A stretch of DNA of 37,437 nucleotides, from IMG/VR virus record IMGVR_UViG_3300025849_000092, positions 1 to 37,437 of that record; one strand, given 5' to 3'. The notes under the pieces were generated by a model. It did not search any database. It saw only the letters and a list, made by a program, of their open reading frames with translations, and was not told where the DNA came from. Source of the stretch: a virus. Below, in pieces: positions 1 to 37,437 of this stretch; position 1 is the stretch's first letter; every line of letters begins with the position of its first letter. Position numbers and translations under genes: made by a program.

Positions 1-2
1 AA

Positions 3-137
3 AAAAGTAGTACAGATAATCAGTTTAAGAAGCAAGGTAAACGTAAAGCAAGATACAATCTTAAACAACGTAAAGAGCAGTTAAAATATAAAGAAGCGTT
101 TTCGCAAATGAGGAACTATGGCCGTCAGCAAAGGTAA
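3..137 (+). CDS. Basic protein, 3' end only
   Basis: The reading frame is open from the window edge to a TAA at 135-137 and encodes about 44 residues, rich in Lys, Arg and Gln, of a gene that starts outside the window. It overlaps the next gene's ATG at 118 by 20 bases, the tight packing seen throughout this cluster. The composition matches the small basic proteins that follow, so it is probably another member of that run. No family is recognised. It could be a chance open frame, because only one end is visible. Confidence 0.45.
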   Translation, partial: KSSTDNQFKKQGKRKARYNLKQRKEQLKYKEAFSQMRNYGRQQR

Positions 138-315
138 GACAAAGAAAAAGTCAACTGTTAATAAAGCAGGTAACTATACTAAGCCTACAATGCGTAAGAA
201 TCTTTTTAATAGAATTAAAGCAGGTAGCAAAGGCGGAAAAGCGGGACAATGGAGTGCTAGAAAAGCACAGATGTTAGCTAAACAATATAAAGCAAAAGGC
301 GGAGGATACAAATGA
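118..315 (+). CDS. Small basic phage protein, 65 aa
   Basis: A 65-residue, strongly basic protein. It has a Lys/Thr/Ser-rich N-terminus, then GSKGGKAGQWSARKAQMLAK around residues 37-56, and a Lys/Gly tail. The QWSARKAQ-type core recalls small uncharacterised proteins common in marine phages and large viruses; this is from memory and is not a functional assignment. Its charge suggests nucleic-acid binding, which is inference. The ATG at 118 lies within the end of the preceding frame, and its 3' end overlaps the next start at 312 by four bases (ATGA). It opens a row of five short basic genes leading to the terminase genes. Confidence 0.75.
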   Translation: MAVSKGKTKKKSTVNKAGNYTKPTMRKNLFNRIKAGSKGGKAGQWSARKAQMLAKQYKAKGGGYK

Positions 316-464
316 AAAACAGAAAAAAAATGATGGATGGCGGAATGTATGGTTCTAAACGCAAGAAGATGATGGGTGGTGGAATGTACGGTTCTAAGCG
401 CAAGAAAATGATGGACGGTGGAATTGTTAAGTTTAATTCTATACAAGATATGGAAAAGATGTAA
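312..464 (+). CDS. 50-aa protein made of three RKKMMxGG repeats
   Basis: Translating from the ATG at 312 gives 50 residues ending at TAA 462-464. Most of it is a 13-residue unit repeated three times: RKKMMDGG at residues 4-11, RKKMMGGG at 17-24 and RKKMMDGG at 30-37, joined by MYGSK. The DNA repeats with a 39-base period and mostly third-position changes. The octapeptide fits an R-x-x-hydrophobic-x-x-G-G pattern also found in three large virion-associated proteins here (see findings). The gene overlaps the previous one at ATGA and the next at TAATG, supporting that it is translated. The function is unknown; the repeats suggest a multivalent binding or decoy peptide. Confidence 0.65.
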   Translation: MKNRKKMMDGGMYGSKRKKMMGGGMYGSKRKKMMDGGIVKFNSIQDMEKM

Positions 465-634
465 TGGCTAAAGGTGTAAAACATTACAAAAAAGACGGTA
501 CTGAGTTTAAAGGTAATAGTCACAAGATGCCTAATGGAGAATTACATACCAATAAAACACATACTAAAACAAGCGTTAAACTTTTTCATTTTAAAGATCT
601 TTCTAAAAAAGCAAAAGCAAAAGCTAAAAAGTAA
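464..634 (+). CDS. Small basic protein, 56 aa
   Basis: The ATG at 464 shares its A with the preceding TAA (TAATG), and the frame runs 56 codons to TAA 632-634, which overlaps the next ATG in the same way. The sequence has a HYKKDGTEFKGNSHKMPNGE segment near residues 7-26, reminiscent of short phage proteins that carry a KDG..y.G..HKM.nG..MtG..H motif, followed by a Lys/Ala-rich tail. Coupling to both neighbours supports it as a real gene despite its length. Its role is unknown. It is probably co-translated with the neighbouring basic proteins. Confidence 0.65.
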   Translation: MAKGVKHYKKDGTEFKGNSHKMPNGELHTNKTHTKTSVKLFHFKDLSKKAKAKAKK

Positions 635-891
635 TGGCCTTAAAAAAGTCTCAAAAGTCTTTAAAGAAGTGGACAAAGCAAAAGTGGCGCACCGCTAGTG
701 GCAAGAAATCTTCTGAAACTGGTGAAGTCTATGCTCCGTCTGCAAAAATTAAAAAGTTAAAGTCTACTGCAGCAGGTAGAAAGAAACTTGCAGCAGCTAA
801 CAAAAAGAAACGTGAAGCTACCAAGAAAGGAAAGCAACACGCTAAACACGGACTACATAAGAAGAAAACTAAGAAAAGGAAAAAGAAGTAA
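634..891 (+). CDS. Lys-rich small protein, 85 aa
   Basis: An 85-residue protein with an extreme Lys/Arg content. A relatively structured N-terminal part (LKKWTKQKWRTASGKKSSE, residues 9-27, then EVYAPSAKIKKLKS) is followed by a basic tail that ends in a run of Lys/Arg. Similar KWTKQKWRT-type proteins are common beside terminase genes in marine phages and resemble the DUF5872-like group, recalled without a search. It starts and stops in TAATG overlaps. Likely nucleic-acid-associated (packaging, condensation or host DNA binding), by inference from charge and position. Confidence 0.75.
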   Translation: MALKKSQKSLKKWTKQKWRTASGKKSSETGEVYAPSAKIKKLKSTAAGRKKLAAANKKKREATKKGKQHAKHGLHKKKTKKRKKK

Positions 892-1178
892 TGGCTAAGA
901 AAAAAGATCCTAGACTTGCAAGAGCAGGAGTATCGGGATACAACAAGCCTAAACGCACTCCTAGCCATAAAACTAAATCTCACGTTGTTGTAGCTAAAGT
1001 AGGCGATAAAATAAAAACTATACGCTTTGGACAACAAGGAGTCAAAGGAGCAGGTAAGAATCCTAAAAGTAAAAAAGATAAAGCTAGAAAGAAATCTTAC
1101 TATGCACGACATAACGCACAGGATTCAAATCCTAGCAAACTAAGCGCAAGATATTGGTCACATAAGGTTAAGTGGTGA
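891..1178 (+). CDS. Conserved basic marine-phage protein, 95 aa
   Basis: A 95-residue basic protein whose start overlaps the previous stop (TAATG). Recognisable stretches are DPRLARAGVSGYNKPKRTPS (residues 6-25), SHVVVAK, KIKTIRFGQQG and a C-terminal LSARYWSHKVKW. I associate this arrangement with a conserved uncharacterised phage family (DUF6321-like, from memory) found beside packaging genes in cyanophages and other marine phages. No catalytic motif is evident. It ends in a TGA that overlaps a GTG start at 1175 (GTGA), so it is coupled to the small-terminase candidate. Confidence 0.8.
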   Translation: MAKKKDPRLARAGVSGYNKPKRTPSHKTKSHVVVAKVGDKIKTIRFGQQGVKGAGKNPKSKKDKARKKSYYARHNAQDSNPSKLSARYWSHKVKW

Positions 1179-1444
1179 CACTGTTAGCTTCAGATAATTA
1201 TGTAAGACGTACCTCCTCTACTGTTCCTTTTGGGTATGAGTTGTCTCCTGTAGATGGTTATTTAAAACCTATACCTGAACAGATTAGTATCTTAAAAGAA
1301 GTAGCTGAAGCTATACACGCAGGAGAAATTAGTTTAGGTATCGGTGTTGATTGGTTAGAGGCTGAAACAGGTAGATCTATTTCTAGAGCAGGCTTAAAGA
1401 AACATACGGATAAAGTATATGGAAGATTGGGAAAGAAATCCTAA
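1175..1444 (+). CDS. Putative small terminase / HTH-like protein
   Basis: About 89 residues if it starts at GTG 1175, which forms a GTGA overlap with the upstream stop; the GTG at 1172 is an in-frame alternative, and no ATG is available. A proline-containing segment (FGYELSPVDGYLKPIPEQI) leads into two predicted helices, ILKEVAEAIHAG and GVDWLEAETGRSISRAGLKK, resembling a helix-turn-helix. Its position immediately before the large terminase, overlapping it by 26 bases, is where podovirus small terminases lie. The role is inferred from context and fold-like pattern; a resolvase-like DNA-binding fragment is the alternative. Confidence 0.6.
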   Translation: MTLLASDNYVRRTSSTVPFGYELSPVDGYLKPIPEQISILKEVAEAIHAGEISLGIGVDWLEAETGRSISRAGLKKHTDKVYGRLGKKS

Positions 1445-3065
1445 AAATTACTTGACAGATGCTCAAGGGAACTATATACTAAAGAAAGACGGAACTCCGA
1501 AGAGAAGAAGCGGAAGACCTAAAAATTCTGAGTTATCAGACGTTAGAGCAGCTTTACAAGCGCAAAAGGCTTTAAAGAAAAAGAAATCTAAAGTTACCAA
1601 GTTGCGCAGGAACTTACGTAAAGAAGAAAAAAAGTTAGCTCAAACTAAAAAAGTTTTAACTTCTAATGTACTTACTGAAGCAGAAAGTAAAGAATTACCA
1701 GATGCAATACAGCAACATTTAGAAGATACAAATTCCTACGTTGAGTTTATGCCCAACGAAGGGCCACAGAAAGATTTTTTAGCTGCACCAGAAAAGGATG
1801 TCTTATATGGTGGGGCTGCAGGTGGTGGTAAGAGTTATGCAATGTTAATAGATCCATTGCGCTCTTGTCACAACCCTGTACACAGAGCATTGATACTTAG
1901 AAAGTCAATGCCTGAATTAAGAGAATTGATTGATAAGTCGAGGGAGTTATATCCTAAAGCCTTTAAAGGGGCTAAGTTTAAAGAAGTAGAAAAGCTATGG
2001 CAGTTTCCTAGCGGAGCTAAAATAGAATTTGGATTCCTTGAACGTGATGCAGATGTCTACCGTTATCAAGGTCAGGCATATAGTTGGATAGGGTTTGATG
2101 AGATTACTCATTTACCTACAGAGTTTGGTTGGAACTATCTAGCTTCACGTTTAAGAACAACAGATAAAAACTTACAGACTTATCTTAGATGCACAGCAAA
2201 CCCAGGTGGAGTTGGTGCGCAATGGGTAAAGAAAAGATATGTAATACCATCAGATTCTAACGCAGCATTTATAGGACACGATGGACTTACAAGAAAATTT
2301 ATTCCCGCTAGATTACAGGACAATCCTTATCTAGCAGAAGATGGTGAATATGAAAGGATGCTTAACTCGCTTCCTGCTGTACAACGTAAACAGTTACTGG
2401 ATGGTAATTGGGATATAGCAGAAGGAGCAGCATTTGCGGAGTTTGATCCTGAACATCATATCATAGCTCCATTCGATATACCATCTTGGTGGGAAAGAGT
2501 TAAAGGTGTAGACTACGGATATGCCGCAGAAAGTTGTTGTTTGTGGGCTGCCATTGATCCTGAAGACAAGACCATCATAATATATAGAGAACTTTATCAG
2601 AAAGGTCTGACAGGAAATGCGTTAGCTGACAAGATAACACAGTTAGAAGAACCAGAAATAAAATCCATTCCTGGTGTACTTGATACAGCAGCTTGGGCTA
2701 GAACAGGTTATTCAGGGCCTACTATTGGTGAGATACTTGTCAATAAAGGCCATAAATTAAGAAGGGCTGATAAGAACAGAGTAGCGGGTAAAGTTCAAAT
2801 ACACGAACATTTACGTAAGCGACCTGAAAATAACAGGCCTAGATTACAGATAGTGAATAGTTGCGCTAACCTTATTAGGGAGTTGCAAGGTATTCCACTA
2901 TCTAAAACTAATTCAGAAGATGTGGATACAAATGCTTCAGACCACGCTTACGATGCTTTACGTTATATGTTAATGAGTCGACCACGAGTAGACCATCCTT
3001 ATGACAGAAGGTTAAGAATTAGAACGGATACGTATTCACCGTCAGACTCAACATTTGGATATTAA
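1419..3065 (+). CDS. terL: Terminase large subunit (DNA packaging ATPase-nuclease)
   Basis: A 548-residue packaging motor that pumps DNA into the procapsid and cuts concatemers. The ATPase shows Walker A GGAAGGGKS (residues 131-139, K138), Walker B WIGFDEI (D227-E228) and coupling motif CTANPGG (258-264). The C-terminal RNase H-like nuclease is marked by VDYGY (D365), LDTAAW (D422) and SDHAYDALRY (D508, D512). The N-terminal ~95 residues precede the ATPase and contain KRRSGRPKN, an AT-hook-like RGRP-type signature, followed by a Lys/Arg-rich predicted coiled coil. The extension may help DNA recognition, which is inference. The ATG at 1419 lies inside the upstream gene. The portal follows after three bases. 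Confidence 0.95.
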   Translation: MEDWERNPKNYLTDAQGNYILKKDGTPKRRSGRPKNSELSDVRAALQAQKALKKKKSKVTKLRRNLRKEEKKLAQTKKVLTSNVLTEAESKELPDAIQQHLEDTNSYVEFMPNEGPQKDFLAAPEKDVLYGGAAGGGKSYAMLIDPLRSCHNPVHRALILRKSMPELRELIDKSRELYPKAFKGAKFKEVEKLWQFPSGAKIEFGFLERDADVYRYQGQAYSWIGFDEITHLPTEFGWNYLASRLRTTDKNLQTYLRCTANPGGVGAQWVKKRYVIPSDSNAAFIGHDGLTRKFIPARLQDNPYLAEDGEYERMLNSLPAVQRKQLLDGNWDIAEGAAFAEFDPEHHIIAPFDIPSWWERVKGVDYGYAAESCCLWAAIDPEDKTIIIYRELYQKGLTGNALADKITQLEEPEIKSIPGVLDTAAWARTGYSGPTIGEILVNKGHKLRRADKNRVAGKVQIHEHLRKRPENNRPRLQIVNSCANLIRELQGIPLSKTNSEDVDTNASDHAYDALRYMLMSRPRVDHPYDRRLRIRTDTYSPSDSTFGY

Positions 3066-3068
3066 TAT

Positions 3069-5273
3069 ATGGCAGAAAACGACAACACTTTTTTAAATGC
3101 AAACAATATCTATGAAGACGTTGAAGGTGAAACAGGTAAAGTTTTAGATTTAGAAGAAAATCAACAAAGTAATTTAGTTGGTATTATTAAATCTCGTTTC
3201 TATCAAGCTGAAGATAAAAGAGATATGGATGAACGTAGATGGCTAAAAGCCTATGAAAACTACAGAGGTCTATATAATAAATCAGTTAAGTTTAGAGAGT
3301 CTGAAAAATCTCGCATCTTTGTAAAAGTTACTAAAACAAAAGTACTAGCAGCCTTTGGGCAGTTAGTGGATGTTATGTTTGGTACTGGTAAGTTCCCAAT
3401 AGGAGTTACAGAAACTAAAGTACCTGAAGGTGAATACGGTCAGGCACATCTTGATACAGCTAATCCAATGCCAGGAATGGAAACTTCTACTCCTGATAAT
3501 ATAGGAAATAGATTAGAAGATGAGCCACAAGAAGAAAACCCTTACGATGTAGGCTATGAAGGTGATGGTAGAACGTTAAAGCCTGGAGCTACTTTTAGTA
3601 AAGGTGTCTTTACAGACTCTTTAGAAGATCAAGCTGAAGATATGTTAGTTGAGGGATACAGCCCTGATCCTGCAAAGTTAGATATGAATCCTGCACAGAA
3701 AGCTGCAAGACGTATGGAAAAACTTATTCACGATCAAATCGAAGAGTCTAATGGTTCTTCTGAAATTAGAAATGCTTTACTTGAATCTGCTTTGTTAGGT
3801 ACAGGTTTAGTTAAAGGGCCATTTAATTTTAATAAAAAATTACACAAGTGGGAAGATAACGAAGAAGGTGAACGAGAATATAATCCTTTAGAAGTTAGAG
3901 TGCCACGTATAGAGTTTGTAAGTTGTTGGGATTTCTATCCTGATCCTTCTGCTACTAATATGGATGAATGTGAATATGTAATTCATCGTCATAAAATGAA
4001 TCGCAGTCAGCTTAGACAGTTACGTAATATGCCTTACTTTAATGAAGATGCTATTCGTGATTGTTTACAGATGGGGCCTAACTACGAAGAAAAAGATTTT
4101 GAAAGTCAGTTAAAAGATGATGCTAGAGGTAGTGAAGACTATCAAGGGCATTATGAAGTTCTTGAGTATTGGGGCATTATGGATGCTGAATACGCTAGAG
4201 AAGTAGGTATAGATTTACCCGACACGATAGATGATTTAGACGAAGTACAAGTTAATGCGTGGGTAACTGGAGATAAATTGCTACGCGCAGTTGTTAATCC
4301 TTTTACTCCTTATCGTATTCCTTATCACGCTTTCCCTTATGAAAGAAATCCTTATAACTTCTTTGGTATTGGTGTAGCTGAAAATATGGATGATAGTCAG
4401 CAAGTAATGAATGGTCACGCTAGAATGGCTGTAGATAACTTAGCTCTATCAGGCTCTGTAGTCTTTGATATTGATGAGTCTGCCCTTGTAGGTGGACAGT
4501 CTATGGAAATATATCCGGGAAAAATATTCCGTAGACAGGCAGGGATGCCTGGACAGGCTATACACGGCTTAAAGTTTCCTAACACATCTAATGAAAATAT
4601 GATGATGTTTGACAAGTTTAGACAGCTTGCTGATGAGCAAACTGGAATACCTAGTTACAGTCACGGACAAACAGGTGTTCAAAGTATGACAAGAACAGCT
4701 TCAGGTATGTCAATGTTATTAGGCGCAGCTAGTTTAAATATTAAAACAGTTGTTAAAAACTTAGATGACTTCTTATTGAAGCCATTAGGTGAAGCTTACT
4801 TTCAATGGAATATGCAGTTCTTTGAGGGGGATATGGATGTTAAAGGCGATTTAGAAATTAAAGCCTCTGGAACAAATAGCTTGATGCAAAAAGAAGTAAG
4901 AAGTCAAAGATTGACTATGTTCTTACAAACTGCACAAAGTCCTGCTATTGCTCCTTTTGTTAAGATCTCTAAGTTAATAAGTGAACTAGCCTATAGCTTA
5001 GATTTAGATCCTGATGAGATACTCAATGATCCTGAAGAAGCAGCTATTATGGCACAAATAATAGGTATGCAAAATGCTGGACAAGAAACAGGCACAGAGA
5101 CTCAACCCACTGGTCAACAGCCCCCAATGGCTGGCGATGGAGGATTACCTCAGTCACCTCAAGAACTTGGAGCTACAGGTACTGGCGGTGGCAACATCGG
5201 AACTGGAAATATTCCGCAGCCAGGGGAGGATCAGTTCTCTGGAACGGTTGCTCCAACTCCCCCAATCAGTTAA
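3069..5273 (+). CDS. Portal (head-tail connector) protein
   Basis: A 734-residue protein in the canonical portal position between terminase and scaffold. Podovirus-portal-like features include an N-terminal helical region (RFYQAEDKRDMDERRWLKAY), a VTKTKVLAAFGQLVDVMFGT segment, an acidic insert, YNPLEVRVPRIEFVSCWDFY, and the EQTGIPSYSHGQ...RTASGMSMLLGAAS region typical of portal stem/crown segments. The last ~70 residues are Gly, Pro, Gln and Thr rich and probably disordered. It would form the dodecameric DNA gate and packaging docking ring at one capsid vertex. The assignment rests on size, order and overall pattern. A 25-base gap separates it from the next gene. Confidence 0.9.
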   Translation: MAENDNTFLNANNIYEDVEGETGKVLDLEENQQSNLVGIIKSRFYQAEDKRDMDERRWLKAYENYRGLYNKSVKFRESEKSRIFVKVTKTKVLAAFGQLVDVMFGTGKFPIGVTETKVPEGEYGQAHLDTANPMPGMETSTPDNIGNRLEDEPQEENPYDVGYEGDGRTLKPGATFSKGVFTDSLEDQAEDMLVEGYSPDPAKLDMNPAQKAARRMEKLIHDQIEESNGSSEIRNALLESALLGTGLVKGPFNFNKKLHKWEDNEEGEREYNPLEVRVPRIEFVSCWDFYPDPSATNMDECEYVIHRHKMNRSQLRQLRNMPYFNEDAIRDCLQMGPNYEEKDFESQLKDDARGSEDYQGHYEVLEYWGIMDAEYAREVGIDLPDTIDDLDEVQVNAWVTGDKLLRAVVNPFTPYRIPYHAFPYERNPYNFFGIGVAENMDDSQQVMNGHARMAVDNLALSGSVVFDIDESALVGGQSMEIYPGKIFRRQAGMPGQAIHGLKFPNTSNENMMMFDKFRQLADEQTGIPSYSHGQTGVQSMTRTASGMSMLLGAASLNIKTVVKNLDDFLLKPLGEAYFQWNMQFFEGDMDVKGDLEIKASGTNSLMQKEVRSQRLTMFLQTAQSPAIAPFVKISKLISELAYSLDLDPDEILNDPEEAAIMAQIIGMQNAGQETGTETQPTGQQPPMAGDGGLPQSPQELGATGTGGGNIGTGNIPQPGEDQFSGTVAPTPPIS

Positions 5274-5297
5274 ACAAATAATTAAAGAGAATCGCTA

Positions 5298-6557
5298 ATG
5301 AAACAAAACGGCTCAATGAAAGAACAAATGGAAGGCATTGCGATTGCTATTACCCCTGTCAAAATTAAAAAAGAAAAAAGAAAAAAGAAAGCTAAAGGTG
5401 GTAAAGCAAATAAAGGTATTGAAGCATTAAGAAAAGAAGCTCCAGAAGTTGTAGCTCGAATGGGCTATGGATTAGGAGGACTTGCTAGTAAATTAGCTAA
5501 AACTCTTTTTAAAACAGGTAAAGGTAAAGAAGTTAAAATTAAAAAATTAACTCAAAAAGAACTAGAAGCCGATTTAAAAAGTTTAGAACGTGAACAAAAC
5601 AGGTTAATGGCTTTAGAACAATCTTCTCCTGAAGGATTAAAAGGGCCTGAATTAGATTTTTCATATGAAGTTGATGATTTAGCGGAAGATACATTAAGAA
5701 GATTACAAAGAGATTATCCTGAAAGTAAAACACTTAAAGATTATTTAAAAAATGAAGACAGTGCATTAGAAAGTTCTTATCAAAATAGTTATGAAAAAAG
5801 TGCAGAAAAAGCTTTTCTAAATGAACCCTATGATTATATGGGAACTAAAGATCCAACTCCTTCTTTTTTTGATAAAGACGAAGCTACTATAAATAGAATT
5901 GAAAAACGAAAAGGTTGGAGAAAAAAATCAAACGAGGAATTAAGCGAAGAACGTCTTAAACAAGCAGAACAAGATGCTGAAGAAGGTTTTAATTATAGAG
6001 AACCCGATGATAACGTACCTTTTGCAGAAGGTGGAGATGTAGATGCTCAAATGGCTATGATGATGCCAATGGAAGAATCAATGCCTGCTGAAGCAGAACC
6101 AGATATGATTCCTGACGAGCAAATGGAAGATGAATACTTAGACTTCATAATCTCACAGTCTTTATCTTCTGAAGAAGAAATGGAATTAATGAATAAATTA
6201 GAAGCTGATCCAGAGTTAAGCGTAATGTTTGACAAGCTTATGGATACAGCTACAGAATTTTCAGGCTCTGGCCCAGTTGATGGCCCAGGATCTGAAGTCT
6301 CCGATTCGATACCCGCAAGGTTGTCGGATGGTGAGTTTGTCTTTACAGCAAAAGCTACAGAGCAATTAGGCGCGGATAGATTACAAAGTATGATGGAAGA
6401 TGCCGAGGCTGAAGCAGATGCTACAAGACAACAAAGCGCAGAAGGTGGTGAAATAGAAGAAACTAAAGTTGATAGATTTGGAAAGCCTGTTGATGAAGAC
6501 ATAGCTGAAGATGAAATCAAAAAAGGAATGATGTCTGTTAATCCACGTATGCAATAA
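5298..6557 (+). CDS. Post-portal virion-associated protein with RxxhxxGG motifs
   Basis: A 419-residue protein between portal and scaffold. The N-terminus is Lys-rich; RMGYGLGG (54-61) is followed by LASKLAKTL. A long charged helical middle leads to NVPFAEGG (239-246), a Met/Glu-rich stretch (MMMPMEESMPAE), an acidic helical domain, then GPGSEVSDSIPARLSDGEFV with FTAKATEQLG, and RQQSAEGG (377-384) near the end. The DSIPARLSDGEFV signature occurs, to my knowledge, in uncharacterised marine-phage structural or ejection proteins. Assigned as virion-associated from position; the function is unknown. An AAAGAGA element lies upstream of the ATG. Confidence 0.75.
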   Translation: MKQNGSMKEQMEGIAIAITPVKIKKEKRKKKAKGGKANKGIEALRKEAPEVVARMGYGLGGLASKLAKTLFKTGKGKEVKIKKLTQKELEADLKSLEREQNRLMALEQSSPEGLKGPELDFSYEVDDLAEDTLRRLQRDYPESKTLKDYLKNEDSALESSYQNSYEKSAEKAFLNEPYDYMGTKDPTPSFFDKDEATINRIEKRKGWRKKSNEELSEERLKQAEQDAEEGFNYREPDDNVPFAEGGDVDAQMAMMMPMEESMPAEAEPDMIPDEQMEDEYLDFIISQSLSSEEEMELMNKLEADPELSVMFDKLMDTATEFSGSGPVDGPGSEVSDSIPARLSDGEFVFTAKATEQLGADRLQSMMEDAEAEADATRQQSAEGGEIEETKVDRFGKPVDEDIAEDEIKKGMMSVNPRMQ

Positions 6558-6558
6558 C

Positions 6559-6592
6559 GATAGAGCTACCTTAGAAGTTTAAGCCCTCTATC
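6559..6592 (+). other. Possible stem-loop before scaffold gene
   Basis: GATAGAG at 6559-6565 pairs with CTCTATC at 6586-6592, closing a 20-base loop that could form a smaller CTTA/TAAG hairpin. No U-tract follows, so it does not look like an intrinsic terminator. The remaining leader to 6689 holds a TTGACA at 6616-6621 without a convincing -10 at 17 bases, and an AGGAG that serves the gene at 6690. It could be an RNA processing or stabilising structure, or chance. Confidence 0.3.
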
Positions 6593-6689
6593 ACAATAAT
6601 AACCGAAAGGCTACCTTGACAAAAACAAACCCTGCACTGTCGACATTTGCAGCTACTTTGTTTAGAAAGCCCCTAGTAGGAGTAAGAAG

Positions 6690-7520
6690 ATGGCAACACA
6701 AGCGAAAGAAGAAAACCCTTATAACGCTAATAAAGATTGGCATAACAAGAAAGATAAACCGTTTGTATCTGCTGATGGTGCTTTTTTTGAAGAACCTCAA
6801 CCACAAGTTGAAACTTCAGAAGAACCTAAGCAAAGTAAAAAGGAAACTAAAAATAAACCTGATTACAAAAAAAGATATGATGATTTAAAATCACACTACG
6901 ATTCTAAACTTAATGAGTTTAAATCTAGAGAACAAGAACTTCTAGAACAGGCAACTAAAAATATGCCTGAATATAAAGCTCCAAAGTCTCCAGAGGAACT
7001 AGAAAAGTTTAGAGAACAATATCCAGATGTTTATGAAGTAGTTGAGACTGTAGCACATATGCAAAGTTCTGAAAGAACTAAAACTCTAGAAGAACGATTA
7101 GCAGCTTTACAAGAACGTGAAACAGAATTAGTTACTAAGCAAGCAAACGATAGGTTGTTACAGAACCATCCTGATTTTGAAGAACTTAAAAACAGCGATG
7201 AGTTTCATAGTTGGGCAAAAGCACAACCACAATCTATTCAAGATTGGATATATAAAAACGCTAGTGATGGAGATCTTGCAAGTCGCGCTTTAGATTTATA
7301 TAAACGTGATATGGGATTAGATTCTAAAGCTAAGAAGCCAGCTTCAGCTAAGTCCAAAAAATCTGCTGCTGATATGGTATCAACCAAAACAACTGCGGTT
7401 GAGCCTAAGCAAGATAGAATTTGGACTGAAAGGGAAATCGCTAAAATGTCTATACAGGAATTTGACAAGTACGAAGAAGAAATCGGACGAGCAATTCACG
7501 AAGGCAGGATAGCAAAATAA
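6690..7520 (+). CDS. Capsid scaffolding protein
   Basis: A 276-residue charged, helix-rich protein directly before the major capsid gene, the usual scaffold position. Residues ~40-130 are rich in Lys/Glu and predicted coiled coil (for example DLKSHYDSKLNEFKSREQE and ERTKTLEERLAALQERE). A C-terminal helical tail (WTEREIAKMSIQEFDKYEEE) could be the coat-binding end, as in T7 gp9-like and P22-like scaffolds. There are no catalytic or membrane features. A good AGGAG Shine-Dalgarno lies about eight bases upstream of the ATG. It would guide procapsid assembly and be released or degraded. The assignment is from composition and order. Confidence 0.85.
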   Translation: MATQAKEENPYNANKDWHNKKDKPFVSADGAFFEEPQPQVETSEEPKQSKKETKNKPDYKKRYDDLKSHYDSKLNEFKSREQELLEQATKNMPEYKAPKSPEELEKFREQYPDVYEVVETVAHMQSSERTKTLEERLAALQERETELVTKQANDRLLQNHPDFEELKNSDEFHSWAKAQPQSIQDWIYKNASDGDLASRALDLYKRDMGLDSKAKKPASAKSKKSAADMVSTKTTAVEPKQDRIWTEREIAKMSIQEFDKYEEEIGRAIHEGRIAK

Positions 7521-7557
7521 ACTAACTTTTAATTTGATAAAATAATGGAGAAGTAAA

Positions 7558-8547
7558 ATGGCTTATAACCAATCAGATCAGTTCTTTGAACCAAGTACTG
7601 ATACTAACGCTAACTTTGCGAACTCCGTCAGTGGTCAAAATAATTCGTTTTTCCTTCCCGCAGTCTACTCTAAAAAGGTTCTTAACTTCTTTAGAAAGGC
7701 TTCGGTTGTAGAAGCGATCACCAACACAGATTATGCTGGTGAGATTGCCGCTTTCGGAGATTCCGTAAAGATTATAAAAGAACCTGAAATCACTGTGTAC
7801 CAGTACGAACGTGGTGCAGACGTTACAGCTACTAAATTAACTGACCAAGAGTTGACTCTTGTAGTTGATACAGCTAACGCATTTAAATTCATCGTTGATG
7901 ATATTGAAACTTCAATGTCTCACGTGAACTTTAAAGAAGTTGCTAGTTCATCTGCAGCATATGCTCTTCGTGATGCTTATGATGAAGGTGTAATTGCTAC
8001 TATGTTCGCAGGTGTTTCTGCATCAAGTCCTAACCATATCCTTGGTTCTGACAACGCTACTGATTTAGCTGCAGGCACATTTGATGGAACTGGTAATCTT
8101 GACATCGGTTTTGCTTCAAGTGAACACGATCCTATTGACGTATTGTCACATATGGCTCGTTTGCTTGACGAACAGAACATTCCAGAAGAAGGTCGATGGT
8201 TCTTAGCATCACCTGATTTCTACGAAGTTCTTGCGAGTTCATCGTCAAAACTTTTGTCTGTTGATTATAACGCAGGTCAAGGTTCTATTAGAAATGGTCT
8301 AGTCTCAAGTGGGAAACTACGTGGATTCGATATGTACAAGTCAAACAACATTGCAAGCACAACTAATGCTGCTGGTAAATGTATTGCTGGTCATATGTCA
8401 TCTACAGCTACTGCTCAGACGATTACAAGTACTGAAGTATTGCGTGATCCTGATTCATTCGGTGACATTGTACGAGGACTCCACGTTTATGGATCCAAAG
8501 TACTCCGTGCTGATGCATTAGTTTCTGCTTTCTATGGTATTGACTAA
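7558..8547 (+). CDS. Major capsid protein
   Basis: A 329-residue protein placed after the scaffold, with a strong GGAGAAG ribosome site and its own terminator just downstream, both expected for the most abundant virion protein. The sequence is consistent with an HK97-fold podovirus coat: an N-arm-like start, FLPAVYSKKVLNFFRKASVV, GDSVKIIKEPEITVYQYERG (E-loop/P-domain-like), a long helix containing VASSSAAYALRDAYDEGVIA (spine-helix-like), and C-terminal FGDIVRGLHVYGSKVLRADA. Codon use looks richer in C-ending codons than the neighbours, consistent with high expression. It would self-assemble into the icosahedral shell around scaffold and portal. Confidence 0.93.
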   Translation: MAYNQSDQFFEPSTDTNANFANSVSGQNNSFFLPAVYSKKVLNFFRKASVVEAITNTDYAGEIAAFGDSVKIIKEPEITVYQYERGADVTATKLTDQELTLVVDTANAFKFIVDDIETSMSHVNFKEVASSSAAYALRDAYDEGVIATMFAGVSASSPNHILGSDNATDLAAGTFDGTGNLDIGFASSEHDPIDVLSHMARLLDEQNIPEEGRWFLASPDFYEVLASSSSKLLSVDYNAGQGSIRNGLVSSGKLRGFDMYKSNNIASTTNAAGKCIAGHMSSTATAQTITSTEVLRDPDSFGDIVRGLHVYGSKVLRADALVSAFYGID

Positions 8548-8555
8548 ATAGATTT

Positions 8556-8585
8556 GGGAGGTGTAAAAGCCTCCCTTTCTTTTTT
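8556..8585 (+). terminator. Rho-independent terminator after capsid gene
   Basis: GGGAGG (8556-8561) and CCTCCC (8570-8575) form a six-pair GC-rich stem with an eight-base loop, followed by TTTCTTTTTT. It begins nine bases after the capsid stop codon. It is the only textbook intrinsic terminator I found in the window and would adjust the level of capsid mRNA relative to the downstream tail genes. Confidence 0.9.
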
Positions 8586-8627
8586 AGAGTACAAATTTTA
8601 TTTTAAACGCAAACAAGGAGACATAAT

Positions 8628-9215
8628 ATGTCAAACCCAGTATTCAAAGTACGTGATACAGGGCGCAACTCAGCTCGAACAGTCGATGTTGGGCAAATTG
8701 CTGACAATATTTGCAACTCGTGGACTTCAGCTACTACAGGAACTATTGCAGTTACTGCTAACGCTACTTACGATGTTTCATTTACACAACCCGCTGATAC
8801 TATTATCAGAAATCTTATTGCCATTCCAGCAGGTAACATTGTTACAGCAGGAGCTTCAGGTGATGATGTTGATTTTGATTTAGGTACTGCAGCAGGTGGT
8901 GGTCAAATTATTGATGAAAAAGCTATCTTAGACGATGGTGGATCAGCAGTAACTTGGACAGCAAACGCACCTTTGTATATTATTCAAAACTCACACGGAC
9001 ACGCAGCTAACGCTTTTGTAGGTACAGGAGTAACAGCAGGTGTAGTCGGTGGCCCCGCAACTTCAGAAGCTATTGTTATAGCATCTACTTTGTATAGTGC
9101 TGCTGCTCGTACACTTCACGCTCGTCTTAAGCCACTAGCAAACGATCTTGCTACGGCAGCTACAACAGTTACTTACTTAGTAGAGTTTTTACATCTTGGC
9201 TCAACCCCTGATTAA
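8628..9215 (+). CDS. Putative head decoration / structural protein, 195 aa
   Basis: A 195-residue Ala/Thr/Gly/Val-rich protein with a strong AAGGAG site ahead of its ATG, lying between the capsid terminator and the tail-tube genes. The pattern is beta-rich (TTGTIAVTANATYDVSFTQP, TVTYLVEFLHLG) with no membrane segment, signal peptide or catalytic motif. Position and likely high expression suggest a minor capsid, decoration or head-fibre protein. That is inference; no family is recognised. Its isolated ribosome site implies expression separate from the tightly overlapped genes downstream. Confidence 0.75.
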   Translation: MSNPVFKVRDTGRNSARTVDVGQIADNICNSWTSATTGTIAVTANATYDVSFTQPADTIIRNLIAIPAGNIVTAGASGDDVDFDLGTAAGGGQIIDEKAILDDGGSAVTWTANAPLYIIQNSHGHAANAFVGTGVTAGVVGGPATSEAIVIASTLYSAAARTLHARLKPLANDLATAATTVTYLVEFLHLGSTPD

Positions 9216-9217
9216 AA

Positions 9218-9385
9218 ATGCCACAGTTAGGTAATGACAAAAATCCTATGATCCTAAATGGCTCTAGTAAGCCTAAAAGCACTAGAGTCTTAGGATTGTT
9301 AGGTAGCGCATATTCTGGCGAAGCAAAGCAGAAATACGCTGATAACTATGATCGTATATTTGGTAAAAAGAAAAAGGGTAAGTAA
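9218..9385 (+). CDS. Small basic protein, 55 aa
   Basis: From ATG 9218, two bases after the previous stop codon, to TAA 9383-9385, which overlaps the next ATG (TAATG). It encodes 55 residues: a polar N-terminus, VLGLLGSAYSGEAKQKYADN in the middle and a Lys-rich tail ending KKKKGK. There is no clear upstream ribosome site, but the coupling to the tail tubular gene supports translation. The function is unknown; a small head-completion or connector-associated peptide is possible from position. Confidence 0.6.
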   Translation: MPQLGNDKNPMILNGSSKPKSTRVLGLLGSAYSGEAKQKYADNYDRIFGKKKKGK

Positions 9386-10152
9386 TGGCTACAACGTATA
9401 TGACATTAACAAATGAAGTTCTTAGAGAGCTTAACGAAGTTCAATTAACTTCTGCAAACTTTTCAGATGCTGTAGGAATACAGGCATTTGTAAAAGAATC
9501 CATTAATAAATCATTAAACGATATAGCTAATGAAGAACCACAATTACCTTTCTTTTCTGCAGGAGTTAGTGGCGGTACAGATCCATTTTACGGTAATGTT
9601 ACAGTAGCATCAGTAGCAGGACAGCGTTGGTATACTCTCAAAGCAGATAGTTCTAGTATTACTACAGACTATTCTTCTATAGATTGGGATGATTTTTATA
9701 TAACTACAATTAGTGTGTCAGGCGAATCTGCACCTTTTGTATCTAAAGGTTTAAAGTTTATATCTCTTTCAGATTGGACAAGGTATTTAAGAGATTCAGA
9801 AAATGCAGACGATGCTGATTCACAAAACTATGGAGAGCCTAAGTACGTAATTCGTAGTCCAGATCATCGTAAGTTTGGTCTTAGTCCTATACCAGATAAA
9901 GTATATAATGTACATTTCTATGCGTTCAGCGCACCTACAGAGCTTTCTGCACACGGAGATGCTATAGTCTTTCCAGATCAGTATGCTTCTGTTATCACAG
10001 CAAGAACACGATATTATGTACATCAGTTTAAAGAAAGTTTACAACAGGCAGCTTTTGCGTTAGATGATTATAAGAAAGGTATAAAAAGAATGAAATCTAA
10101 TCTTATTAATCCACAACCTAAAGATATGTCAGACGATAGGATTTATTTCTAA
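9385..10152 (+). CDS. Tail tubular protein A-like (T7 gp11 adaptor)
   Basis: A 255-residue protein resembling the T7 gp11/P22 gp4-type adaptor: an N-terminal helical bundle (TLTNEVLRELNEVQLTSANF, QAFVKESINKSLNDIANEEP), a beta domain in the middle (VSGESAPFVSKGLKFISLSD), YGEPKYVIRSPDHRKFGLSP with YNVHFYAFSAPTELSAHGD, and a C-terminal helical section (RTRYYVHQFKESLQQAAFAL). It would form the ring between portal and tail nozzle. It is coupled to both neighbours through TAATG overlaps. The pairing with the larger beta-rich gene downstream is the usual podovirus order. Confidence 0.85.
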   Translation: MATTYMTLTNEVLRELNEVQLTSANFSDAVGIQAFVKESINKSLNDIANEEPQLPFFSAGVSGGTDPFYGNVTVASVAGQRWYTLKADSSSITTDYSSIDWDDFYITTISVSGESAPFVSKGLKFISLSDWTRYLRDSENADDADSQNYGEPKYVIRSPDHRKFGLSPIPDKVYNVHFYAFSAPTELSAHGDAIVFPDQYASVITARTRYYVHQFKESLQQAAFALDDYKKGIKRMKSNLINPQPKDMSDDRIYF

Positions 10153-11768
10153 TGGCAGCTTCGCAACCCTTTTCAGTTGCGTTGCAAGGCGGTTTAGATA
10201 AGTCTAGTAATTCATTAGAGCTTTTACAAACTCCGGGAAAAGCAACAAGATTAAAAAATTTTGAAGTCTCTACAAAAGGTGGGTATAGGCGTATTAATGG
10301 CTATACACAGCTAGGTGACGGTACAAGACCTAATAGTTCTAATGAAATACTAGGTTTACACGTTTACGCAGACGGTGTTATAGCTTGTTCAGGAACTAAT
10401 ATATACTTTAGTCAAGATGGTGATAGTTGGTTACAGATTAATAAAGCTAGTGTTGATGCTGGTGGGGATAACTATACAGCCTTTACAGGGCGTAGTGCTT
10501 TAGCTAGAACATCACAAAGCAAAGCAAGTTTTGCAACCTTTGAAGGCAATACAGTATACGGTGAAGTTGTAATTACTGACGAAGGCTCTGGAGTAAAACC
10601 TTTTTATTTTAAAATGACAGGTACAGATTCTGATATAACAAACAGAACTTTTTTTGCTAAAGAAATAACAGTAAGCGGTACACACTATCCTAAGTTTTGT
10701 GTAATCCACGATAAACATTTAGTAGTTGCAGGCGCAGCTACAGCTTTGAACACTATCTTTTATAGTTCTACAAGTGATATAGAATCTTTTACAGGCGGGG
10801 GTTCGGGTAGTATTGTATTAGACGATCAAGTAGTTGGTCTTAAATCTTTCCGTGATGAACTTTTTATATTCTGTAAAAACTCTATATATAAGTTACAGAA
10901 CATAAATAACTCAAGTACTATAGCTATTGTACCAGTTACTAAAAACGTAGGTTGTGTAGATGGTAAAACTATACAGGAATTTGCAGGTGACTTAATCTTC
11001 TTAGCTCCTGATGGTTTTAGAACCATTGCAGGTACTGCTAGAATTGGTGACGTTGAACTTGGAACTATTAGTAAAGCTATACAGCCTCTTATAAATGATA
11101 TTTTTAGTAGTACAATTACTTCTGAATATAGCAGTGTAGTACTTAGAGATAAGTCTCAATATAGAATGTACTACAGTGCTTCAAATGCTTCAACAACTAA
11201 TTCAAAAGGAATTATAGGAACTCTTACAGCTAGAGGTTTTGAATGGGCAGAAGTACAAGGAATACAAGCTCCTGCAGTAGCTTCTGGATTTAATTATTCA
11301 GGAAAAGAAAAAATATATCACGGAGACAGAGACGGATATATTTACAATCACGATACAGGAAATAGTTTTAATCCTGCAGGAACTGAAACAAACGTAGAAG
11401 CAGAATATCAATCTCCAGATTTTGATTACGGAGACTTTGGAACTTTAAAAACTTTAGATCACATTAAAGTTTCTGTATTTCCAGAAGGATCTGTAGAGCC
11501 AACACTTAGAGTTAGGTTTGATTATGATAGTACAGACAGACTTCAGCCAACAGATGTAGGAATAATATCAGCAACTCCTTCTATATTTGGAGATTCATCA
11601 GCAGTATTTGGTACAAGTACTTTTGGTGCGCCAGAACAACCTTTAGTAAGAGCTACATTAACAGGAAGTGGACATAGTAACTTCTTTAAAATATTTAGTA
11701 ACGATACAAATGCTCCTTACACAGTAAATGGCTTATACGTAAATTACAGACCATCGGGAAGACAATAA
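10152..11768 (+). CDS. Tail nozzle / stabilisation protein (T7 gp12-like position)
   Basis: A 538-residue beta-rich protein that overlaps the preceding stop by TAATG. The N-terminus (GGLDKSSNSLELLQTPGKAT, LKNFEVSTKGGYRRINGYTQ) is typical of phage tail beta-propeller proteins in which a list of parameters or loops is followed by repeated blades. The blades include GLHVYADGVIACSGTNIYFS, DQVVGLKSFRDELFIFCKNS and DLIFLAPDGFRTIAGTARIG. The C-terminal part is beta-sandwich-like. Together with the gp11-like gene it should form the short tail tube and nozzle. The exact match (T7 gp12 versus P22 gp10-like) cannot be settled by eye. Confidence 0.8.
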   Translation: MAASQPFSVALQGGLDKSSNSLELLQTPGKATRLKNFEVSTKGGYRRINGYTQLGDGTRPNSSNEILGLHVYADGVIACSGTNIYFSQDGDSWLQINKASVDAGGDNYTAFTGRSALARTSQSKASFATFEGNTVYGEVVITDEGSGVKPFYFKMTGTDSDITNRTFFAKEITVSGTHYPKFCVIHDKHLVVAGAATALNTIFYSSTSDIESFTGGGSGSIVLDDQVVGLKSFRDELFIFCKNSIYKLQNINNSSTIAIVPVTKNVGCVDGKTIQEFAGDLIFLAPDGFRTIAGTARIGDVELGTISKAIQPLINDIFSSTITSEYSSVVLRDKSQYRMYYSASNASTTNSKGIIGTLTARGFEWAEVQGIQAPAVASGFNYSGKEKIYHGDRDGYIYNHDTGNSFNPAGTETNVEAEYQSPDFDYGDFGTLKTLDHIKVSVFPEGSVEPTLRVRFDYDSTDRLQPTDVGIISATPSIFGDSSAVFGTSTFGAPEQPLVRATLTGSGHSNFFKIFSNDTNAPYTVNGLYVNYRPSGRQ

Positions 11769-11789
11769 CAATAAAGAGAGAATTAAATT

Positions 11790-14700
11790 ATGGCTCAAAC
11801 ATATACTAGACAAAGTTCGATAGCTGATGGGGATACTATCACCGCTGCGTTGTTCAATAACGAATATAATCAACTCTTAAATGCGTTTGCTTACAGCTCA
11901 AGCAGTGCTTCATCTACAGGACACAGACACGATGGCTCTACTGCACAAGGTGGTAATATTCATACTATTGGTGATTTAGATTTTTTAAATAAAATAGTTG
12001 TAGACAGTACTAACAATCGTTGGGGAGTCTTTGTAGAAGTATCTAGTGCAGCCGTAGAACAAGTAAGAATCTCTGATGGTGTAGTATCTCCTGTTACAGA
12101 CAGTGACGTTGATCTTGGTACAAGCTCGTTATATTTTAAAAATGCTTACATAGATGCTATTACTACTACAGGTAACGTAGCTGTAGGTGGTAATTTAACT
12201 GTTACAGGTACTACGACATTTAACGGTGGTACACTGACTCTTGGTGATTCTGCTGCAGACAACGTAGTCTTTGGTGCAGATGTTGACTCTAATATTATAC
12301 CTGACGATGATGGTGCGTATGATCTAGGTAGCTCTTCACAGGAATGGAGAGATATATACATAGACGGTACAGCACACATTGATACGCTAGACGTAGATGT
12401 AAACGCTACCGTTGCAGGTACACTTGGAGTAACTGGCATAGCTACTTTTACTGATGATATTATTATTGGTGATGGTAAAACTATCGGTTCTGCTTCAGAT
12501 GTTGACGCTATAACAATAGCAGCTAATGGTCAGCTTACACTTACACAAACACTTATTGGTACAGCGTTAGACATTAGCGGTGACATTGATGTAGATGGTA
12601 CAACTAATCTAGATGTAGTCGATATTGACGGAGCTGTAGATATGGCTAGTACGCTTGCGGTTGCAGGAGTATTAACAGGAGCTTCTTTAGATATTTCAGG
12701 TGACATTGATATTGATGGTACATCTAACCTTGACATTGTAGACATAGATGGAGCTGTAGATATGGCTACGACACTTGCAGTCGCAGGTAACGTAGACTTT
12801 AACGGTGATTTAGATGTTGACGGCACTACAAACCTAGACGTAGTAGACATAGATGGTGCTGTAGATATGGCCTCAACCCTGGCGGTTGCAGGTGTTTTAA
12901 CAGGCGCATCTCTAGATATTAGTGGTGATATAGACATAGACGGTACGTCAAACTTAGACATAGTTGATATTGATGGTGCAGTTGATATGGCTACTACACT
13001 TACAGTTGGTGGTGAAATAACAGCAGCTAGTTTAGATATATCAGGCAACGTAGACATTGACGGTACACTTGAAACAGATGCACTATCTTTAAACGGTACA
13101 ACAGTTACAGCTACTGCAGCAGACATAAATTTAATAGACGGCATAACTAACGGAACAGTTATAGCAAGTAAAGCAATCGTTACAGATGCTAACATAGACA
13201 TAACTGGTGGTAGAAATATTACTATTAGTGGTGAGTTAGATGCTGCAACCTTAGACATATCAGGTGATGCAGACATAGACGGTACTTTAGAAGCCGATGC
13301 AATTACTGTAAATGGTACAGCTTTGGCAAGTGTTATTGCAGGAACTACAGTAACTAACGCTACAACTGCTGCAGTGGCTACAACAGTTACTATTACAGAT
13401 AACGAAAGCACTAACGAAAACAACGCTATTGTCTTTACAGCAGGTGGAGACTTAGACGGTGGTAACTTAGGTTTAGAATCAGATGGTGATTTAAAATACA
13501 ATCCAAGTACAGGTACTCTTTCTGCAACTAATATTTCAGTTAGTGGTACACTTAGTACTGTAGACTCAGTTACTATGAGTGCTAACAACGCTGTTGTATT
13601 TGAAGGTGCTACTGCTGATGCACACGAAACTACACTTACTATTGTAGATGCTACTGCTGATAGAACAATTACTTTACCTAACGTATCAGGTACAGTTCCT
13701 GTATTAGCTGCAGCAAGTAATACTCAGGTTACTTCTACTCCTGAAGAGCTTAATGCCTTAGACGGCATCACAGCCGTAGTAGGAGAGCTTAATGCTCTAG
13801 ACATAGGTAGTACAGCAATAGGTACGGCAGTAGCTTCTAAAGCTGTTATATTGGACTCTAACAAAGATTATACAGGTATTAGAAACTTAACTATTACAGG
13901 TGAACTAGACGGTGCAACTCTAGATATTTCAGGAGATGCTGATATAGATGGTACTACTAACCTAGATGTCGTAGATATTGATGGTGCTGTAGATATGGCT
14001 TCTACATTAACATTAGCGGGTAATGCTGATTTTAATGGTGATCTTGATGTTGATGGAACTACAAATCTTGATGTTGTTGATATAGATGGAGCTGTTGATA
14101 TGGCAAGCACATTAGCTGTTTCAGGATTACTTACTGCTAATGCAAACATCACTTTGGCTGGCACAACCCCAACACTAACAATAGGTGATGCTGGTGCAGA
14201 AGATACTAAAATCGTTTTTGATGGCAATGCGCAAGATTATTACATAGGTCTTGATGATTCTGCTGATAAAATGGTCATCGGTGTTGGTTCGACAGTTGGT
14301 ACAAATCCAACTATTACATTTGATGAATCACAAAATTTCGTAATAGCTGGAACTATGAACTTGTTAGGGTTTACAGGTTCTAAAGCAAACTTCACAAATA
14401 GTATGCTTATCAGCAACGATGCTGGCACAGGTACTTTAAGTACAGCAAACAACAATACAGGTTTCGGTCATCAAGTATTTAATGTTTTAACAACAGGCGA
14501 TGGTAATACTGGTGTTGGTGCAGATGTTTTATCAGCAAACACTTCTGGGGCAAATAACACAGGTGTTGGCTTAGATGTTTTAAAAGCAAACACCACAGGT
14601 ACACTTAACGTAGCAGTAGGTTCAAATGCATTAGATGCAAATACTACTGGTAATTTTAACGCTACACTTGGATATAACACTTTAGGTTCAAATACAACAG

Positions 14701-16370
14701 GGGACGCAAACGTAGCGATTGGATATAGCGCTTTAAGTTCAAACACCACCGCTAACAACAACGTAGCTATTGGTAATGACTCTATGGGTGCTAATACTAC
14801 AGGTACTTCTAATGTTGCTGTTGGGCAAGGCTCGTTAGCAGCTAACACCACAGCTTCTAACAACACAGCCGTTGGTGTATCTGCTTTAACAGCAAACACC
14901 ACTGGTGATTATAATACAGCAATTGGTCAACTGTCTTTAACTACTAACACTACTGGACGCTTTAACGTGGCTTCAGGTGTTGATGCTCTCAGAAGAAACA
15001 CTACTGGTTCATTCAACACAGCAACAGGATACACAGCTTTAGAGGATAACACCACAGCAGATAGTAACACAGCTTATGGCGCTTATGCTTTAGGAGCAAA
15101 CACCACGGGTACTGAAAACGTAGCAGTTGGTGCCAATGCCTTAGACGCTAATACAACAGCAAGTTATAACACCGCAGTTGGTCGAGATGCTTTAGGAGCA
15201 AACACGACAGGTAACACTAATACAGCAGTTGGAAGAGTGGCTTTATTATCAAACACCACAGGTGCATCTAACACAGCAGTTGGTCAAGGTGCTTTAGAAT
15301 CAAACACCACAGGAACATTAAACGTAGCAGTTGGTGCCAATGCCTTAGACGCAAACACCACAGGAATAACAAATGTAGCTATTGGTAATGTTGCTTTAGG
15401 AGCGAATACTACTGCAAATAATAATACTGCGGTGGGTTATAATTCTTTAGCAGTAAACACCACAGGACACGAAAATACTGCCGTTGGTACTGTTTCTTTA
15501 GACGCTAATACAACTGGGGATTTAAATACAGCCTTAGGCTATGGTGCTTTATCAGCAAACACTACAGCAGATGAGAACACAGCAGTTGGTTATCACGCTT
15601 TAGTAGCAAACACCACAGGTACAAGAAACGTGTGCGTGGGTGCTAATGCAATGCTTTCAAACTTAACTGGTGGTAGTAACACAGCATTGGGTTGGGGAGC
15701 TTTACAAGTCAACACAGTATCTAACAATACCGCGCTAGGCACTAAGGCTTTATTTAATAACTCCACAGGTACACAGAACACGGCAGTAGGTAGTTTGTGT
15801 GGAGACAATATTACTACTGGTGACCTTAATACAATGATTGGCTACAATGTTGGCAATAGTGCTGTTGATGTAGACCAAGAAATAGTAATTGGCAGCAATA
15901 TTAATGGAGGAGGAACTAACACAGTCAGAATAGGTACATCTGCTGGTAATGCTACTTTATCATTAGATGGTTCAGATACTTCTTGGGCAGCTGCTTCTGA
16001 TTTAAGACTAAAAAAAGATATAGCAGATTCAACAGTTGGTCTTAGTTTTATTAAAGCTTTAAGACCTGTTACTTTTAAATGGAACGCTAAAAATGCTATT
16101 GCTAATAGCTTACCTCAGTATGATGCAGATTCTTCTGATCCAGTATACGGATCAGGTAAAGCTCATCACGGTTTTATAGCTCAAGAAGTTAAAACAGTTA
16201 TTGATGCACATTCAGATGTAGCAAACGGACATAACCTTTGGAATACTGATTTAGATGGAACACAACAAGTTGCACAAGGAGCATTAGTACCTATCCTAGT
16301 CAAAGCCATCCAAGAACAAAACACATTAATTGAAGCATTAACCGCACGAATTACAACCTTAGAAGGATAA
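11790..16370 (+). CDS. Large tail fibre with two repeat arrays and S74 chaperone domain
   Basis: A 1526-residue receptor-binding fibre candidate. The N-terminal ~200 residues (DGDTITAALFNNEYNQLLNA; RHDGSTAQGGNIHTIGDLDF) look like a virion-attachment region. Residues ~260-780 contain repeated DGTTNLDVVDIDGAVDMAST-type beta units. Residues ~899-1356 are about 27 copies of a 17-residue unit, consensus ANTTGxxNxAxGxxAL, suggestive of a trimeric beta-roll as in YadA-type heads. The C-terminus has SDLRLKKDI (S1403) and GFIAQEVK, the signature of the intramolecular chaperone (Peptidase_S74), which trims itself off after trimerisation. The N-terminal DLRLKKD placement predicts release of ~124 residues. 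Host-range function is inferred. Confidence 0.9.
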   Translation: MAQTYTRQSSIADGDTITAALFNNEYNQLLNAFAYSSSSASSTGHRHDGSTAQGGNIHTIGDLDFLNKIVVDSTNNRWGVFVEVSSAAVEQVRISDGVVSPVTDSDVDLGTSSLYFKNAYIDAITTTGNVAVGGNLTVTGTTTFNGGTLTLGDSAADNVVFGADVDSNIIPDDDGAYDLGSSSQEWRDIYIDGTAHIDTLDVDVNATVAGTLGVTGIATFTDDIIIGDGKTIGSASDVDAITIAANGQLTLTQTLIGTALDISGDIDVDGTTNLDVVDIDGAVDMASTLAVAGVLTGASLDISGDIDIDGTSNLDIVDIDGAVDMATTLAVAGNVDFNGDLDVDGTTNLDVVDIDGAVDMASTLAVAGVLTGASLDISGDIDIDGTSNLDIVDIDGAVDMATTLTVGGEITAASLDISGNVDIDGTLETDALSLNGTTVTATAADINLIDGITNGTVIASKAIVTDANIDITGGRNITISGELDAATLDISGDADIDGTLEADAITVNGTALASVIAGTTVTNATTAAVATTVTITDNESTNENNAIVFTAGGDLDGGNLGLESDGDLKYNPSTGTLSATNISVSGTLSTVDSVTMSANNAVVFEGATADAHETTLTIVDATADRTITLPNVSGTVPVLAAASNTQVTSTPEELNALDGITAVVGELNALDIGSTAIGTAVASKAVILDSNKDYTGIRNLTITGELDGATLDISGDADIDGTTNLDVVDIDGAVDMASTLTLAGNADFNGDLDVDGTTNLDVVDIDGAVDMASTLAVSGLLTANANITLAGTTPTLTIGDAGAEDTKIVFDGNAQDYYIGLDDSADKMVIGVGSTVGTNPTITFDESQNFVIAGTMNLLGFTGSKANFTNSMLISNDAGTGTLSTANNNTGFGHQVFNVLTTGDGNTGVGADVLSANTSGANNTGVGLDVLKANTTGTLNVAVGSNALDANTTGNFNATLGYNTLGSNTTGDANVAIGYSALSSNTTANNNVAIGNDSMGANTTGTSNVAVGQGSLAANTTASNNTAVGVSALTANTTGDYNTAIGQLSLTTNTTGRFNVASGVDALRRNTTGSFNTATGYTALEDNTTADSNTAYGAYALGANTTGTENVAVGANALDANTTASYNTAVGRDALGANTTGNTNTAVGRVALLSNTTGASNTAVGQGALESNTTGTLNVAVGANALDANTTGITNVAIGNVALGANTTANNNTAVGYNSLAVNTTGHENTAVGTVSLDANTTGDLNTALGYGALSANTTADENTAVGYHALVANTTGTRNVCVGANAMLSNLTGGSNTALGWGALQVNTVSNNTALGTKALFNNSTGTQNTAVGSLCGDNITTGDLNTMIGYNVGNSAVDVDQEIVIGSNINGGGTNTVRIGTSAGNATLSLDGSDTSWAAASDLRLKKDIADSTVGLSFIKALRPVTFKWNAKNAIANSLPQYDADSSDPVYGSGKAHHGFIAQEVKTVIDAHSDVANGHNLWNTDLDGTQQVAQGALVPILVKAIQEQNTLIEALTARITTLEG
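12591..12953 (+). repeat. Protein-identical fibre repeat, recoded at DNA level
   Basis: Two 46-codon segments, 12591-12728 and 12816-12953, encode exactly the same residues but differ synonymously at 29 of 46 codons by my count. Related DGTxNLDxVDIDGAVDMA units continue at 12691-12780, 12916-13010 and 13920-14115. Confidence 0.85.
14484..15857 (+). repeat. 51-bp tandem repeat array (about 27 units) in fibre gene
   Basis: The array encodes 17-residue units with consensus ANTTGxxNxAxGxxAL. One unit near the end is 16 residues long. Some units share long identical DNA: a 32-base block at 15117-15148 recurs at 15321-15352, exactly four units (204 bases) away, which points to recent duplication or recombination. 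Confidence 0.9.
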
Positions 16371-16374
16371 AACA

Positions 16375-16677
16375 ATGGCACAAACAGTAGCAGAAGTGTT
16401 AAGCGCGGCAACCGATAGCGTCACCGTAATTAACGATATTAATACCAATGGCACAGCATCAGATTATGTTTCCGCATCCGATCTATCTGCGGGAGTTACA
16501 CAAGCCGATGCAAACGCTAGAGTAAAAGCAAACGTAGATCATTTATCTACAGTCTTGGCTTATGCACCAGTAGATTCAGATGATGATACGCCAGATGTAG
16601 CTGGGGCAAGTGATGATAAATCATCTTACACCACAGCAATTAGCACTGGTAATACTTATATTTCTAACAATAGTTAA
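16375..16677 (+). CDS. Hypothetical Ala/Asp/Ser-rich protein, 100 aa
   Basis: A 100-residue acidic protein just after the fibre stop, with AGGATAA (the end of the fibre gene) serving as a plausible ribosome site. It has no signal peptide, membrane segment or recognised motif. The composition (Ala, Asp, Ser, Thr, Val) and the segment AGVTQADANARVKANVDHLS suggest a mixed helical fold. Because it is adjacent to the fibre it may be a fibre-associated or assembly protein, but nothing in the sequence proves it. Confidence 0.7.
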   Translation: MAQTVAEVLSAATDSVTVINDINTNGTASDYVSASDLSAGVTQADANARVKANVDHLSTVLAYAPVDSDDDTPDVAGASDDKSSYTTAISTGNTYISNNS

Positions 16678-16701
16678 TCAACTATCTATAGGTAAAAAAG
16701 T

Positions 16702-16941
16702 ATGGATATGGAAACTTGGAACATACTTATAACTTTAGTCATAGCTCCTGTAGTCTATAGTATTCGACAGAACTTTGTAGAGCTTAAAAGAATTGACGTA
16801 CTCTTAAACAAGACTAGAGAAGAAGTAGCTAGGACTTATGTAACTAAAGACGAAATGGAAAGCAGTATGGATCGTGTGATGCGTATGCTCAGTAAACTGG
16901 AAACAAAACTTGATAAGCTTTTTGAAGTTAAAACTAACTAG
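16702..16941 (+). CDS. Small membrane-anchored coiled-coil protein, 79 aa
   Basis: An N-terminal hydrophobic segment (WNILITLVIAPVVYSI, residues ~5-20) is followed by a charged coiled coil (ELKRIDVLLNKTREEVARTY and MESSMDRVMRMLSKLETKLD). One membrane anchor plus a cytoplasmic or periplasmic coil is a common form among phage accessory membrane proteins and some holin-associated proteins (XhlA-like in outline). Similar layouts recur at 30267 and 30729. It sits between fibre and ejection-protein genes. A second in-frame ATG at 16708 is possible. A function in lysis or ejection is speculative. Confidence 0.75.
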   Translation: MDMETWNILITLVIAPVVYSIRQNFVELKRIDVLLNKTREEVARTYVTKDEMESSMDRVMRMLSKLETKLDKLFEVKTN

Positions 16942-16949
16942 GAATTAAT

Positions 16950-19310
16950 ATGGCGCGTAAAAGATATAAGACTAAAAGGATGGACTATCGCAAAGGTGGT
17001 CGAGTTCAGTATGCTGTAGGCGGCAGAGGCCCTAAAGAAATAAAAGGTAATAGAAGTAAACCTAAACGTGGAAACTACGATTCAAAAGACGAATATCAAA
17101 TAGCACTACAGCAATATAGAGATTCTAAGTCTACAACAACCGCTCCTGCAGTAACTCCGCCAGCAAGAGTAGGCGCTCCAGTTACAAGACCAGCAGGTAA
17201 AGCTGCGTCAACAGTAGATGCAATAACAAAAGAAGTTGAAGCTAGAAAAAGTGGAACATCTTCTGCTTCAGCTACAAGACCAAGCCCATCTATAGTTTCT
17301 GAAGAGCCTGATCTTAGTAGTGGTAGAACAGATGGTCAAATAGCACAAAGTGAATCTCCTAGAGGCGCACCTTTAAAAGGCCCTGGATCTACTAATACTC
17401 CAGGAACAAACATAGAAGCTGTTGCTAAATCTACTGCAGAAACTAATGCTGTAAATACTGCTGAAGCAGAAAAAGCTGCTGCTACAGCAAAAGATAAAGT
17501 TACATTAGCTAAAGAAGCTACAGCAAAAGCAGGTGTAATACCTGATGCTAAAAAAGTAGATGAAACTATTGTAGACACAGCAACTACTATTGATGAAGGA
17601 ACAAAAGCAGTAGCAGGAGTAGCAGGCCCAGTAACAATAGATCCTACAGTTACAGGTACATCTACAAGAGCAGGAACACAAGCACCTATAACTGCAGCTA
17701 CAGTAGATCCTACATTAATAGGTGAAGGAGCTAAAGTTGAAGCTGTTACAGGAACAGTAAGTGATGAAGCGTTAGCTAAAGCTGCTCAAGTAGAAGATAC
17801 TCCTTTAATAGAAGGAGCAGATGTAGAAATTAAAGAAGGAGCTTTAGCTGAAAGAGTAGTAGGTACAGTAAGCCCTGAAGCTATGGCTACAGCAGCTCAA
17901 GCTGCAGGTACTACATTATCTAGAGTTACTAGAGCTAAAAAACAATTACGTAATGCAGGAATATCTGAAGCAGCTATAGAAGAATTAGGTAACGATCCTG
18001 AAGCTCTTGAAGATCGTTTAATGAGTTTAACTGAAGCAGAACGCGGTATGATTGGTGATCTTCCAGAAGAAGCATTAGTATCTAATCAACTCGATAGTCT
18101 TTTAAAAGGTATGGAAAATGGAGAGATACCTACGTGGGCAGGCCCAGCAGTAAGTGCTGTAGAACAAATGTTAGCTCAACGTGGTTTGTCAGCTTCTACT
18201 GTAGGTAGAGATAATTTATTTAATGCTATTATACAATCAGCAGTTCCTCTTGCTCAATCTAACGCACAGGCTATACAGGCTAGTGTAGCTCAATCAAGAG
18301 ATATAGAAGCTAGAGAAGAATTAGCTAACGCACAGATGCGTCAACAAACAGCTTTGCAAAACGCAGGTAATGTATTTCAGATGGATATGGCACAGTTTAG
18401 TGCAGACCAACAAACAGCTTTATCTAACAGTAAATTTATGCAAACAGTAAGTTTAACTGAAGCTTCTAATAATCAACAGGCAGCAATACAAAATGCAGTT
18501 ATAGCTACACAAGTTAATATGCAAAATGCTACTTTATTACAACAAGCCCGAAGTCAAAACGCAAAATCTTTTTTAGCTATGGATATGGCTAATCTTAGTA
18601 ACAAACAACAGGCAGCAGTAGTAACAGCACAATTTCAAAATCAAGTATTACTATCAGATCAAGCTGCTTCTAACGCAGCAAAACAATTTAACTCTGCTAG
18701 TGAAAATCAAACTAATCAATTTATGGCTTCACTTGCACAACAAGTAGAATTAAGTAATGCGGATAGGGCAGACAGAATGACTATAAGTAATAATGCAGCA
18801 ATTAATGCTAGGGCCGCAGCTCAAGCAGGTATTGAAGCTGACTTAGCTAAAACAAATGCTGCACTTGAAACAGACATAAATAAAACAAATGCAGAATTAG
18901 AATATAGACGAGATGCTTTTAATGCTACAAACTCTGCAGCCGTTAAAGCCTCTAACGTAGCTTGGAGAAGAAACGCTAACACTATTAATACTGCAGCAGC
19001 TAATACTATAGCTATGCAGAATACAATGAACGCTTTTAATCTAGGAACTGCAGAGTTAGCTTACTTATGGCAAGAAGCTAGAGACACAGCCTCACACGTT
19101 TATCAAAGTAAAGAAAGAGGTTTAGATCGAGATAACGCTGTTAAACTTCAAATTCTTGTAAATGATGCTAATGCGGCAGTTAATGCTGCAGGTAATCAAA
19201 ATACAAACAGAAGAGATTTTTATGGTAGAATTTTAGATATTTTTAAACCTAAAGGTGGTAGCGGCAGTGGTAGCGGTAGCCCAACAGTTAAGAGTACTGT
19301 TATACCTTAA
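16950..19310 (+). CDS. Internal virion protein, Ala/Gln-rich, 786 aa
   Basis: A 786-residue protein that begins with two back-to-back octapeptides, RMDYRKGG (10-17) and RVQYAVGG (18-25). Then come a low-complexity, likely disordered Thr/Ala/Val region (to ~330), an acidic helical segment, and a long Ala/Gln/Asn-rich helical region (~430-750) with heptad-like character. It closes with KPKGGSGSGSGSPTVKSTVIP, a flexible Gly-Ser tail. Helical, Ala-rich internal proteins in this position correspond to podovirus ejection proteins (T7 gp14-16 region). It has an AGGAA ribosome site. The exact counterpart is unclear. Confidence 0.75.
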   Translation: MARKRYKTKRMDYRKGGRVQYAVGGRGPKEIKGNRSKPKRGNYDSKDEYQIALQQYRDSKSTTTAPAVTPPARVGAPVTRPAGKAASTVDAITKEVEARKSGTSSASATRPSPSIVSEEPDLSSGRTDGQIAQSESPRGAPLKGPGSTNTPGTNIEAVAKSTAETNAVNTAEAEKAAATAKDKVTLAKEATAKAGVIPDAKKVDETIVDTATTIDEGTKAVAGVAGPVTIDPTVTGTSTRAGTQAPITAATVDPTLIGEGAKVEAVTGTVSDEALAKAAQVEDTPLIEGADVEIKEGALAERVVGTVSPEAMATAAQAAGTTLSRVTRAKKQLRNAGISEAAIEELGNDPEALEDRLMSLTEAERGMIGDLPEEALVSNQLDSLLKGMENGEIPTWAGPAVSAVEQMLAQRGLSASTVGRDNLFNAIIQSAVPLAQSNAQAIQASVAQSRDIEAREELANAQMRQQTALQNAGNVFQMDMAQFSADQQTALSNSKFMQTVSLTEASNNQQAAIQNAVIATQVNMQNATLLQQARSQNAKSFLAMDMANLSNKQQAAVVTAQFQNQVLLSDQAASNAAKQFNSASENQTNQFMASLAQQVELSNADRADRMTISNNAAINARAAAQAGIEADLAKTNAALETDINKTNAELEYRRDAFNATNSAAVKASNVAWRRNANTINTAAANTIAMQNTMNAFNLGTAELAYLWQEARDTASHVYQSKERGLDRDNAVKLQILVNDANAAVNAAGNQNTNRRDFYGRILDIFKPKGGSGSGSGSPTVKSTVIP

Positions 19311-19340
19311 ACAAAAAATAATAATTAAAAGGAAAACAAA

Positions 19341-20105
19341 ATGGGATTTTTTAGCAAAATATTTAAAGGTATTAAAAAAGTTGTCAAAGGTATTGGCAAG
19401 GTAGTAAAAAAAGTAGTTAAAAGTAAAGCTTTTAAAGTTATAGCTGCAGTTGCGTTAGCTGTTGTAGCTCCACAAATGATACCTACAATACTAAAAGGTA
19501 TAAGTAGTGCAGGTGCTTTTGTTGCTAATACTATAGCTACAGGTGCTTCTGCTGTTTGGACAGGAGTAAAGGCTGCAGGTTCGGCTATTATGTCAGGAGC
19601 AAAAGCAGCAGGTTCAGCTATTAAAAGTTTTGGTAGTAAAGTTTTTCAAAGCGTTACAGAAACTATAACTAACGGTGTAGACTTTATGAAAACTAAATTA
19701 GGTTTTAAACCTACTTCAAATATAGTACCTAAAACAGGTTTTAATCCTGCTGATTTTCAAGTAGGAGCAGGAGGCAATGAAATTTTTGCACCTGTAACTA
19801 AAAAAACATTAGGTCAAAAAATAGTATCAGGCAGTAAAGCAATGCTTGGAGATATAGGCGAAGGATTAAAAGAAAACGCTAAAGAACAAGTTAAAGAAAC
19901 AGCATTAGATAAAATTCTAGGACAAAGAAAAGAAGCAGATTTAGTAGGCACTAAGTCTTATGCAAAATCAGTAGGCTCTTATGATTCTTCACAGGGCTAT
20001 GCTCCTTTAATGAACCTAGCTACAAATACACAATCGCCTTACTTATCTTATAGTCAAGGCCAACAATTATTTGGTGGTCTTAAACCTACAACAGGAACTG
20101 CATAA
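19341..20105 (+). CDS. Amphipathic/hydrophobic internal protein, 254 aa
   Basis: A 254-residue protein with a striking N-terminus of Lys/Val/Ile/Gly amphipathic repeats (FKGIKKVVKGIGKVVKKVVK). A hydrophobic stretch (VIAAVALAVVAPQMIPTIL) follows, then Ala/Gly-rich segments (TGVKAAGSAIMSGAKAAGSA). The pattern resembles membrane-active ejection peptides and could insert into the host envelope during DNA entry, in the manner of T7 gp14; this is inference. It has a good AAGGA site, and its stop overlaps the next ATG (TAATG). It is not a secreted protein in the usual sense, since the basic amphipathic part comes first. Confidence 0.7.
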   Translation: MGFFSKIFKGIKKVVKGIGKVVKKVVKSKAFKVIAAVALAVVAPQMIPTILKGISSAGAFVANTIATGASAVWTGVKAAGSAIMSGAKAAGSAIKSFGSKVFQSVTETITNGVDFMKTKLGFKPTSNIVPKTGFNPADFQVGAGGNEIFAPVTKKTLGQKIVSGSKAMLGDIGEGLKENAKEQVKETALDKILGQRKEADLVGTKSYAKSVGSYDSSQGYAPLMNLATNTQSPYLSYSQGQQLFGGLKPTTGTA

Positions 20106-20656
20106 TGATAAATCCCCAAACACAAGGTACTTATAACGATTTAGAAAATCTTGCAAGTCTTGAACAGCCTATTCCTGGACAGTCTTTAACAAACGATCCA
20201 GAAAAACCTTTACCTTTTGAACAAGCTCCAGTACATACAGAGCTTGCTCCTGCTATAGATGATTTATTAGTAAGACTTTGCGAACCTGAAATATTTCATA
20301 TTATAGTAAACGCTTTACGAGAAGGTCTTCCAGTAGGAGAAATGGCTGAACAAATATTGTTTGAAGGTTTTGCTCAAGGACAATATAATCCTGATTTAAT
20401 GTTATTGCTTGTAGAGCCTACTATGTATATTTTAATAGCTCTTGCAGATATGGCAGACGTTGAGCCTCGTATTGACGATGAAGATGAAGAACCAGATTCT
20501 GAAGAAAAAATAACTCAGTTAGAAAAAATGATAGATTTAGCTAAAGAAAAAGTAGTTCCCTCGCAAGTTCCTGTAGCTATTAAAAGTAAAGTAGAAAAAC
20601 TAACTGAAGACATAAAACCTAAAGAACAAAGTTTACTAAGTAAAGAGGAAGTATAA
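20105..20656 (+). CDS. Acidic helical protein, 183 aa
   Basis: A 183-residue acidic protein coupled to both neighbours by TAATG. It has a proline-rich N-terminus, a helical core (IDDLLVRLCEPEIFHIIVNA, LPVGEMAEQILFEGFAQGQY, MLLLVEPTMYILIALADMAD), a Glu/Asp-rich linker (DDEDEEPDSEEKI) and a helical, charged C-terminus. No known family is recognised. It lies inside the ejection-protein operon and is probably a virion or assembly component; the acidic nature could suit a chaperone for its basic upstream partner. That idea rests only on charge and adjacency. Confidence 0.7.
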   Translation: MINPQTQGTYNDLENLASLEQPIPGQSLTNDPEKPLPFEQAPVHTELAPAIDDLLVRLCEPEIFHIIVNALREGLPVGEMAEQILFEGFAQGQYNPDLMLLLVEPTMYILIALADMADVEPRIDDEDEEPDSEEKITQLEKMIDLAKEKVVPSQVPVAIKSKVEKLTEDIKPKEQSLLSKEEV

Positions 20657-23037
20657 TGGGTATTTTAAGTAAAACTATAGATACAGTTAAAGACGTAGGT
20701 AAAGGAGTTTTAACAACTCTTTTAGATCCTCAAGGAAATACTAGAGGCTCTATAGCCGCTCAAAAATTAGTAGATGAAGGACAAGGTTATATAAATAAAT
20801 TAGAAGCTCAAATAGGAGCAAGTACTAAGTTTTGGGCAGACCATCAAAAAATGCTTGGTAATAACTATACTTCTTATGAATGGAAAGAAGCTTTACTTGC
20901 AAGAGAAATTGAACAAGAAAAAGCAAAACTTAAAGATACAGGAAAAATACTTCCTCCAAACTATATACAACAATTAAAAGATAGTGGGGCTGCGAATGAA
21001 TTATATGAGTTATATGAAGAAAAAATGAACAAAGCAAAAGATTATAAGTTAACTAGCGGTATAGAATATACTGATGCAAATATTAAAACACATATTAAAA
21101 ATCACAGTAGAACTTCTAGAAATGTTATTAATCGAGCAGCTAGACAATTATTTAATAGCTACGGTTGGGATAAAGATTTATTTGCTGCCTTTGGTTTTGG
21201 TAGAGATAGAACTGCAGTAAAACAAGAAATAGGAGATTATAGTTTTTTATTGCAAGCAGAAGATGGGCCTATTAAACAACGCTTTATAGAACAATTAACA
21301 CAAGAACTACATTTAGGAAAAGGTCGTTTTAATAATATAGATGTAAAAGAATTAACAGCTATGTTTGAAAATATGACTATAGATTATAAACCTATTGTAA
21401 AAGACGCAATGACATCATCAGAGATGTTAAAAAATCCAAGAGCTGAAGATATGGTTAATTATATGATTAATATTGAAAGCGGAAATTTAGATGCTTCTTT
21501 ATTTCCTAAATTAGATGAGTCTGAAAATTATGTATTTGAAGGAGTAGGCGGTTTTGGTTTAACAGGCTTTCTTAATGTGACAATGACTCCTCAAGAAATG
21601 ATAGATCAATTATGGGTACAAAGAAATAATAATGAAAAAAAAGAAGGAGGAAATTCTTTTATAAATTTTGTATCTGATTTTAAACAAATGGCTTCTTTAT
21701 TAACTAATGTAGCAACTGATAAAGAATTTGGTATTAATGCAACAGATACTCAAATAGAATTAAATATGACAGCTTATAATTTAATTAAAAATAAAATAAA
21801 AGCTAAAGATAAAGATTATTTTTCTTCAGGATCTACATATGATGCTTTTTATCTTGATTATGAAAAACTTACTGTAGAAGAAAAATTAGCTTTTATTAGT
21901 ACTATAGGAGATACACTAATAGAAGCAGGAGGAAATAAAACTGCTATTAAAGAAAATTTACCTCTTATTGAAGAAAAAATGAAAGAAGCTTTAAATGTTA
22001 CTGATAAAGCTATTATTAAAGCTATAGAATTTAGCATAACAGAACAAACTTTTAATAGTAAAGAAGAAGTTAATAAATACAAAAATAAGATAGCTTCTTT
22101 ATATAATTTAAATTCAGATAATACATCTTATATAAACAGTTTAATAGATGATAAATTTGAAGAACAAACAAATAGTCCTTTAGAAAAACAAATGCAAAAT
22201 ACTTTTGATCCTTTATCTGCGAGTCTTAATCCTACAAGTAATCTTAATCAAGATATGTATACTCAAACAGTATCAGAAAGTATTAAAGATGAGATGCTTA
22301 AAGAAACACTTGCTCAAGAAGAAGATACTCCTAAAGGTAGAGAAAGGTTAAGGCAAGTAAGAGATATTTTTTTTGCAGGTAGTTCTGAGTTAAACGCATT
22401 TGAAAATATTCCAGGATATGCTTTATTAGATAAAAATAATTCAGTTAATCCTTTACTTTCTCAAATTGAAAGAGCTACAGCGTTAGGAATTATTACACCT
22501 GATATGGATAACTCTGTAGTAGAATTAAAACTTACTAAATTATTAAATTTTACAGCATTTGCAGAAAGTAGAAACAGTAATGAAAAAATTTCTAACGAAG
22601 GAGCTTTAGGCTATTATCAATTTTTACCTAATAAAGAAGGTCAACAAAATTCACTAAATACTGCTTACAATCGTTTATCAAGAGAATTAGGAAGAATAAA
22701 TGTAAAAGTACCTCAAGATTTAATTAGAATGAAAGAAGAAGGTTTTGTTTCGTTAGATAATGTTTCTAAAGAAAGTCAAAGTTTGTTAGCTCTTTCTAAT
22801 TACATTGAAGATACTCCTTTTGATATTAGAACTGGAGAAAGATTATCAGAAAAAGGAAGTAAAAATCTTAGAGATTATATAAATGCTGTTCCTGGTTCAA
22901 AAGAAGAAAGAAAAGCTTTAGAATTTTTATATTATAATGTACATCATAAACCTAAAATAAAAGGAGTTGGCTTAAGTGAAAAAGAATTAAAACCAATTAT
23001 AAAGAATTTTGAAACAAGTTATAACAAAATATTTTAG
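20656..23037 (+). CDS. Internal virion protein with lytic transglycosylase-like domain
   Basis: A 793-residue, mostly helical, charged protein with an AGAGGAAG ribosome site and TAATG coupling. Residues ~630-720 carry an SLT-like pattern: FTAFAESR with E637 in the catalytic-Glu position, a short loop, and NEGALGYYQFLP (647-658), matching the G-A-x-G-x-x-Q motif of soluble lytic transglycosylases. Such domains in virion proteins (T7 gp16 is the model) open peptidoglycan locally during DNA injection. Here the domain sits near the C-terminus of a separate protein ahead of the giant one. The remaining 600 residues show no recognised domain. Confidence 0.75.
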   Translation: MGILSKTIDTVKDVGKGVLTTLLDPQGNTRGSIAAQKLVDEGQGYINKLEAQIGASTKFWADHQKMLGNNYTSYEWKEALLAREIEQEKAKLKDTGKILPPNYIQQLKDSGAANELYELYEEKMNKAKDYKLTSGIEYTDANIKTHIKNHSRTSRNVINRAARQLFNSYGWDKDLFAAFGFGRDRTAVKQEIGDYSFLLQAEDGPIKQRFIEQLTQELHLGKGRFNNIDVKELTAMFENMTIDYKPIVKDAMTSSEMLKNPRAEDMVNYMINIESGNLDASLFPKLDESENYVFEGVGGFGLTGFLNVTMTPQEMIDQLWVQRNNNEKKEGGNSFINFVSDFKQMASLLTNVATDKEFGINATDTQIELNMTAYNLIKNKIKAKDKDYFSSGSTYDAFYLDYEKLTVEEKLAFISTIGDTLIEAGGNKTAIKENLPLIEEKMKEALNVTDKAIIKAIEFSITEQTFNSKEEVNKYKNKIASLYNLNSDNTSYINSLIDDKFEEQTNSPLEKQMQNTFDPLSASLNPTSNLNQDMYTQTVSESIKDEMLKETLAQEEDTPKGRERLRQVRDIFFAGSSELNAFENIPGYALLDKNNSVNPLLSQIERATALGIITPDMDNSVVELKLTKLLNFTAFAESRNSNEKISNEGALGYYQFLPNKEGQQNSLNTAYNRLSRELGRINVKVPQDLIRMKEEGFVSLDNVSKESQSLLALSNYIEDTPFDIRTGERLSEKGSKNLRDYINAVPGSKEERKALEFLYYNVHHKPKIKGVGLSEKELKPIIKNFETSYNKIF

Positions 23038-23046
23038 GAATTAATT

Positions 23047-26000
23047 ATGGCCAGCCCTCTTCAACTTGAAACTCCTGAAGAAAAAAGACGCAGGATAGAA
23101 CAAGGAAAATTACAAGAACAAATGGGAAATATAGGCTTTGAGTCTGTAGATATTCCTGTGCCTGCAGAAACTACAAAGCTTTCTGCAGAAACTACAGAGC
23201 TTCCTGCAGAAACTACAAAGCCTATAGAAACTACAAAGCCTATAGAAACTACAAAGCCTATACAACTTTCAAAATTTATTAATATTCCAGAAGATAAAGA
23301 AGATATAGATTTTAATAATGAAGAATTAGAAATTATGGCTTCTTTAAATAACAAAGAATTAACTCCTGTACCAGAAGGAGGTTTAATACAATCTAAAAAT
23401 ACTTATTGGAATAATTCTGAAAAAGAATATATAGAAGAGGGTATGGATGACGAAACTCGTTTTCAACTAAATAGAATTAACAGAGTATTAAATAATTCAC
23501 AAAAAGAAACAGAAACAACTTATTCGTATACAGATTTAAAAGAAGGAAGAGGCCCTAAAAATTCTGATGGAGAAGATTTTCCTACTGTAGCGGAAAGATG
23601 GTTAAGAGAAGAAGGAGAAAGTGAAGATATTGCTGAAACATTAAGAGACTCTAGTTGGTCTTTAGGAGATACTTTTGCGTTAGGTTTTGATTCTAAAAAT
23701 TGGTCAACACAACATAAAAAAGATTATGCTTATTTACGACCTACTTTTGAGAACGCTGAAATAAGAGAACCAAGAGAACAATTAGAAGCTTTTAAAGATA
23801 TATTTATAGATATATTTGTAGATCCTGCTAATTGGGTAGCTGCTTATCTTACTATTAAATCAGGAGGCCTAGCTGCTGTGTCTATAAATACGGCAGCTCG
23901 TTTAGCAACCAGTCAAGCTCTTAAACAGGGTTTAACTAAAGTAGCTCAAAACGGAACTGTTAGAGCAGTAAGTATAGGTATGACAGAGGGAGCTATAGAT
24001 GCTGGTGGTATTAATTACGGTACACAATTAGCAAATGTAAATATAGGAACACAAGAAGAAATAGATCCAGAGGAAGTTAAAACAGCACTTAAAATTGGAA
24101 CAGCAGCAGGTGGAATATTTGGTGGAACAATTTATAAAGCAGCTAATTATTATTTAAGAAGAAAAACACAAAAAATAATAGATGATATTGAAATAGAAAA
24201 TGATATAGGCCCTCCTACTGAAGAAAAATTTCAAGAACTTAAACGCGCTCAGATACTTTTAGATAAAATAATGTCTAATACATCAGGAAAATCTACTGCT
24301 CGATTTATAGAAGTAGCTAAACAAAGCCCAGGTTTAAAACAATTTTTATTAAATTTTGCTCCTAAAGCTTTACAACGTATTTTTAGTAAAGAAGCTAGAA
24401 CAGAAGTTATTGATAAACCTTTACGTTCTACAGATGAAGCAGGCGATACAGGATATGCTAATGATTCAGAAGCTTCCAGTGCTGCTTACACTACTTTTAT
24501 TAATGAAAGTTTACAAACAATACAAGATACTTTTAAAAGAGTTAGAGATACAGACGGAAGTTGGTTTAATCTTAGAGTTAGATTAACAGAAAACGATAAT
24601 AAATCTTTAGCTTATTTATTAACTAAAGGAAATCTTTTAGACGATTATATTATAGTAACCCCTAAAGATCCTAATAAACCTTTTGTAAATTTAAATATTA
24701 AAAAAAGCAATAATAAAATATCTGCAGAGATAGAAGCATTACAAGAAAAATATGGTTTAGAGTTTACAGAAGAAATGTACGAAGGCGCTGCTAAAATAAG
24801 ATATTTTTTTAAACAAATACAAGAAGACGCTAACAATGTTATGCAAATTCAACCTGATGGTACAAAAGTATTAAGACCTTTATTAAAAGAAGATCAACAA
24901 ATACCTAATTATTTTCACAGAGTATTAAATTACGCAGCTATTACAGCAACTCCAGAGTCTTTAGAAATCTTTAGACAAATGTTAGTACGTTCAGGACACG
25001 CAGATCCTATTGATGTTAAACCAAAAAGAAAAGTTACTCTTGATAGTGAAGTACCTCCTAGAACAGGTACAGGAGGAGCTGAAAGAAAAGGACAACCTGA
25101 TTATGATAAAGCTCCTGAATATGAAGGTACGGATGTTGCTGATGAAACAATAGATAAAGAGTATTTTAAAAAATTAGATTCTCCTTATATTAAAGGAGAA
25201 ACAATATTACAAAGACACGATAGTTTTTTAGACTTGGCTAAATATGTTATTAAACAAGAAAATAATGCTTTAGACGCTACTGACGAAACTCTTAGAAGGT
25301 TAGGCTATGACGATGCTGCTGTTTTGCAAAAAGCTAAAGAATTAAAAGCAGATGCGTTGTTAGCAGATTTACATAATAAAAAATACTTGCCTAAAACTGC
25401 AACAGATTCTTCAGGAGGAAAATCTGAATTTTTAAGAGAAAGAGTTTGGAGTAAATTAAACGATGAAGAACTTATAGCTAACGGTTTTGTTAATATAAAT
25501 ATGTTACCGTTATTGTCTGATTATGCTCAAGCAATGGGACGTAAAATAAATGAACAAAAATATTTTGGTTTAGGTGACAATTTTGAAAGAGTTTATATAA
25601 AACCTATAAGAGATGAATTATTAGATAGCGGCAAATTTTCAGAAGATGAAGTAATAGAAATCCTAGACGGTTTACGTTCTCTTAAAAAATCTGTTGTAGG
25701 AGATCCTTCTGCACATATGCAATTAAATTCTAAAGTTAAAACAGGTATTGATTTTGTTAGGACAACACAAACTATGGCGCACCTTACAGGAGCTACTCTT
25801 TCTAGTATTACAGAACCTTTTATTATATTAAGTAGATCAGATATAACAGATACACCAGCAGGTGTAAAAGCATTTAAAAATGCATTAGGATTACAAATTA
25901 AAAAAAATTGGGGGAAAAACGGCAGACTTTGGGAACAAATGAAGTTAGCTACAGGCAGAGAAATAAATAGTTTTAAAGATCTTACAGATCCTGAATTTTT

Positions 26001-29000
26001 AGAAGTACAACGAGTAGGCATAGCTGTTGAAAATGCTATGATAGATAGAGTTGACGGTATGTTTTCTGAAAATATTCAAAATACAACTTTAAAAAATATT
26101 AATACTATGTTTTTTAATTCTATTTTATTATCTCAATGGACACAAGGTGTGCAAATGGGTGCTTTTAATTATGCTAAAGAAAGAACTACAAGAATTACAG
26201 CAGAACTAGCAAGCGGAAAAACTAAGTGGGGAAATATAAAACTTACTAAAACTGCTATTCAAAGAAGAAGAGAACAATTACACGAAATAGGTATTGATGC
26301 TAACGATGCTGTAAATACTTATAATGCTTCTTTTGTTGCAGGTAAATTTAATGTAAAACAATGGCAAGATTCTGCGTTTTTTGATACTCAAGTAATACCT
26401 GGCGCACAAAGTTTTTCAAAAGAAATAATTTTAAATCCTTCTGCATCTAATGCTAATAAACCTTTATGGTTTGGAAATCCTGTTTCTCAAGTATTAATAC
26501 AATTTGCAAACTATCCTATTGTTTTTAATAATACTGTTCTTAAACAAATGGCTAGAGATACAATTCGTTATCCTGCTGCTAATGCTCCTAGAACAGCAGC
26601 AGCTATGACGATGATGACAGGCGTTGCAATGATTGGAAATAATATAAGAAGCCGTGGAGAAAGCGGAAATAAACCTATTGAACAACAGGTAATAGATGGC
26701 TTTGATAGAACAGGTTTAAGTGGCCCTGCGTCATATCTTTATAGAGGATATAAAGGTGCAACATTAGGAGGAGGAGGCTTTGTTCCTGTAATAACTAAAA
26801 TGTTTGGAGGCCCTTTTGTTTCTGATATTGCTGACGGTATTGCTTATAATACAGATCCTATTACTTGGTTAAGTCAAAATACACCAGGATATTCTTTAAT
26901 GTCTCCTGATTCTAGAAGAGCTTTAAATACGTTTACTAAAAGATATTGGGCTAGTAAAACTGGAGATACTCCAGATATTGTACGAAAAATAAAAAGTAAA
27001 GGTGGTGTAGTAGAAGATGTATTAAATGTTATTTCAGAACCTGATGAACGTAAAGTAAGAGGACAACCTAATACTTATAGTGGAATGGCAGGTGTGTTAT
27101 TTCAAGACGAAGAAGAGCGAGGAGCTTTTGCAAAAGGCGGTAAAGTTTCTATAACAGATACTGATGAAATGTACGGTTATCTTACTAAAGATGAAGATGA
27201 ATACAATGTTATTTTAGATAAAAATCCTATCAGTATTTATTCAAAAGAAACTCTTCCTGATCTAGACATTAAAGAAACATACTACACAGGCTTTAAAGGC
27301 AATACAGTTTCTAACAGACTAAATAGCGTAAGACAATCTACTACCATAGGGCTTCCTGTAACTACAAATAAAAATAAAGCAAGAGGTGCAGTACGCGTAG
27401 CAGGTAAAATTAAATTTAGAAATGTGTTAAAATTAAATATAGATACAGCTACACCTGATGCAGTACAGGCAGAGCTTAATAAAAATATAGATAGTTTAAT
27501 TAAGATTGAAGATAAAATATTAGGTAAAGAGATTATTAAAGCCGCTAACGATAACTTAGCAATAAGAGATGATGTCCTTAATAACGATCCTGATCGAACA
27601 CCTGAGAAAGAAGCTGTTATTGCTAAGAGCAAAAGTTTCTTGGTAAGACATCAGTTACTTAAACTAGGCTATGATGCTATAGAGACTAAAGAGGGCTATA
27701 CATTACTTAGAGAAAATCAATTCTTACCTACAGAGATTATGGAAAGAACTAAAGCCTATGGTGGCGGTATGGCTTCTGCGTTAAATAGAAGACAACAATA
27801 CAACGAAGGTGGAGAGTCTCTTACATTAGAACAAAAACAAAAAAGATATGATCTTAATAAAAAATATTTAGAAGAAATACATAACTACTCTGTGGCTAAT
27901 AAAGCTACAGGTTTAGATAATGAAGGAAAAACAATTAGTATGGCTACCTCTTCTCTTGGAACAGCTGCTGATAAACATTATATAATTAATAAATGGAATC
28001 CTTATACTAAAAAATTAGAAGATGATTCTTTTGTTTTAAAAAGAATAGAATCTTTAGTTAAAGAAGGTAAATTGCTTCCTTATTCTACTCCTAAAGAAGC
28101 TGAAGAAGACAGAGCAAAAATAAGAAATGAAATATTAAATAGAAGACAACAGTTAGGTTTTGGTGGTCTTGCTTCTAAGTTAGCACAAAGATTATCTAGA
28201 AAAGTAATGCCAGCTCCTCAACGATTTTTAGATAAAGAAGATAAAGCATATAAACCTTTTTTAAAAGACTTTGAGTTTACAGAAGGAGGAAGATATATAG
28301 AAATGGATCAAAAAGGCCCAAAAGATATAACAGGAGAATATCCTAAACAAGCCAACATTTCTGTAGACTCTGAAGGTAAAGCTTCTTTAAGTATATCTAA
28401 AGAAATTTTTACAGAACCTCCAGAAACTTCTGGTAAAATTATTAGAACAAATTTATTTAAAAAGAAAGCAGGATGGAAATGGCTTGTAACTCCAAAAGGT
28501 TTTGATCCTAATCCTCAAGGAAATTTTCCTATAGTTTCAGTAGAAACCGGGAACAAACATTATTATTCTTTATCTACAGATTTTCCTAAAGGAGTAGAAT
28601 TAAGTCGTTATGCTAAAAAAACAAGCGAGCCTAGATTACGACCAACAACAAAAGGAGATTTAAAGTTTGGAGATATTATAGGTAAAATTTCTGTTAGAGG
28701 AAAAGAACATCCTGTTTATAATAATCTTACTGTAGAATCTTTGTTAGATAATAAACAACAGTTTAATAAAGGTGGATTAGTTAGAAAAATAATACTGGAA
28801 GAAAGAGAACAGTATGTTTTTGGTGGTCTTACTAAATTATTTACTAAAATGGCACAAAGACAAATAAAAAAATCAAGACAAGCTGTTAAAAATAATCCAA
28901 CAGCAAGTACAAATAGTGCTTTAGAGTTAGATGAAAAATTAAATAATTTATTTCGTAAGTTTGGAGATCAAGAATATATTGATGAAGGTATGCCTTCTTT

Positions 29001-29295
29001 AGAAAATTTAAAACAAGATAATCAAGCAGGTTTTTATTTTAGTAAAACTAATTCAGGAAATTATAGATTATCTGAAATTGAATATGATGAATTTAATAAT
29101 CCTAAAAAACTTAAACATACAATATATAAAATAAATAAAAATTTAGCTAATGAAAAAGATGTTAATAAAGAAGTAGTTAGATTAGGTTTAGATGTAGGAG
29201 AAAAATTAGGATATATACCACAAGAAATTTTTCCTGAAAATATGCTTTATGATTATGTTCCTAAAGAACTACACAAAATATATGGATTAGAATGA
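23047..29295 (+). CDS. Giant internal/ejection protein, 2082 aa, modular C-terminus
   Basis: The largest protein here, in the T7 gp16 position. Residues 40-72 are ETTKxx repeats. Residues ~255-380 are Ala/Gly-rich and hydrophobic (ANWVAAYLTIKSGGLAAVSI; TALKIGTAAGGIFGGTIYKA), suggesting membrane interaction. Residues ~400-1330 are helical. From ~1358, octapeptides of type R-x-x-h-x-x-G-G (RGAFAKGG 1358-1365, RQQYNEGG 1582-1589, RQQLGFGG 1700-1707, KQQFNKGG 1903-1910, REQYVFGG 1920-1927) separate modules. Module 1 has YYTGFKG (1412-1418) and GYDAIETKEGYTLL (from 1541), reminiscent of ADP-ribosyltransferase-like phage domains. Module 2 resembles the small GK-x-IPT-type domain of phage internal proteins. 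A role in DNA ejection is inferred. Confidence 0.75.
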   Translation: MASPLQLETPEEKRRRIEQGKLQEQMGNIGFESVDIPVPAETTKLSAETTELPAETTKPIETTKPIETTKPIQLSKFINIPEDKEDIDFNNEELEIMASLNNKELTPVPEGGLIQSKNTYWNNSEKEYIEEGMDDETRFQLNRINRVLNNSQKETETTYSYTDLKEGRGPKNSDGEDFPTVAERWLREEGESEDIAETLRDSSWSLGDTFALGFDSKNWSTQHKKDYAYLRPTFENAEIREPREQLEAFKDIFIDIFVDPANWVAAYLTIKSGGLAAVSINTAARLATSQALKQGLTKVAQNGTVRAVSIGMTEGAIDAGGINYGTQLANVNIGTQEEIDPEEVKTALKIGTAAGGIFGGTIYKAANYYLRRKTQKIIDDIEIENDIGPPTEEKFQELKRAQILLDKIMSNTSGKSTARFIEVAKQSPGLKQFLLNFAPKALQRIFSKEARTEVIDKPLRSTDEAGDTGYANDSEASSAAYTTFINESLQTIQDTFKRVRDTDGSWFNLRVRLTENDNKSLAYLLTKGNLLDDYIIVTPKDPNKPFVNLNIKKSNNKISAEIEALQEKYGLEFTEEMYEGAAKIRYFFKQIQEDANNVMQIQPDGTKVLRPLLKEDQQIPNYFHRVLNYAAITATPESLEIFRQMLVRSGHADPIDVKPKRKVTLDSEVPPRTGTGGAERKGQPDYDKAPEYEGTDVADETIDKEYFKKLDSPYIKGETILQRHDSFLDLAKYVIKQENNALDATDETLRRLGYDDAAVLQKAKELKADALLADLHNKKYLPKTATDSSGGKSEFLRERVWSKLNDEELIANGFVNINMLPLLSDYAQAMGRKINEQKYFGLGDNFERVYIKPIRDELLDSGKFSEDEVIEILDGLRSLKKSVVGDPSAHMQLNSKVKTGIDFVRTTQTMAHLTGATLSSITEPFIILSRSDITDTPAGVKAFKNALGLQIKKNWGKNGRLWEQMKLATGREINSFKDLTDPEFLEVQRVGIAVENAMIDRVDGMFSENIQNTTLKNINTMFFNSILLSQWTQGVQMGAFNYAKERTTRITAELASGKTKWGNIKLTKTAIQRRREQLHEIGIDANDAVNTYNASFVAGKFNVKQWQDSAFFDTQVIPGAQSFSKEIILNPSASNANKPLWFGNPVSQVLIQFANYPIVFNNTVLKQMARDTIRYPAANAPRTAAAMTMMTGVAMIGNNIRSRGESGNKPIEQQVIDGFDRTGLSGPASYLYRGYKGATLGGGGFVPVITKMFGGPFVSDIADGIAYNTDPITWLSQNTPGYSLMSPDSRRALNTFTKRYWASKTGDTPDIVRKIKSKGGVVEDVLNVISEPDERKVRGQPNTYSGMAGVLFQDEEERGAFAKGGKVSITDTDEMYGYLTKDEDEYNVILDKNPISIYSKETLPDLDIKETYYTGFKGNTVSNRLNSVRQSTTIGLPVTTNKNKARGAVRVAGKIKFRNVLKLNIDTATPDAVQAELNKNIDSLIKIEDKILGKEIIKAANDNLAIRDDVLNNDPDRTPEKEAVIAKSKSFLVRHQLLKLGYDAIETKEGYTLLRENQFLPTEIMERTKAYGGGMASALNRRQQYNEGGESLTLEQKQKRYDLNKKYLEEIHNYSVANKATGLDNEGKTISMATSSLGTAADKHYIINKWNPYTKKLEDDSFVLKRIESLVKEGKLLPYSTPKEAEEDRAKIRNEILNRRQQLGFGGLASKLAQRLSRKVMPAPQRFLDKEDKAYKPFLKDFEFTEGGRYIEMDQKGPKDITGEYPKQANISVDSEGKASLSISKEIFTEPPETSGKIIRTNLFKKKAGWKWLVTPKGFDPNPQGNFPIVSVETGNKHYYSLSTDFPKGVELSRYAKKTSEPRLRPTTKGDLKFGDIIGKISVRGKEHPVYNNLTVESLLDNKQQFNKGGLVRKIILEEREQYVFGGLTKLFTKMAQRQIKKSRQAVKNNPTASTNSALELDEKLNNLFRKFGDQEYIDEGMPSLENLKQDNQAGFYFSKTNSGNYRLSEIEYDEFNNPKKLKHTIYKINKNLANEKDVNKEVVRLGLDVGEKLGYIPQEIFPENMLYDYVPKELHKIYGLE
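23167..23262 (+). repeat. ETTKxx-coding tandem repeats
   Basis: There are three perfect 18-base units, GAAACTACAAAGCCTATA, at 23209-23226, 23227-23244 and 23245-23262. Two degenerate 21-base versions (23167-23187, 23188-23208) precede them. They encode a Thr/Lys/Glu linker near the N-terminus of the giant ejection protein. Confidence 0.9.
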
Positions 29296-29585
29296 CTACA
29301 GATATGTTTACAGACGATATACTTATAATGTACCACGAAGATGATTTAGACAGGGGGTATCGTATTGATTGTAAAATGAGGACTAAACAGGACTTACCGT
29401 GGCTTAAGCGTGAAAAGTTTCGTAGAGTCTATGAAGAACTTTTGCACACACATCTTGAAGGCATACCAGAAATGCCTTTAGAAGTAGCAATGCAATCAGT
29501 AGATAAAATACTAGGAAGCGACATAAGATTTACCCCCGATGAACTAAAAGAAAGAGAGAGTGGAAATGAATTTAAACTTACTTAA
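29292..29585 (+). CDS. Hypothetical acidic protein, 97 aa
   Basis: A 97-residue charged protein that overlaps the giant gene's stop (ATGA). It has no signal peptide or hydrophobic helix. Notable segments are DDILIMYHEDDLDRGYRIDC, WLKREKFRRVYEELLHTHLE and GSDIRFTPDELKERESGNEF; they suggest a small soluble alpha/beta protein. It overlaps the downstream holin-like gene by 20 bases. Neighbourhood suggests a late function, but I do not recognise the family. Confidence 0.7.
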   Translation: MTTDMFTDDILIMYHEDDLDRGYRIDCKMRTKQDLPWLKREKFRRVYEELLHTHLEGIPEMPLEVAMQSVDKILGSDIRFTPDELKERESGNEFKLT

Positions 29586-30057
29586 AAGTGTTAAAGGAAT
29601 AATAGGTGCAGTAGCTCCAACAATCGGTACGGCATTAGGTGGCCCGATGGGTGGGATGGCAGCTAAGATGGTCTCCGAAGTACTTGGAGTTGATAACGAT
29701 CCTAAGAAAATAGAACAGGCTATACAAGCTGCAACACCAGAACAACTAGCTGAACTTAAGAAAATAGATAAAGATTTTGACATTAAGATGAAAGAGTTAG
29801 ATGTAGATTTATATGCTTTAGAGACTAAAGATATCCAGGATGCACGAGGTAAATTCTCTAAAGATTGGACAGCACGTATCATAGGTGTAACAGTAGTAGG
29901 TGGTTTTATGGGCTACATATTCCTAGTAACTCTGCAGCCTCCAGAGCAAAACAGCGAAGCATTGATTAACTTAGTCCTAGGATATTTAGGCGGGTTAGCA
30001 AGTGCTATTATTTCGTTTTACTTTGGAGCTTCTAATACTAACAAAAAAGATGATTAA
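29566..30057 (+). CDS. Holin-like protein (3TM holin family pattern)
   Basis: About 163 residues from ATG 29566; a GTG at 29560 is also in frame, but ATG follows a GAGAG element. The layout is an N-terminal Gly/Ala-rich hydrophobic helix (GIIGAVAPTIGTALGGPMGG), a charged helical middle (EQLAELKKIDKDFDIKMKEL...DARGKFSKDWTARI), and two closely spaced membrane helices (IIGVTVVGGFMGYIFLV; LINLVLGYLGGLASAIISFY) with a short charged tail. This matches the GTA-type 3TM holin family as I know it. It would form inner-membrane lesions timing lysis. No endolysin gene is seen beside it. Confidence 0.8.
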   Translation: MNLNLLKSVKGIIGAVAPTIGTALGGPMGGMAAKMVSEVLGVDNDPKKIEQAIQAATPEQLAELKKIDKDFDIKMKELDVDLYALETKDIQDARGKFSKDWTARIIGVTVVGGFMGYIFLVTLQPPEQNSEALINLVLGYLGGLASAIISFYFGASNTNKKDD

Positions 30058-30059
30058 TT

Positions 30060-30266
30060 ATGGTTACTAAAACAACTTTATATAGAGCTTTAAAACTTAA
30101 ATACGAAGCACAAGAAGCAGAAGCAAAAGCTAATCTAGAAATATACTTTAATAATAGTGTAGGTATCGGTGAACATCCTGATGTTGTAGAAGCTATGGAT
30201 GAACAGATAGATAAACTAGCTCAAGCACAGGATAAACTAAACGCATTAGAAAATGAATTTGGTTAG
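30060..30266 (+). CDS. Small coiled-coil protein, 68 aa
   Basis: A 68-residue, highly helical acidic protein (YRALKLKYEAQEAEAKANLE; VVEAMDEQIDKLAQAQDKLN) with two coiled-coil segments separated by SVGIGEHPD. It starts two bases after the holin-like stop and ends immediately before the next ATG. It has no membrane segment or known motif. Similar short coiled-coil proteins occur in lysis/late regions of marine phages by memory. A structural partner or regulator of the adjoining membrane proteins is possible but unproven. Confidence 0.7.
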   Translation: MVTKTTLYRALKLKYEAQEAEAKANLEIYFNNSVGIGEHPDVVEAMDEQIDKLAQAQDKLNALENEFG

Positions 30267-30563
30267 ATGCAAAGTATCTTTGGATTAATAGCTGAACTAG
30301 GCTTGCCTGTAGCAGGTGGTCTTATTATGGCTTACTTTATATTCCTTGTAATGAAACAGTTAATGGATGGTTTAGTAGGTGAGATACAAACAGTACAGGC
30401 TATTTCTAAGATGTTAATTACTAGAGCTTCTACTATGAATAACGATATGATTCGTATAGATACTAGCGTTAGTAGTGCATTAGGTTTATCGCCTGATCTA
30501 GAACGTATAGCTAGAGCTGAGAATTTTGTAGAGGACGGACGTATAGATGCAAGAAGAGATTAG
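30267..30563 (+). CDS. Membrane-anchored protein with C-terminal helices, 98 aa
   Basis: A 98-residue protein starting directly after the previous TAG. Residues 5-32 are strongly hydrophobic (IFGLIAELGLPVAGGLIMAY, FIFLVMKQL), then an amphipathic region (VGEIQTVQAISKMLITRAST, MIRIDTSVSSALGL) and a charged tail. The order, a short membrane segment and then a coil beginning MNNDMIRIDT, is echoed two genes later at 30729 (LLDQDMIRLQ), suggesting related proteins or partners. Its position after a holin-like gene suggests lysis or membrane work. It overlaps the next start by 17 bases. Confidence 0.7.
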   Translation: MQSIFGLIAELGLPVAGGLIMAYFIFLVMKQLMDGLVGEIQTVQAISKMLITRASTMNNDMIRIDTSVSSALGLSPDLERIARAENFVEDGRIDARRD

Positions 30564-30729
30564 TTATGCACCAATAGGTGACGTAGAAGCAGCAGTAGAT
30601 GGTATCTTTGGTCTTATCTATCTCTATCCTTCTGATTACTTCATAGTCTTTGGATCGCTTAGTCTATTTGCTATCTATGGTTTATCAATATACGCAGGGA
30701 TAAAGTACATACAAAAGAAATTTAAGTAA
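30547..30729 (+). CDS. Small membrane protein, 60 aa
   Basis: Sixty residues: an acidic N-terminus (MQEEISYAPIGDVEAAVDGI), then hydrophobic segments (FGLIYLYP; YFIVFGSLSLFAIYGLSIYA) and a basic end (KYIQKKFK), giving a single clear transmembrane helix with the C-terminus probably in the cytoplasm by the positive-inside rule. It overlaps both neighbours (17 bases upstream, TAATG downstream). The function is unknown; it could be a holin/antiholin-sized element in a run of small membrane proteins. Confidence 0.65.
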   Translation: MQEEISYAPIGDVEAAVDGIFGLIYLYPSDYFIVFGSLSLFAIYGLSIYAGIKYIQKKFK

Positions 30730-30986
30730 TGGATATTGTACAAGTAGTATCAGACTTTGGATTCCCTGTAGTAATGGTCGTAGGACTAGGATACTTTGTA
30801 TACTTTGTATGGCAGACAATCACTAATAAGATTGATCCTGCTGTACAGGAAATGAAAGTAACTATCATAAGACTTACAGATCAGTTACGTTTATTAGATC
30901 AAGATATGATTAGACTTCAGCAGAAAGTAAATACGGTACTAGAACTTAAAGAAGAGAATACAATAAATGAAACTAAAAAAAGATAA
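30729..30986 (+). CDS. Membrane-anchored coiled-coil protein, 85 aa
   Basis: An 85-residue protein starting at a TAATG overlap. A single hydrophobic N-terminal segment (FGFPVVMVVGLGYFVYFVWQ, residues 10-29) is followed by a coil (PAVQEMKVTIIRLTDQLRLL, QDMIRLQQKVNTVLELKEEN). The layout parallels the gene at 30267 and, more loosely, the one at 16702. Its 3' end overlaps the CsgF gene by 20 bases, so it is in one transcript with the curli-like cassette. A role as an inner-membrane partner for lysis or for export is speculative. Confidence 0.7.
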   Translation: MDIVQVVSDFGFPVVMVVGLGYFVYFVWQTITNKIDPAVQEMKVTIIRLTDQLRLLDQDMIRLQQKVNTVLELKEENTINETKKR

Positions 30987-31434
30987 AGAACTTTTAGTTA
31001 TTAGTTGGACGTTACTAATAATTTTTTTTGTGTCTCATATTAAAGCCGATCAATTAATCTACAATTTTAAAAGCCCTAGCTTCTCAGGAATAAATACATC
31101 GAGCCACTACCTTACTATTGAGAACCAAGAAGCTACTCGCAAAGCTACAATTAAAGAAGAGATCAAAGCTTACACAGATCAGTTAGCTAGAGAAGCAGAC
31201 AACACAACGCTTGCTAGGTTTATAAGAAACTTAGAAAGCCGTATCTATGCACAGCTATCGCGACAGATGGTGGAGTCTTTGTTTGGGGAGACACCACAGA
31301 AAGAAGGTAAACTAACACTAGAGGGTAATACAATTGAATACGTTGTTGAAGCAGATACAATTACGCTTACAGTTACAGATGAAACAGGTGGTACAACTAA
31401 TATTACTGTGCCTATTGGTGACTTTACTTTCTAG
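30967..31434 (+). CDS. csgF: CsgF-like curli assembly protein
   Basis: 155 residues against 138 in E. coli CsgF. A Sec-type signal peptide (LLVISWTLLIIFFVSHIKA, ending about residue 27) is followed by LIYNFKSPSFSGINTSSHYL, which aligns with the E. coli mature N-terminus (FQFRNPNFGGNPNNGAFLL), the segment that plugs into the CsgG channel. A helical neck (FIRNLESRIYAQLSRQMVES) and a beta head (KLTLEGNTIEYVVEADTITL...) with TDETGGTTNI match E. coli TDRKTGQTSTI in place. CsgF normally sits extracellularly on the channel and couples secretion to fibre nucleation. It is followed in operon by CsgG, overlapping it by 56 bases. Confidence 0.88.
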   Translation: MKLKKDKELLVISWTLLIIFFVSHIKADQLIYNFKSPSFSGINTSSHYLTIENQEATRKATIKEEIKAYTDQLAREADNTTLARFIRNLESRIYAQLSRQMVESLFGETPQKEGKLTLEGNTIEYVVEADTITLTVTDETGGTTNITVPIGDFTF

Positions 31435-32185
31435 TTGTGCCTCACGTAATATCTTAGAAGGTAGTGGTATACCTAATATAATAATTAAAAGTTCTTCGAT
31501 ACTAGATTTACAATCAGAAGAATTAAAAAATGTACGTCCTGCTAAACGTAAGCCTGTCATAGCTATCTATCCTAATAGCTTTAGAGACCATACAGGCCAA
31601 CGTAAAAGCAACGGACAGTTTGCATTATTTAGTACTGCAATTACCCAAGCCCCGGAAGCTTTTCTTATTAGGGCTTTGAAACACGCAGCAGATGGTAAGT
31701 TCTTTCAAGTTGCAGAACGTGTAGGACTTGATTCACTTACTAAAGAAAGACAATTAATTCGCAGTACACGTGATTCTTTTGAAGAGGACAGTACTGTAAA
31801 ACCTTTATTATTAGCAGGATTGCTTTTACAAGGCGGTGTACTTAGCTATGACTCTAACATAAAATCTGGAGGGCTTGGAGCCAGAGCGTTAGGTCTAGGA
31901 TCAAGCAAAGAGTACCGAGAAGATTTGATTACTATTTCATTAAGACTTGTTTCTGTATCGACAGGAGAAGTATTAATAGAAGTATTGATATCAAAGACAG
32001 TTACTTCAGCAGGTGTTTCTCAGGATCTGTTTAGATTTATATCTGAAGGAACAAAGCTTATAGAAGTAGAAGGAGGAGTTGCAGCAAACGAAAGCAGCGC
32101 TATAGCTCTACAAAAAGCAATAGAAGCAGGTGTATTAGAAATAATAAAAGTAGGAATTACTAGGGGGTATTGGAGATATGAATAA
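31379..32185 (+). CDS. csgG: CsgG-like outer-membrane secretion channel lipoprotein
   Basis: The start chosen is ATG 31379, giving 268 residues (E. coli CsgG has 277); a TTG at 31334 would only add a non-signal-like leader. The signal peptide ends in the lipobox LLSSC, predicting an acylated cysteine. The match to CsgG is strong: YDSNIKSGGLGARALGLGSS against E. coli YESNVKSGGVGARYFGIGAD, LRLVSVSTGEVL against LRVVNVSTGEIL, and the ending VGITRGYW against DGIDRGLW. CsgG forms the nonameric outer-membrane pore for curli subunits. The constriction region differs: NGQFALF precedes STAITQ, so the Phe is kept but the E. coli Tyr and Asn positions are not. Confidence 0.92.
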   Translation: MKQVVQLILLCLLVTLLSSCASRNILEGSGIPNIIIKSSSILDLQSEELKNVRPAKRKPVIAIYPNSFRDHTGQRKSNGQFALFSTAITQAPEAFLIRALKHAADGKFFQVAERVGLDSLTKERQLIRSTRDSFEEDSTVKPLLLAGLLLQGGVLSYDSNIKSGGLGARALGLGSSKEYREDLITISLRLVSVSTGEVLIEVLISKTVTSAGVSQDLFRFISEGTKLIEVEGGVAANESSAIALQKAIEAGVLEIIKVGITRGYWRYE

Positions 32186-32885
32186 ATTAATTAGCTTGTT
32201 GGTGCTTGTTAGCGTTTCCGCGACAGCTTCAGACAACGAGATCTTTGTAGATCAAGTAGGAGCTACAGCTAACATAGATCTTGAGCAATTAGGTAGTGGT
32301 AACATTATAGGTGGTCTTACTGCAGTAGCAGGTTCAATGACTGCATTAGATCTTGATGGAACCTCAATGACATTAGATATAAATCAAATAGGAGATACTA
32401 ACAAGTTCTTAGGGGATATGTACGCAGATACATACACTGGTTACTTTAACTTTGATGGTGACACCAACACGTTTACATCTAAGATGGATCCGACCAATGC
32501 GTTTGGCGCAGATGGTTCTAACGTTAATGTCCAAGTGACAGGCAGTACCAACACCTTCACACTTGATTTAGCTACTGCAGCTTTAGCAAGTGGTGCAGAT
32601 ATAGATTGGACTGTACAGGGTTCTAGTAATACTATTAACGCTGACATTGATGTAGACTCAGCAACTAACTATATGAATATAGATGGTGACAGTAACACAG
32701 TAAACTATGATGGAGATGGTTATGCGCAGGGGTATTTTCACCTTACACACACAGGAAGCTCAAGAGCCTTCGATGTGGATCAGCAAAGCACACAAGATAA
32801 TGACTGGCTTAAAGTTACTTCTACTGGTTCTAACGGTACAGTTTGCATTAACCAAGACGATCAAGGCACAAGCGTTGGATGTTGA
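32178..32885 (+). CDS. Secreted protein with curlin-like repeats
   Basis: 235 residues; the start overlaps the CsgG end by eight bases. A signal peptide (KLISLLVLVSVSATA) precedes an acidic repeat region. Curlin-type units of form x-x-Q/D-x-G-x-x-N recur: VDQVGATANI (24-33), LEQLGSGNII (35-44), INQIGDTNKF (68-77), FDGDTNTF (92-99), VQVTGSTNTF (118-127), TVQGSSNTI (145-153) and NIDGDSNTV (167-175). These are degenerate relative to CsgA, with Asp often replacing Gln. The C-terminus holds two cysteines, VCINQDDQGTSVGC. It is the likely substrate of the adjoining CsgG/F channel. Whether it forms amyloid is inference. Confidence 0.75.
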   Translation: MNKLISLLVLVSVSATASDNEIFVDQVGATANIDLEQLGSGNIIGGLTAVAGSMTALDLDGTSMTLDINQIGDTNKFLGDMYADTYTGYFNFDGDTNTFTSKMDPTNAFGADGSNVNVQVTGSTNTFTLDLATAALASGADIDWTVQGSSNTINADIDVDSATNYMNIDGDSNTVNYDGDGYAQGYFHLTHTGSSRAFDVDQQSTQDNDWLKVTSTGSNGTVCINQDDQGTSVGC

Positions 32886-33906
32886 TATTGGAAACATTAC
32901 ACAGTTAAACGGAAACACCAGAGTAGTAAGAGATAAACCTTATGAGAGCGAGATTGATTTCTCGCTTAACTCTATGGACAAACTAGAAACTGCGCAAGGC
33001 AGAATGGGTGTTACGTTTAGAGATGATACAACCATACGTCTAACAGAACACAGCAACGTAACTATAGATAAGTTTGTGTTTGATCCTGATCCAGCTAAAT
33101 CTACAATGGCTTTGTCGTTTGTGAAAGGTACTGGCAGGTTCATAAGTTCTAAAACTAAAAGACGTATACCTAAAGATAATATTACTATCCGTACCAATGC
33201 GGCCACCATTGGAATTCGCGGCACAGATTTCACGCTGACTGTTAAAGAAACTGGAGAAACTTTAGTGATCCTACTCCCTGATGAGTTTGGTAACTCTAGT
33301 GGTGAGATAACTGTAGACACAGCACTAGGACAGGTAGTCCTTACCAAAGCCTATGAAGCTACTACAGTATACAACTTTGAAACTCCTCCTACTCCTTCAG
33401 TTATACTAGACCTGACACTAGATATGATTGACAATATGCTCATTGTAAATCCTCCAGAGACTAAAGAGATTCAAACAGACGAATCAGTTGCTGCTGTAGA
33501 TAATCTATTAGACGTAGACTTCTTAGAGTTTGACGAGCTAGAACAGGATGATTTAGCTGAAGATGATTTAGAATATACAGAGCTAGACATAGACTACCTA
33601 GCAGGTAACTTCCTTGAAGATCTACTTGATGTAATTCAGGAAGTCGATGAATTAGGTAAAGCAAACAAAGCCCTATCTGCAGATGGAGTTAAAGGTACAG
33701 CAGTAGGTTATGATGGAGATACTCAGATCAGTACCTTTGTTACAGATACTAATTTAAAGTTCTTAAGGTCTATAGAAGATACACTAGAGATGAACGTATC
33801 TAAAGATGGTTCATACAGTATAACTATTGAACAAGAAGGTAAAGTAAATAGAGTCACTACTAACGGAGGAAGCTCTTCTGTTATCAATATTAAACAAGGA
33901 AGTTAA
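32800..33906 (+). CDS. FecR-domain exported protein ending in curlin-type repeats
   Basis: The start chosen is ATG 32800 (368 residues), which opens a clean signal peptide: GLKLLLLVLTVQFAL, then a cleavage site after KAQA; the longer frame to 32707 lacks one. Residues ~30-190 form a FecR-type beta domain (GRMGVTFRDDTTIRLTEHSN, IRTNAATIGIRGTDFTL, ITVDTALGQVVL). A very acidic middle follows (FLEFDELEQDDLAEDDLEYT). The last ~30 residues read SITIEQEGKVNRV then SSVINIKQGS, fitting the curlin S-x5-Q-x-G-x-x-N unit. It may anchor or nucleate the curlin-like protein, CsgB-fashion, by inference. The 5' end overlaps the upstream gene by 86 bases. Confidence 0.8.
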   Translation: MTGLKLLLLVLTVQFALTKTIKAQALDVDIGNITQLNGNTRVVRDKPYESEIDFSLNSMDKLETAQGRMGVTFRDDTTIRLTEHSNVTIDKFVFDPDPAKSTMALSFVKGTGRFISSKTKRRIPKDNITIRTNAATIGIRGTDFTLTVKETGETLVILLPDEFGNSSGEITVDTALGQVVLTKAYEATTVYNFETPPTPSVILDLTLDMIDNMLIVNPPETKEIQTDESVAAVDNLLDVDFLEFDELEQDDLAEDDLEYTELDIDYLAGNFLEDLLDVIQEVDELGKANKALSADGVKGTAVGYDGDTQISTFVTDTNLKFLRSIEDTLEMNVSKDGSYSITIEQEGKVNRVTTNGGSSSVINIKQGS

Positions 33907-34130
33907 GACTTACGAGCATTTAAGTCCGCTTCTATTTTATTATGTACTTCGTCTAATTCTCTTGTCGCGCTTCTTACTGTCGACTGTAGTAGGTTAAAGT
34001 CTTCTTTAGTTAATTGTTTAGCTAACACGGTAATGTCTGTACTTGTTCTTTCAGTAATTAACTGTCCTTGTTTATTAAACAAAACTTCATAGCCTAATAG
34101 TTTTGCTTCTGTCCTTTTTTTTCTAGCCAT
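33903..34130 (-). CDS. Small basic/helical protein, 75 aa
   Basis: A 75-residue protein transcribed opposite to the late genes; its stop overlaps the FecR-gene stop (both within 33903-33906). It starts in a TAATG overlap with the nrdJ stop. The N-terminus is basic (MARKKRTEAKLLGYEVLF) and the C-terminal half helical (SATRELDEVHNKIEADLNAR). No motif is recognised. Coupling to nrdJ suggests co-expression with DNA metabolism genes. Confidence 0.65.
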   Translation of the reverse strand: MARKKRTEAKLLGYEVLFNKQGQLITERTSTDITVLAKQLTKEDFNLLQSTVRSATRELDEVHNKIEADLNARKS

Positions 34131-36055
34131 TAAATTATCTCACAAGTACCTGCACTACAGGCCAATTCTTTAGTGTTCTCAGTATTATCTTCTGTCTCAT
34201 ACTCTGTTATCTTAGACCAATCTACTGTGTCTGTAGTTTTCTTTAACCACTTACGATATTCATTATAAGTTATCTCTTGATAAGGAGCTTGCTTATATGA
34301 ATGATCTGAGTAAGGTAAGAAAGAGATACCAGATATATCATCAAAGTTTTCTTTTACCCAAGCACCTACGCTCATCCATTCATCTTCTTTAACTGAGATT
34401 GTTACGGAAGGTTTATGCTCGCACCATTTATCTTGATAGTCTTTCCAGATATTTAAATGTTCAATAGCTGTAAAGTCCTTTCTAGTATATGCGCCTTTAG
34501 GACTCTTCATTGGAAAGTAAAACACATAGGTATGCTCTGGCTTGGTAAGATCGTCTTCGTAATAGACTCCTGCATCTACCATCATTCTAGCTAACGGATC
34601 TTTTTTATCTGCTCTAACAGTACGAAGGTAGTATGGGCTATGTCTAGTGTGAATACCAGAAGCACTATCGACCAGTTGGCTAACTGTTCCGCTAGGTTTG
34701 ACGCACGTTATTGCTGCGGATTGGGGGATACCTAGTTTCTTAGCCCATACTTTATTAACAGATACGGATAAATCTTTCAACTCCTGTAAATCTATCTTGC
34801 CGTTTATCATATTAACGTTGTCCATTATACCTGTAAGCGATACTCCAAGCAACGATTCTTCTTCTGTATTTTGTTTCCATTTACTTGTAAGGTATCTAAA
34901 GTTTGTAAGTGTAGCCTGAAACGTACCAAGTATAGTAGCTAGTTCTACTTTCTTTTTAAGAGTATCTGCTGTATCGTTTGCTCTAACTACAACTTCAGTA
35001 AGATTACAAAATTGTTTATTGCGTAGAATAATTTCACTACAAGGATTACAACCAAAGTCTTTATAGTCTTCTCGTCTACCGTTCTTTGATGCCTGCTTTT
35101 CTGCGGCCTGCCTATTAAAGATACCACGTTCACCGCTTTTAGACTCATACAAAGATAACCATTCACGCATAAACGCACCAGTTTCTGCAGCATCTGTATA
35201 GGCTACAGAGTTATTAGATAACGCTCTCTGTTGATTGTCTTCCCACCAGGCACCTGACTTGGCATTACGCATACGGTTGTCTGACAGGTTGCTCAAGGAG
35301 ATTAAAGCACTTCTGCGTACTCCTCCTACGACTACTACTTCTGCAACCTTACACATCAAATCGTGACAGTCTATAGACACAAGCTTACGTTGTCCTTTTG
35401 TAATAGCATCACGAAATATATTAATAGTAAAATCAAATAACTCTTCAAGCGGAGCAGGGCCACTAGCACGACCACCAAAGGTTTTAAGTCTAGCACCATA
35501 AGGTCTAATGTTGGAAACATCCCACGTAGGAATTTGTCCTGCATACAGTAACGACAGTAGTTCTTTGTAGGACTTCGCCCATCCAATCTTAGAGTCAGCT
35601 ACCTTTATTACTGTATCTGTATTGAATAGTTCTTCAGGTAGATCAGGAAGTTGATTAACATACTGACGCTCTACACTAAAACCTACGCCTGTACCACACA
35701 TAAGTATGTATAGTGTTTCATCAAAGGCTCTGACGTTATCGACAGCTACATAACTACAGTTAAACCCTGCAACGTTATCTTGCTCTAATGCTTTACCTGC
35801 TGACATCAATGCTCTCATACTGGGCATAACATCTAAGTTAAGCACAGCCTGCTCTAATTCATCACGTACCTTTATAGTAACGTGTGCTGTATCAGGCTCA
35901 AGCTTTTGTATGTGTGTTACAAAGAAATTAAAGTAACGATCTACTGTTTCTTCCCACGTTTCTCTGCGTTGATTCTCTTCATTCCATCTAGCATATCTGC
36001 TTAGATGTATAAACTGTTGATAGTTTGTTGGTAGTTCGTTAGTTTGTTGTGTCAT
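34130..36055 (-). CDS. nrdJ: Class II (B12-dependent) ribonucleotide reductase
   Basis: A 641-residue monomeric adenosylcobalamin-dependent reductase that makes deoxyribonucleotides; the Lactobacillus leichmannii enzyme has 739. Key residues fit in order and spacing: GFNC at C100 (first redox Cys), NPCSEI with N337, radical C339 and E341, then C350 in FCNLTEV, the same 11-residue spacing as the 408/419 pair of the model enzyme. The C-terminal CSAGTC (C633, C638) is the shuttle pair that regenerates the active site. The shorter length suggests a reduced allosteric or cofactor loop. No separate small subunit is needed. It overlaps the upstream gene by ATGA. Confidence 0.95.
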   Translation of the reverse strand: MTQQTNELPTNYQQFIHLSRYARWNEENQRRETWEETVDRYFNFFVTHIQKLEPDTAHVTIKVRDELEQAVLNLDVMPSMRALMSAGKALEQDNVAGFNCSYVAVDNVRAFDETLYILMCGTGVGFSVERQYVNQLPDLPEELFNTDTVIKVADSKIGWAKSYKELLSLLYAGQIPTWDVSNIRPYGARLKTFGGRASGPAPLEELFDFTINIFRDAITKGQRKLVSIDCHDLMCKVAEVVVVGGVRRSALISLSNLSDNRMRNAKSGAWWEDNQQRALSNNSVAYTDAAETGAFMREWLSLYESKSGERGIFNRQAAEKQASKNGRREDYKDFGCNPCSEIILRNKQFCNLTEVVVRANDTADTLKKKVELATILGTFQATLTNFRYLTSKWKQNTEEESLLGVSLTGIMDNVNMINGKIDLQELKDLSVSVNKVWAKKLGIPQSAAITCVKPSGTVSQLVDSASGIHTRHSPYYLRTVRADKKDPLARMMVDAGVYYEDDLTKPEHTYVFYFPMKSPKGAYTRKDFTAIEHLNIWKDYQDKWCEHKPSVTISVKEDEWMSVGAWVKENFDDISGISFLPYSDHSYKQAPYQEITYNEYRKWLKKTTDTVDWSKITEYETEDNTENTKELACSAGTCEII

Positions 36056-36339
36056 ATTATTGTTCCTAATAATTTGTTATTAATTAATAAAAAAGAAATA
36101 GCAGATAATACTAAGAAGATGACAGGCATAAGAGCATCCCATAACTCTACTTCCATTTCTAATCTTCCATCAGTACCTGTTAATACTATTTGTTTTAATA
36201 TATACGAAAGACAAATAAGACTTTGAGTTAAAGCCAATACTGCCATAATATATCCTGCAGCCATATCTTCAGTATAGATAAAGTAAGTACCTACTAACAT
36301 TCCAAAAAAAGGAATCATATACAATAAAGTTCCAATCAT
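36052..36339 (-). CDS. Small multi-pass membrane protein, 95 aa
   Basis: 95 residues from ATG 36339, which forms an ATGA overlap with the DUF3310 stop and has a GGTGG element six bases upstream; a GTG at 36348 is an alternative. Three or so transmembrane helices are visible: LLYMIPFFGMLVGTYFIY, GYIMAVLALTQSLICLSYIL and LMPVIFLVLSAISFLLI, with a polar Gly/Glu loop (TGTDGRLEMEVEL) before the last. The family is unknown. Its place in an early/middle DNA metabolism operon makes a host-takeover, exclusion or transport role possible rather than lysis. It is followed by nrdJ. Confidence 0.7.
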   Translation of the reverse strand: MIGTLLYMIPFFGMLVGTYFIYTEDMAAGYIMAVLALTQSLICLSYILKQIVLTGTDGRLEMEVELWDALMPVIFLVLSAISFLLINNKLLGTII

Positions 36340-36629
36340 TTTTTCCACCCTTTTCTTATTTTACCGTTAGGTATATATTGATTCATATACTTATAATTTT
36401 TTAGTTCTTCTTGTGATTCTTCTAAAGCATTAAGTAATCTATTTTCATACCATTCAGCTTTACGTAGATCTTCTAGTCCGTTTTTATATCGAAATCTCCA
36501 GCGATACTTCATAGAGTTACCACGTAAGTAGCCTATAAATTCTTCTATACTAAGCATAGCTTTAATTGCATCAATACATTCTACTTGTCCTTGATTGTAA
36601 TGCTCTGGATTATTAACTACGTCTGTCAT
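36336..36629 (-). CDS. DUF3310-type protein (nucleotide-kinase-like annotation)
   Basis: A 97-residue protein with the DUF3310 signature: NPEHYNQGQVECIDAI at the N-terminus, EEFIGYLRGNSMKYRWRFRY and KNGLEDLRKAEWYENRLLNA. Such proteins are widespread in phages, often labelled nucleotide kinase-like without good biochemical support, and are frequently located with nucleotide metabolism genes; here it is in the same operon as class II ribonucleotide reductase. A C-terminal basic tail ends KGWKK. ATGA overlaps link both sides. Confidence 0.88.
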   Translation of the reverse strand: MTDVVNNPEHYNQGQVECIDAIKAMLSIEEFIGYLRGNSMKYRWRFRYKNGLEDLRKAEWYENRLLNALEESQEELKNYKYMNQYIPNGKIRKGWKK

Positions 36630-37168
36630 TGTTTAAACTCCTCTGGTAAAGTTTCTGCTTCCTTTAAATAATCAATAGCGTTTGTTAAAATTTCTGTGTT
36701 GTCTTTAAAATGTCCAAGTCCTTTATTACACATAGAACATAATATACCTCTTAATTTATTTGTTGTGTGACAATGATCTATACAAGCTGTATTGTTCTTA
36801 AGTTTTTTATTTTTATGAATTGTTATTTTACAAATCTTACATTTATTGTTTTGTTTTTTTAATATAAAATTTTTTTCTTTTAGAGTTATGCCATACTTTA
36901 CCTTTAAGTAATATTTTTTGTTGTTAGACGACAGTTTTTCTTTATTAGCTTTTCTGTAAGCTTTTGCGTAAGCTATTGCTTTTTCTTTATTAGCTTCTCT
37001 GTATGCTTTATTACTAACTGTTACTTTTTCTTTATTAGCTTCATAATAAGCTTTTGCGTAAGCTATTGCTTTTTCTTTATTAGCTTCTCTGTATGCTTTA
37101 TTACTAGCTTTTACTTTTTCTTTATTAGCTTCATAGTAAGCTTTTCTTTTAGTACTATCATAAGCCAT
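36626..37168 (-). CDS. Endonuclease VII-like HNH nuclease with tandem-repeat N-terminus
   Basis: The start is taken at ATG 37168 (180 residues), which overlaps the upstream TAA and has AAGGA nine bases away; an ATG at 37177 is in frame but too close to that element. The N-terminal ~85 residues are repeats of xEANKEKxxAxxKAY. The C-terminal domain begins YGITLKEKNFILKKQNNKCK and carries C-x2-C, IDHCHTT and LCSMCNKGLGHFKDN: the zinc-coordinating, His-Asn-type pattern of recombination endonuclease VII and related HNH enzymes. Such a nuclease resolves branched DNA or acts as a free-standing homing enzyme. The adjacent endonuclease I-like gene does a similar job. Confidence 0.88.
   Translation of the reverse strand: MAYDSTKRKAYYEANKEKVKASNKAYREANKEKAIAYAKAYYEANKEKVTVSNKAYREANKEKAIAYAKAYRKANKEKLSSNNKKYYLKVKYGITLKEKNFILKKQNNKCKICKITIHKNKKLKNNTACIDHCHTTNKLRGILCSMCNKGLGHFKDNTEILTNAIDYLKEAETLPEEFKQ
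36961..37140 (-). repeat. 90-bp tandem duplication in endonuclease VII-like gene
   Basis: 36961-37050 and 37051-37140 match at 87 of 90 positions by my count; the unit encodes 30 residues made of two EANKEK sub-repeats. A third partial copy lies just downstream on the coding strand (about 36930-36960). Confidence 0.9.
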
Positions 37169-37437
37169 TATTTCCATTCCTTCGGTAAGGTATCTTCAGT
37201 ATACCATTTAAAATTATTAGACTCTGCCCATTCAGCGTGAGTTCTTTTAGTACCGTTTTTTCTTTTCTTAGCTCCTGGCATAGGAGCATAAGGTTTTTGA
37301 AATAAAAATATAAGTTCCATTGTATCAGGTAAAGACTTTCTGATCCAGATGTACTTACTATATTCTGCGTGATCCCAGAACCTACCTTTAGCTTCGATAA
37401 GTATTCTATCTTTTACAAAGTCAGGCTCATACTTATG
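37168..37437 (-). CDS. T7 endonuclease I-like Holliday junction resolvase, C-terminal part
   Basis: Translating from the window edge on the - strand gives about 89 residues ending at TAA 37168-37170; the start is outside the window. The segment YEPDFVKDRILIEAKGRFW matches the catalytic PDF...xExKG core of T7 gp3 endonuclease I (metal-binding Asp, Glu and Lys), and HAEWAESNNFKWYTEDTLP with KEWK mirrors the T7 C-terminus (GEFCEKHGIKFADKLIPAEW). The enzyme cuts branched DNA and helps degrade host DNA or resolve concatemers before packaging. It is coupled to the endonuclease VII-like gene by TAATG. Confidence 0.85.
   Translation of the reverse strand, partial: HKYEPDFVKDRILIEAKGRFWDHAEYSKYIWIRKSLPDTMELIFLFQKPYAPMPGAKKRKNGTKRTHAEWAESNNFKWYTEDTLPKEWK

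Follow-up and report, generated by a model that had tools for sequence, protein, structure and literature searches.

The C-terminal third of a giant protein from an ocean phage is probably a variable array of cargo modules on a conserved virion protein that is itself likely to be ejected; we infer both this ejection and the effector function of the four modules, A to D, that the array holds here. The protein (2082 aa) is encoded by the final large late gene (23047..29295, + strand) of a 37.4 kb virus contig from IMG/VR, which is called the window below. Its layout would be that of a body, a short adaptor and then repeats of a unit made of an eight-residue box, R-x-x-hydrophobic-x-x-G-G (RxxΦxxGG), and a module, and the features on which this reading rests are as follows.

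23047..27036, + strand: body of the giant protein, residues 1-1330, a probable ejection/internal virion protein
27037..27117, + strand: adaptor EPDERKVRGQPNTYSGMAGVLFQDEEE, residues 1331-1357, directly before box 1
27118..27141, + strand: box 1, RGAFAKGG, residue 1358
27142..27744, + strand: module A, residues 1366-1566, unclassified
27745..27813, + strand: A/B double joint, box 2 RTKAYGGG, then MASALNR, then box 3 RQQYNEGG
27814..28143, + strand: module B, residues 1590-1699, unclassified
28144..28167, + strand: box 4, RQQLGFGG, then LASKLAQRL
28168..28752, + strand: module C, residues 1708-1902, predicted undescribed all-β domain
28753..28827, + strand: C/D double joint, KQQFNKGG (28753-28776), a short spacer and REQYVFGG (28804-28827)
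28828..29292, + strand: module D, residues 1928-2082, unclassified
5457..5480, + strand: box RMGYGLGG, then LASKLAKT, in a 419-aa protein (5298..6557)

The window belongs to a phage whose large terminase is ~65% identical to those of the pelagiphages HTVC103P, HTVC104P and HTVC115P and whose gene order is that of HMO-2011-type phages, and the giant ORF lies in a late, structural gene context, as polyvalent proteins do. The relatives used for comparison (loci designated by L-numbers) were gathered through the modules, notably module C, and through the downstream curli-type gene, so that the sample is non-random, and some of the fetched loci overlap one another. Two genes for curli secretion, csgF (PF10614) and csgG (PF03783), lie at 30967-32185 and have close relatives in hundreds of viral contigs; adjoining them, a FecR-like domain protein is encoded at 32707-33906, in an ORF that overlaps the preceding one. 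Upstream, at 11790-16370, lies the gene of a tail spike-like protein (1526 aa) that has a bactofilin-type domain and, at its C-terminus, an S74 endosialidase chaperone.

Five strict RxxΦxxGG boxes occur in the giant protein, at residues 1358, 1567, 1582, 1700 and 1920, together with a variant that starts with K (KQQFNKGG, residue 1903). As shuffled versions of the protein hold 0.18 strict boxes on average and none of 20,000 reached five, an origin by chance or composition is ruled out. A census of 811 non-redundant proteins from the fetched marine phage loci found 54 boxes where 7.3 were expected in the giant family and the proteins that share its modules, and 7 where 0.2 were expected in proteins that have a tape-measure-type DIPA..GEFV domain. 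The other 745 proteins together had 22, with 20.2 expected. Acidic residues are favoured before the R and L-[VA]-S-K-x-L after the GG, and the R at -6 is specific. A general C-terminal enrichment of the looser ΦxxGG was also considered and set aside, as it is modest (1.7 vs ~1 per 1000 aa) and not above that of the interiors of long proteins. No account of a GG motif in internal virion proteins turned up in a search of the literature. Boxes are also seen away from arrays: two in tandem (RMDYRKGG RVQYAVGG, 16977-17024) fall within the first 30 residues of an unclassified 786-aa late protein (16950..19310), and a 320-aa slot protein of L095 (L095:10625-11587) has five boxes with no cargo modules between them.

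The first-pass annotation had correctly given the region as 27118-29295, the first box, RGAFAKGG, starting exactly at 27118 and the ORF ending at 29295, and had divided it into four segments at the octapeptide. The segments do meet at boxes, but the A/B and C/D joints each hold two of these, only a few residues apart at C/D. Each of the four segments is found without its neighbours, or beside others, in related phages, where modules are gained, lost and swapped at the boxes and where some relatives carry no cargo, as a check of their presence and absence, suggested at the outset, makes clear.

With | denoting a box joint, the window reads body|A|B|C|D, and L005 reads body|A|G|methyltransferase-like. 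On contig 3300038825_001481, of which L009 and L006 are adjacent pieces that were read separately with ~10 unread bases between them, the order is A-lysozyme-like|B|F|D, F being a module with an HExxH motif; here F takes the place of C between a B that is 92-95% identical to that of the window and a D that is 99% identical. Further arrangements are A-lysozyme-like|E (L083), body|A'|...|ART|... (L109, where ART stands for ADP-ribosyltransferase), body|lysozyme-like| (L153) and body|A|...|transglycosylase-like (L124), while L123 ends in |F|, again with HExxH (peptidase-like). The cultured phage HTVC104P follows the same pattern in its gp54, body|methyltransferase|T4-lysozyme-like (the last identified by eye), and its methyltransferase module is 38% identical to that of L005. 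Close relatives thus keep body and joints and differ in their modules, which include lysozyme-like, HExxH peptidase-like, methyltransferase-like and ART-PolyVal domains, and distinct domains of a single polypeptide are combined differently from one relative to the next. Homology breakpoints within the cargo region lie within 10 aa of a box in 31 of 81 cases, against 7.9±2.6 under the null and with 0 of 20,000 draws as high, in a test biased to sequences whose similarity suffices for BLAST. Many other breakpoints lie well away from any box, and joints without a box exist: in L083 and L009, A passes directly into a lysozyme-like module. Module G of L005 (residues 1498-1947, L005:4488-5864) is large, has hydrophobic stretches and a Tat-like string, RRDFNKGVGATA, and matched no family.

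The DNA of the joints bears on how these exchanges may have come about. The B/C joint of the window, the G/methyltransferase joint of L005 and the lysozyme/E joint of L083 have identical codons at 13-14 of their 13-15 shared residues, although the modules that flank them are non-homologous; the DNA of the box 4 joint accordingly recurs before the methyltransferase-like module in L005 and before module E in L083. Likewise, the GGMASALNRRQQY part of the A/B double joint also joins F to D in L006, with near-identical codons. In L123 the same 21 bases, GGTGGTTTAGTAAATAGATTA, stand on both flanks of module F, and the stretch is also present in L116, whose gene ends directly after its box. Because codons are identical where the flanking modules differ, such joint identity points, as read from sequence, to recombination through a common joint. 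The 419-aa protein, whose gene lies between the portal and capsid genes and which has a C-terminal tape-measure-type DSIPARLSDGEFV domain, presents the opposite case: it shares GLGGLASKLA with a joint of the giant protein, yet uses the same codon at only 3 of 11 shared residues, with a TCT/AGT serine switch among the differences. Since here the same peptide is written in different codons in another virion gene, the codon divergence is, on the same kind of reading, the mark of selection on the box peptide.

The array appears to be attached to its carrier by the adaptor, which has the consensus EPxxRxxxxTGxPYxxxAGxxxxDEEER and stands ahead of the first box in many giants that bear cargo. In cargo-less giants (e.g., L104, L113, L114 and L106) it is found within the last ~45 residues, so that these homologues end at the putative attachment point. 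Its profile also matches giants with unrelated bodies, those of L013/L024 and of the window family being unrelatable by HHalign. Because the adaptor is common to unrelated bodies and terminal in giants without cargo, it appears to mark the site of cargo attachment, and the cargo array appears to be an optional appendix on differing carrier proteins. The body of the window protein is related to those of HTVC104P gp54 and HTVC115P gp40 (HHalign 97.8%, E 9e-13), and its residues 800-1211 match PHROG 7348/6958, labelled endolysin and virion structural protein. Homology to T7 gp16 was not detectable (HHalign 0.3%), and a body of the T7 gp16 type is ruled out by sequence.

None of modules A-D matches a known effector family or the described set of polyvalent domains. 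Module A, with homologues in L005, L124, L134, L137 and L109 and partial ones in L083 and L009, had been described as ART-like in the first-pass annotation. The peptides cited for this, YYTGFKG (1412-1418), GLPVTTNKNKARGA and GYDAIETKEGYTLL, are present, and the assignment itself found no support: Pfam gave no family at E up to 5, a PDB profile search gave no match, and HHalign against an ART alignment from sister phages gave a probability of 0.6% (3% for the best single sequence). The AlphaFold model is poor (pLDDT 52), and Foldseek with this low-confidence model returned nothing. At the positions of the catalytic H-Y-[D/E] (or R-S-E) residues of ARTs, matched by eye, the module A family is not conserved (T/I/V, P/D, variable). 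With every search negative or uninformative, module A as a demonstrable ART was rejected. It is also unlikely to be a remote, catalytically dead domain of the ART fold, even though its layout (strand, GLPVT, GYDxI...YxLL..NQFLPTEI) looks like ART-PolyVal by eye, its tail aligns locally with the ART of L013 (HHalign E 0.015) and real ARTs occur in this protein of sister phages, L109 having an ART-PolyVal domain above cut-off (PF18760); the HHalign and PDB results, the low-confidence model and the unconserved H/Y/D-E positions all weigh against it. Of the proposal that the protein is injected and carries effector cargo, the box-separated, cargo-like modules therefore stand, backed by their swaps, gains and losses and by the cargo-less homologues, whereas the ART identity does not.

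Module B recurs 92-95% identical in L009 between other neighbours and matched no Pfam or PHROG family; its suggested resemblance to a small accessory domain of phage internal proteins went unconfirmed, with no match among described families. Module D, preceded by F instead of C in L006, where it is 99% identical, matched no Pfam or other family either. Module C is found in ~75 other marine viral contigs and in gp55 of Roseobacter phage CRP-13; none of 20 members matched a Pfam family, and a pattern-seeded scan of 84,980 species genomes of cellular organisms gave no relative. It is, by structure prediction, an undescribed, confidently folded all-β domain (mean pLDDT 85.7, pTM 0.81), modelled as compact and separate, in line with the initial view of distinct modules instead of one continuous domain. 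The sole Foldseek match was a 1208-aa viral protein, a length that fits CRP-13 gp55, and no solved structure proved similar; the top PDB matches were ARTs at the level of noise (E 0.11, TM 0.24), and an ART identity was rejected for C as well. In L038-L046 (e.g., residues 1611-1797 of ORF 5810 in the L041 locus) the halves of module C are reversed, C2 before C1, possibly a circular permutation, and in L041 and L043 an ART-like domain, identified through its motif and the ART profile, comes after the reversed module.

Several known systems resemble this arrangement in part. Polyvalent proteins are large, multidomain phage proteins encoded in late-gene context and proposed to be co-injected with the DNA, and they combine ART, metallopeptidase, methyltransferase and lysozyme domains (Iyer et al., 2017, PMC5512222). 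The giant proteins share with them the multidomain build and the late context, and ART-PolyVal (PF18760) is found in the sister protein of L109. Described polyvalent domains were recognised in the relatives (PF18760 in L109, HExxH in L006 and L123, and methyltransferase- and lysozyme-like modules) but not in A-D of the window. Unlike polyvalent proteins as described, the modules of the window are separated by boxes, sit on a conserved body and adaptor, are exchanged at the boxes and fall outside the described families; the text of PMC5512222 has no mention of 'linker', 'glycine' or 'shuffl'. The Dar proteins of P1, whose delivery with the DNA was shown experimentally, and the internal proteins and Alt of T4 are likewise virion-internal, co-delivered with DNA and equipped with short peptide signals, and are processed proteolytically during assembly (PMC9024508, PMC12810830), but they are separate genes with one N-terminal signal each, whereas the window has many modules per polypeptide and a repeated internal box. 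In the T7 gp14-16 family, too, short-tailed phages have large late proteins that swap domains, a lysozyme domain having moved between gp15 and gp16 among these mosaic podovirus ejection proteins (PMC8954989); the giant protein differs from that family in lacking detectable gp16 homology and in having a whole variable C-terminal array joined by a repeated motif. Polymorphic toxins (PMC3482391) also have a constant N-terminal carrier, variable C-terminal modules and recombination at a conserved junction, but the array of the window consists of several tandem modules and is encoded by a virus. Tail tape measure proteins with F(A)xGGYV...SDSIPAxLSxGEFV share the ΦxxGG element, and the 419-aa protein of the window has a tape-measure domain, yet the strict box was found in 0 of 4 readable tape-measure stretches and the cargo array is absent from them.

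Modelled on polyvalent proteins (PMC5512222) and on the delivery of P1 Dar (PMC9024508, PMC12810830), the giant protein would be a carrier with a replaceable tool set, packaged, leaving the virion with the DNA and bringing modules that would act in the newly infected cell. As DNA, the boxes would be short shared sequences through which recombination swaps, adds and deletes modules; as peptides, they would be recognised by some factor, given that the same peptide is kept with different codons in another virion gene. It is possible, if short of probable, that the box is a processing site, cut after the GG to separate the modules, which we favour over docking or a passive hinge. This step is the less secure because none of the late proteins scanned was recognisable as a protease (the record being a fragment) and because boxes a few residues from a C-terminus, or in the module-poor 419-aa protein, suit a cleavage site less well. 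Those same terminal boxes, followed by a conserved tail (GGLVNRL...), would fit an uncut docking or packaging peptide that anchors the giant protein, modules included, to the portal, the core or the inside of the capsid, like the capsid-targeting sequences of T4 and P1. Boxes near the N-termini of other late proteins, the five in the L095 protein and the packaging of P1 DarB through an N-terminal 30-residue signal (PMC9024508) point the same way; since a single tether per protein would be enough, yet boxes stand at most module joints, and a GG core in a variable context is what cleavable or flexible sites typically have, we regard docking as rather unlikely.

That the box is a mere flexible inter-domain linker, spread by recombination and unrecognised in trans, would agree with the flexibility of Gly-Gly and with the joint DNA common to different modules, but is improbable given the specific R at -6, the same peptide in other codons in an unrelated gene and terminal boxes that connect nothing. 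Least expected is a giant protein that is a structural or tape-measure-like virion component with modules for assembly or wall penetration instead of host manipulation; the PHROG labels of the body, the lysozyme-like modules of several relatives and the tape-measure-type domain of the other box-bearing protein suggest it, but it is hard to see a structural role for ART-PolyVal and methyltransferase-like modules, and the array is highly variable and dispensable. Our broader proposal, which we put forward tentatively, is that RxxΦxxGG may be an undescribed virion signal of abundant marine phages, whose box-flanked modules would plug in behind the adaptor on unrelated ejection proteins, enter the host and owe their release or docking to a single shared factor.

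The giant protein is best filed as a new variant among polyvalent proteins, in phages related to the HMO-2011-type pelagiphages and including the cultured isolates HTVC104P and HTVC115P. Although polyvalent proteins have been described as injected and multidomain, no rule is known for how their domains are linked and traded; in the present protein, a short motif that can be recognised forms the joint, and its signature in DNA and peptide is clear. If our reading is true, the box would allow module boundaries to be read off, would help to find new families of early-infection effectors such as module C, and would make it possible to test directly whether injected phage proteins are packaged, or cut, through a short peptide.
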